NCBI GenBank assembly: GCA_030681265.1
Contig: JAUXXD010000062.1
Coordinates: 1 to 40,405 of the forward strand
Source: Candidatus Didemnitutus sp.
GTDB taxonomy: Bacteria; Verrucomicrobiota; Verrucomicrobiia; Opitutales; Opitutaceae
DNA length: 40,405 nucleotides
Reading direction: 5' to 3'
The notes beneath the pieces were generated by a model. It worked only from the letters and a program-made list of their open reading frames with translations. It was not told where the DNA came from and made no database searches. Shown one piece after another: positions 1 through 40,405 of the stretch (positions are counted from its first letter, which is position 1; each line of letters begins with the position of its first letter). A program made the position numbers and the translations under genes.

Positions 1-625
1 CATCGGCGGGCGCACGGAATACGCGTTGGAAGGCAGCGGGTTTATCGGCGGCGCGGTCGTGCAATGGCTGCGCGACGGACTCAGGTTGATCAAACGCTCC
101 GTCGATATCGAAAAACTCGCGAATCAAGTCGCGGACAATGGCGGCGTGTATCTTGTGCCGGCGTTCGCCGGACTCGGCGCGCCGCACTGGGATGCCGCCG
201 CCCGCGGCGTGGTCGTGGGCCTGACGCGCGGGAGCAATGCCGGCCATCTCGCCCGCGCCGCACTGGAGAGCATCGCCTATCAGAGCGCCGACCTGCTCGC
301 CGCGATGCACGCCGACACCGGCGTGCGCCTGCGGGAATTGCGCGTCGATGGCGGCGCGGTGGTGAACGACGCCTTGATGCAATTTCAAGCCGACTTGTTG
401 CGCGTGCCTGTCGTGCGGCCGCGCACCACGGAAACCACCGCGCTCGGCGCCGCCTATCTCGCCGGACTCGCGGTCGGTTTCTGGAAAGACCGCGAAGAGA
501 TTGCCGCGCTCTGGCGCAGCGATCAGGTCTTCAAGGCCAAGACGGGCGCGGCGGCCGTGCGCAAATTGCAAACGACTTGGCAACGCGCCTTGACGCGCGC
601 GCAACAGTGGGATGTTTCCGCCTGA
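1..625 (+). CDS. glpK: Glycerol kinase, C-terminal part (5' end outside window)
   Basis: The frame is open from the first bases and ends at TGA 623-625, so only the last ~207 residues are present. The visible start reads [17 protein letters not shown], the usual glycerol kinase stretch before the C-terminal FGGY domain. It continues with [56 protein letters not shown] and [16 protein letters not shown], all typical of the ATP-binding half. The enzyme phosphorylates glycerol to glycerol-3-phosphate in the cytoplasm. The stop overlaps the first possible ATG of glpD (612) by 14 bases, so the two are almost certainly co-transcribed and their reactions are consecutive. No frameshift is seen. Confidence 0.95.
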
Positions 626-2087
626 GATGAACCGCGCCGACTCCAGCGCGCGGGTCGCGGCGGGCGAGAGCTGGGACGTCGTCATCATCGGCGGGGGCGC
701 GACCGGCAGTTACGCCGCACTCGACGCGGCGAGCCGCGGCTACCGCACGTTGGTGGTGGAGCGCGGGGACTTTGCGAGCGGCACGTCGAGTCGGAGCACG
801 AAACTGATTCACGGCGGCGTGCGTTATTTGCGGCAAGGCCGGCCCGGACTCGTGCGCGCGTCGTTACGCGAGCGCACGCTGCTGCTGCAAAACGCGCCCG
901 ACTATGTGCACGAGCGCACATTCGTGGTGCCGGTATTTTCCGGTTGGGAAAAACTTTACTACGGCATCGGCCTGAAAGTTTACGATCTCCTTGCGAGCGG
1001 ACATCAGCCGACGCCCTCGCGCCTTTTGTCGAAGGCGGAAGCGGCGGCGGCGTTGCCGACGTTGCGCACCGACCGGCTCACTGGCGGTGTGCGTTACAGC
1101 GACGGACAATTTGACGACACTGCGCTCGTGCTGGCGTTGCTGCGGGCGGCGACGGAACACGGTGCCGCTGTGCTCAATTACACCGCCGTGGTCGCACTGC
1201 GCAAAGAGGCGGGACGCGTGTGTGGCGTGGAGTTGCGTGACGAGGAAACCGGCGCGACCCACGCCGTCACGGCACGCGTGGTGATCAATGCCACCGGAGT
1301 GTTCTCCGATGAAGTGCGCCGACTCGACGAACCCGGCGCCGCCACGACGATCGCGCCGAGTCAGGGCGCACATGTCGTGTTGCCGCGCGAATTTCTGCCG
1401 GGCGATACGGCGCTGATGATTCCGAAGACGAGCGACGGGCGGTTGCTGTTCGTGATTCCGTGGCAAGGCCGCGTGCTCGTCGGCACGACGGATACGGCGG
1501 TGGACAAGATTGCGCGCGCGCCGGTGCCGTTGGCGGAGGAAATTGATTTTCTGCTCGAACACGCCGCGCTCTACCTCACGCGCGCGCCGACGCGGGCGGA
1601 TGTGCTCAGCGCGTTTGCGGGGCTGCGTCCGCTCGTGCGCGCCAGTCGCGGCAAGACGAGTGCGCTGTCGCGCGACCACGTGATTCGCGTCGCACCGAGC
1701 GGTTTGGTCACCATCGCGGGCGGCAAGTGGACGACGGCGCGGAAAATGGCCGAAGCGGTAATTAATCGCGCGGCGGAGGTGGGCGCGTTGCCCAGACGGG
1801 TCTGTCGGACGGAGTCGCACGCCTTGCCCGCGCCGGAATTGTTTGCCGGAAATGGCGATAATCTCACGGCGGCCGACGTCGTCGCCTGTGCGCGCACGAG
1901 TATGGCGCGCACGGTGGAGGATGTGTTGTCGCGGCGCACATTGGCGCTCTATCGCGACGCGCGGGGAGCGGGCGAATTGGCGCCGTTGGTCGCGGCGACG
2001 TTGGCGGCCGCACATGGCCGTGGTGAGGCGTGGCAAGCGGAGCAATTGGCGGTGTTCCGCGCGCTGGTGCGACAGCATTTGCCGTAA
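612..2087 (+). CDS. glpD: FAD-dependent glycerol-3-phosphate dehydrogenase
   Basis: 491 residues from ATG 612; an in-frame ATG at 627, just past the glpK stop, is an equally possible start. An N-terminal FAD fold carries GGGATG (residues 27-32), the ribose-binding acidic residue (E50), and the family signature [20 protein letters not shown] (54-73). Further family blocks are [41 protein letters not shown] and [15 protein letters not shown], followed by the helical C-terminal domain. It oxidises glycerol-3-phosphate to DHAP at the inner membrane and passes electrons to quinone. Overlap with glpK points to an operon. Length is near the usual ~500 residues. Confidence 0.95.
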
Positions 2088-2291
2088 GCGTGGTGTAAGG
2101 GGCGGGGATCTTGCGCGGGGTCATGCTTCTTTTTCCCATGCCTGATCTGCGCACTCTCTTCGGTGCCGTGCTTGTGCGCGCGAACTGACTTTCCCCACAG
2201 AGCACGCCGATAGGCCCGGAGGATTCGGGGGCAAAAAGGCTGGGCGCGCCTCCGCTGTTGCGAATGGCGCGGGGATGGCAACGGTGGCGCG

Positions 2292-3056
2292 ATGAATCGT
2301 ATGCCGCGGGTGGTCGCCACCCTGTTGATCGCCAACCTCGTAGTTTTTGCCGCCGGGTTTTTGCTGCCCAACGGACGCGACTTGATCGCCAACGCGGGCG
2401 CGTTCTGGTTTCCCGCCAACGACCACTTTGGCCTCTGGCAGGCGGTGTCGTATATGTTTCTGCACGCGGATATGGGGCACATCTTCTTCAACATGTTCGC
2501 GCTGGTTTCCTTTGGCACGGTGCTGGAACGCGAGTGGGGCGCAGGACGCTTCCTGGTGTTTTATTTTCTCTGTGGCATCGGTGCGGGGTTGATCCAAGTG
2601 GGCATCAACTGGCAGGAATTCCACGGACTGCACGCCAGCTTGGTCGCGTCAGGACTGTCGCCCGACACACTCGCCTCGATGCTCGCGACCGGCAGCGGCG
2701 TGCTCCCGACGGATGCGGCGGTGAAGAAGGCGCTGTTCGAATACTATCGTCTCTACGCGACGCCGATGGTCGGGGCGTCGGGAGCGATTTACGGGTTGCT
2801 GGTCGCCTTTGGCTTTCTGCATCCCAACGCGAAACTCGCGCTGATGTTCATTCCGGTGCCGGTGGCCGCGAAGTTCATCATTCCGGGATTGCTGCTCCTC
2901 GATTTGTTTTCCGGTGTGACGGGGTTTTCGCTCTTCGGAGCGGGCATCGCCCACTACGCCCACCTCGGCGGCGCCTTGATCGGTTTTCTGCTCATGCTCC
3001 TCTGGCGCAACCGCAGCGGTCCGGATGCTCAAACATTTGCCCACGAAAAACACTGA
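2292..3056 (+). CDS. Rhomboid family intramembrane serine protease
   Basis: 254 residues with about six hydrophobic segments. The catalytic serine is in MVGASGAIYG (S163) and the catalytic histidine in HYAHLGGALIGF (H224). HADMGHIFFNM (58-68) is the usual HxxxN oxyanion region and ERxWGAGRF follows. About 45 extra polar residues (105-150) sit between the TM3 and TM4 regions, a known variation in environmental bacteria. It should cleave membrane proteins within the bilayer; the substrate cannot be read from sequence. The last residues (TFAHEKH) and the stop lie inside a repeat also found at 6544-6578, so the native tail may have been replaced. It stands alone, with a 204-base gap to glpD in which I see no further gene. 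Confidence 0.93.
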   Translation: MNRMPRVVATLLIANLVVFAAGFLLPNGRDLIANAGAFWFPANDHFGLWQAVSYMFLHADMGHIFFNMFALVSFGTVLEREWGAGRFLVFYFLCGIGAGLIQVGINWQEFHGLHASLVASGLSPDTLASMLATGSGVLPTDAAVKKALFEYYRLYATPMVGASGAIYGLLVAFGFLHPNAKLALMFIPVPVAAKFIIPGLLLLDLFSGVTGFSLFGAGIAHYAHLGGALIGFLLMLLWRNRSGPDAQTFAHEKH

Positions 3057-3069
3057 AGGGCACGAAAGA
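3036..3069 (+). repeat. Interspersed CACGAAA-type repeat, copy 1
   Basis: A stretch with the blocks GCCCACGAAAAACAC and GGGCACGAAAG covers the last codons and stop of the rhomboid gene. A degenerate copy lies in reverse orientation at 6544-6578. From memory, repeats of this style occur in large Verrucomicrobia and Planctomycetes genomes. Confidence 0.5.
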
Positions 3070-3121
3070 TTAAGGCGCGGAAAACCTTGTCTGGAAAAAC
3101 AGCCTTTGCGGGGAACGTGGA

Positions 3122-3337
3122 ATGACCAATACTCCGCTCATGGATAATCCAGCCCAAGCCCTAGAGGATGCCCGCCGCGCGGGGATCGACCTCGACTTGC
3201 TGGACGCAAACTTAGCGCTGACGGTCAAGGAGCGCTGGAGCCAGCACGATGCGGCGCTGGAACTGGCCCTGAAACTCGAAGAAGCGGGAAAGAATCGGGA
3301 TGCAAAACTTCAGCCACCTCCTGCAACGACTCACTGA
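3122..3337 (+). CDS. Small protein, partner of the nucleotidyltransferase
   Basis: 71 residues, ATG 3122, stop TGA 3335-3337, overlapping the next gene by 38 bases. The tight overlap makes co-expression likely. The central part (DLLDANLALTVKERWSQHDAALELALKLEEAG) is a predicted amphipathic helix pair, of a kind often encoded just before MNT/AbiEii-like nucleotidyltransferases. It has no signal peptide, membrane segment or DNA-binding motif that I can identify. Its role is unknown; it may bind or neutralise the enzyme. The overlap and similar GC support a real gene. Confidence 0.7.
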   Translation: MTNTPLMDNPAQALEDARRAGIDLDLLDANLALTVKERWSQHDAALELALKLEEAGKNRDAKLQPPPATTH

Positions 3338-3782
3338 TGCCGGGCTGGAGTTCGTGTTGGTGGGAGGCTTCGCGGCCGTGGCCCACGGCTCGTTCCATCT
3401 TACGCGCGATGTCGATATCTGCGCCGTGCTCACCGAGGAGAATGTGGCGAAGCTGCGGCAAGCCCTGGGCGAGTGGAATCCGACGCACCGGATGACGCCA
3501 CAGAAGTTGTCCTTCTTGCGGCATCCCTCGGCCGGCGAAGCGGTCAACAATCTCTACCTACAAACCGACATGGGCATGGTGGACATTTTGACCTCAATCA
3601 AAGGAGTGGGAGACTTCCAGCGGCTGCGCGCCTCGGCGGAAGAATTCGAAGTCGATGGCCGACGCTTCCACGTAATATCGCTAGGGGACTTGATCACCGC
3701 CAAGGAAGCGATGGGGCGCGAAAAAGATTTGCTGACCGCGAAAGAGCTACGAGCCATCGCCGCCAAGCGTCAGGGGAAATAA
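3300..3782 (+). CDS. Nucleotidyltransferase-fold protein (MNT/AbiEii-like)
   Basis: 160 residues. The nucleotidyltransferase signature is clear: VGGFAAVAHGS (21-31), then TRDVDI giving D37 and D39, and a third carboxylate at D95 in MGMVDILT. The C-terminal part (ISLGDLITAKEAMGREKDLLTAKEL) has the conserved K...R.KD pattern of the family. The fold transfers nucleotides to RNA, proteins or small molecules. Stand-alone versions paired with a small protein often act as toxin/antitoxin or defence modules, but housekeeping or uncharacterised roles are equally possible. It overlaps the 71-residue gene by 38 bases in a different frame. Confidence 0.82.
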   Translation: MQNFSHLLQRLTDAGLEFVLVGGFAAVAHGSFHLTRDVDICAVLTEENVAKLRQALGEWNPTHRMTPQKLSFLRHPSAGEAVNNLYLQTDMGMVDILTSIKGVGDFQRLRASAEEFEVDGRRFHVISLGDLITAKEAMGREKDLLTAKELRAIAAKRQGK

Positions 3783-4087
3783 CTGCGGTCGATGTGTCTT
3801 CTAAGATATCGAACAATCGATGAATGCAGTTCCAACAATACGACAATTTTCATCCCAGAATCATACCACAATCCACTGACAACGTTACGTCAGGAGATAT
3901 GTCGCTGAATCGGCCTGATTACGTCTCGACGAGCCTCAACGAGACGAGTGCCTGTGACGGGAGAGAGCTTCGTCAGTAAGCACACACCCGAATCAATCCC
4001 GCACTGCGCAGCGGAAAATGCGCGCAGGACTGCTCTAACATTTGAGCCCCTGCCGCGTGGAGTGAGTGAAACCCGTGACTCACTCCT
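3783..4087. other. Intergenic region with two inverted repeats, no gene seen
   Basis: No credible ORF. A 7-bp inverted repeat (3922-3928 with 3940-3946, CGTCTCG/CGAGACG, 11-base loop) has no T-run. A 9-bp perfect inverted repeat (4059-4067 with 4078-4086, GGAGTGAGT/ACTCACTCC) ends two bases before the TonB start codon. Confidence 0.6.
4059..4086 (+). promoter_or_regulatory. Hairpin abutting the TonB start codon
   Basis: GGAGTGAGT pairs perfectly with ACTCACTCC across a 10-base loop. It contains the only GGAG near the ATG at 4088, so in RNA it would hide a ribosome-binding sequence; in DNA it could be an operator for a dimeric repressor. Neither role is shown. Confidence 0.4.
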
Positions 4088-4756
4088 ATGAACACACGAT
4101 TCGTCCTCCCTGCTTCGCTCGCGCTGGCTTTTCATGGGGCGCTGTTCTTTGCGTTTTCTGATTCGACACGTCCAATCACGGCCATTGCGGCACCGGTTGA
4201 ACCTGAACCGCCCCGGTATGTTCCGGTCGTGTATGAGCCCGAAAAAATTGAAATCGTCCCGGTGGCGCGGCGCGGTGAGTCGTTGCCCAATCCACCGGAA
4301 GCGCCGCGGCCAAGGGGGGCCGAGCCGGTGGCGTTTGATCACACCATGCGCATGCCGATCGACGTTCCCCCGATCCGGGCGACGACGCGTGGTGACGCGC
4401 GCGTCATTGTGCCGAGTGATTTTCGGCCGGGCGATGGCGGCGTCGGCGACGGTTGGGCGGGGGCCTTGATCACGGGCGCGGTGCTGGACAATCCGCCGCG
4501 GGCTCGCTCGCAAGCTGCGCCGATTTATCCGTTCGAGGAAAAGAAGCACGGCATCACCGGTGAGGTCGTGGTGGAGTTTGCAGTCGATGTGCGTGGCGTC
4601 GTGCAAAATGCGCGCGTCATCGAATCGTCGTCGCGGGCGTTTGAGGAGCCGACGTTGCGCGCGGTGGCGAAATGGCGGTTCGAGCCGGGCAAGCGCCACG
4701 GCAAGGTCGTGGGCTTTCGCATGACGGTGCCGGTGGTCTTCAATCTCAACGAGTGA
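4088..4756 (+). CDS. Energy transducer TonB family protein
   Basis: 222 residues. Residues ~5-24 (FVLPASLALAFHGALFFAFS) form the N-terminal inner-membrane anchor. A proline-rich, low-complexity periplasmic linker follows (EPEPPRYVPVVYEPEK to about residue 120). The C-terminal TonB domain (about 145-222) has GITGEVVVEFAVDVRGVVQNARVIESSS, EEPTLRAVAKWRFEPGKR and a final VPVVFNL strand. It couples inner-membrane proton-motive force to outer-membrane receptors. No exbB, exbD or receptor gene is next to it, so it must use partners encoded elsewhere. The start codon sits directly after a perfect hairpin. Confidence 0.9.
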   Translation: MNTRFVLPASLALAFHGALFFAFSDSTRPITAIAAPVEPEPPRYVPVVYEPEKIEIVPVARRGESLPNPPEAPRPRGAEPVAFDHTMRMPIDVPPIRATTRGDARVIVPSDFRPGDGGVGDGWAGALITGAVLDNPPRARSQAAPIYPFEEKKHGITGEVVVEFAVDVRGVVQNARVIESSSRAFEEPTLRAVAKWRFEPGKRHGKVVGFRMTVPVVFNLNE

Positions 4757-4916
4757 GCGGTGGCCGGTGTCGCGCGTGTGGCGGCCGCGCGGCGGTGGCG
4801 GTGTGGGCACGATCACGTCGCGCAGTGGCGGGCGCGGCGCGTTGAACGCGAAGTGGCGATCGCGACGTCGCGGAGATTCGCGTTGAGCGTCGGCGCGGCG
4901 CGGCCACGGTGGTGGC

Positions 4917-6431
4917 ATGGCGTTTGCCCAACTGGCTCTTCAAGCCGTCGAATTCACTCATCCGGGGATGACCGCGGCGCTGTTCAGCGACCTGACGGTG
5001 CAATTTCCGGCGGGGTGGACGGGCATTGTCGGACCCAACGGCGCAGGCAAAACCACGTTGCTCAAAGTCGTCACGGGCGATCTGGCTCCGCAGAGCGGCA
5101 CGGTGACCACGCGCGGTCTGGCGTTGTATGTGGCGCAGCGCACCGACGACGCGCCCGAGCAGTTCGAGGATTTTATCTGGGCGCCCGATGCCACGGTGTT
5201 GAAAGCGCGGTTGCGGGTCAGCGAAGACTGGCCGGAACGGTGGGATACGCTCAGTCACGGCGAACGCAAACGCGCGCAGATCGCGGTGGCGTTGTGGCGT
5301 GAACCCGCGGTGCTGGCCCTCGATGAACCGAGCAACCATATCGACGCCGATGCGCGGCGGTTGCTGCTGGAGGCGTTGCGGGAATTTGCCGGAGTCGGCC
5401 TGTTGGTGAGTCACGACCGCGGCTTGTTGGACGAGTTGTGCGGGCAATGTCTCATCCTCGATCCGCCGGTGGCGGTGTTGCGGCCGGGCGGCGTGACGGC
5501 GGCGATGGAACAGCAGGAAAGCGAGGAGGAGTCGGCCCGCCACACCAACGAAGTCATGCGGCGCACCGAAACGCGGCTCCAAGCCGAGGCGCAACGCCGC
5601 CGCGTGATCGCCGATCAGAAGTCGTCCGCTGCGCGAGGCTCGAAATCGAAAAAAATCCCCATTCACGACCACGATGGCCGCGCGATGCGCAACCTCGCCA
5701 AAGTGAGCGGCAAGGACGCCTACGCCGGCAAGATGGTGGCGCAGATGAATCAGAAGGCGGGCAAAGTCGCGAAGGAACGCGCTGCGCTGACGGTGAAGAA
5801 ACGTTACGAAACCGGCATCTGGGTCGATGGCGCGTCGTTTTTGCCGCGCGATACGCTGCTGCGGTTGCCCGCGACGAGTTTGCCGTTGGGCGGCGGGCGG
5901 CAGTTGCATCTTCCCGAGTTGGAAATGGGCGGGCGGAGTCGCATCGCGCTCAAAGGCGCCAACGGCCTCGGCAAAAGCACCCTGCTCCGCCATCTGCTCA
6001 CGCACCTGCAAGTCCCCGCCGAGAAACTGGTCAGTGTGCCGCAGGAGATTTCGGCCGAGGATTCACGCGCGTTGCTCGACTCGATCAAGCGCCTGCCCAA
6101 CGACGAACTTGGCCGCGTGATGATCACGATCAGCCGCCTCGGTTCGCGTCCGGCGCGGCTGTTGGAAAGCGCGCTGCCGAGTCCGGGCGAAGTCAGAAAG
6201 CTGCTCCTCGCACTCGGCATCGTGCGCGGCCCGCACCTCATCGTAATGGACGAGCCGACGAACCACATGGATTTGCCGGGCATTTTGTGTCTGGAGGAGG
6301 CGCTGGCAGACTGCCCGTGCGCGATGCTGCTGGTGAGCCACGACGAAGCGTTTTTGGAGAAAATCACCGAGACCGACTGGCTCCTCACCCGCGACGAATC
6401 GGGCGACACGCAGCTACAGATCTACAAATAA
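4917..6431 (+). CDS. ABC-F family ATP-binding protein (duplicated ATPase)
   Basis: 504 residues with two ATPase domains and no membrane segment. Domain 1: Walker A GPNGAGKTT (39-47), signature LSHGE (112-116), Walker B LALDEPSNH (133-141), H-loop SHD (165-167). A charged linker (~190-310) is rich in Arg, Glu and Lys. Domain 2: Walker A GANGLGKST (347-355), SPGEVRK as a divergent signature, Walker B LIVMDEPTNHMD, H-loop SHD. This is the soluble ABC-F plan, whose characterised members act on the ribosome (translation factors or ribosome protection). The specific role cannot be assigned; resistance is possible but there is no supporting context. 160 gene-free GC-rich bases precede it. Confidence 0.92.
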   Translation: MAFAQLALQAVEFTHPGMTAALFSDLTVQFPAGWTGIVGPNGAGKTTLLKVVTGDLAPQSGTVTTRGLALYVAQRTDDAPEQFEDFIWAPDATVLKARLRVSEDWPERWDTLSHGERKRAQIAVALWREPAVLALDEPSNHIDADARRLLLEALREFAGVGLLVSHDRGLLDELCGQCLILDPPVAVLRPGGVTAAMEQQESEEESARHTNEVMRRTETRLQAEAQRRRVIADQKSSAARGSKSKKIPIHDHDGRAMRNLAKVSGKDAYAGKMVAQMNQKAGKVAKERAALTVKKRYETGIWVDGASFLPRDTLLRLPATSLPLGGGRQLHLPELEMGGRSRIALKGANGLGKSTLLRHLLTHLQVPAEKLVSVPQEISAEDSRALLDSIKRLPNDELGRVMITISRLGSRPARLLESALPSPGEVRKLLLALGIVRGPHLIVMDEPTNHMDLPGILCLEEALADCPCAMLLVSHDEAFLEKITETDWLLTRDESGDTQLQIYK

Positions 6432-6478
6432 AACTGGCGGCGGATAGGCGACACACGATCGCGGTGGATCAATACCCC

Positions 6479-6502
6479 GTGGGAGCGAGCTCGCTCGCGA
6501 TG
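6479..6502 (+). repeat. REP-like palindrome
   Basis: GTGG is followed by the perfect 14-bp palindrome GAGCGAGCTCGCTC (6483-6496) and GCGATG. The layout (tetranucleotide plus GC hairpin) and wording match the REP sequences common in Pseudomonas. It lies in the 238-base gap between the ABC-F and LysM genes, which otherwise holds only the CACGAAA-type repeat. Confidence 0.6.
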
Positions 6503-6543
6503 ATCGTAGATTGGCGACGCACGACGGCAAAGGCGCTAGCCCC

Positions 6544-6578
6544 TTTTCGTGCTTCTGGTGTTTCTCGTGGCCAATCTC
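6544..6578 (-). repeat. Interspersed CACGAAA-type repeat, copy 2
   Basis: Read on the minus strand it gives GGCCACGAGAAACACCAGAA then GCACGAAAA, aligning with the copy at 3036-3069 over its whole length with several mismatches. The two copies are in opposite orientation 3.5 kb apart. Confidence 0.45.
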
Positions 6579-6669
6579 TCCGTGCCGGGGATGACGGCAC
6601 ACTAACGGCCGCGTGAAGCTTGCGCCTTGGCGGGCGGGCGGGCATGAATGGCGCTTAAGAATTCCTGCC

Positions 6670-7608
6670 ATGAAAACCTTTCGTCTTCTTCCTCTATCGC
6701 TCCTCAGTGCCGCGCTGCTTAGCGCGCCGTTCTCTTTCGGTCAAACGGCCGAGTCCGACCAGGTTCGCGTCGAACGCGATGCGTTGCTCGTGCGCGTCGA
6801 TGCGCTCGAAGCACAGGTCGTTGCCTTGCGCGATGCGCCGCCGGCGTTCACCGACCAACGCGCGCAAGTGCAGTCGCTCGAAGCACAACTCGATGCGGCC
6901 GAGACGCGTCTGGCGGCGTTGGCCACGGCCAAGAGCGGCGTCGAAACAGAGTTGATCGCCTGGCGCGCCCGTGTGCTCGAACTCGAAAGCCAACTCGCCG
7001 CCACTTCGCCGATGGTGCAGCCCGATTCCTCGGCCCGTGTCAGCGAACTCGAAACCGCCCGCGAAGCCGCCGAAGCCAAACTCAGCACCGCGCTGCGCGC
7101 TTACACCCTCTTGCAGCTCGAGCACAATGACGCGCGCCAAAGCACCACCGGCGCGATGGCGTCCGTGAGCGCCGAGCGCGACGATCTGGCTGCGCGGCTC
7201 AATGCCACCACCGAATCCTTGCAAGCCGCTCAAGCCGAAATCGCCCGTCTCACCGCATCCTCCGCCGCGCTCCAACGCAGCAGTGCGCAGGCGATCAACG
7301 ACGCCGGTTCCCTCCGCGCCTTGTTGCAACAAGTGCAAGGCGCGCAGACCGTGCTCGCGCAGGAAAATCTGCAATTGAAGACCGCGCTCGCCCGCGATCC
7401 GGCGCGCGTCATGACGCCGGTGGCGTCCAGCGCCGCGGCAACGACGAACGGCCGCACGCACACCGTCGCTGGTGGCGACACCCTTTCCCGCATCAGCCAG
7501 CAGTATTACGGCACGACCGCGCGCTGGCAGGAAATCTTCGCGGCCAACCGCGATGTGCTCGATACCCAAGGCACGTTGCGCGTCGGCATGACGTTGCGCA
7601 TTCCCTGA
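6670..7608 (+). CDS. Secreted coiled-coil protein with C-terminal LysM domain
   Basis: 312 residues from ATG 6670, chosen because it begins a clean signal peptide (MKTFRLLPLSLLSAALLSAPFSFGQ); a longer frame begins at 6613 but its first 19 residues look non-coding. Residues ~28-250 are an almost uninterrupted Ala/Glu/Leu/Arg heptad region, a long coiled coil. Residues ~265-312 are a LysM domain (THTVAGGDTLSRISQQYYG, WQEIFAANRDVL, LRVGMTLRIP), which binds peptidoglycan. The protein is probably a periplasmic, cell-wall-bound scaffold. The stop is 12 bases from the stop of the convergent AEC gene. No catalytic domain is present. Confidence 0.88.
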   Translation: MKTFRLLPLSLLSAALLSAPFSFGQTAESDQVRVERDALLVRVDALEAQVVALRDAPPAFTDQRAQVQSLEAQLDAAETRLAALATAKSGVETELIAWRARVLELESQLAATSPMVQPDSSARVSELETAREAAEAKLSTALRAYTLLQLEHNDARQSTTGAMASVSAERDDLAARLNATTESLQAAQAEIARLTASSAALQRSSAQAINDAGSLRALLQQVQGAQTVLAQENLQLKTALARDPARVMTPVASSAAATTNGRTHTVAGGDTLSRISQQYYGTTARWQEIFAANRDVLDTQGTLRVGMTLRIP

Positions 7609-7620
7609 GCCCGCCCGCAC

Positions 7621-8559
7621 TCAAACGGGAAACAGACTGACCACGACGGCGAGCGCGACGAGCGACGTCACCACGCTCAGCGCGATGGTGGCGGAAGCCA
7701 GCTTCTCGTCGCCCTTCATTTCCACTGCCATCGTGTAGGAAACGATCGCGGTCGGCGCGGCGGCGAGAATCATGATCATCACGGTTTCCCGCACACCGAG
7801 TCCGAACCAACGCGCCGCCGCGTAGGCGAGCAACGGCCCGGCCACGGACTTGAGCAACGCCGACGCAAGTGGTGCGCGCCACGCCCCGCTGAGTTTTGCC
7901 GTGATGAGCGAGCCGCCGACGCCGAGCAGGCCAAGCGGCAACGCCATTTCACCGAGCGCTTCCAAGGTGTGCGCGATCGACCGCGGCAACGTCCATCCCA
8001 TCGCAACAAATCCGATGCCCGCGAGCGTCGCGAGCAACGGCGGTGTGACGGCGAGTTGCTTCAGGATCGGCCAAATCATTTTCGGACCGAACGTGTGTTG
8101 GCTGACCGTCAGCACGACCACGCCGCCGATGTTGTAGAGCACCATGGTGGGTGCGATGGCGATGACGGCGGCGGCATGCAACGAGAGGCCGACGAGCACG
8201 GGCGTGTCGGGCAGCGCAAAAATAATCGGCAGGCCGACGAAGGCCAGATTGCCGCGAAACGCCCCTTGCACGAACGTGCCGGTGACGGGGCCCGGCACAC
8301 GCAACAGCCACGCGACGAGGTAGCCGACGAGCACCGCGAGCGCCGTGGTGAGGAACATCGCTCCCACCAACCGCTCCGCGCCCGCCGCGTCGTGTAGCGA
8401 CGACACGAGCTGGCTGAACAACAGCGCCGGCAATCCGAGCCAGTAGGTCACGCGATTCGCCTCGCGCAGGAAGCCCGCCGAGACAAACGACGAGCGCTGG
8501 AGCCACATGCCCAGCACCACGAGGAGAAAGACCGGTGTGAGCGCGTTGAGCACGAGCAT
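7621..8559 (-). CDS. AEC family transporter (auxin-efflux-carrier type)
   Basis: 312 residues from ATG 8559 (MLVLNALTPVFLLVVLGMWL); the open frame extends 98 residues further upstream, but that part is Cys/Arg-rich and lies across the divergent gene. About ten hydrophobic segments in two five-helix halves are visible, with the family-typical RGNLAFVGLPIIFAL, SRLVTYW-like NRVTYWLGLPALLF, and the C-terminal APTAIVSYTMAVEMKGDE. Family members export organic acids such as malate. It is divergent from the dehydrogenase at 8660 with 100 bases between the starts, a possible shared control region and hint of a related substrate. Confidence 0.88.
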   Translation of the reverse strand: MLVLNALTPVFLLVVLGMWLQRSSFVSAGFLREANRVTYWLGLPALLFSQLVSSLHDAAGAERLVGAMFLTTALAVLVGYLVAWLLRVPGPVTGTFVQGAFRGNLAFVGLPIIFALPDTPVLVGLSLHAAAVIAIAPTMVLYNIGGVVVLTVSQHTFGPKMIWPILKQLAVTPPLLATLAGIGFVAMGWTLPRSIAHTLEALGEMALPLGLLGVGGSLITAKLSGAWRAPLASALLKSVAGPLLAYAAARWFGLGVRETVMIMILAAAPTAIVSYTMAVEMKGDEKLASATIALSVVTSLVALAVVVSLFPV

Positions 8560-8659
8560 AGTGGCGCGACAGTGGAAGCGGTGCGGGCGAGCGTCCACGC
8601 CGAATATTGGCACGGTTTTGGTTTCGCCTTGCGCAGGCAAAATTGTTGCCGTGCCGCTC

Positions 8660-9535
8660 ATGGCAACGCATTCGATCGCATTTATCGGCACCGGCGTGAT
8701 GGGCCGCAGCATGGCCGGACATCTCCTCCGCGCCGGGCACACCTTGCACGTGCACAACCGCACGCGCGCGAAGGCGCAGGAGTTGCTCGACGCGGGCGCA
8801 ACGTGGCACGACACGCCCGGCCGCGCGGCAGCCGCGGCGGAATTTGTGTTCACAATTGTCGGTTTCCCGCAGGACGTGGAGCAAACCTACTACGGCGAAC
8901 ACGGCGTGCTGGCCCACGCGCACGCCGGCGCGGTGTTGGTGGACATGACAACTTCGAGTCCGGCGCTGGCGCAACGCATCGCCGCCGACGCGGGTGCGCG
9001 CGGGCTGGCGGCGCTCGATGCACCGGTTTCGGGCGGAGACATCGGCGCGAAGGAAGCGCGGCTCGTCATCATGGTCGGCGGCGCCGAAGCGGCGTTCGCG
9101 CGCGGGCAACCGCTCTTCGCCGTGATGGGTAAAAACATTCTGCGGCACGGCGGCCCCGGCGCGGGCCAGTATTGCAAACTCGCTAATCAAATCGCGATCG
9201 CGGCGGGGATGCTCGCGTGGTGCGAGGCGTTGCTTTTCGCGCAAAAGGCCGGACTCGATCCGGCGCGCGTGCTGGAGAGCATCGGCGGCGGCGCGGCGGG
9301 CAGCTGGTCACTCAACAACTACGGACCGCGCGCGCTGCGTGGTGATTTCGCGGCCGGTTTCTACGTGAAGCATTTCCGCAAGGACCTGCGGCTCGCGCTG
9401 GAGTCGGCGACCGAACTCGGGCTCGCGTTGCCCGGCCTCGCGCAAGCGCAGGCGCTCTACGAAAAGGTCAGCGCGTGCGGCTGGGATGAGTGCGGCACGC
9501 ACGTATTGTTCCGCTACTACGCGGAACGCGCCTGA
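8660..9535 (+). CDS. NAD(P)-dependent beta-hydroxyacid dehydrogenase (HIBADH/GLYR type)
   Basis: 291 residues from ATG 8660 (MATHSIAFIGTGVMGRSMAG); the frame runs further upstream but without homology. The Rossmann motif is GTGVMG (10-15), with R34 in HNRT suggesting NADP(H). The substrate-binding motif is DAPVSGGDIGAKE (120-132) and the catalytic lysine is K173 in GQYCKLANQ, with N176. The C-terminal helical domain is complete. It probably reduces or oxidises a short 3-hydroxy acid (3-hydroxyisobutyrate, tartronate semialdehyde or succinic semialdehyde are the usual options); substrate cannot be fixed from sequence. Divergent from the AEC permease. Confidence 0.9.
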   Translation: MATHSIAFIGTGVMGRSMAGHLLRAGHTLHVHNRTRAKAQELLDAGATWHDTPGRAAAAAEFVFTIVGFPQDVEQTYYGEHGVLAHAHAGAVLVDMTTSSPALAQRIAADAGARGLAALDAPVSGGDIGAKEARLVIMVGGAEAAFARGQPLFAVMGKNILRHGGPGAGQYCKLANQIAIAAGMLAWCEALLFAQKAGLDPARVLESIGGGAAGSWSLNNYGPRALRGDFAAGFYVKHFRKDLRLALESATELGLALPGLAQAQALYEKVSACGWDECGTHVLFRYYAERA

Positions 9536-9547
9536 ATCGGCGCGCCC

Positions 9548-9982
9548 TCAACCACCGTTGGGGTCGACGGTGATGCGGCGCCGTTCCAACAACCGCACCG
9601 CGAGCCAGCCGCCGCCAATTACGACGGCGAAGTTGGCGAGCCAGAACCAAAGGGGATGCGGGAACGCGAGGAGATTCATCACACTCGCGGCGACGAAAAG
9701 GATCGTTACCATCACCGCTTGGCGGCGATCGGCGTTGTAGGATAGTTTGCCGGCCAGCCAAGCGCCGGCCGTCACGCCAATCGCGTAGCTCGCGAGGACG
9801 AGCAGCATCGCGGTGACCGGCAGGTTGCGGATGAATTCGCCCATCGCTTCCTTGTTCGACGAGTCCACGCCTTCGGGCAACGGGTAAAGGCGCTGGCTGA
9901 AAATCTGGAGCATGCTGATGAGCACGACGCCGGTGACGGCACCGACCATCGCGGCAAAGGTGTTGCGGATAATTTCCTTCAT
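9548..9982 (-). CDS. Small integral membrane protein, unknown function
   Basis: 144 residues, ATG 9982. Four hydrophobic segments: ~8-27 (TFAAMVGAVTGVVLISMLQI), ~55-77, ~88-106 and ~110-130, ending in a basic tail (RLLERRRITVDPNGG). The residues between segments one and two form a polar loop. I recognise no family beyond a general likeness to small four-helix proteins of unknown function. It ends 12 bases from the convergent dehydrogenase and begins 80 bases after the end of the phosphofructokinase gene on the same strand, so it may be a distal operon member. Confidence 0.72.
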   Translation of the reverse strand: MKEIIRNTFAAMVGAVTGVVLISMLQIFSQRLYPLPEGVDSSNKEAMGEFIRNLPVTAMLLVLASYAIGVTAGAWLAGKLSYNADRRQAVMVTILFVAASVMNLLAFPHPLWFWLANFAVVIGGGWLAVRLLERRRITVDPNGG

Positions 9983-10062
9983 GGGGTGGCGGGGTTGGCG
10001 GAAGGATTGCGCGCGGCGCGGCTGAGTAAAGCGAGTTTCGGCCGCGCGCCACGCGGAGATGG

Positions 10063-11148
10063 TCAGTCGCCCCAGCAGATGCCGAGGGCCCGACCGGTGC
10101 GGATGAGGTCGCCGTCCGTGGGCACGGTGCGGAGTTTGCCGACGGCTTCCTCAATCGGAATATCGACGATGTCCGGCTCCTTGAGCGCGACCATGCGGCC
10201 GTATTTCTGTTCGTCGATGAGGCGGACGGCGCTCGCGCCGAAACGCGTGCAAAGGAGACGATCGAGCGTCGTGGGGACGCCGCCGCGCTGCAAATGACCG
10301 AGCACGGTGGCGCGGGTTTCCTTGCCGGTGCGCTTGGCAATTTCGTCGGCCACGACCAAACTCACGCCCCCGAGTCGTGCTTCGCGGTTGGCTTCGGAAG
10401 AGCCGCCTTGCGTGATGAAATCGCCGCCCTTGAGCCGCGCGCCTTCGGCGACGACGACCATGGTGAAGCGTTTGCCCTCGGCTTCGCGTTCGAGGATTTT
10501 CCTCACCACACTCTCGTAGCTGAAGGGAATTTCCGGAATCAGCACGACGCTGGCGCCGCCGGCGATGCCCGCGTGAGCGGCAATCCAGCCCGCGTAACGG
10601 CCCATCATTTCGACGACCATGACGCGACTATGGCTTTGCGCGTGGGTGCGCAGGCGGTCGATCGCGTCGGTCGCGAACGAGACGGCGGAATCGAAACCGA
10701 AGGTCACGCTCGTGCCGTCGATGTCGTTGTCGATGGTCTTGGGCACACCGACGATCGGGATGCCGGCGGCCATGCATTGCAGACCGATGGAGAGCGATCC
10801 GTCACCGCCGAGGACGACAAGGGCGCGCAACCCGAGTGCGTCGAAATTGCGTTTGGCTTCGGCGAGGACGGCGGGGTCGATCGCTTTGCTTTCACCGTGA
10901 CCTACTTTGGCGGTGAACCGGCCTTTGTTGGATGTGCCGAGCACGGTGCCACCGAGATAGAGCAGGCCGTCCATCTCGCGATAATCAAGCGGACGCGCCT
11001 GCACCGGTGAGAGCAGGCCGTCGAAGCCGCTGTAGATGCCAAGTGTTTCCCAGCCGCGGCGATCGGCGGCTTTGACAACGGCGTAGATGACCGCGTTGAG
11101 GCCGGGGCAATCTCCGCCGCCCGTGACAATGCCGATGCGTTCTTTCAT
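10063..11148 (-). CDS. pfkA: 6-phosphofructokinase
   Basis: 361 residues. Conserved blocks: IGIVTGGGDCPGLNAV (5-20), YSGFDGLL, GGTVLGTSNKGRF, GGDGS (114-118), PKTIDNDIDGT (136-146), FGFDSAV, VMVVEMMGRYAGWIA (177-190) and a C-terminal GHLQRGGVPTTLDR. It phosphorylates fructose-6-phosphate. G117, equivalent to E. coli G104, indicates ATP rather than pyrophosphate as donor; K137, at the E. coli G124 position, is the residue seen in PPi enzymes and in the group III ATP enzymes. The combination G/K points to the latter, usually not allosterically regulated, type. The 210 bases upstream hold no gene. Confidence 0.95.
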   Translation of the reverse strand: MKERIGIVTGGGDCPGLNAVIYAVVKAADRRGWETLGIYSGFDGLLSPVQARPLDYREMDGLLYLGGTVLGTSNKGRFTAKVGHGESKAIDPAVLAEAKRNFDALGLRALVVLGGDGSLSIGLQCMAAGIPIVGVPKTIDNDIDGTSVTFGFDSAVSFATDAIDRLRTHAQSHSRVMVVEMMGRYAGWIAAHAGIAGGASVVLIPEIPFSYESVVRKILEREAEGKRFTMVVVAEGARLKGGDFITQGGSSEANREARLGGVSLVVADEIAKRTGKETRATVLGHLQRGGVPTTLDRLLCTRFGASAVRLIDEQKYGRMVALKEPDIVDIPIEEAVGKLRTVPTDGDLIRTGRALGICWGD

Positions 11149-11358
11149 GTGAATGCGATAAAGTAGTGAGCGTGCTGCGCGTGGGAGGAAGGCGGACTTA
11201 AAAACACCGTGGCAGCAGACTCAACGCCGAATTGTGTCACGCCTGTGCACGCATGGGCTTTCCCTGCGCATGGCTTGCGCAAGAGCGAGTTACGCCGGTC
11301 CAACGCGACCGCGCGACGAGCGGAAAGATCGTGCGCGGCGAGGGCGGGGGCGCGGAAC

Positions 11359-13998
11359 TCAGTGCGTATGCGCGTCGTCGGTCTCTTCGAAATCGCTGCC
11401 CGAGCGCACCGGCCGAATCGCGCTGCCGTAGAACAGCGCGTTAAAAAACACGCGGTTGCCACCATACCAAAAGCCGCGGAAATTCGGGTCGTCGGGCAAC
11501 GCGACCACCGCGCCGCGGCCCGTGGCCAACGCGACGAGCGCGGCGGAATTCGCGATTTGTTTCTGATTCGCTTCGGACGCGAAACCGGCCTTGAGCGGCT
11601 GCGCCGTGTAGACGGCGGGCGTTTCGTAAGGCGATTTCGCGGGCTTGAGAATCAGCGTATTGGTGCGGCAGAACGTAATGCGCTCGCCGGAGAATCCGTA
11701 GCCGAGCGGATGCGTCACGTCGATCGACGCGGCGAACAACGCACCGGCCACGAGTTTTTGCGCTTCGCGATCGGACGCGCTGCCGTAGGGGAAGCGACCG
11801 CTCTCGCCGTCGTTGGTGGGCGCGGCCGGCGCCCGCGCGGTAGCGAATTCGAGCGCGGCGATTTCCTTTTTGCCCGCCCATTGGGCGGCGCGGCCCATGA
11901 CGACGAGTGTGCCGCCCTCGCGCACCCAACGCTTAAGCGCGACGCTGACAGTTTCGCTCAGGTCGTCGTAGCGGCCGTCGGCCATTACGATGGCGTTGTA
12001 GCGCGTGAGATTGGCGCGGCCGAGCTGGTTGACCTCGAGCAGCGTCGGCACGAGGCCGACGCGTTGGTCGAGCACGTGCCACGCCGCACCGATGTCTTGT
12101 TGGTCCACGCCGTCGCCGACGATGAGCGCGACTTGCGGCGCGACGAGGGGAATGAACGAGGGCGAACCAAAATCGACGCCCTTCGGCGTCAGGCCGGTGG
12201 AAAAGCCGCCCACGACAACCGCGTCTTCACGCACGATAGTGTCGATCACACTGCGAATGAGCGCGGCTTTCTCCGGTTGCATCCCGACGGGGATGAGCAC
12301 GGCACCGGGATGGAAGGAGTGCCGCGTGCCGTCGGCGGCGACGGCTTCGAGTGGCGCGGTCAGGCCCTTGACCATCACGCCAGCGCGATGCAAGCGCTGC
12401 AACGCGCGCGGGGCATAATAAGCATTCCAGTGAAACAGGTAGGCGTAGTTGCTGTGGCCGCCGATGAGCTGGCCGGCCGGAAACGGGGGCGTGCCCACCA
12501 CGGCGCCGACCGCAGGTGCTTTTTCCAATTCGGCAAACGGCAGATTGTAGGCCAGCGGCAACGTCCACGCCGAGACGTCATAGAAGGTGTTGTCGGCAAA
12601 CTTGGTGCGCTGCACGAACATCTCCGTGAGCAAACGGAATTGCGCCTGCTCCGTCAGCGCGACCCATGCCGTGCCGGGACGATACGTTTGGCCCGCCACG
12701 GTGAGCACTTCGGTGAGCGCGCGCACTTCCACGCGGTGACGCGCGAGGAGTGCGAGAAATTCCCACGCGCGCGCCGGATCGCCGTCGTCGCCGAACACGT
12801 AGGCCTTGATTTTCGACGCGCGGGCGAGCGCGGCGGTTTCCTTCGGGTAATCGCGTTGGCCGGCGAGCAGTTCCCGGCGCAACGTCAGGCTGGCTTCGAT
12901 CGTGCTGAAGGACGTGATGACTTGATTGCGAATCGCAAAGGCGAAGGTGAGACGACCGTTGTCGGTGTCCTGCGCGTGGCCGCGCGCGCTGGCTTGCTCA
13001 AACAAGATCCCGACCGTGCCGAGCAAGTCAGGATAGGTGGAACCTTTACCCGGATAAAAATCATCGAAGCCCTGCTCGCTGTAGTAAAAGACGCCTTGGC
13101 CATCGAAGGCGTTTTGGTGAAACGCGGCGATGCGATGCGTCAACTCGAAGACGCGCGCGGGCGAGCTCGGGTTGTTGCGACTCGGCACGCCGGGCTGAAA
13201 GAAAAACGTCGTGTTCGGGCCCATCTCGTGGTGATCGGTCAGCACACTCGGGCGCCAACGATGGAACAATTCGGCGCGCGCACGCGCTTCGGGATGCACC
13301 AGCGGCAGCCAGTCGCGGTTCGGGTCGAACAAGTAGTGGTTAAACCGGCCGCGCGGCCAGACTTCGTTGTGCTCGCGGTCCGCCGGATCAGCCGAGGGAT
13401 GCGTGAGCGACTTGTGTTGGTTGAACCATTGTGCGGAGCGATCGCCGCCGTCGGGATTGCGCTGCGCTTCCACGAGGATGACCGCCTGTTGCAACGTCGC
13501 GATCGTCTTCGCGTCCTGCGCCGCCGCGAGGTGATAGACCACCAACGGCATCGCGTTCACGCCGCTGGGCTCGTTGCCGTGAATGCTGTAACCGAGATCG
13601 ATAATCACCGGCATTTTTTCCAAATTGAGCGAGTCGTGCCGCGCCGGATCGAAGAGCGCAAGGTGCTCCGTGCGGATTTGCTCCAAGCGCGCGTGGTTTT
13701 CCGGCGACGTGATCGTGAGTAAGATGAGCGGCTTTTGTTCGTGCGTGTAGCCGAGGATCTCGAACTTCACGCGCTCTGGTGCCGCCGCCGCGACCGCGCG
13801 CAGATAAGCGGTGATCAATTCGCTGCGCAGGTGCCACTCGCCCGGCGCGAAGCCGAAAAACTGCTCCGGCGTCGGGACCTGCGGATTGTAAGTCGTGCCC
13901 GCCGGCAGGAAGTAGCCGGGCGGTGGCGTCGCGCGCAGCGTCGGCAAAATTCCCAGACCTAGAACGAATACGAGGAGTAGCAGGCGGTGGAGAAACAT
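11359..13998 (-). CDS. Secreted M14-family zinc carboxypeptidase-like protein
   Basis: 879 residues from ATG 13998, where a signal peptide begins (MFLHRLLLLVFVLGLGILPTLRAT); a longer frame exists upstream but reads as non-coding. Residues ~45-400 are the peptidase domain: zinc ligands H140 and E143 in YSIHGNEPSG, substrate-binding RNPDGGD (180-186), and H256/H257 in LTDHHEMGP as the third ligand. The remaining ~450 residues include a class-I glutamine-amidotransferase-like fold (VALIVGDGVDQQDIGAAWHVL, YNAIVMADGRYDD) with no visible catalytic Cys. Large M14 proteins of this build occur in Gram-negative secretomes and probably digest extracellular peptides. It is divergent from the cyclophilin gene. 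Confidence 0.9.
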   Translation of the reverse strand: MFLHRLLLLVFVLGLGILPTLRATPPPGYFLPAGTTYNPQVPTPEQFFGFAPGEWHLRSELITAYLRAVAAAAPERVKFEILGYTHEQKPLILLTITSPENHARLEQIRTEHLALFDPARHDSLNLEKMPVIIDLGYSIHGNEPSGVNAMPLVVYHLAAAQDAKTIATLQQAVILVEAQRNPDGGDRSAQWFNQHKSLTHPSADPADREHNEVWPRGRFNHYLFDPNRDWLPLVHPEARARAELFHRWRPSVLTDHHEMGPNTTFFFQPGVPSRNNPSSPARVFELTHRIAAFHQNAFDGQGVFYYSEQGFDDFYPGKGSTYPDLLGTVGILFEQASARGHAQDTDNGRLTFAFAIRNQVITSFSTIEASLTLRRELLAGQRDYPKETAALARASKIKAYVFGDDGDPARAWEFLALLARHRVEVRALTEVLTVAGQTYRPGTAWVALTEQAQFRLLTEMFVQRTKFADNTFYDVSAWTLPLAYNLPFAELEKAPAVGAVVGTPPFPAGQLIGGHSNYAYLFHWNAYYAPRALQRLHRAGVMVKGLTAPLEAVAADGTRHSFHPGAVLIPVGMQPEKAALIRSVIDTIVREDAVVVGGFSTGLTPKGVDFGSPSFIPLVAPQVALIVGDGVDQQDIGAAWHVLDQRVGLVPTLLEVNQLGRANLTRYNAIVMADGRYDDLSETVSVALKRWVREGGTLVVMGRAAQWAGKKEIAALEFATARAPAAPTNDGESGRFPYGSASDREAQKLVAGALFAASIDVTHPLGYGFSGERITFCRTNTLILKPAKSPYETPAVYTAQPLKAGFASEANQKQIANSAALVALATGRGAVVALPDDPNFRGFWYGGNRVFFNALFYGSAIRPVRSGSDFEETDDAHTH

Positions 13999-14043
13999 CG
14001 CTGGCAACTTGCACTCGTGCTTCGAACCCGCCAACCCAATTTT

Positions 14044-14063
14044 GTGGCGTAGGACTACGCCAC
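14044..14063. promoter_or_regulatory. Perfect inverted repeat between divergent genes
   Basis: GTGGCGTAG, two bases, CTACGCCAC: a 9+9 near-perfect palindrome about 45 bases before the M14 start and 155 bases before the cyclophilin start. The two-base centre makes an RNA hairpin poor and a dimer-binding operator more plausible. No matching second copy was noticed in the window. Confidence 0.4.
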
Positions 14064-14218
14064 GAATGACGGATAATTTCCGGACAATCATGACTACATG
14101 GGCGACCATGCAGACGCGACGCACTTTCGAATTCAGGGACGCCTCGCGCCGTCGCCTCAAGTGCGCGCTGGCCAACGTCACGCGAACCACTAGAATGCTG
14201 CGACACCCCTTCCTCTTC

Positions 14219-15376
14219 ATGCGGAGATTCCTGCTTTTGCTCACGGTGGCTGCGGCCACGTTGCTCTACGCCGACGACCACGGTCTGCCCGACGGACTCT
14301 ACGCCGAGTTCGCCACGCCGCGCGGTTCGTTCTTTGTGTCCCTCCACTACGATCGCGTGCCGATGACCGTGGCCTCGTTCGTCGGCCGCGCCGAGGGCAC
14401 CCTCGCGCCGCGCGAGGGGAAACCCTTTTTCACCGGTCTGCGCTGGTATCGCGTAGTGCCTAATTTTGTTATTCAAAGTGGCGACCCCGTGCGCAGCGCC
14501 GCCGCGCCAGGCGCGAAGCTCACCGAAGAAGACGATGCCGCGGGACATCCGTTTTCGTTTCCCGACGAAGTCGCGCCCGGCCTGCATCACACCAGCGCGG
14601 GCGTGCTCTCCATGGCCAACGGCGGGCCCGATACCAACAGCAGTGAATTTTTCCTCACCTTGCGCGACACCAACCGTCTGAACTACCTGCACAGCGTCTT
14701 CGGTCGCGTGGTGCGCGGCGGCGAATGGCTCCCGCAGATTCCGCAAGACGAGGCCTTCACCATTACGATTCATCGCATCGGCGAGGCGGCGCGTAATTTC
14801 CGCGCCGACGAAGCAAGTTTCACCGCGCGCGTGACTGCCGCCGTCAAATACACCGCCGCCAAGACGCCGGGGCCGACCGCGCACTTCGACGATCCCGACC
14901 TCGTGTTGCCCCAGGAGCCTCCGCGCGCGCAGGCGTTCAATTTCAAACTGGCCAACTTCGAGCGCTTCACCGGCCGCAAGATTTACGGGCGAGTGTTCAA
15001 AGAGTTCCGTCCGTTGCGCGAAGGCCAGAAACTTGGCGCGTATCACCGCGAACTCGCCGAACAACTCGGCGTGGTCGACGACGGCGTGCTCGTGAGTTAC
15101 TTCGCGGATCTCGATCAATGGATGATCTGGATCGCCGAGGCGCAGTTACCGCTCTTCATGGGTCGCAGCGGCACTCGCGATGAGTTCCTCGCCAACGACG
15201 GCTTGATGCATCGGAAGCATGATTTCTTCGACGGCGCCAAAGCGCGCGGTGCCGCCTTCGCCGCGCAAGCGATGGCGGAAGGCCGCACGGTGAGCGACGC
15301 GCAACGCATCAAACTCATCGTCGATGAAGTGCTCGACGAGCTGATCGTCCGTTTCGAGCCATCCGCCCAACGCTAA
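14219..15376 (+). CDS. Secreted cyclophilin-type peptidyl-prolyl isomerase
   Basis: 385 residues from ATG 14219 (MRRFLLLLTVAAATLLYADD, a signal peptide); ATG 14195 is possible. Residues ~25-190 are a cyclophilin domain: LPDGLYAEFATPRGSFFVSL, VPMTVASFVGRAEG, FTGLRWYRVVPNFVIQSGDP, AGVLSMANGGPDTNSSEFFLTL and LHSVFGRVVRGGE. The equivalent of the catalytic arginine is in the LRWYRVVP segment. The last ~190 residues are not cyclophilin and resemble no family I know; they carry several Glu/Arg-rich helices. It should assist folding of proteins in the periplasm. The start of the M20 gene follows 27 bases after its stop, so these two are likely co-transcribed. Confidence 0.88.
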   Translation: MRRFLLLLTVAAATLLYADDHGLPDGLYAEFATPRGSFFVSLHYDRVPMTVASFVGRAEGTLAPREGKPFFTGLRWYRVVPNFVIQSGDPVRSAAAPGAKLTEEDDAAGHPFSFPDEVAPGLHHTSAGVLSMANGGPDTNSSEFFLTLRDTNRLNYLHSVFGRVVRGGEWLPQIPQDEAFTITIHRIGEAARNFRADEASFTARVTAAVKYTAAKTPGPTAHFDDPDLVLPQEPPRAQAFNFKLANFERFTGRKIYGRVFKEFRPLREGQKLGAYHRELAEQLGVVDDGVLVSYFADLDQWMIWIAEAQLPLFMGRSGTRDEFLANDGLMHRKHDFFDGAKARGAAFAAQAMAEGRTVSDAQRIKLIVDEVLDELIVRFEPSAQR

Positions 15377-15403
15377 ATTTTCACGCAACTCCTCCCACGC
15401 CCC

Positions 15404-16741
15404 ATGAAATCCCTCACCGCCATTTATCTTCTCGTCGGCACGCTGTTCGCGCCGCTCTCCCTTGTCGCCGCATCGCCGGAATTCCGCAACGCCGTCATCG
15501 CCAGCGTGGCGGCGGAGTATCCGTCGCTGGCGACGATTTACCACGATCTGCACGAGCATCCGGAATTGTCATTCATGGAAACGCGCACCGCTGGCATCGT
15601 CGCGGTGGAGTTGCGCGCGGTCGGTTGCGAAGTGACCGAGGGCGTGGGCAACACCGGCGTCGTCGGCGTGCTGCGCAACGGCCCCGGTCCCACGGTGATG
15701 ATTCGCGCCGACATGGACGCGTTGCCGATTAAGGAAGCGACCGGCCTCGACTACGCGAGCACGGCGATGGTGAAGGATTTTGCGGGCAACGACCAACCGT
15801 CGATGCACGCTTGTGCGCATGACGCGCATACGACGGGATTGATCGGCACGGCGCGCATTCTCGCGGCGCACCGCGCGCATTGGTCGGGCACGGTGCTATT
15901 CGTCGCGCAACCCGCAGAGGAAATCGGCGCGGGCGCCCGCGCGATGCTCACCGACGGATTGTTCACCAAGTTTCCGACGCCGGATTTTGTGTTGGGGTTG
16001 CATGTCGGCGGCGACATGGCAGCGGGGCAACTGGCGACGCTGGAAGGGCCGAGTTACGCCAATGTGGATTCGATCGACGTGCTCGTGCGCGGTATCGGCG
16101 GCCACGGCGCTCGCCCGCACTCGACGCGCGACCCGATCGTGCTCGCGTCGCAAATCGTCACCGCGCTGCAAACCATCGTCAGCCGCGAGCTCAGGCCCGG
16201 CACGCCCGCCGTCGTCACCGTCGGCTCAATCCAAGGCGGCACCAAGCACAACATCATCCCTGCTGAGGTGAAGCTGCAGTTGACGCTCCGCAGTTACGAA
16301 GAATCGGTGGCCAACCACCTGATCGCGTCGATCAAGCGCATTTGCGAAAATACGGCGCGGGCCGTCGGCCTGCCCGAAGATCTGCTGCCGGTCGTGACGG
16401 TTTACGGTTCACGCACGCCGCTCACCTACAACGATCCGGCTCTGACGCGGCGCGTCGATCGCACGCTGCGCAACTGGTTCCCCGCCGAGCGCTTCGAAGC
16501 GGTCGACGCCGCGACCTATGGCGAGGATTTCTCCGAATACGGCCGCACGCAACACAAGGTGCCGATCACGATTTTCTGGGTCGGCGGCACTGATCCGGTG
16601 AAGCTCGCCGAAGGACGCGCCAAGGGGCAACTCGTGCCATCAAATCACTCCGCATTTTGGGCACCCGTGCCCGGTCCGACGATCATGACTTCCGTGCTCG
16701 CGATGAGCGCCGCCGCGCTGGACTTGCTCGGCAAAAAATAA
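15404..16741 (+). CDS. Secreted M20D-family amidohydrolase
   Basis: 445 residues with a signal peptide (MKSLTAIYLLVGTLFAPLSLVAA). Family blocks: IYHDLHEHPELSF (46-58), MIRADMDALPI (99-109), the metal-binding HACAHDAHT (136-144; C137, H139), FVAQPAEEIGAGARAML (167-183; E172/E173), GGHGARPHSTRDP and ATYGEDFSEYG. Characterised relatives remove N-acyl groups from amino acids or dipeptides (hippurate hydrolase, IAA-amide hydrolase). Secretion is less usual and suggests work in the periplasm. The 3' end of this gene is repeated in part at 20828-20858 and 22197-22230. It follows the cyclophilin gene by 27 bases. Confidence 0.92.
   Translation: MKSLTAIYLLVGTLFAPLSLVAASPEFRNAVIASVAAEYPSLATIYHDLHEHPELSFMETRTAGIVAVELRAVGCEVTEGVGNTGVVGVLRNGPGPTVMIRADMDALPIKEATGLDYASTAMVKDFAGNDQPSMHACAHDAHTTGLIGTARILAAHRAHWSGTVLFVAQPAEEIGAGARAMLTDGLFTKFPTPDFVLGLHVGGDMAAGQLATLEGPSYANVDSIDVLVRGIGGHGARPHSTRDPIVLASQIVTALQTIVSRELRPGTPAVVTVGSIQGGTKHNIIPAEVKLQLTLRSYEESVANHLIASIKRICENTARAVGLPEDLLPVVTVYGSRTPLTYNDPALTRRVDRTLRNWFPAERFEAVDAATYGEDFSEYGRTQHKVPITIFWVGGTDPVKLAEGRAKGQLVPSNHSAFWAPVPGPTIMTSVLAMSAAALDLLGKK
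16703..16741 (+). repeat. M20 3'-end repeat, copy 1 (inside the intact gene)
   Basis: The last codons, MSAAALDLLGKK and stop, form copy 1 of a direct repeat. Copies 2 (20828-20858) and 3 (22197-22230) lie in intergenic DNA in the same orientation. Confidence 0.8.
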
Positions 16742-16787
16742 TCGATTGGGGCCCTTTCAACGCCGCAATTGCGCTTTTCAATCTGCC

Positions 16788-18254
16788 TTAGCCACCGGCG
16801 CGAGCAGGCGGGAAGCGCAAGACAACTCGTGTGCCGCGACCGACTTCGCTTTCGATTTCGGCCAGGCCATGGTGGAGCCGCATGACGGACTGCACTATCG
16901 CCAATCCAAGTCCGGCCCCCTGAGTGGAGTGTTCGCGCGTCCGATCCGCCTGATAAAATCGATCAAATACCCGCGGAAGATGCTCACGTGCGATGCCCGA
17001 GCCGGTGTCAGTCACACAAATCTCGCAAGCGCCGTCGGAGGTCACGCGAGCAGCCAGCGTCACGCGCCCGCCGATGGGAGTATGTTTTAGGGCGTTGGCG
17101 AGGAGGTTGCTAATAGCTCTGCGCACTAGCATCAAATCGCCACCAAGCGTCGCATCACCTTCGCAAACCACGTGAACTCCCTTTTCCGCGGCCAGCGCTT
17201 CGTAGAACTCCATGACCGCGACCATTTCCTCGCGCACAGGGAAAGGACGATGTTCGATGGCCGCGCTGACGTCATCTGCGCGGGCAATAAAGAGCAACCC
17301 GTCGATCAAGCGCGAGAGACGAGCGAGTTCCTCCAAACTCGAAGAAAGTGATTGCTGGTATTCCTCCGGAGATCGCGTCCGCGCCAGTTGCACTTCCGCT
17401 TCGCCACGGAGGTTGTTGATCGGATTGCGCAACGCATGCGCCATGTCGGCCGAACACCGGGAAAGTTGCGCAAAGGAGCTTTCTAATCTCTCGAGCATCA
17501 AATCAAATTCCTTGGCCAACACCACCAGTTCGGCCGGCCACTGCAACGCCGTGAGCCTACCGTTAAGATGGTTGGCCGTAATCCGCTGAGTCGCGCGAGT
17601 AATACCCACCACCGGCTGTAAACCTGCGCGAACAATTGCTACGCCGAAAACGACTGCCATGAAAACACCCACTAGCAGCGCACTCAAGAGATTCGTCCGG
17701 TAGTTCATCAGAATCTCGTCATTGTGTTCAACGTTAAGAGCGACTTGCAGCCGCTTCGCCGGTTTAGTGTCCGCCGAATCCGGCGCGCGCGCCGTTGCAA
17801 GGAGAAACCGGCCGCCATAAGACAGCTCACGTTCGGCAATTCCTTCGGCTTCGGCCGGCGGAGCGGGAAACTGAGCCGCCGGAAGAATCGCGCCCATCCC
17901 GGGCGTCTCAATCACGAGCCGCCCATCCGCCTCAAGCACCCGCAAGTAGTATTTGAGCACGCTCTCCTCTCCAGCTTCGTGCTCAATTTCGCTCTCCAAG
18001 GCATGCTCGCGGACGGCACCCTCCTTCAACAATAATTGCAACACCCGAATCTTACTCGCCACCATCACACGGTCCTGCTGCGCCAGACTGTGCTGCAGCC
18101 CAATGTAAAGATAACCTGCAGAAAAAAACAGCAGCAACACCGTTGCCAAAATGTAATGCCGCGCGAGGCGTCCGGCGATCGACCATTGCGTGGAAAACAA
18201 TGCGCGGAGAACCGCACCCACCGTCCCATCAGCTAGCTTCAAGGACATAACCAA
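16788..18254 (-). CDS. Two-component sensor histidine kinase (CusS/heavy-metal type layout)
   Basis: 488 residues. TM1 ~33-53 (YILATVLLLFFSAGYLYIG), periplasmic sensor ~54-186, TM2 ~187-208, then HAMP (~209-260). HisKA phosphoacceptor H273 is in CSADMAHALRNPINNLRGE. The ATP-binding domain has N-box NLLANALKHTP, G1 DTGSGI, F-box FDRFYQADRTREH and G2 GAGLGLAIVQ. The start (GTG/ATG cluster at 18254-18248) overlaps the end of the response-regulator gene by about 20 bases, so the two are translated together. The order and length match IrlS/CusS-type kinases; the stimulus is unknown. The gene next along on the regulator side encodes the cytochrome-porin, a possible target. Confidence 0.92.
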   Translation of the reverse strand: MVMSLKLADGTVGAVLRALFSTQWSIAGRLARHYILATVLLLFFSAGYLYIGLQHSLAQQDRVMVASKIRVLQLLLKEGAVREHALESEIEHEAGEESVLKYYLRVLEADGRLVIETPGMGAILPAAQFPAPPAEAEGIAERELSYGGRFLLATARAPDSADTKPAKRLQVALNVEHNDEILMNYRTNLLSALLVGVFMAVVFGVAIVRAGLQPVVGITRATQRITANHLNGRLTALQWPAELVVLAKEFDLMLERLESSFAQLSRCSADMAHALRNPINNLRGEAEVQLARTRSPEEYQQSLSSSLEELARLSRLIDGLLFIARADDVSAAIEHRPFPVREEMVAVMEFYEALAAEKGVHVVCEGDATLGGDLMLVRRAISNLLANALKHTPIGGRVTLAARVTSDGACEICVTDTGSGIAREHLPRVFDRFYQADRTREHSTQGAGLGLAIVQSVMRLHHGLAEIESEVGRGTRVVLRFPPARAGG

Positions 18255-18912
18255 CTCCTCTGACAGTTTGGATCAATTTACACGTGAAAGCATCATCTAC
18301 TTTACTCCGCAAACGGCGGACGGCGACATCGACGACGTTGGTGTCACTGTCGAAATGCATTTCCCACACCAATTCAGCGATCATGGTGCGCGATAGCACC
18401 TCGCCTTGTCGGCGGGCCAAGAGGGACAGCAAAGCAAATTCCTTTGGCGTGAGATCTAGGCGTTTACCCGCCCGCACAGCGCGATGTCGCGGCAGATCGA
18501 GTTCGAGATCGAGAATCGTAATTGTCTCCGCCTGCCGCGCCGGTCCGCGCCGCAGAATCGAACGCACACGCGCCAACAGTTCGGAAAACGCAAATGGCTT
18601 TACGAGGTAATCGTCAGCCCCGCAATCGAGTCCTTTTACGCGCTCTTCGGTCTTGTCGCTCGCCGTCAGAATCAAAACCGGCATTTGCCGACCAGCACGG
18701 CGCAATGATTGCAAAATGGACCAACCATCTCGCCCCGGAAGTTGGATATCCAAAATCATTGCGTCGTAGGACTCGGTCATTGCGAGGTGCAGTCCATCCT
18801 CTCCGTGATTGGCTACGTCGATGACATAGCCGCTCTCTGACAGTCCCTTTTTGAGATAGTCCGAGGTCTTTCGTTCATCCTCCACCACCAAGATGCGCAT
18901 GACGGCTGACAT
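18229..18912 (-). CDS. OmpR-family response regulator
   Basis: About 227 residues from ATG 18912 (MSAVMRILVVEDE) or 223 from ATG 18900; neither has a strong ribosome-binding site. The receiver domain shows the acidic pair in VVEDE, phosphorylatable D51 (counted from ATG 18900) in MILDIQLPGRDG, and the conserved lysine in YLVKPFAF. The winged-helix output domain has LDLTPKEFALLSLLARRQGEVLSRTMIAELVW and a terminal VRGVGYVLE. It acts as a DNA-binding transcription factor controlled by the adjacent kinase. A strong terminator upstream (18981-19018) separates it from the cytochrome genes, so it has its own promoter within 18913-18980. Confidence 0.93.
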   Translation of the reverse strand: MSAVMRILVVEDERKTSDYLKKGLSESGYVIDVANHGEDGLHLAMTESYDAMILDIQLPGRDGWSILQSLRRAGRQMPVLILTASDKTEERVKGLDCGADDYLVKPFAFSELLARVRSILRRGPARQAETITILDLELDLPRHRAVRAGKRLDLTPKEFALLSLLARRQGEVLSRTMIAELVWEMHFDSDTNVVDVAVRRLRSKVDDAFTCKLIQTVRGVGYVLEAS

Positions 18913-18980
18913 AAAGAATGTTCTGCTGAGATGACGAGATATTGTTGGGAAGCTCCCGCGCGGAAGGAGCGTCCTTGCTA

Positions 18981-19018
18981 AGAAAAATGGCCAGCGCGGG
19001 TCCAAAACCGCGCTGGCC
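18981..19018 (-). terminator. Rho-independent terminator after the cytochrome-porin gene
   Basis: On the minus strand, an 11-bp perfect stem (GGCCAGCGCGG / CCGCGCTGGCC, arms 19008-19018 and 18989-18999) with an 8-base loop is followed by ATTTTTCTT. It lies 40 bases past the stop of the gene at 19058, and ends that transcript before the response regulator gene. Confidence 0.88.
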
Positions 19019-19057
19019 GGAGCACACTAACACTATCTTTTCAAACCAAAGCCTTTA

Positions 19058-20335
19058 TTAGAACGCCCAAGTAAGTTGCGCTGTCAGGCGGTTATCGGAA
19101 TACTTCGTCGTGCCAGCGGTGGTAATGTTGCCACCCAAATAGCTGGTTTTGTTCGTGTATTCGACGCCGAAGCGAACAGCGGCGTTTTCCGATTGGAAGA
19201 AGAGCGTGTTGTAGCCGACGAGGAACATAGAGGTCTCATTGTTGCTAATGGCCGTATTCGGATCGACGTGGTCGTAGCGGATGTAAGCGCCATGCCGATC
19301 AGTGAAGTTGTAATCGATGAGACCATAGAAACCGCGGTTGTCGGCCTTTGCGCCAGCCGCGTTGAGCGTTTCTTCGCCGACAAGGTAAGCACCGACCACG
19401 CGCCAGTTATCACGAATGAAGCGTCCGAAAATTCCCGTGCGATAGAAATCATTCTTGAATAGCAAAACCGTGGAGAAGTCCTGTTTCACCGTGTAGGTCG
19501 AGAATTTGCCATCGTAGTAATACATGCCGATAGCGGACTCGTGTTCGTCAAAGCTGTAGAGCGCAGAGAAATAGAGGTCCTTGTGGGAATCTGCGTCGAT
19601 CGAGTTCGTGGTCGAGACATCCGATCCGTTCACTAGGCCAACCGCCACTTCGTAATGTTTGCCAGTCAAAGCCGCATCAATACCTTGTTGGCGACTGAAT
19701 GGCTTGTAGGTATTAGGATTGCCCGAGAGGGAGTCGTTCAGCGGCAAAGCGCGTTGTTCGGCACTGCGGGCGCCGACACCGAAGACGTGAATGATCGCCG
19801 GAAGGATTTCACCCGCACGCACCGCGAGGTAAACATCCTGCGCGTCGTTGAGCGGATGGTTATACTGGAGAAATGCTTCGGCGAGTTTCTTGCGGGCGGC
19901 TTCACCTTGCACAATGTTTGCGCCCGAAGTTGCTCCCGTGTTTTCGCTCAAATAGATCTCCGTAAAATAGGAGAAGCGTTCCGCAATCGGTCCGCCTGTG
20001 TAGAGCGCGAAGGAGTGTTGCTCCAGATTGGTGCGCGGCTTTTGCGTGTTAGCGTTACCGGTGCGCGCGGTGTCGAGCTGCTCATACCATGCGCGACCTT
20101 TCCAAATGAGACTCAGGTAGTGGTCCCACTTGATTTCTTCGGGCATTTTGAACGGCTCGGCGCGGTGACCGCTCTTGAGGAAATCAAGTCCGGTAGCATT
20201 AAGTTGCCACGTGGGTGTCGCATGGCAGGCGTTGCAGGACGCGCCAGCTTGGCGCGACCAAGCTGGGATAGCAAAGCTCGTGGCCGGCACTAGGAGGGCC
20301 AGCGCGATGAGCGCGGTGTATCGATTAGTTTTCAT
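19058..20335 (-). CDS. Outer-membrane monoheme cytochrome/beta-barrel fusion (Cyc2-like layout)
   Basis: 425 residues. A signal peptide (MKTNRYTALIALALLVPATSFA) is followed at once by IPAWSRQAGASCNACH, a c-type heme site (C34, C37, H38). The rest (~60-425) has alternating hydrophobic/aromatic strands (SFALYTGGPIAERFSYFTEIYLSEN, YFSALYSFDEHESAIGMYYYDG, GFYGLIDYNFTDRHGAYIRYDHV) and ends in LTAQLTWAF, the terminal Phe typical of outer-membrane barrels. One heme plugged into a porin is the plan of Cyc2, the outer-membrane iron oxidase; related proteins of unknown role exist in many bacteria. A GGAG site lies 8 bases before the ATG. It begins 12 bases after the small cytochrome gene and ends at a terminator. 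Confidence 0.8.
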   Translation of the reverse strand: MKTNRYTALIALALLVPATSFAIPAWSRQAGASCNACHATPTWQLNATGLDFLKSGHRAEPFKMPEEIKWDHYLSLIWKGRAWYEQLDTARTGNANTQKPRTNLEQHSFALYTGGPIAERFSYFTEIYLSENTGATSGANIVQGEAARKKLAEAFLQYNHPLNDAQDVYLAVRAGEILPAIIHVFGVGARSAEQRALPLNDSLSGNPNTYKPFSRQQGIDAALTGKHYEVAVGLVNGSDVSTTNSIDADSHKDLYFSALYSFDEHESAIGMYYYDGKFSTYTVKQDFSTVLLFKNDFYRTGIFGRFIRDNWRVVGAYLVGEETLNAAGAKADNRGFYGLIDYNFTDRHGAYIRYDHVDPNTAISNNETSMFLVGYNTLFFQSENAAVRFGVEYTNKTSYLGGNITTAGTTKYSDNRLTAQLTWAF

Positions 20336-20347
20336 GGGTTTCTCCGG

Positions 20348-20626
20348 TTAGGAATTTTTTCCGAAATTTGGGTAGTCCTTAAGCCATTCGAGGTTGATTT
20401 CCTTAGCGCCACGACGGGCTTGTTCATCCACCAGCCATTGACCTCGCTCACTGAGTGGATCGTTCTTTTTCGGCTTCTCTGGCACGTGACAAGCAGTGCA
20501 CGCCGTAATCGACGAGTCGTATTTCTTAGCTTTCTTGTTCCACGCCAGCTTGGCTTGGAGTGGTGCGGCCACCAACGCCAACAACACAACGGATGCGGCG
20601 ACCTTTAGGAGGGGCTTGGAGTTCAT
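20348..20626 (-). CDS. Small periplasmic monoheme c-type cytochrome
   Basis: 92 residues from ATG 20626, where the signal peptide starts (MNSKPLLKVAASVVLLALVAAPLQA); the frame extends 42 residues upstream without coding character. The mature protein is about 67 residues with one CTACH heme site (C43, C46, H47) followed by a Lys/Glu-rich tail (PEKPKKNDPLSERGQWLVDEQARRG). Its stop is 12 bases before the cytochrome-porin start, on the same strand. That makes it a natural periplasmic partner to carry electrons to or from the outer-membrane heme. The axial ligand opposite H47 is not obvious (no Met in the mature part), so bis-His or His-Lys/Asn coordination would have to be assumed. Confidence 0.78.
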   Translation of the reverse strand: MNSKPLLKVAASVVLLALVAAPLQAKLAWNKKAKKYDSSITACTACHVPEKPKKNDPLSERGQWLVDEQARRGAKEINLEWLKDYPNFGKNS

Positions 20627-20827
20627 GGTGTGTTTCACCCGAATCCGCATTCGTTCCACTTGGCGGCTCCATCGATGGCCCGCTGTCGTTAGCGAACGCT
20701 GAGTTCGGAATTTGAAGCTCGGATTATGCACCCTCGGTCTGATCAAATTCATGACCGCTGGATTACGGTTTTGTAATCCATGCCATGCCGGCCCGCACTT
20801 TCACCTCACATCCGGGCATGCCTAAAT

Positions 20828-20858
20828 CCGCCGCGCTGGACTTGCTCGGGAAAAAATA
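20828..20858 (+). repeat. M20 3'-end repeat, copy 2
   Basis: CCGCCGCGCTGGACTTGCTC plus GGGAAAAAATA matches the end of the M20 gene at 30 of 31 positions (one c/g change); the next base turns its TAA stop into TAG. It lies between the small cytochrome and S41 genes, in no gene of its own. Confidence 0.8.
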
Positions 20859-20884
20859 GTCTAGTGGCGGCACGGGCCGCCATC

Positions 20885-22189
20885 ATGAATCAATCTATTC
20901 GTTGGGGTTTAATCTTCGCTGTCAGCGCCGTTGCGTTGCACGCCGGTCCGGCTGAACGACAGTTGGAAACGGTGCGCACCATGATGCTTCGGCCCGTGTG
21001 GGAGACGATTCGTGAGAACTATTACGATCCGAATTTCGGTGGCGTTGACATCGGCGCTTTGGAAAAGGGGGCCGAGCGCCAGCTCGCTGGTGCAAAATCA
21101 CTGGCCGAGGCACTCTCGATCATCGCGCAATCTGTCGAGAATTTCGGCGATTCACACACCTCGTTCATGTCGCCCCCGCGACCGTTCGAGGTCGAATACG
21201 GGTGGGCACTGGATATCGCTGGTCGCAACGTCGTGGTTGGCGCCGTCGAGCCCGGCAGTGATGCCGAAAAAAAGGGCGTGCGACCCGGCGAACAAGTGCT
21301 CCGGGTCAACGGCATGCCCGCGACGCGCGACACGCTGAACTTGATTCGCTACTCGTTGAATGCGCTCAATCCACAGCCCGGTATCCGTGCACAACTCCAG
21401 TGGCACGACGGCAGTCAACGCGAAGTGGAATTTGCCGCCAAGGTTACAGCAAGACCGCAAAGGCTCGAATTCTACAACGGCCGCGACCGCCAACTCGTCG
21501 AACTCGAATCAGAAAAACATGCGCGCAAACGTCGCAGTGTGTGGCAGGAACTGGGACCCGGCGTTCTGTGGTGGAAGTTGGCCGGTTTCAGCGAAATCCA
21601 GCATTTGGAAAAAGGCCTGCGGCAGGCCGCGGGCTATGAACACGTTATTCTTGATTTGCGGGGAAATCCCGGCGGCCTGAGCAGCGTGATGCTCGAGGCG
21701 ATTGGCGCGTTTTTTCCGAAAAAAACCACTATTGGAACAATCCGCCTGCGCCACAAAACCGAGCCGCTCGAGGCGAGCAGCCGGCATTCCTTGCGCGGAA
21801 AACTGTATGTGTTGATCGACGGTGGGTCAGCCAGCGCCAGCGAGGTGCTCGCAAGAACGATCCAGCTCACAGAGCGGGGCCTGATTCTCGGCGACCGGTC
21901 AGCCGGAAAGGTGAATCGAGGTCTGGCACACAACCTCGACGTCGGCCCGGACGATAATCTGATTTTGTTCGGAGTCTCGGTGACTAATGCCGCGATCCTC
22001 ATGACAGACGGTCAGCCACTGGAGAAAATCGGCGTCACGCCCGAAGTGTGGTTGGTGCCGTCACCGCTTGATCTCGCGGAGGGCAACGATCCGGTGCTGG
22101 CGGCGGCGGCGAAATTGGCCGGCATCACTTTGAGCAAACAGGACGCTGGCGCGATCTCGCGGCGTCACCGTCCACCGATCTTCGACTAA
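20885..22189 (+). CDS. Secreted S41-family (C-terminal processing-type) serine protease
   Basis: 434 residues from ATG 20885 (MNQSIRWGLIFAVSAVALHAGPAE, signal peptide); the longer frame from 20780 runs back through the M20-repeat copy and is not a real N-terminus. Residues ~30-100 are the tail-specific-protease N-domain (NYYDPNFGG, SVENFGDSHTSFM), ~105-190 a PDZ domain, and ~225-400 the catalytic domain. Catalytic serine S317 (DGGSASASE) and lysine K342 (DRSAGK) are 25 residues apart, the spacing seen in Prc/CtpA. It would cleave exported proteins in the periplasm. Its upstream and downstream edges carry copies 2 and 3 of the M20 repeat. Confidence 0.9.
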   Translation: MNQSIRWGLIFAVSAVALHAGPAERQLETVRTMMLRPVWETIRENYYDPNFGGVDIGALEKGAERQLAGAKSLAEALSIIAQSVENFGDSHTSFMSPPRPFEVEYGWALDIAGRNVVVGAVEPGSDAEKKGVRPGEQVLRVNGMPATRDTLNLIRYSLNALNPQPGIRAQLQWHDGSQREVEFAAKVTARPQRLEFYNGRDRQLVELESEKHARKRRSVWQELGPGVLWWKLAGFSEIQHLEKGLRQAAGYEHVILDLRGNPGGLSSVMLEAIGAFFPKKTTIGTIRLRHKTEPLEASSRHSLRGKLYVLIDGGSASASEVLARTIQLTERGLILGDRSAGKVNRGLAHNLDVGPDDNLILFGVSVTNAAILMTDGQPLEKIGVTPEVWLVPSPLDLAEGNDPVLAAAAKLAGITLSKQDAGAISRRHRPPIFD

Positions 22190-22196
22190 GCGGATC

Positions 22197-22230
22197 ATGA
22201 GCGCCGCCGCGCTGGACTTGCTCTCGAAAA
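22197..22230 (+). repeat. M20 3'-end repeat, copy 3
   Basis: Starts with ATGAGCGCCGCCGCGCTGGA as in the M20 gene, matching for 28 bases and then diverging slightly before an A-rich end. It begins seven bases after the S41 stop. Confidence 0.78.
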
Positions 22231-22280
22231 ATAAAATTCTGAGCGGCGAAACCGTGGGCGCGAGCGCCAGCGAGTGGAGG

Positions 22281-22303
22281 CGAACTCCGCTCGTCCGAGT
22301 TCG
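22281..22303. repeat. Inverted repeat next to the REP pair
   Basis: CGAACTC (22281-22287) and GAGTTCG (22297-22303) form a 7-bp hairpin. An overlapping alternative pairs CGAGTGGAG (22271-22279) with CTCCGCTCG (22285-22293) with one mismatch. Both lie directly before the inverted REP pair. Confidence 0.4.
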
Positions 22304-22312
22304 CGGCTATTT

Positions 22313-22366
22313 TAGGGGCGAGGCTTGCCCACGCCTAAGCGGGCGGACACAAGGTCCGCCCCTACA
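22313..22366. repeat. Inverted pair of REP-like units (REPIN-like)
   Basis: On the minus strand GTAG is followed by GGGCGGAC, a 5-base loop and GTCCGCCC (arms within 22341-22361), the classic tetranucleotide-plus-hairpin REP. On the plus strand a second unit (22313-22337), TAGGGGCGAGGCTTGCCC, starts with the same TAGGGGCG and has GGCG/GGC pairing with GCC/CGCC. The two face each other 3 bases apart. It lies between the convergent S41 and glutamate dehydrogenase genes. Confidence 0.7.
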
Positions 22367-22383
22367 GCGCCAAGGTGCGGCGC

Positions 22384-23682
22384 TCAGAGCAACTCGGGCA
22401 GGATTTTCAAACTGCCATCGGCTCCCGGGCGCAGGCGGTCGCGGGCGATTTCGTGCGCGATCTCGCGCCACGTGACGTCTTTTGCGCGGTGGTTGGCCTG
22501 ACGACTGAACATCTCGTCGATGTTCTCCGTAATGATGCGCGTCACGACTTTCTCGATGTAGGCGCGGCCCTTGCCGTCCTCGGCCATCACTTGATCGCGG
22601 AAGGCAGCATCGACGTCGGCCTTGGCCTCGATGAAGGCCGCGATCACACCGCCGGAGTTCACGATGAAATCCGTCAGGCTGACGATGCCGCGGCGGTGTT
22701 GCAGGAAATATTCGCTGACGAGGTCGGCGGGGTTATTGGCCCCTTGCAACACGAGGCGCGTGTGGATGTGAGTGGCGTTCTCCGGGTGAATCGCGTGCGG
22801 GCGCGCGGCGGGAACGAGAATCGTGCAGGGCATTTCCAACATGCGATCAACGTGCTCGCCGTCGAAGCGCTCGCGCAGCGGGCCGCAATACGCGCCGAGG
22901 CCTTCGGGGGTGCGGCGAATCGCGAGCAGGTGGTCCACGTCGAGGCCGTCGGGATTGTAGAGGCCGGCGTTGATGTCGGAGGCACCGACGATGCGCGCGC
23001 CGAGGCTGGCTAGTTTTTCTGCGATGGGCGCGCCGACGTTGCCAAAACCCTGGATGACGACGCTCGAATCCTTGATGCGAAAATCGGGGAGATGATTTTC
23101 CGCGGCGACCGCGGCGGCGAAAAGTCCGTGCGCGGTGATGGCCCATTCGTCGAGCGGGAAGCCGCCTTGTGCGGGCGGACGACCGACACCGCCGCGACCG
23201 TGGTTCGGGGCGCCGTTTTTCTGCGCGAACACTTCGTAAATCGTCTGCATGTCCGTTTCATTCGTGCCCATGTCGGGACCGGGAATGTATTCCGGAATCG
23301 CCCACAGCGCGTCGGCGAACAGCGTGATCAACGCCTTTTTCTCCTCTGGTTTGTTGGCGAAGTAGCGCGGATCGACGCGCAGGCCGCTCTTGGCGCCGCC
23401 GAGCGGCAGCATGGCCGCGGCGCTCTTCATCGTCATCGCTGCGGCGAGGCCGTAAACTTCGTCCACCGACACATCGGGTGCGAGGCGCAAGCCGCCGAGG
23501 CCGCGACCGCGCACGAGATTATCGACGGCGACGAAGCCCCACGTGGTGTTGTCGGCGGGGTCGAAAATGCGGTAGATGCACTCGGGACCGAATTCGTTGC
23601 GCGGGATCTTGAAACGATTTTCGATATCCGCGCCGCGCACGGCTTCGGCGGCGAGGCTTTGGGGAAATTTGTGGGTCTGCAT
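22384..23682 (-). CDS. Glu/Leu/Phe/Val-type glutamate dehydrogenase
   Basis: 432 residues from ATG 23682 (MQTHKFPQSLAAEAVRG); the frame runs further upstream without homology. The dimerisation/substrate domain has GGLRLAPDVSVDEVYGLAAAMTMKSAAAMLPLGGAKSGLRVDP, with glutamate-binding K86 and catalytic K98. NETDM and GPDMGTNE follow. The nucleotide domain has GFGNVG (212-217) with D236, suggesting NAD. It interconverts glutamate with 2-oxoglutarate and ammonium; leucine or phenylalanine dehydrogenase activity is possible within the family but the full length favours glutamate. The gene is divergent from the FKBP gene with 158 bases between starts. The REP pair lies 17 bases beyond its stop. Confidence 0.9.
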   Translation of the reverse strand: MQTHKFPQSLAAEAVRGADIENRFKIPRNEFGPECIYRIFDPADNTTWGFVAVDNLVRGRGLGGLRLAPDVSVDEVYGLAAAMTMKSAAAMLPLGGAKSGLRVDPRYFANKPEEKKALITLFADALWAIPEYIPGPDMGTNETDMQTIYEVFAQKNGAPNHGRGGVGRPPAQGGFPLDEWAITAHGLFAAAVAAENHLPDFRIKDSSVVIQGFGNVGAPIAEKLASLGARIVGASDINAGLYNPDGLDVDHLLAIRRTPEGLGAYCGPLRERFDGEHVDRMLEMPCTILVPAARPHAIHPENATHIHTRLVLQGANNPADLVSEYFLQHRRGIVSLTDFIVNSGGVIAAFIEAKADVDAAFRDQVMAEDGKGRAYIEKVVTRIITENIDEMFSRQANHRAKDVTWREIAHEIARDRLRPGADGSLKILPELL

Positions 23683-23840
23683 GGGACAAGAAAGGCGGGA
23701 GAGCCGCGACAACCCAAGGCAAAACCGGGCGCGGCGGCAACCATGAGCGCAGGTGCGCGGGGGATAATACGGCGGAATAATTGCACGCGCCGCCGTTCCT
23801 ATCCTTTCCAAACGGACCCAATTACCATCCACTCCCGGTT

Positions 23841-24362
23841 ATGCGCAAATTCGGCATTCTGTTCGTGCTCGGGGGTCTGCTTGCTTTCATCGCGTTCCAG
23901 GCGCGCACCGGCATCCTGCGGAGCAAAAACCCCGGCGAACCCGCCAACAAATACGTCCGCGCGCAGCAGGAAGCGGAGAAACTCACGCCGGAGGACATCG
24001 CCGTCATCCAGCAGAAATACGCCGACGCCATCGTCACGCGCTCGGGCTTGCGCTATATCGTGCACGCGCCGGGCGAGGGTTCGCCGCCGTCGTTCGGCGC
24101 GGAGATAACTGTGCATTACCGAGGCACGCTGCTCGGCGGACAGAAGTTCGATAGCAGTTATGATCGCGGACAACCGTTCAAGTTTCGCGTCGGTCGCGGC
24201 GAGGTGATCAAGGGTTGGGACGAGGCGTTTTCCACCATGAAACAAGGCGAAAAACGCACGTTGATCATCCCCTGGTGGCTCGCCTACGGCGCGGCGGGCA
24301 AGGGCCCGATTCCCGCGCGCGCCACGTTGCTCTTCGACGTTGACCTGCTGGAAGTCCGCTAA
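23841..24362 (+). CDS. FKBP-type peptidyl-prolyl isomerase, membrane-anchored
   Basis: 173 residues from ATG 23841. Residues 5-20 (GILFVLGGLLAFIAFQA) form an uncleaved anchor or signal peptide without an obvious cleavage site. Residues ~65-172 are an FKBP domain: ADAIVTRSGLRYIVHAPGEG, ITVHYRGTLLGGQKFDSSYDRGQPFKFRVG, VIKGWDEAFSTMKQGEKRTLIIPWWLAYG, and FDVDLLEVR. The active-site aromatic and Asp residues (YRG, KFDSS, VIKGWDEA) are in place. It would speed proline isomerisation in exported proteins. The hybrid kinase gene begins 33 bases after its stop and may share its transcript. Confidence 0.9.
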   Translation: MRKFGILFVLGGLLAFIAFQARTGILRSKNPGEPANKYVRAQQEAEKLTPEDIAVIQQKYADAIVTRSGLRYIVHAPGEGSPPSFGAEITVHYRGTLLGGQKFDSSYDRGQPFKFRVGRGEVIKGWDEAFSTMKQGEKRTLIIPWWLAYGAAGKGPIPARATLLFDVDLLEVR

Positions 24363-24395
24363 ACACTCGCCTTCCGTCGTCACCGAGGAGGTTTT

Positions 24396-27300
24396 TTGGC
24401 TCACTCCACCCCCATCCGCCGCCGTCTACTCAAGCTGACCCTCACCGTGGCCCTGCCCCTCGGCGGCATGGTCGCGCTCGCGCTCTTCCAGCAATTTCAA
24501 GCCGACCGCAAGGAGGCGCTGGGGGCCATCCATTACATTCAGGAGGTAAATGCGCACGCGCTAGCTGCGCAGGTGACCAGAATTCGCGAAAATCTCGCCT
24601 ATCTGGCGAACCACCCACGCGTGCGCTCGCTCGACCCGACACAAGCCGAGGCACTTTTGCGCGAATTCTCCGCCACGCAACCCGAAGTCATCCATGCGCG
24701 GCTCCTCGACAAGAACTTAAAACTGGTTTCCGCCGTCGAAGGGCTTTCGCCCGAGCTCATGGCGGCGCTGGCCGCCCTGCCGGTCTACCGCGAAGCCGCC
24801 CTCGCGCCCGCCGGGCACATCAGCGCGCCGTATCAGGGTATCCATAGCAAGCGCTGGGCCTGTTTCGCCTCACACCCCGTGCTGGACGACAATGGCGGGC
24901 GCGCCGGCACCCTTATTCTCCCGCTGAATCTCCAACAGTTGTCGAGCGGTCTGGTGCTGCCGAAGAACGGCGGAAAATTCAGCGTCGGGGTGATCGACGC
25001 CGACGGCCTCGTCTTGCTGCGCCTGCCCGAGCCGGAAAAATTCATCGGCACCTTCAGGGTTGGAATCGCCCACTTGCGCGAACGTCTGGCCGCAGGCGAG
25101 CGCTTCGATCTGGAGTTGCCGGGTGCGGACGGCTTGCTGCGCACCGCCTCCTTCGCGCCGCTCGCCGGCACCCCGTGGATTCTCTACGCCTCGGTTCCCA
25201 CCCACGAAATATACGGCGACGCGTGGTTCAACCTCTGGCGGACGCTGGCTGTCAGCGCGGTGATTTTCTTTTTCGGTGGCTGGCTGCTCCTGCGTTCCAC
25301 CGGGATCATCGCCAACCCCATCAAGGCGCTGACCGCCGCCGCCAACGCCCAGGTCTCCGCCCTGTCTGAGAAACCCGTGGCCGTGGAAGGTCCCGCCGAG
25401 GTCGCTGAGTTGGCGCAAGCCTTCAACCGGATGAATGCCGCGAGACGCCAGGCCGAGGCACGGCTCGTGCAGAGCGAACACCGCTACCGCACCGTCATCG
25501 ATCAGACCGGCCAGATGATCTACGATCTCGACTACGCCACCAACACCGCCCAGTGGTTCGGCGCGGAGGCCACGCTGGCGATCACCGGCTATACGCTCGA
25601 CGAGTTCCAAAGCGTCGATCTCGCCCGTTGGGAAGGGATGATCCATCCGGAAGACCGCGCCCGGGCCATCGCCGCGATGGATCGGGCGATCGCCGAACAT
25701 AAACTCTACTCCGTGGAATACCGCTTCCGCCACAAAGACGGCACCTACCGCCACATCGAGGACCACGGCATTTTTCTGTTCAACCCCGACGGCAGCCCCG
25801 ACCGCTGGCTCGGCCGCCTGAGCGATGTCACGGCCCGCCACCTCGCCTTGGCTGCGCTGGTCGAGAGCGAGCTTCGCTATCGCACCGTGCTCGATCAAAC
25901 CGGCCAGATGATCTTCGACCTCACGGTGACCACTGGCGAAATCCGCTGGTTCGGGCCCACCGCCCTCCGGGATATCATCGGTATCACGCCGGAGGAATTT
26001 GCCCGCGAGGGCGTGCAAGGCTGGAAGGATCGGCTCCACCCGGAGGACCGGGATGAGGCCGTGGCACGCCTCGAACGCAGCCTGCAGACCGGCGAACCCT
26101 GCCGGGGTGAATACCGCCTGCGCCACAACGACGGCACCTACCGACCAGTCGCCGAACGCGCCGTCGTGCTCCGCAATGCCGACGGTGCGGTCACCCGCCT
26201 GGTGGGCCGGATGACCGACATCACGGTCCGCGTTGAGGCCGAGAAGCAACAACGCCAGTTCGAGCGCCGCTTTCTCGAGACGCAGAAACTGGAGAGTCTC
26301 GGCGTGCTCGCCGGCGGCATCGCGCACGATTTCAACAACCTGCTGACCGGCATCCTCGGCAATGCCTCGCTGGCCCGGCTCGATCTGCCCCCGGGTTCCC
26401 AGTGCCAGTCCTCGCTCGAGCAGATCGAAACCTCCGCCCGCCGCGCCGCTGATCTCTGCCGCCAGATGCTGGCCTATTCGGGCAAGGGCCGCTTCGTCGT
26501 GCAGAACCTCGACCTCAATTCTCTGGTCAACGACACCACCCACCTGCTTGGCATCTCGATCAGCAAGACCTGCATCCTGCGGTTCAATCTCGCCGAGCGC
26601 CTGCCCTCGATCATGGCCGATGCCACCCAGCTAAGGCAGATCGTCATGAACCTCGTGATCAACGCCTCGGAGGCCATCGGCGCCCGCAGCGGTGTCATCG
26701 CCCTCGCCACGGGTGTTTCCCGGATCGACCAGAACTACCTTTCGTCCATGAGCCCCGACCCCAACCTCACCCCGGGCGATTACGTGTTTCTCGAGGTGAG
26801 CGACAACGGCGATGGCATGACCGCCGAGACGATCACCCGAATCTTTGACCCGTTCTTCACCACCAAGTTTACAGGGCGCGGACTCGGGCTCGCCGCCGTG
26901 CAGGGCATCATCCGCGGGCACAAGGGCGCCATTAAGGTTTACAGCGAGCCCGGTCGCGGCACCACCTTCCGGCTCCTGCTCCCGTGCGCCCCGGGACCCG
27001 CCGATGCCCTTCCCGGAGTGATCGATCCGGTTGAACAACCCGTGCGCGGCTCGGGCCATGTGCTGGTGGTCGATGACGAGGAGACGATCCGCAACGTGTC
27101 GGCGCGCATTATCGAGGGTCTCGGCTACACGGCTGAGGTGGCCAGCGACGGGCGGGAAGCCGTGGCAAAATATCGGGCCGATCCCGCCCGCTACCAGATC
27201 GTCCTGCTCGACCTTACCATGCCCCACCTCGACGGCGAGGAGACCTTCCGCCAACTGCGCCACCTCAACCCCGGGGTGCGCGTCGTGCTGATGAGCGGCT

Positions 27301-27419
27301 TCAACGAGCACGAGGCGGTGAGCCGGTTCACCGGCAAAGGCCTCGCTGCTTTCGTGCAAAAACCGTTCGATATCTCCACGCTCGCCGGCGCGCTGCGCAC
27401 GGCCTCCCTCTCCGCCTGA
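24396..27419 (+). CDS. PAS-domain hybrid sensor histidine kinase
   Basis: 1007 residues, starting at TTG 24396: no ATG is near, and a textbook GAGGAGG lies 5 bases upstream. TM1 ~13-33; a Cache-like periplasmic domain ~35-270; TM2 ~280-303 (LAVSAVIFFFGGWLLLRS); HAMP ~304-355; two PAS domains (~360-485 and ~490-615) with near-identical starts (YRTVIDQTGQMIYDL and YRTVLDQTGQMIFDL); HisKA H644 in LAGGIAHDFNNLLTG; the ATP-binding domain with DNGDGM and GRGLGLAAVQGI; and a C-terminal receiver (D893/D894, phosphorylated D939 in LLDLTMP). It is an orphan: no regulator is adjacent, so the receiver must pass phosphate on or control the kinase itself. Confidence 0.93.
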   Translation: MAHSTPIRRRLLKLTLTVALPLGGMVALALFQQFQADRKEALGAIHYIQEVNAHALAAQVTRIRENLAYLANHPRVRSLDPTQAEALLREFSATQPEVIHARLLDKNLKLVSAVEGLSPELMAALAALPVYREAALAPAGHISAPYQGIHSKRWACFASHPVLDDNGGRAGTLILPLNLQQLSSGLVLPKNGGKFSVGVIDADGLVLLRLPEPEKFIGTFRVGIAHLRERLAAGERFDLELPGADGLLRTASFAPLAGTPWILYASVPTHEIYGDAWFNLWRTLAVSAVIFFFGGWLLLRSTGIIANPIKALTAAANAQVSALSEKPVAVEGPAEVAELAQAFNRMNAARRQAEARLVQSEHRYRTVIDQTGQMIYDLDYATNTAQWFGAEATLAITGYTLDEFQSVDLARWEGMIHPEDRARAIAAMDRAIAEHKLYSVEYRFRHKDGTYRHIEDHGIFLFNPDGSPDRWLGRLSDVTARHLALAALVESELRYRTVLDQTGQMIFDLTVTTGEIRWFGPTALRDIIGITPEEFAREGVQGWKDRLHPEDRDEAVARLERSLQTGEPCRGEYRLRHNDGTYRPVAERAVVLRNADGAVTRLVGRMTDITVRVEAEKQQRQFERRFLETQKLESLGVLAGGIAHDFNNLLTGILGNASLARLDLPPGSQCQSSLEQIETSARRAADLCRQMLAYSGKGRFVVQNLDLNSLVNDTTHLLGISISKTCILRFNLAERLPSIMADATQLRQIVMNLVINASEAIGARSGVIALATGVSRIDQNYLSSMSPDPNLTPGDYVFLEVSDNGDGMTAETITRIFDPFFTTKFTGRGLGLAAVQGIIRGHKGAIKVYSEPGRGTTFRLLLPCAPGPADALPGVIDPVEQPVRGSGHVLVVDDEETIRNVSARIIEGLGYTAEVASDGREAVAKYRADPARYQIVLLDLTMPHLDGEETFRQLRHLNPGVRVVLMSGFNEHEAVSRFTGKGLAAFVQKPFDISTLAGALRTASLSA

Positions 27420-27474
27420 GCGGGCTCAAGGCCGCGGCGCACGGCCGTTGCGCGATCGTCACCGCGCCGCGGGT

Positions 27475-28023
27475 TCAACGCTGGGCGGACTTGGGCCGCA
27501 CCGGAATGTGCACTTCGGAGCGCTTCGCGAACCAAGGTGTAAACGGTCCGTGCCAGTAAACCGCGTAGGCCTCGCCCGCCGCCTCCGCCTCCACCTGCGC
27601 CTCGAGCCATGCCCGCAACTTGTCGCGCGTCTTTTCAAAATTTTCGCGGCCATAGCCGCCGCGCACGCCGAGGCTCGCCACGCGCCGTTCGGCCAAGCGG
27701 AGGACTTCCACGCCGCCGCGATCGCCGACCACCTTGCTCACTTCGCCCGGTGCGATCCAAAAATACATCGCCGCCTGGTCGATTTGCGCCTCGACCGGCG
27801 TCGTCATCGCAATCTTTTGCGACGAGATGTAATTGAACAGCGGACGAAAGAGACCGTTGGACTCGTCGAAATACGAGCCGCGTCCCGTGGACTTGAGCAG
27901 GACGCCGGCGGGAAGCGTCTTGAATTCGGCCACGCCGGGCGCGGTCGGGGGGAAGGCTTGCTCGGTGGCCATGAGGGGAAGAATCGCGAAGGACAGCAGG
28001 ACGCTCAGGGGGAAAATGCGCAT
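27475..28023 (-). CDS. SOUL-family heme-binding protein, exported
   Basis: 182 residues from ATG 28023 with a signal peptide (MRIFPLSVLLSFAILPLMA). The SOUL/HEBP fold is clear: FKTLPAGVLLKSTGRGSYFDESNGLFRPLFNYI, KIAMTTPVEAQI (the usual IAMTxPV motif), YFWIAP, RRVASLGVRGGYGRENF and a C-terminal YAVYWHGPFTPWFAKRSEVHIPV. Bacterial members bind heme or other tetrapyrroles; location in the periplasm fits heme handling, transport or scavenging. It is convergent to the hybrid kinase (55 bases between stops) and lies beyond the metalloprotease gene on the same strand. Confidence 0.88.
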   Translation of the reverse strand: MRIFPLSVLLSFAILPLMATEQAFPPTAPGVAEFKTLPAGVLLKSTGRGSYFDESNGLFRPLFNYISSQKIAMTTPVEAQIDQAAMYFWIAPGEVSKVVGDRGGVEVLRLAERRVASLGVRGGYGRENFEKTRDKLRAWLEAQVEAEAAGEAYAVYWHGPFTPWFAKRSEVHIPVRPKSAQR

Positions 28024-28084
28024 GACACACACTACCCAAATCCAGTGCTTTGCAAGTGCTGCGGCGCGCCACCCGCACCCTCAC

Positions 28085-28786
28085 TCACAAACCGAGCAGG
28101 CTGCCGTTGCGCGCGAGCCATTGCTCCGCCGCCTTCCACGCCGGACACACCTCCGCCACACGCGCCCAGAAGCGGTCGCTGTGATTCATTTCCCGCAGGT
28201 GCATCAACTCGTGATAAATGATGTAGTCGCGCACGGACTCCGGCGTTTGCACCAGCCGCCAGTTGAGCGACACCGTTCCCGCCGCCGAGCACGAACCCCA
28301 GCGGGCGCGTTGGTTGCGCACGCTCACGCTCTTCAGATCCACGCCGGTCTCCGCCGCCAGTTCCCACGCGCGGCCGGGCAACTCGATCTTCGCCCGCCGC
28401 GCGAACTGCGCTTCCAACGTCGGCCGCAAATCTCCCTCAAATGACGGCACGCGAAACACGTCTGCCGCCAAACTCACTTGCGGCCGCGCGCCTTCGGCCG
28501 CGATGCGCACCGGCACCGACTCGCCGCGCCACAACACGCGCGTGCCGATCGTCCACACCTCGGCGGCGCGCGGCCGCCTGGCCTGCCGCGTCCGCGCGCG
28601 CTCCAGCCACTCGCGATGTTCTTCGACAAATCGCCCCGCGGCGCGCTCGTTACCGTGGAGCGGAATTGTTGCCACCGCCGTGCCGTCGCGGCGCAACGTC
28701 AACCGGTAGCGCTGCGCCTGCGCGCTGCGCACGAACACGACGGCGGGAGTGGCCGATGCCACCGGCTCCGCCGTGAGTTCAAACAT
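28085..28786 (-). CDS. YgjP-type (DUF45) M48-like metallopeptidase
   Basis: 233 residues from ATG 28786; a GTG at 28843 would add 19 residues and cannot be excluded. The metal site is HELMH (192-196) with a third His at H202 in NHSDRFW. RWGSCSAAGTVSLNW (162-176) is the family signature before the zinc helix, and CPAWKAAEQWL closes the domain. E. coli YgjP and relatives are thought to act on proteins or DNA-protein crosslinks (WSS1-like), but the substrate is not established. It begins 26-83 bases after the GNAT gene on the same strand. Confidence 0.87.
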   Translation of the reverse strand: MFELTAEPVASATPAVVFVRSAQAQRYRLTLRRDGTAVATIPLHGNERAAGRFVEEHREWLERARTRQARRPRAAEVWTIGTRVLWRGESVPVRIAAEGARPQVSLAADVFRVPSFEGDLRPTLEAQFARRAKIELPGRAWELAAETGVDLKSVSVRNQRARWGSCSAAGTVSLNWRLVQTPESVRDYIIYHELMHLREMNHSDRFWARVAEVCPAWKAAEQWLARNGSLLGL

Positions 28787-28868
28787 GGCTTGTTGCTCGC
28801 CGTTCACGAGCGCGAGTAAACGGCTCCGCCCCGCAAATTCCACTGCAATCCCGCGCGGTCGAAAAAAC

Positions 28869-29405
28869 TCACGACGGCGACGCGCGCGGCAGGCGTTTGT
28901 AGAAAATCACGTTGGCGCGCAATTGCCCGTCGGGATCCGCCGCATAATCCGGGATCCCGCCCGCGACCTGATAACCGAGTTGCCGATAAAATTCCTCCGC
29001 GCCGCCCGCGCCGACACTCGTGTCGAGAAACAACAACGTGCGCCCCTCCACCATCGCCTCGCGTTCGAGAGCCGCCATCAACGCCGCGCCCACGCCACGC
29101 CGCCGCGCGGCGTGCCACACGAGCACTTTTTGCACTTCGGCGCGATGCCGGCCATTGCTGCGCCGCTCCAACGCCAGTTGCGCGCCGCCGAGCACTTTGC
29201 CGTTTTCGTCCAACGCGAGCAGCAGACGCTTGTTGTCCGCGGCCACCGACTCCGCCACGCCGCGCCAAAAAGATTCCGCCTCGTCCTCCGCCAACGGCCA
29301 CGTGAAACCCATCGACGCGCCGTGTTGCACGGCATCGCGCAGAAGTCCCACCAACTCAGGTTGGCACCGCTCACACTCTGCCGCAGAGCACAGAATGATT
29401 TTCAT
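28869..29405 (-). CDS. GNAT-family N-acetyltransferase
   Basis: 178 residues, ATG 29405. The acetyl-CoA motif A is VLVWHAARRRGVGAALMAALEREAM, with the R-R-x-G-V-G pyrophosphate loop; motif D/B is FYRQLGYQVAGGIPDY. The N-terminal part (AECERCQPELVGLLRDAVQHGASMGFTWPLAEDEAESFW) has the form of acetyltransferases that modify amino acids or antibiotics such as phosphinothricin, but I cannot assign a substrate. Upstream on the same strand is the phosphoesterase gene (37 bases), downstream the metallopeptidase, so a three-gene minus-strand unit is likely. Confidence 0.86.
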   Translation of the reverse strand: MKIILCSAAECERCQPELVGLLRDAVQHGASMGFTWPLAEDEAESFWRGVAESVAADNKRLLLALDENGKVLGGAQLALERRSNGRHRAEVQKVLVWHAARRRGVGAALMAALEREAMVEGRTLLFLDTSVGAGGAEEFYRQLGYQVAGGIPDYAADPDGQLRANVIFYKRLPRASPS

Positions 29406-29442
29406 GGACGGGCTGATGCACCCCGCATGCCGAGCGCGCCGG

Positions 29443-29880
29443 TTAAAGTTTCACCACTTTCCACGTCAGCCGATCCTTCTCGATCGTGAGCCACGCAAAA
29501 CTCGCCGGTGCGCCGCGCTGCGCGCCGCTGATGCAACCGGGATTCAACCAGCGCACTCCCGCCGCGTCGGTCTCATCGCGCGGCACATGGGTGTGCCCAT
29601 GCAACACACACGCCACGCCCCGCGGCGCGCGCGACGGCGGAATATGGGTGAGATAAAAGCGGCGACCCTCGCGTTCCAGCGTCAGGTGCAACGGCCAGAG
29701 GTTGTGCGACTCGTTGTTGCCGAGCACGACGGCGAGCGGCTTGCGCAGTTGCTCCAAACCCCACAACACCTCCGGCTCGCACACATCGCCGAGATGCCAA
29801 ATCTCGTCCGCGCCCGCGAGCCGCCCCGGCAGCGTGGCCGGGCAGCTGTCGTGGGTGTCGGAAATCACCGCGATGCGCAT
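29443..29880 (-). CDS. YfcE/MJ0936-type metallophosphoesterase
   Basis: 145 residues from ATG 29880 (MRIAVISDTHDS). Metal-binding motifs in order: DTH (8-10), HLGDVCEPE, GNNESH, THIPP and HGHTHVPR. This small calcineurin-like fold hydrolyses phosphodiesters (cyclic nucleotides or nucleoside phosphodiesters) with two metal ions. The physiological substrate is not known for most members. Its start is 40 bases from the ATG of the divergent methyltransferase. It probably opens the minus-strand unit with the GNAT and metallopeptidase genes. Confidence 0.88.
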   Translation of the reverse strand: MRIAVISDTHDSCPATLPGRLAGADEIWHLGDVCEPEVLWGLEQLRKPLAVVLGNNESHNLWPLHLTLEREGRRFYLTHIPPSRAPRGVACVLHGHTHVPRDETDAAGVRWLNPGCISGAQRGAPASFAWLTIEKDRLTWKVVKL

Positions 29881-29920
29881 GGGCCCAACCAACCGAAGCG
29901 TGCCGGAAAATGCAAAAATT

Positions 29921-30868
29921 ATGTGGGCTTGGCGCGTCGGATATTTTCTGCCTGCTTCGATTTCGGATCACCCCATTCCTTCTTTGTCATCAACCCCATC
30001 TCCGGAGTCTTCGCCCCAAACCGGCACTACCGGCCCGCTCCAACGTGTCGCACGGAACACCTGTCCAATTTGTTCTGCTGTGCCCGCTCAACGGCTACCT
30101 GCGCCCGCCCCTTGGGAACTCGCGTGGTGCGCCTCATGCCACTTCGGTTTTCTGACTAATCCGCCCGACTACGAGGCGCTGACGACGGAGTTCGAGTGGG
30201 AAAACAGTGCTTCTGAGGAAAAACTTCGCCGCCACCGCGCGCACGGTTCCGTCGGGGCCGGCATTGCGCGAATGCTCGGCCACTTGCGTGCCATCTACGT
30301 TCGTGTGGCTAAACGCGACAAATTGCGCGCGGTCATGACTGCGGCTGGCATGCAAGGAAGCATCGTCGATCTCGGCTGCGGTGATGGCTCCGCTTGGGTG
30401 TCGTTCCCCGCCAATTGCACGCCCCTCGGTATCGAGATTTCTCCTGTGTCTATTGTCAAAGCGCGCAATCGCTTGGGCGACGGCGCGGGGCGCTTGATCG
30501 AAGCCGATGCGCTCAACGGCCTCCGCCAACTGCCCGACAACAGCGCGGATGGGGCCATCGCCAGCAGTTTTGTGGAGCACGATGTGCGACCGGTCGAAAC
30601 CCTGCGCGAGCTGCACCGCGTGTTGCGTCCGGGCGGTTCATTCCTCGTGAAATTGCCCAATTACGCCTGCTGGAATCGAGTGGTGCGCGGGCTACGCTGG
30701 TGCGGCTTTCGTTTTCCGGACCATGTGAACTATTTCACGCCACGTTCCCTGCGGGAACTCTTCACGCGCCACGGCTACGAAGTGACGCGCTTCGGCTGGC
30801 TCGATCGCGCGCCGACCAGCGACAACATGTGGTGCGTCGCGCGCAAGGTGGCGAACCCGGCTGACTAA
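29921..30868 (+). CDS. Class I SAM-dependent methyltransferase with N-terminal zinc-like cluster
   Basis: 315 residues from ATG 29921, or 294 from TTG 29984; the first ~40 residues are Pro/Ser-rich and may not be translated. CPIC ... CASCHF (about residues 45-75) is a four-cysteine, zinc-ribbon-like pair. The SAM site is IVDLGCGDGSAW, with the acidic residue in GIEISPVS, DNSADGAIASSFVEHD, and the post-motif LRPGGSFLVKLPN. PDHVNYFTPRSLRELFTRHGYEV is typical of methyltransferases acting on cell-envelope sugars or lipids. Substrate unknown. The downstream tRNA gene is on the same strand 105 bases away, after a 7-bp hairpin (30900-30906/30920-30926) without a T-run. Confidence 0.82.
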   Translation: MWAWRVGYFLPASISDHPIPSLSSTPSPESSPQTGTTGPLQRVARNTCPICSAVPAQRLPAPAPWELAWCASCHFGFLTNPPDYEALTTEFEWENSASEEKLRRHRAHGSVGAGIARMLGHLRAIYVRVAKRDKLRAVMTAAGMQGSIVDLGCGDGSAWVSFPANCTPLGIEISPVSIVKARNRLGDGAGRLIEADALNGLRQLPDNSADGAIASSFVEHDVRPVETLRELHRVLRPGGSFLVKLPNYACWNRVVRGLRWCGFRFPDHVNYFTPRSLRELFTRHGYEVTRFGWLDRAPTSDNMWCVARKVANPAD

Positions 30869-30973
30869 AGTTCGTCGGCTTTGCCGCAGGACGGTCGCGG
30901 GCGAACCCGGGCAATTTGAGTTCGCCTCCCCGCCGCGCGCTTCATTTAGTCCCCTCATTATCTTCGGGTTTTC

Positions 30974-31049
<76 letters not shown>

Positions 31050-31113
31050 ATTCACCGCCACCGCGCGTGCGGGAAAGTGTCGGCGCAATCTGCAATGCTC
31101 AGGCGGATAACCG

Positions 31114-32448
31114 CTACGGCGAGGCCGCGGCTTTCGCTTCGGTTTTCTTCACGTATTCGTCGACAATCGTCGCCGTCGTGAGATCGAAGCCGACGTTCAC
31201 CGACGTGCGACACATGTCGAGGATGCGGTCGATACCGAGAATGATGCCAATACCCGCCGGATCGACGCCGAACGTCGCGAGCAATCCGGCGATCAACGGC
31301 AGTGAACCGCCCGGAATCGCCGCTACCGCCACCGCGCTCAACACGGAGAGGAGCAAAAGCGTCAATTGCTGCCCCATGCCGAGATCCACATGGAAAATCT
31401 GCGCGATGAAGAGCACCACGCAGCCCTCGTAGAGGGCCGTGCCGCTCATGTTCATCGTTGCACCGAGCGGCAGCACGAAGCCGCTGGTGCTCGGCGAGAG
31501 TTTAAGTTTTTCGCGCGCACATTCGATCGAAGCGGGCAACGTCGCCGCGCTCGAACTCGTCGAAAACGCCGTGATCAGCACCCCTTTAATCGCCGCGAAA
31601 TACTCGGTTGGTTTGCGCGTTGTCCAAAATTTGATCCACAGCGTCATCGTGCCAAAGAGATGCAAGGCGAGCACGCCGACGCAGGTGAGCACGAACACGC
31701 CGAGTGCGATCACGATGTCCAGACCGACGCGCACCACGACACTGTAAATCATCGCCGGCACCGCGTAGGGCGCGAGGCGCAACGCGAAATGCACGATGCC
31801 CGTCATGAGCTCGCTGACGGTGTTGAGCGCTTCAAGAAGTTTCTCGCGACGGTCCACCGCCATCTTGGTGCCGACGGCCCCGACGAGGATCGCGAACAAG
31901 ATGAGCGGCAGCACATCGCCGATGGAGGCGCGGCTGTTGCCGACGAACGCTCCGAAAAGATTCCGCGGCATGAACATTTCCACGAGCATCATGAGCGACA
32001 GGCCTTCCTGCGCCTGCTTCTGGTTGGCGACGACGGTCTCGCTGGCTCCGCCGTAGCTCGCCATTAAGACCTTGGTGGTTTCCTCATCGATGAAGCGGCC
32101 GGGTTGCACGACGTTCATCACCAACAGGCCGAGGCCGACACCGACCGCCATGTTGATGAAAAACAGAAAAAAAGTGCGCCCGGCCAGCGGCCCGAGTCGT
32201 TCGGGTTGCCCCAGTTGCAACACACCCGACGCGAGCGAGGCAAAGACGATCGGAATGATGACGAAAAACAGCAGCCGCAGGAAAACTTGACCAACCGGGT
32301 CAAAAATCTGCGTCGCGACCTTCTGCATGAAGGTCAGCACATCGGGCCAGATTTGGCCGATGCCGAGGGTGATAACGCCGGCTATCAAGCCGATCACGAG
32401 GCCGCGCAAAATGCGGTTGGCCAGTTGGGGGTCGGAGGAACTCGCCAT
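31114..32448 (-). CDS. Dicarboxylate/amino acid:cation symporter (DAACS family)
   Basis: 444 residues, ATG 32448. About eight membrane helices plus the two re-entrant hairpins of the glutamate-transporter fold: STSSSAATLPASIECA for HP1, GATMNMSGTALYEG for TM7 (NMSGT), and AAIPGGSLPLIAGLL for HP2. The last helix has IDRILDMCRTSVNVGFDL with the substrate-binding Asp/Arg/Asn. It imports C4-dicarboxylates or acidic amino acids with sodium or protons. It stands alone between tRNA-Ile2 and the CNNM gene; 184 bases of divergent control region precede it. Substrate specificity is not resolved. Confidence 0.92.
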   Translation of the reverse strand: MASSSDPQLANRILRGLVIGLIAGVITLGIGQIWPDVLTFMQKVATQIFDPVGQVFLRLLFFVIIPIVFASLASGVLQLGQPERLGPLAGRTFFLFFINMAVGVGLGLLVMNVVQPGRFIDEETTKVLMASYGGASETVVANQKQAQEGLSLMMLVEMFMPRNLFGAFVGNSRASIGDVLPLILFAILVGAVGTKMAVDRREKLLEALNTVSELMTGIVHFALRLAPYAVPAMIYSVVVRVGLDIVIALGVFVLTCVGVLALHLFGTMTLWIKFWTTRKPTEYFAAIKGVLITAFSTSSSAATLPASIECAREKLKLSPSTSGFVLPLGATMNMSGTALYEGCVVLFIAQIFHVDLGMGQQLTLLLLSVLSAVAVAAIPGGSLPLIAGLLATFGVDPAGIGIILGIDRILDMCRTSVNVGFDLTTATIVDEYVKKTEAKAAASP

Positions 32449-32632
32449 AGTGGGGTGGAAACTGCCGCGAACCCTAGCTGCGAGCGACCGCTTGGCGAGC
32501 GCGAAACCACCGCGTGCGGTTTCTACGTAAACGCCCTAAGTGCTCATTCGCGCCGCTTTGCACACGCGAGCACAGGCGCCACTGCGGATTGCATTGCGAA
32601 CCCAGCACCGCTTCGTAGCCTGTTGAGCCCCC

Positions 32633-33970
32633 ATGCCCTCTGTGACCACCGAGCTGCTCGTCATCGCACTCTTATTGACGATCAACGGTCTCTTCGCCCT
32701 CGCGGAGACCGCGCTTATTTCCTCCCGCAAATCGCGCCTGAAGACCCTCGCCGACCACGGCAACGCGCGCGCCCGTCTCGCCCTCGCACAAACGGAAAAC
32801 CTCACGCGCTTCCTCTCGACCGTGCAACTGGGCGTAACGCTGACGAGCATCTTTGCCGGTGCCTACGCCGGCGCCGTGATCGCGGGGCATTTCAACGCGT
32901 GGCTGTTGGCGCTATGGCCCGCCGCCGCCGATTACACGGCAGCGATCAGTTTCATCACCATCGTGCTCGGGATTACGTTCGTTACCATCGTGCTCGGCGA
33001 ACTTGTCCCCAAGCGCCTTGCCCTCGCCAACCCCGAGCGCTGGGCCATCGCGCTGGCGCATCCGATGCGCTTGTTCGGCAACGCCACGGCTCCGTTCATG
33101 TGGCTGGTCACCTTGTGCACTGACGCACTCACCAAGCTGCTGGGCGCGCGCGCCCAGCCCAAGACCACCATCACCGACGAAGAAGTCGCGACGCTCATCG
33201 ACCAAGGGTTGACCGCCGGTGTCTTCCACAAAGACGAAAAAGCCATGGTCGAAGGCGTCATGGCCCTCGACCGCTGCCCCATCACCGCCCTGATGACGCC
33301 GCGCCCAAAAATGGTTTGGCTCAACGTCGAGGACGCCGACGAAGTCAACTGGCGCAAGATCGTCGCCAGCGGCCACTCGCATTTTCCCGTCTGCGAAAAG
33401 CACCGCGACAACATCCTCGGCATGGTGCACATCAAAGCGCTTTGGGCTCACGCCGCCTTCGGCCTGCCCACCAACTTGCGCCACCTCGTCACCCCCGCAG
33501 GCATGGTGTCCGAGAAAGCGAGCGCGATTCAAGTGCTCGAACAATTCAAGAAGACCGGCAAACACACCGCCCTCGTCACCGACGAATTCGGCAGCATCCA
33601 AGGCATGGTGACGCTAATCGATGTGCTCGAAGCCATCGTCGGCGACCTGCCCGACCCGCAACGCCGCGCGCAACCCGAAGCCAAGCGCCGCGATGACGGC
33701 TCGTGGTTGGTCGATGCCACGCTCGCCATCGGCGAAGTGAAGCAACTGCTTAAAACCAAGACCCTCCCGGGCGAAGCGCAGGCCGATTTCCAAACGCTCG
33801 GCGGGTTCATCGTCACGCAATTCGGCCGCATCCCCGCCGCTGGCGATTATTTCGACTGGAACGGCTGGCGCTTCGAAGTCGTCGATATGGACAGCCACCG
33901 CGTGGACAAAGTCCTCCTCGGCCGCACACCGTCCGGCCAGCCCACGACTTCGCAAAAGGCCTCCGCTTAA
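32633..33970 (+). CDS. CNNM/CorC-type membrane protein (hemolysin family)
   Basis: 445 residues, ATG 32633. The N-terminal DUF21 domain (~1-190) has 3-4 hydrophobic segments (LLVIALLLTINGLFALAETALISS, LGVTLTSIFAGAYAGAVIAGHF, FITIVLGITFVTIVLGELVPKRLAL). A CBS pair follows (MTPRPKMVWLNVEDADEV; HTALVTDEFGSIQGMVTLIDVLEAIVGD). The C-terminal CorC/HlyC domain carries GGFIVTQFGRIPAAGDYFDWNGWRFEVVDMDSHRVDKVL. The group includes magnesium/cobalt efflux proteins; the hemolysin label is historical. It is divergent from the symporter and convergent with purC. No operon partner. Confidence 0.92.
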   Translation: MPSVTTELLVIALLLTINGLFALAETALISSRKSRLKTLADHGNARARLALAQTENLTRFLSTVQLGVTLTSIFAGAYAGAVIAGHFNAWLLALWPAAADYTAAISFITIVLGITFVTIVLGELVPKRLALANPERWAIALAHPMRLFGNATAPFMWLVTLCTDALTKLLGARAQPKTTITDEEVATLIDQGLTAGVFHKDEKAMVEGVMALDRCPITALMTPRPKMVWLNVEDADEVNWRKIVASGHSHFPVCEKHRDNILGMVHIKALWAHAAFGLPTNLRHLVTPAGMVSEKASAIQVLEQFKKTGKHTALVTDEFGSIQGMVTLIDVLEAIVGDLPDPQRRAQPEAKRRDDGSWLVDATLAIGEVKQLLKTKTLPGEAQADFQTLGGFIVTQFGRIPAAGDYFDWNGWRFEVVDMDSHRVDKVLLGRTPSGQPTTSQKASA

Positions 33971-34164
33971 GCCGGCGCATCCGCCTGGGGTGGCGCGGGT
34001 TGATCTCCACGCGCGGGTTTGCGCGCGGAAGTCGTTCAGCGCGTTGCAGTCCAAACGCACCACCTAGGGTGGCGCGCCAGCGCGAGTCCGCTCCCGCCCC
34101 TTCCCCTTTCGTCGGCGCTCTCTCGCCGCTCCACGTTGCGCACCAGCGCGCCCCCCCCAGTCGC

Positions 34165-34189
34165 GTTTGTAATATAATACGTTACAAAC
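34165..34189. repeat. AT-rich inverted repeat between convergent genes
   Basis: GTTTGTAA (34165-34172) pairs perfectly with TTACAAAC (34182-34189) across TATAATACG. It is an AT-rich island in the GC-rich 258-base gap between the CNNM and purC stops and follows a run of eight C. It could be a bidirectional terminator stem, though there is no T-run. The gap also has two GGGTGGCGCG motifs (about 33988 and 34067). Confidence 0.45.
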
Positions 34190-34228
34190 CGCCTTGCGCC
34201 ACTCGGGCGCGGACCGCGCCGCTGCACC

Positions 34229-35140
34229 TCACCCGAGCAAATTGCGCAACGCGGTCAGATATTTTTCCTGCGTGCGCTGAATGATCTCCGCCGGCAAGTG
34301 CGGCGCGGGCGGTTGCTGGTTCCAGTTGAGCGCGAGCAGGTGGTCGCGAATGAACTGCTTGTCGAAACTCGGCGGCGAGCAATCCACCGCGTAACACTCC
34401 GCCGGCCAATACCGCGACGAGTCCGGCGTCAGCACTTCGTCGATCAACACGAGTTTGCCCGCCTCGTCGGTGCCGAACTCGAATTTCGAATCCGCCAAAA
34501 TCATCCCCGCCTCCCGCGCGCGGTCATGGCCGAGTTGGTAGAGCGCGAGGCTCGCGGCCTTCACCTGCGCGTAGAGTGCTGCGCCGATGGCCGCCGCACC
34601 TTGCGCGTCATCAATCGCCGCGTCGTGTTCGCCTTTCGGCGCCTTCGTCGTCGGCGTGAAAATCGGCTCCGACAACCGCTCCGCCTGCCGCAGACCCGCC
34701 GGCAAGCACACGCCGGAAACCAATCCGGTTTTTTGATACGAACTCCACCCGCTGCCCGCCAAATACCCGCGCGTCACACACTCGATCGTAAGCGGCTTGA
34801 GTTTGCGCACCACCATGCTCCGCAGACACAGCGCGCGATCCGTGATGCCGCGCCGCGCAAATTCCCCTGCTTGGTCGGGCAACAGGTGATTGGCGATGAG
34901 CGACTCGGACTGCCGAAACCACCACAGGCTCATCTGCGTGAGAATCGCGCCCTTGCCCGGAATGCCGTCTGGCAAAATCACATCAAACGCCGACAACCGA
35001 TCCGTCGCCACCAACAGCAACGCGTCGCCGAGGTCGAAAATCTCACGCACCTTGCCCGACGCCACATGCGGGAACGGCAACTGATCCACCGTCGTGACGG
35101 CGTTTTTCGGCAAGGCGGCGACCAGTTCGGCGAACCTCAT
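34229..35140 (-). CDS. purC: Phosphoribosylaminoimidazole-succinocarboxamide synthase
   Basis: 303 residues from ATG 35140 (MRFAELVAALPKNAVTT); ATG 35149 would add three. SAICAR-synthase motifs: GKVREIFDLGDALLLVATDRLSAFDVILPDGIPGKG, the ECVTRGYLAGSGW signature, ILADSKFEFG and LIDEVLTPDSSRYWP. It joins aspartate to CAIR with ATP in purine biosynthesis. Some 300 residues and the extra segment (VCLPAGLRQAERLSEPIFTPTTKA) are the longer, plant/yeast-like type found in several phyla. Its promoter region (35141-35292) lies between it and tRNA-Glu, which is transcribed the other way. Confidence 0.94.
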   Translation of the reverse strand: MRFAELVAALPKNAVTTVDQLPFPHVASGKVREIFDLGDALLLVATDRLSAFDVILPDGIPGKGAILTQMSLWWFRQSESLIANHLLPDQAGEFARRGITDRALCLRSMVVRKLKPLTIECVTRGYLAGSGWSSYQKTGLVSGVCLPAGLRQAERLSEPIFTPTTKAPKGEHDAAIDDAQGAAAIGAALYAQVKAASLALYQLGHDRAREAGMILADSKFEFGTDEAGKLVLIDEVLTPDSSRYWPAECYAVDCSPPSFDKQFIRDHLLALNWNQQPPAPHLPAEIIQRTQEKYLTALRNLLG

Positions 35141-35292
35141 GGCCCCCATCTCGGCCAAAACCGTGGCGAAGCACAAAGTCATTTTGTGCGTTAGTCGTTA
35201 CTTTTTCGCTCTTTCGCCAACTCGGAGCGGCCGGAAGAAAAAATTCTTGCGCGAGCGTGGGCACGCCGTAGGTTCGCCCTTCTGTTTTTTGC

Positions 35293-35369
35293 GTCCCTAT
35301 CGTCTAGCCTGGTTAGGACACTACCCTTTCACGGTAAGAACCGGGGTTCGAATCCCCGTGGGGACGCCA
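35293..35369 (+). tRNA. tRNA-Glu (anticodon UUC)
   Basis: 77 bases including CCA. Acceptor GTCCCTA/TGGGGAC, anticodon loop CTTTCAC framed by CTACC/GGTAA, and T arm CGGGG TTCGAAT CCCCG. The CCA end is encoded. All sequence to the right of it is accessory in character; tRNA 3' ends are common integration sites, though no duplicated 3' end was found in the window. Confidence 0.95.
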
Positions 35370-35375
35370 CTTTAT

Positions 35376-35409
35376 GAAGCGCCGTATTTCGAGAGAGATA
35401 CGGCGCTTC
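35376..35409. terminator. Perfect 12-bp hairpin after tRNA-Glu
   Basis: GAAGCGCCGTAT (35376-35387) pairs with ATACGGCGCTTC (35398-35409) over a 10-base loop, seven bases after the tRNA. The only following T-rich stretch is GCTGTTTC, so intrinsic termination is possible but weak. The 123 bases between the hairpin and the RAYT1 stop hold no recognisable gene. Confidence 0.5.
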
Positions 35410-35532
35410 GCTGTTTCTGGAATGTGCGAAGTGACAATGAGGGTGACAATAAGACGCCGTTGTCGCCGAGGGCAATTTAGCCGTAAACCGAGTCCAGGGA
35501 AATGCCCACACTGCAGGGCCATCAGCGACAAA

Positions 35533-36519
35533 CTACTCATCCTGGTATCTGGCCAATAGCCTCTGCACTGCGGTGCGGCCCGCTGGTTTCAGCAGCAGAC
35601 GTCGCACGAACTGACTGGCACTGGCCGGTTCTCCCATTTCCAGTCGATCCGCCAGCCAACCGTTGGAAACTGACGTGCTTTGTTTGAGCGCTGAGGCAAG
35701 TAGCACTTTGTCGGGATGGGACTTCGCCGCCGGCAGCGGCTCCAGCGCGATCCCCGCCAAGGCCGCAAGTTTCTGCAATTTCTCTTCCCATGCGGCGTGT
35801 CGTTCGTCTTGCGCCACCTCCGGTTCAAGCCCCGCAAAACGATCCAACTCCGCACCGCGCTCGCTCGCCGCTCGGCGCATTTCCTTGCGAAAATCCGCAC
35901 TCCCGACGCACCAACCGCGACTCAGCTCACGTGAGGCTAGAGCCTTTTTCGACGGTTTGTCTTCGCTCAGAAACTCCAAATAGCGCTGATATTTTCTCCA
36001 GCCCGCAGCCGTATCGGGCAGGCTGCCAGCCGCCTGGAGAACGGTGTCGCCAGCGAGCCATGCGGGACGCTTCTTGGCGGGAAACACCGCCAGACTACCG
36101 TGTTGAAATTCGGGCAACCGGGACGCCGTGACGGCACCTGCGCGCACCGGATTGAGGTGGATGTAATGACAGACCTGCGCAAAGGCATGGCCCGGCTCGA
36201 CCAGCAGCGCCTTGTAACGGCCTTGAAACGGACGGCCGATCAGCTTGCGCATGCCATTGTAGCGGCGAATCCAAGTGCCCTGCAGCCACTTCATCCCCTC
36301 GCTCAAGTTCGGCTCGGTGATTTCCACCGCCAGATGAAAATGATTCCGCATCACCACGTAGGCATGCACGCGCCACTGAAATCGCACCGCGGCTTCACCC
36401 AACGTCCTCACAAAAGCCTCCGCCGAACCCTTGCCGTCAAAGAGCGAACGACGGTAATTGCCACGGTTGATGACGTGATAACACGCACCGGCAAATTCAA
36501 TGCGCAACGGACGGGGCAT
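35533..36519 (-). CDS. REP-associated tyrosine transposase (RAYT1, Y1_Tnp family)
   Basis: 328 residues from ATG 36519 (MPRPLRIEFAGACYHVINRGNYR). The Y1 domain has the HUH metal motif HFH (H60, H62) in VVMRNHFHLAVE, the linker GTWIRRYNGMRKLIGRPFQGRYKA, and the nucleophile Y119 in CHYIHLNPVRAG. A C-terminal half of ~200 residues (KYQRYLEFL, LSRGWCVGSADF) is the RAYT-type extension. Such enzymes nick single-stranded REP hairpins and are thought to move REPs; they are not usually insertion sequences themselves. A 23-base repeat lies 31 bases before the start (36551-36573), the same layout as RAYT2. Confidence 0.9.
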   Translation of the reverse strand: MPRPLRIEFAGACYHVINRGNYRRSLFDGKGSAEAFVRTLGEAAVRFQWRVHAYVVMRNHFHLAVEITEPNLSEGMKWLQGTWIRRYNGMRKLIGRPFQGRYKALLVEPGHAFAQVCHYIHLNPVRAGAVTASRLPEFQHGSLAVFPAKKRPAWLAGDTVLQAAGSLPDTAAGWRKYQRYLEFLSEDKPSKKALASRELSRGWCVGSADFRKEMRRAASERGAELDRFAGLEPEVAQDERHAAWEEKLQKLAALAGIALEPLPAAKSHPDKVLLASALKQSTSVSNGWLADRLEMGEPASASQFVRRLLLKPAGRTAVQRLLARYQDE

Positions 36520-36550
36520 GACCGAAAACAAGTGGCGACCGCCTCTCCTT

Positions 36551-36573
36551 GTCAAGAGTCAAGACCTGACGTC
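36551..36573 (-). repeat. RAYT1-upstream repeat, inverted copy of 37739-37761
   Basis: 23 bases matching the reverse complement of 37739-37761 at 22 positions. On the minus strand it contains GTCAGGTCTTG, which resembles the RAYT2 end repeat (GTCAGGCTTTG). It lies 31 bases before the RAYT1 start. Confidence 0.8.
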
Positions 36574-36685
36574 ATTTTGCTACCTCGCCGCAGGAGGAGC
36601 GTTTGTAACCGAGAAGCTGTCCAGTGACGATTACCACATCACTTGGCACGCTGGTTTTCACCGTGCTTTGGTTGGCTTGTGGGAT

Positions 36686-37324
36686 TCACTTTCCCCTCAT
36701 GAACCCGCACATCACGGAGTGATCCCGCACCAAATTCACCAAGTTGTCTTTCATGAGAGCCGCCGAGGCATCTACGTTTTGATTCGTTAGAAGATCCCAG
36801 CGTCCATTTCCAAAACCGTATACAAATTCAGGAGATATCCGTGATATCCCAGCCAGTCCCTCAAACCTAACGGCATAAACTAGCTCCGCCTTCATGTATG
36901 TCACATGAACTGATAATTCAATCTCATCTATTTTTCCTTCGTAAATCCATTCATTCCTCTCTTCGCCGCGACGTTTATGAACGTCCATGATCTGCCCGAA
37001 GCCCATTTCGAACACTTCTTGAACAGTTCGATGATCGATACCGGGCTGACTCGGGGTGGGCACCGGGGGCAATTTCCCCATGAGGGTCACTAATGTGTTG
37101 GATATTTCACGATCGCTCCTTGCAAAACCCCACCAAGGGAGCCTCGACAATACAATATCCCGCCGATAGCTTTCCCTCTCCGCACTAGGAAGAGCTTGAT
37201 AAGCAGAAAACATGGCTCTGGTTACCGACGAAGGTATCTCCGTTATTTGAAGATAGCCGGCCGTGGTAGCATCCTCTAAACGAGAACCTAAATAACGCTT
37301 AGCGAAATCTGTTGGCTCGTTCAT
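36686..37324 (-). CDS. Putative immunity protein of the adjacent toxin-like fragment
   Basis: 212 residues from ATG 37324 (MNEPTDFAKRYLGSRLEDA); the frame runs further upstream over the preceding gene's 3' part but with Cys-rich nonsense. No signal peptide or membrane helix. It is mixed alpha/beta and acidic, with RSDREISNTLVTLMGK, RGEERNEWIYEGKIDEIELSVHVTYMK and LLTNQNVDASAALMKDN. I recognise no family. Its ATG lies two bases beyond the stop of the toxin-like gene, so the pair is translationally coupled; this and its size suggest immunity. Codons are richer in A/T than in neighbours, consistent with transfer. Confidence 0.55.
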   Translation of the reverse strand: MNEPTDFAKRYLGSRLEDATTAGYLQITEIPSSVTRAMFSAYQALPSAERESYRRDIVLSRLPWWGFARSDREISNTLVTLMGKLPPVPTPSQPGIDHRTVQEVFEMGFGQIMDVHKRRGEERNEWIYEGKIDEIELSVHVTYMKAELVYAVRFEGLAGISRISPEFVYGFGNGRWDLLTNQNVDASAALMKDNLVNLVRDHSVMCGFMRGK

Positions 37325-37326
37325 AG

Positions 37327-37836
37327 TCAGCGCGTCCGAAGAAGCGGCGGCAATACAGGAGCACTTTGATACTGCGACGGTGGCGGAGATATGAGAATTT
37401 TCGCAGCAGCCTGCGCTACAGAAACATAGCCAGGCCGCATACTGTAAGCATAAAGAATCAGACCATCGCCTGCGTTGTAATATGTGCAGTTGGCAAAAAC
37501 TCCGGGTATTTGAACAGATTGCCCACCCGGGAAAAGCCACTCCCCACTCCCGGGAGTATACACATCACCACCATGAAATGCCGCATAATTTCTACTCGTC
37601 ATTGAATAGTATTTTATGTCGGCTCTGCCATGCGCCCGCTGCAAAGTGTTATCCATTTTAATTTCATAAAAATTCTTTGACGTCGCGTCCCCAATGTCAA
37701 CTCTGCCGCCGAAGTATGCCCGACGGAGCCCGGAAAAAGACGTCAGGCCTTGACTCTTGACAGATGACAGCGAGGCGCGGGCGATTCCCGGTGTTGGCGG
37801 AGCGTCCATAGGTTGATGGCGGGGAGTTCTCGGCAT
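37327..37836 (-). pseudogene. Toxin-like C-terminal fragment, possible PD-(D/E)xK nuclease
   Basis: The frame encodes up to 169 residues (ATG 37836, or ATG 37809). Residues 45-63 (RVDIGDATSKNFYEIKMDN) look like the catalytic core of the restriction-nuclease-fold toxins carried by Rhs and related polymorphic toxins: D47, then E58-x-K60. The rest (ADIKYYSMTSRNYAAF, YYNAGDGLILYAYS) has the alternating strands of such domains. A full-length delivery protein is absent; residues 25-33 are encoded by the repeat at 37739-37761, so the N-terminal part was probably lost or replaced. Neither start has a ribosome-binding site. The 212-residue gene follows at once. It could instead be an intact small protein of unknown role. 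Confidence 0.5.
37739..37761 (+). repeat. RAYT1-type repeat, second copy within the toxin-like frame
   Basis: 23 bases, one mismatch from the reverse complement of 36551-36573. On the plus strand it reads GTCAGGCCTTG at its core. The two copies bracket 1.2 kb holding the toxin-like fragment and its partner gene. Confidence 0.8.
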
Positions 37837-37931
37837 TGGCTCTGCTGATGGCGCATTGTAAAGAGATATAGTTTCGCTCCGGGATATGGCGAGCGGTTTG
37901 TCGCAACACCCGAGCCGAGATTCGGCGCCAG

Positions 37932-38918
37932 TTACCGCTCGCTGACGTTCGCGCCGGGAAAGTCCACCGGGAAGAGATTCTTAGCCGGATCAAACTCCAA
38001 ATTTCGGTCGTTGGGCGTCGGGTTGAAATAATACCAAAAGCTCACGGTGCCCCGGGGGTCGAAAAGGATCTCATCGTAAATCTTCGCGTAGTTGGCGGAG
38101 ACGATTTCCCCGCGGGCGTCTAATTTGACCCGCGTGCGCAGGAAATAACCGACCAGTCGTTTGCCCGGACGCAGCTCGTAGGTGTTCGCTTCGTAGCGCA
38201 AGCCAGCTTGATACCCGTTCTCTGGGGCGTCGTGCGGCAGCCTCAGTTCGCTGTAATACCAATAGTTTTCCTGCTTCTCGATCAGGCCCTCCTTGGAGTT
38301 GGGGAACGACAACTCGAGGACGCCCGACCACTTGCCATAAAAAAAACGCATCTCTGTTTCCGATTTGTCGGGGTTTGCTAAGCGGGCACTCGTCAATTTT
38401 TTCTCACTTGGCGTCCATCCTTTGAACTCATTGAAGAACCGGAAACGAACATCGGCAACTTTGCCTCTGCCGTGGGGAGACACCCAATCGGCGACTTCCA
38501 GATCGAAACCGAGCCATTCATTCTGCGCCGGGAGCTTGGCGTAGTGCATACGCGCGGCGTGAAGCGCGGTGGGGTTCCTCATCTGCGGCAGCACTACGGA
38601 CATCGTTGCCTTGCCCACTGGGACATTTGCCGCGTTGTCGTTGCCCCAAAAAGCAGGGTAATACCCCTCCTTCTCTACCCGTATCCAAGTGCCCAACGTC
38701 ATCGCGGTATTGGCCGAAAACTCTCCGCGCTCGTTGGTTTCGCCCTCCCGCACGTCGTCGCGACCAACGCCGTGAAACACGACTTGCACGCGCGCGCCAT
38801 TGAGCACCGCCCCGGCCTCGTCCGTCACGCGCAGCGTCAGATCGCGCGCTACTTGCGCTTCGCTTGCGCCGGTCAGAATCAGTCCCAACGTAAAGCAAAC
38901 CAGTCGATTACGGTTCAT
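37932..38918 (-). CDS. Secreted protein with carboxypeptidase-regulatory-like N-domain, unknown function
   Basis: 328 residues, ATG 38918. Signal peptide ~1-21 (MNRNRLVCFTLGLILTGASEA). Residues ~22-105 form an Ig-like fold of the carboxypeptidase-regulatory type (RDLTLRVTDEAGAVLNGARVQVVF, GETNERGEFSANTAMTLGTWIRVEKEGYYPAFW). The remaining ~220 residues are rich in aromatic strands (DVRFRFFNEFKGW, MRFFYGKWSGVLEL, YWYYSELRLPHDAPENGYQAGLRYEAN) and match no family I know. It probably acts in the periplasm or outside the cell. No partner gene is obvious; it lies between the toxin-like fragment and RAYT2. Confidence 0.78.
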   Translation of the reverse strand: MNRNRLVCFTLGLILTGASEAQVARDLTLRVTDEAGAVLNGARVQVVFHGVGRDDVREGETNERGEFSANTAMTLGTWIRVEKEGYYPAFWGNDNAANVPVGKATMSVVLPQMRNPTALHAARMHYAKLPAQNEWLGFDLEVADWVSPHGRGKVADVRFRFFNEFKGWTPSEKKLTSARLANPDKSETEMRFFYGKWSGVLELSFPNSKEGLIEKQENYWYYSELRLPHDAPENGYQAGLRYEANTYELRPGKRLVGYFLRTRVKLDARGEIVSANYAKIYDEILFDPRGTVSFWYYFNPTPNDRNLEFDPAKNLFPVDFPGANVSER

Positions 38919-38992
38919 TTGAGTTCTCCGCGCTTAATCATTTCCTCATACATCGGGTAAACAAATGGCAGCGCGACGACCACAAAGTCACG

Positions 38993-39071
38993 AGTCCAGC
39001 AATAGGGTCAGCAACGGTCTTTCAGGCGAGCTTAAATTGAGGGTTTTTCAGAAGTCCAGCAATAGGGTCAG
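38993..39071 (+). repeat. Direct repeat with 60-base period beside RAYT2
   Basis: AGTCCAGCAATAGGGTCAG occurs at 38993-39011 and exactly at 39053-39071. The second copy runs into the RAYT2 end repeat (GGCTTTGTAG); the first ends at AGCAACGG. The unit looks like a partial duplicate of the end repeat left by transposition or slippage. Confidence 0.65.
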
Positions 39072-39088
39072 GCTTTGTAGTTTGTAGT
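39062..39088 (+). repeat. RAYT2 left inverted repeat
   Basis: 27 bases, perfectly inverted at 40082-40108. Contains two GTAG tetranucleotides (TTTGTAGTTTGTAG), the motif recognised by RAYTs. The RAYT2 stop codon (39068-39070) and last four codons lie within it. Confidence 0.85.
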
Positions 39089-40048
39089 CCATCCGAGCTT
39101 CTTTTGTAGGGCGGGGTCGGGTTGGCGCTGCCAGGCACTGGCTTGGCGGCTGACTTCGTGTAGTCCGCCCATGTTCAAGGCGGTCCCGAGCCAGCGGTTG
39201 GTCGCGGTCGTGCGGGCCTTCAGGGCGGCGGCGAGGGCCCGTTTCCAGTCGGCTGATTTGCTTGTCTGAACGAGATCGGCCGGCGTGCGGCGGAGCTTGC
39301 GCAAGAGTCTGGTCAACTCTTCTTGCCAGAGGGCTTCTCTCGTCTGCTTGGTCTCGGCGGCCATCCGGCGTCCCTGTCCCACGAGTTCCTGGTTCTCCTT
39401 GATCATGGTCTTGGCGAAGTCGCTGGTCCCGATAATCCACCCCTTGGACATTTCGGTGAAGCGCTGTTTTTTCCGTTCCGATTCATTTTCGGCCAGCCAA
39501 CCGAGGTAATCGAGATATTTTCTGCGACCGGTGGGAGTGTCAGCCAGCTCGCCGGCGTGGTCCAGGGCGGGTTGGGGTTGATACCAAGCAGGTCGGAGCT
39601 TTGGATTCAGCAGCCAGCGCAGGCTGGTCCACGGGTAAGTCGGCAGGTCGGCGACGGGCCGGAGCTTTGCGCGGACGGGATTGAGATGGATGTAGTGACA
39701 GAGTGGACCCAGTCCGCCGTCGGGATCCACCAGCAGGCTCTTGTAACGGCCTTGAAAGAGGTGTCCGCGTTCGTTGCGCAGACGGTTGAACCGGGTGGAG
39801 TAAGTGCCCTGCAGCCACCGCATGCCGTCCACCAGATTGGCCCCGGGAGTGGAGACAGCCAGATGGTAATGGTTCGACATGAGGCACCAAGCGTGGACCA
39901 GCCAGCCGGTCTTCGCACAAGCCTCGCCGAGGCACGTGAGGAAGGCCATCTTGGCCTTGTCCGACCGGAAGATGTCCGTCCGGTAATTGCCCCGGTTCAG
40001 GATATGATAGACCCCGGCCTCGGACTCCATTCGCAATGGTCGCGCCAT
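39068..40048 (-). CDS. REP-associated tyrosine transposase (RAYT2, Y1_Tnp family)
   Basis: 326 residues, ATG 40048. The Y1 domain has HYH (H60, H62) in CLMSNHYHLAVS, FNRLRNERGHLFQGRYKS, and nucleophile Y119 in CHYIHLNPVRAK, at the same residue numbers as RAYT1. Identity with RAYT1 is clear in the first 130 residues and weaker later (KYLDYLGWLA, SKGWIIGTSDFAK). The gene fills a 1047-base unit bounded by 27-bp perfect inverted repeats; its last codons (NYKA-stop) are inside the left repeat, and its start is 33 bases inside the right one. That perfect pairing suggests recent activity as a mobile unit. Confidence 0.92.
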   Translation of the reverse strand: MARPLRMESEAGVYHILNRGNYRTDIFRSDKAKMAFLTCLGEACAKTGWLVHAWCLMSNHYHLAVSTPGANLVDGMRWLQGTYSTRFNRLRNERGHLFQGRYKSLLVDPDGGLGPLCHYIHLNPVRAKLRPVADLPTYPWTSLRWLLNPKLRPAWYQPQPALDHAGELADTPTGRRKYLDYLGWLAENESERKKQRFTEMSKGWIIGTSDFAKTMIKENQELVGQGRRMAAETKQTREALWQEELTRLLRKLRRTPADLVQTSKSADWKRALAAALKARTTATNRWLGTALNMGGLHEVSRQASAWQRQPDPALQKKLGWTTNYKA

Positions 40049-40081
40049 GCCCCCAGTCCACCCAGTCTCTCCCCGCCGTCA

Positions 40082-40108
40082 ACTACAAACTACAAAGCCT
40101 GACCCTAT
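40082..40108 (-). repeat. RAYT2 right inverted repeat
   Basis: Reverse complement of 39062-39088 at all 27 positions. It is 33 bases upstream of the RAYT2 start and joins a tandem 14-base duplication (CCCTATCGCTTGGC at 40103-40116 and 40117-40130). Confidence 0.85.
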
Positions 40109-40350
40109 CGCTTGGCCCCTATCGCTTGGCCCGATCTCTTCGGCCGTGTGGTGAGGACAGTGTCGCGGTCGGCGGCTGCGGCACTGCAAGCCCCGCACAC
40201 CCTCCTGCTGATATCGCCGCAGCCACTTATACCCGGTCTTCCGGCTAACACGAAAATCCGCGCACAACTCGGTCAGGGTAAACCTGCCGTGCCAGCCAGA
40301 CTGATGAATCGATGCTTCTGTTCCATTGGGGTTACTTCGTTCCAGGCCAT
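40109..40350 (-). pseudogene. IS481-family transposase fragment, frameshifted and truncated
   Basis: Minus-strand translation from ATG 40350 gives MAWNEVTPMEQKHRFISLAG, then the frame is lost near 40290 through one missing base. The next frame reads RFTLTELCADFRVSRKTGYK and WLRRYQQEGVRGLQ, the helix-turn-helix of IS481/IS3-type transposases. The match ends at EEIGPSD where the RAYT2 end begins, so the catalytic DDE domain is missing. It cannot encode an active enzyme. Confidence 0.82.
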
Positions 40351-40360
40351 AGCCTGAAAG

Positions 40361-40398
40361 TGTAACCCATGTCCTTGGACTATCTGTTACCTATGTCC
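40361..40398. repeat. Terminal repeats of the IS481-type element
   Basis: TGTAACCCATGTCC (40361-40374) and TGTTACCTATGTCC (40385-40398) match at 12 of 14 positions. They lie just outside the transposase start and resemble IS481-family ends, so the element's left terminus is here. Confidence 0.6.
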
Positions 40399-40405
40399 CC
40401 GGATC

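Follow-up and report, generated by a model that had tools for sequence, protein, structure and literature searches.

The question raised by this locus is whether two adjacent genes for exported monoheme proteins could provide an electron conduit across the outer membrane and, if so, whether that conduit is Cyc2. The window, by which we mean the whole 40,405-nucleotide stretch of DNA analysed, comes from a Candidatus Didemnitutus sp. genome (Opitutaceae; 3.56 Mb in 220 contigs), and its minus strand carries, in order, a small monoheme gene, a large cytochrome-porin gene, a terminator-like stem, a response regulator gene and a sensor kinase gene. The small gene (20348..20626, minus strand) encodes a predicted exported cytochrome of 92 aa (mature form ~67 aa, pI 9.4, without Met), recognized as an ORF and from an alignment of seven copies, and the large gene (19058..20335, minus strand) encodes a 425-aa cytochrome-porin of a Cyc2-related clade, assigned from its ORF, homologues, profile comparison and tree. 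Twelve bases separate the 3' end of the small gene at 20348 from the start of the large gene at 20335, and GGAGAA lies upstream of the ATG of the large gene. Each protein has a single CxxCH: CTACH in the small protein (residues 43-47; 20486..20500, minus strand), with C43, C46 and H47 invariant in 7/7 copies, and CNACH in the large one (residues 34-38; 20222..20236, minus strand), which ends in WAF. The two proteins, their heme sites, the 12-base gap and the WAF end had been named in the original prediction, and both ORFs were found at the stated coordinates on the minus strand. Its strong terminator after the pair was also recovered: the terminator-like stem and T tail 3' of the pair (18989..19018, minus strand) comprises an 11-pair stem, 10 pairs of which are G-C, with the tail ATTTTTCTTA, and was the strongest of 9 sites detected by a terminator scan of the region (3.7 expected). 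A sigma-70 promoter scan of the region returned no sigma-70-like promoter. The terminator-like site stands between the gene pair and the regulator genes, a position that we counted, as we did the negative promoter scan, against the inducible electron path proposed below.

The large protein is conserved beyond chance, as evidenced by nine relatives that a contig scan returned at 55-88% identity over nearly the full length (eight from Verrucomicrobia/Opitutaceae MAGs and one from Gemmatimonadota) and by heme-site residues C34, C37 and H38 that are invariant in all 13 rows of the alignment. When 252 Opitutaceae genomes were searched with a profile, 12 of them, counting the window's, yielded full-length matches, and a further seven matched weakly over short stretches; eight of the 11 additional full-length matches were already represented in the contig scan and three were new. 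Among 387 genomes drawn evenly across the phylum there were two full-length members (the window's genome and one congener), and 46/298 Gemmatimonadota genomes matched at E <= 1e-5, two of them carrying full-length clade members. The clade is counted here as 14 sequences, 12 from Opitutaceae and 2 from Gemmatimonadota. Because the genome searches scored a limited number of top candidates per genome after a permissive first look (4-7 in the Opitutaceae and phylum-wide searches, <=21 in the small-cytochrome search and <=16 in the sensor-domain search described below), absences are not proofs.

The layout of the large protein had been read as that of Cyc2, and the part of this claim that held is the homology of the heme module. 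In the window's protein a putative signal peptide (residues 1-22; 20270..20335, minus strand; cleavage place by eye) precedes the heme module IPAWSRQAGASCNACHATPTWQLNATGLDFLKSGHR (residues 23-58; 20162..20269, minus strand). A Cyc2 profile (A2) of 8 rows, comprising 6 plasmid-borne Cyc2-like proteins and 2 from Opitutaceae with no clade member among them, found the window's protein at E 6.6e-8 and 10/12 of the clade-bearing Opitutaceae genomes at E <= 1e-5, with the match confined to the heme module for two genomes, one of them the window's, and extending to approximately position 130 for eight. Comparison of the clade profile with a Cyc2-like profile gave a probability of 96.3; with signal peptides removed, 13 clade rows against 20 Cyc2-like rows gave a score of 56.2 (probability 91.6, 344 columns), exceeding 60 column-shuffled decoys (<= 24.6), a reversed profile (26.2) and c4-type cytochromes (30.2). 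No row of the 20-member Cyc2-like set bears the name of any of the three characterised Cyc2 proteins, and the comparison ran without the FeGenie HMMs. When the heme modules of the clade and of Cyc2 were compared alone, the score was 47.6 (probability 97.1), while a control monoheme c-type cytochrome (two rows) scored 30.0 against the Cyc2 module (probability 83) and 25.7 against the clade module (probability 61); since an ordinary c-type cytochrome matches too, probabilities for so short a module are lenient, and scores less so. Because the module and profile scores exceed these controls, the heme module of the clade is, on profile evidence, homologous to that of Cyc2. The barrels lack such support, as their comparison alone gave a probability of 11 (P 0.0027) and thus no convincing homology.

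The published motif set the clade apart from Cyc2, and the tree, some joins of which may be false, gave it a branch of its own. Cyc2 is marked by AXPXFAR[Q/K][T/Y] on the N-terminal side of its heme site and by PXL on the C-terminal side, as described in excerpts of Keffer 2021 (PMC8406198). The first motif occurred in 0/14 clade members, and a looser form, AxPx[FWY][AS]R, in 14/14, with Trp in each; the strict form is a harsh test, because only 6/20 of the Cyc2-like proteins carry it. PxL separated the two groups completely (0/14 clade members, which have CHATPTxQL instead in 14/14, vs 20/20 Cyc2-like proteins). At the position after G..F...G, moreover, His was present in 14/14 clade members, 0/20 Cyc2-like proteins and 0/17 intermediate proteins, the relatives carrying Tyr or Phe; this GH places His57 of the window's protein (20165..20167, minus strand) as a candidate second axial heme ligand. 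Two further Cyc2 characters were present: a single CXXCH near the N-terminus in 14/14 (signal peptide by eye) and a length of at least 365 residues (all 14 mature forms; 425 aa in the window). Cyc2 is also described as a 16-stranded porin related to OprO/OprP; the low-confidence model of the window's protein (pLDDT 50.9) had 15 strands, and OprO was among the tied best matches. By motif, the large protein is outside Cyc2 as published. In a 51-row tree the clade formed one branch (100/99) on the opposite side from the 20 Cyc2-like rows and was joined to six Gemmatimonadota proteins of AxPx[W/F]AR[K/R]Y type (97/93), although the program marks this attachment between long branches, along with others, as possibly false. 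Full-length Cyc2-like genes were present in 22/252 Opitutaceae genomes (counted from profile-search rows), and their overlap with the 12 clade genomes was 0, which may be chance at these numbers.

The remainder of the large protein is predicted to be a beta-barrel (residues ~70-425; 19061..20128, minus strand), an assignment drawn from a low-confidence model and from the C-terminal residue, which is F, Y or W in 14/14 clade members. The AlphaFold2 model (ten rows) had a mean pLDDT of 50.9 and a pTM of 0.53, with residues 1-111, heme module included, below pLDDT 50. Searches with this weak model returned general porins as the best rows, both by Foldseek (best E 4.9e-5) and by VIA-align, in which Z ran from 15.4 to 13.6 across the best 50 rows and OprO stood at 15.2; Porin_O_P matched 1/13 large proteins (E 4.6e-4). 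These fold-search results support a porin-type barrel. Pfam and NCBIfam assigned no family to the window's large and small proteins, save for a CxxCH domain in the search with the window's cytochromes (TIGR01904) at 15.5 bits, below its cut-off of 27; PDB sequence searches with either protein, singly or as a profile, gave no useful match, and tblastn of the large protein against the plasmid collection gave none at all. The di-heme peroxidase family CCP_MauG matched 3/13 large proteins at the heme region (best E 9e-4; score below cut-off in the one row shown), which we took as likeness at the heme site, and one further stray family matched 1/13.

The small protein had been described as an exported cytochrome with CTACH and no Met ligand, and its mature form (start by eye) indeed lacks Met and has the heme-site His as its sole His. 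Seven copies are known, six of them 55-80% identical to the window's, with mature forms of 65-68 aa (start by eye) and pI 9.2-9.7; Met is absent from 5/7, and the heme His is the sole His in 6/7. A seven-copy profile run against the 252 Opitutaceae genomes (E <= 0.01) found just these seven, all adjoining the porin gene (7/7). Because the profile was built from loci chosen for that adjacency, the informative part of this result is the absence elsewhere. The proposed pairing therefore needs qualification: every copy adjoins a porin gene, but the small gene is present in 7/12 Opitutaceae loci of the clade, and around the porin genes of the remaining five Opitutaceae and both Gemmatimonadota members the profile detected none. 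On the tree those five Opitutaceae members grouped together (100/95), as did the two Gemmatimonadota members (100/99), both branches lying inside a wider group (99/97) that also contains L013, which has the small gene; with the root unsure, the small gene may have been lost, or gained, once or more. DUF1924 matched 5/7 small cytochromes (best E 0.0074), a match that looks like the heme site alone because an ordinary c-type cytochrome gives DUF1924 too. We found no support for reading the small cytochrome as a detached Cyc2 heme module, because an ordinary c-type cytochrome matches Cyc2 with nearly the same profile probability (83, vs 86 for the small cytochrome). The model of the small protein (pLDDT 59.8, with residues 5-52 including the heme site below 50) was set aside.

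A two-component system had been noted beside the pair, and it proved to be the more constant partner of the porin. The response regulator (18229..18912, minus strand) scored 339 bits with TIGR01387 (cut-off 279.2) and the sensor histidine kinase (16788..18254, minus strand) 373.1 bits with TIGR01386 (cut-off 292.55), assigning them to the heavy-metal CzcR/SilR/CopR and CzcS/SilS/CopS subfamilies, respectively. Such a system lies on the same strand 3' of the porin gene in 11/12 Opitutaceae and 1/2 Gemmatimonadota loci. The sensor domain of the window's kinase (17688..18107, minus strand) contains an E[IV]EHE motif that is present in 12/12 linked kinases. A profile of this domain, for which 10/12 linked kinases were used (nine from Opitutaceae), matched 14/252 Opitutaceae genomes at E <= 1e-6: 11/12 clade genomes at 165-214 bits, including both kinases outside the profile, and 3/240 other genomes at 112, 46 and 41 bits. 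Nine of the eleven matches in clade genomes arise by construction, and the informative part is therefore the near-absence elsewhere. E[IV]EHE was found in 0/3 of the outside matches, one of which lies near a contig end and another without an obvious link. Thus, from the distribution of the sensor domain and its motif, the kinase appears close to private to the clade porin. Kinase and porin identities correlate (r 0.64, 55 pairs), which was not counted as evidence because shared descent alone gives such a correlation. The solved relatives listed for the kinase, of which HprS was second best, cover the kinase part.

These regulators raise the alternative of defence against metals or oxidants, in which toxic copper, iron or peroxide would induce the pair and be oxidised or reduced at the outer membrane, the respiratory chain taking up or supplying the electrons. 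Both regulators score above heavy-metal subfamily cut-offs, the next-best models for the response regulator are copper/silver regulators and HprR, a peroxide-type regulator (all below their own cut-offs), the motif-bearing sensor domain is constant among linked kinases, and the third outside relative of that domain, a weak one, lies beside RND-efflux-like genes (L122, by eye). The subfamily name, however, spans sensors of several signals, and no metal efflux, copper-binding or peroxidase gene was evident by eye among the gene calls beside clade loci. We regard a defensive role as unlikely, though worth ranking directly after electron relay.

Cytochrome genes lie near the porin gene or the regulators in 10/14 loci: seven have the small cytochrome and three of the seven loci without it have other cytochromes close by (L006, L009 and L105). 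At L006 the porin gene is followed, in the place of the two-component system, by genes for a c-type cytochrome (PF13442/PF00034) and a 6-heme protein of the NapC/NirT family (PF03264), a family of quinol-dehydrogenase type. Both Gemmatimonadota loci have a tetraheme cytochrome close to the porin (PF13435 at L009, 51% identical at L105), and L009 also has genes with 9 and 16 CxxCH within ~2.5 kb. At the other four loci (L004, L005, L007 and L008) a further CxxCH ORF of at least 40 aa is absent from the surrounding 2.5 kb, which counts against an electron path with a carrier; L008 has one ~3 kb upstream. This distribution bears on the reading of the large protein as a solute porin whose heme would serve for sensing or gating instead of relaying electrons. 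Such a protein would agree with the porin-like character of the weak model and with regulator linkage at 12/14 loci, yet so many neighbouring cytochrome genes (seven small, one c-type plus 6-heme and two tetraheme) and homology to an electron-transfer family make it very improbable. For comparison, 6 of 10 plasmid matches were opened, and in 6/6 of these Cyc2-like loci the displayed 6 kb included a gene for a c-type cytochrome. The claim that pairing with so small a carrier is unusual thus survives in part: a carrier cytochrome near a Cyc2-like gene is not in itself out of the ordinary, but the tiny size, the absence of Met and the carrier-first order are unusual. Rieske and cytochrome b genes were seen near the porin gene in 3/3 loci opened of the Gemmatimonadota AxPxWAR[K/R]Y type, and an Opitutaceae Cyc2-like gene lies inside a Rieske/cytochrome b cluster in L106 and L123 (names by eye in both cases).

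The L006 arrangement bears in turn on an outward route, in which electrons would exit via the porin and be passed to Fe(III) complexes, humics, a shuttle or some other acceptor outside the cell. In the window's genome a gene pair of this kind (c-type plus NapC/NirT-family) stands on contig C161 behind a gene whose 704-aa exported product matched neither Pfam nor NCBIfam, and outward porin-multiheme systems were proposed for other Verrucomicrobia in passages of He 2017 (PMC5615132). The arrangement, however, occurs in 1/14 loci, and the three functionally tested Cyc2 proteins take electrons from Fe(II), as stated in the excerpted text of PMC8406198; outward use seems to us distinctly unlikely, a step below defence. 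The window's genome contains heme-copper oxidase genes or pieces (six matches, five above cut-off) and matched the NapC/NirT family twice, one match looking NrfH-like by eye, so that an inward and an outward chain could both be completed.

Taken together, the locus is a real, conserved, regulator-linked cytochrome-porin whose function we infer, and on balance it probably gives electrons an inducible route across the outer membrane by way of one heme, with a heme module plugging a porin-type barrel. The Cyc2 model, as outlined in excerpts of PMC8406198, has the heme module plugging the periplasmic opening while Fe(II) enters the pore, and the N-terminal module of the clade would likewise plug the periplasmic mouth of its barrel. 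A redox-active solute, whether Fe(II), some other metal ion or a small shuttle, might then enter the barrel and exchange an electron with the heme, and the 7.5-kDa basic cytochrome would relay that electron to or from the periplasmic chain, with another nearby cytochrome perhaps acting as the carrier in some relatives. The metal-type two-component system would switch the pair on upon a periplasmic metal or redox signal. An inward or bidirectional relay is put first, defence second and outward use third. A single heme at the periplasmic side bridges only part of the membrane, which we counted against an electron path. We also considered a more specific proposal, that the clade is a signal-switched class of cytochrome-porin in which His57 as second ligand gives a potential much lower than that of Cyc2 and a donor or acceptor other than Fe(II), served by a dedicated 7.5-kDa carrier without a conserved Met or second His (Lys-bound or open heme) and by a nearly private E[IV]EHE metal or redox sensor; this proposal is rather doubtful as a whole, if somewhat less so than defence. 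For Cyc2 of Mariprofundus, PMC8406198 gives a potential of 208 +/- 20 mV.

Cyc2 has been proposed as a marker of iron oxidation, with its motif described as unique to Cyc2 (excerpts of PMC8406198 and PMC7029218), and, according to the abridged text of He 2019 (PMC6344600), Verrucomicrobia MAGs from a humic lake contain Cyc2 homologues. Among the listed matches in the open-licence literature on Cyc2/cytochrome-porins and Opitutaceae cytochromes, the titles and abstract openings do not describe the clade, the small cytochrome or the regulator, and neither Verrucomicrobia nor Gemmatimonadetes turned up in a term search of two main texts, PMC12442345 and PMC7029218. In the clade, homologous heme modules on porin-like proteins extend past the Cyc2 motif, with other heme-side residues and a linked regulator; therefore, motif searches miss relatives of this kind, and Fe(II) cannot be assumed as their substrate. 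The regulator offers a handle on this problem, since whatever turns the operon on is a pointer to the substrate, which is still in question for many Cyc2-like proteins in uncultured bacteria.

Among known systems, Cyc2 (Keffer 2021, PMC8406198, in part) is similar in its signal peptide, one-CxxCH module, porin-like barrel and length, in the G..F...G(aromatic or His) that follows the heme and, at the six plasmid loci, in a c-type cytochrome gene nearby; the clade differs in lacking AXPXFAR[Q/K][T/Y], in having ATPTxQL for PxL and His for Tyr/Phe at the module end, in its own tree branch, in a barrel that does not align confidently and in the two-component system beside 12/14 members. The Gemmatimonadota AxPxWAR[K/R]Y heme-porins, for which we found no name in the literature, share the motif Trp (5/6 rows) and are the tree neighbour of the clade (97/93, possibly a false join), whereas they keep PxL and Tyr/Phe (5/5 W-type rows) and, by eye at three loci, have Rieske/cytochrome b genes nearby and no such two-component system. 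Passage of electrons through the outer membrane is also proposed for MtrAB, MtoAB, PioAB and the Verrucomicrobia porin-MHC systems (PMC5615132, in part), but these combine a large barrel with a separate multiheme protein, while the clade has one heme module fused to a smaller barrel. Finally, the window's regulators resemble CusRS, CopRS and HprRS in that both exceed the subfamily cut-offs and differ from them in their linkage to a cytochrome-porin and in the E[IV]EHE of the sensor domain.

In the 51-row tree, whose root is unsure, the two Gemmatimonadota members of the cytochrome-porin clade (loci L009 and L077) are nested among the Opitutaceae members, and the same two-component system is present with one of the two. 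This arrangement suggests that the genes were passed between the phyla.

In the window, a gene for an S41 peptidase with a PDZ domain (20780-22189, plus strand; domain match) stands between the cytochrome/porin pair and a dehydrogenase-like gene (22384-23682), whereas in four relatives (L040, L045, L046 and L048) the dehydrogenase-like gene lies upstream of the locus without the peptidase gene between them, and in L040 a fragment of an S41/PDZ-type peptidase follows the kinase gene; the peptidase gene therefore seems to have moved. Two ORFs resembling REP-associated (Y1-type) transposases, recognized by eye only, lie on the minus strand at 35533-36519 and 39068-40030.

Elsewhere in the same genome (L104, contig C161, 2183-4297), two genes, one for a c-type cytochrome and one for a NapC/NirT-family protein with six hemes, are directly preceded by the gene for an exported protein of 704 aa. 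This exported protein had no match in a Pfam and NCBIfam search; it is possibly a large barrel in the outer membrane that belongs to a further electron conduit.

At two Opitutaceae loci (L106 in genome G283 and L123 in genome G516), a Cyc2-like gene comes after genes that by eye encode a Rieske protein, cytochrome b and a 6-heme cytochrome; this order points to a bc-type complex dedicated to it. Additional heme-porin types occur in Opitutaceae and Gemmatimonadota (L034, 991-2223, in genome G499; L079, L081, L083 and L095), and the Gemmatimonadota kind has Rieske/cytochrome b genes nearby (three loci opened; genes named by eye). These types have CHSLPPKLN or CHSP(A/S)VPRLN as the post-heme sequence and fall outside the strict Cyc2 motif, AXPXFAR[Q/K][T/Y] before the heme site.
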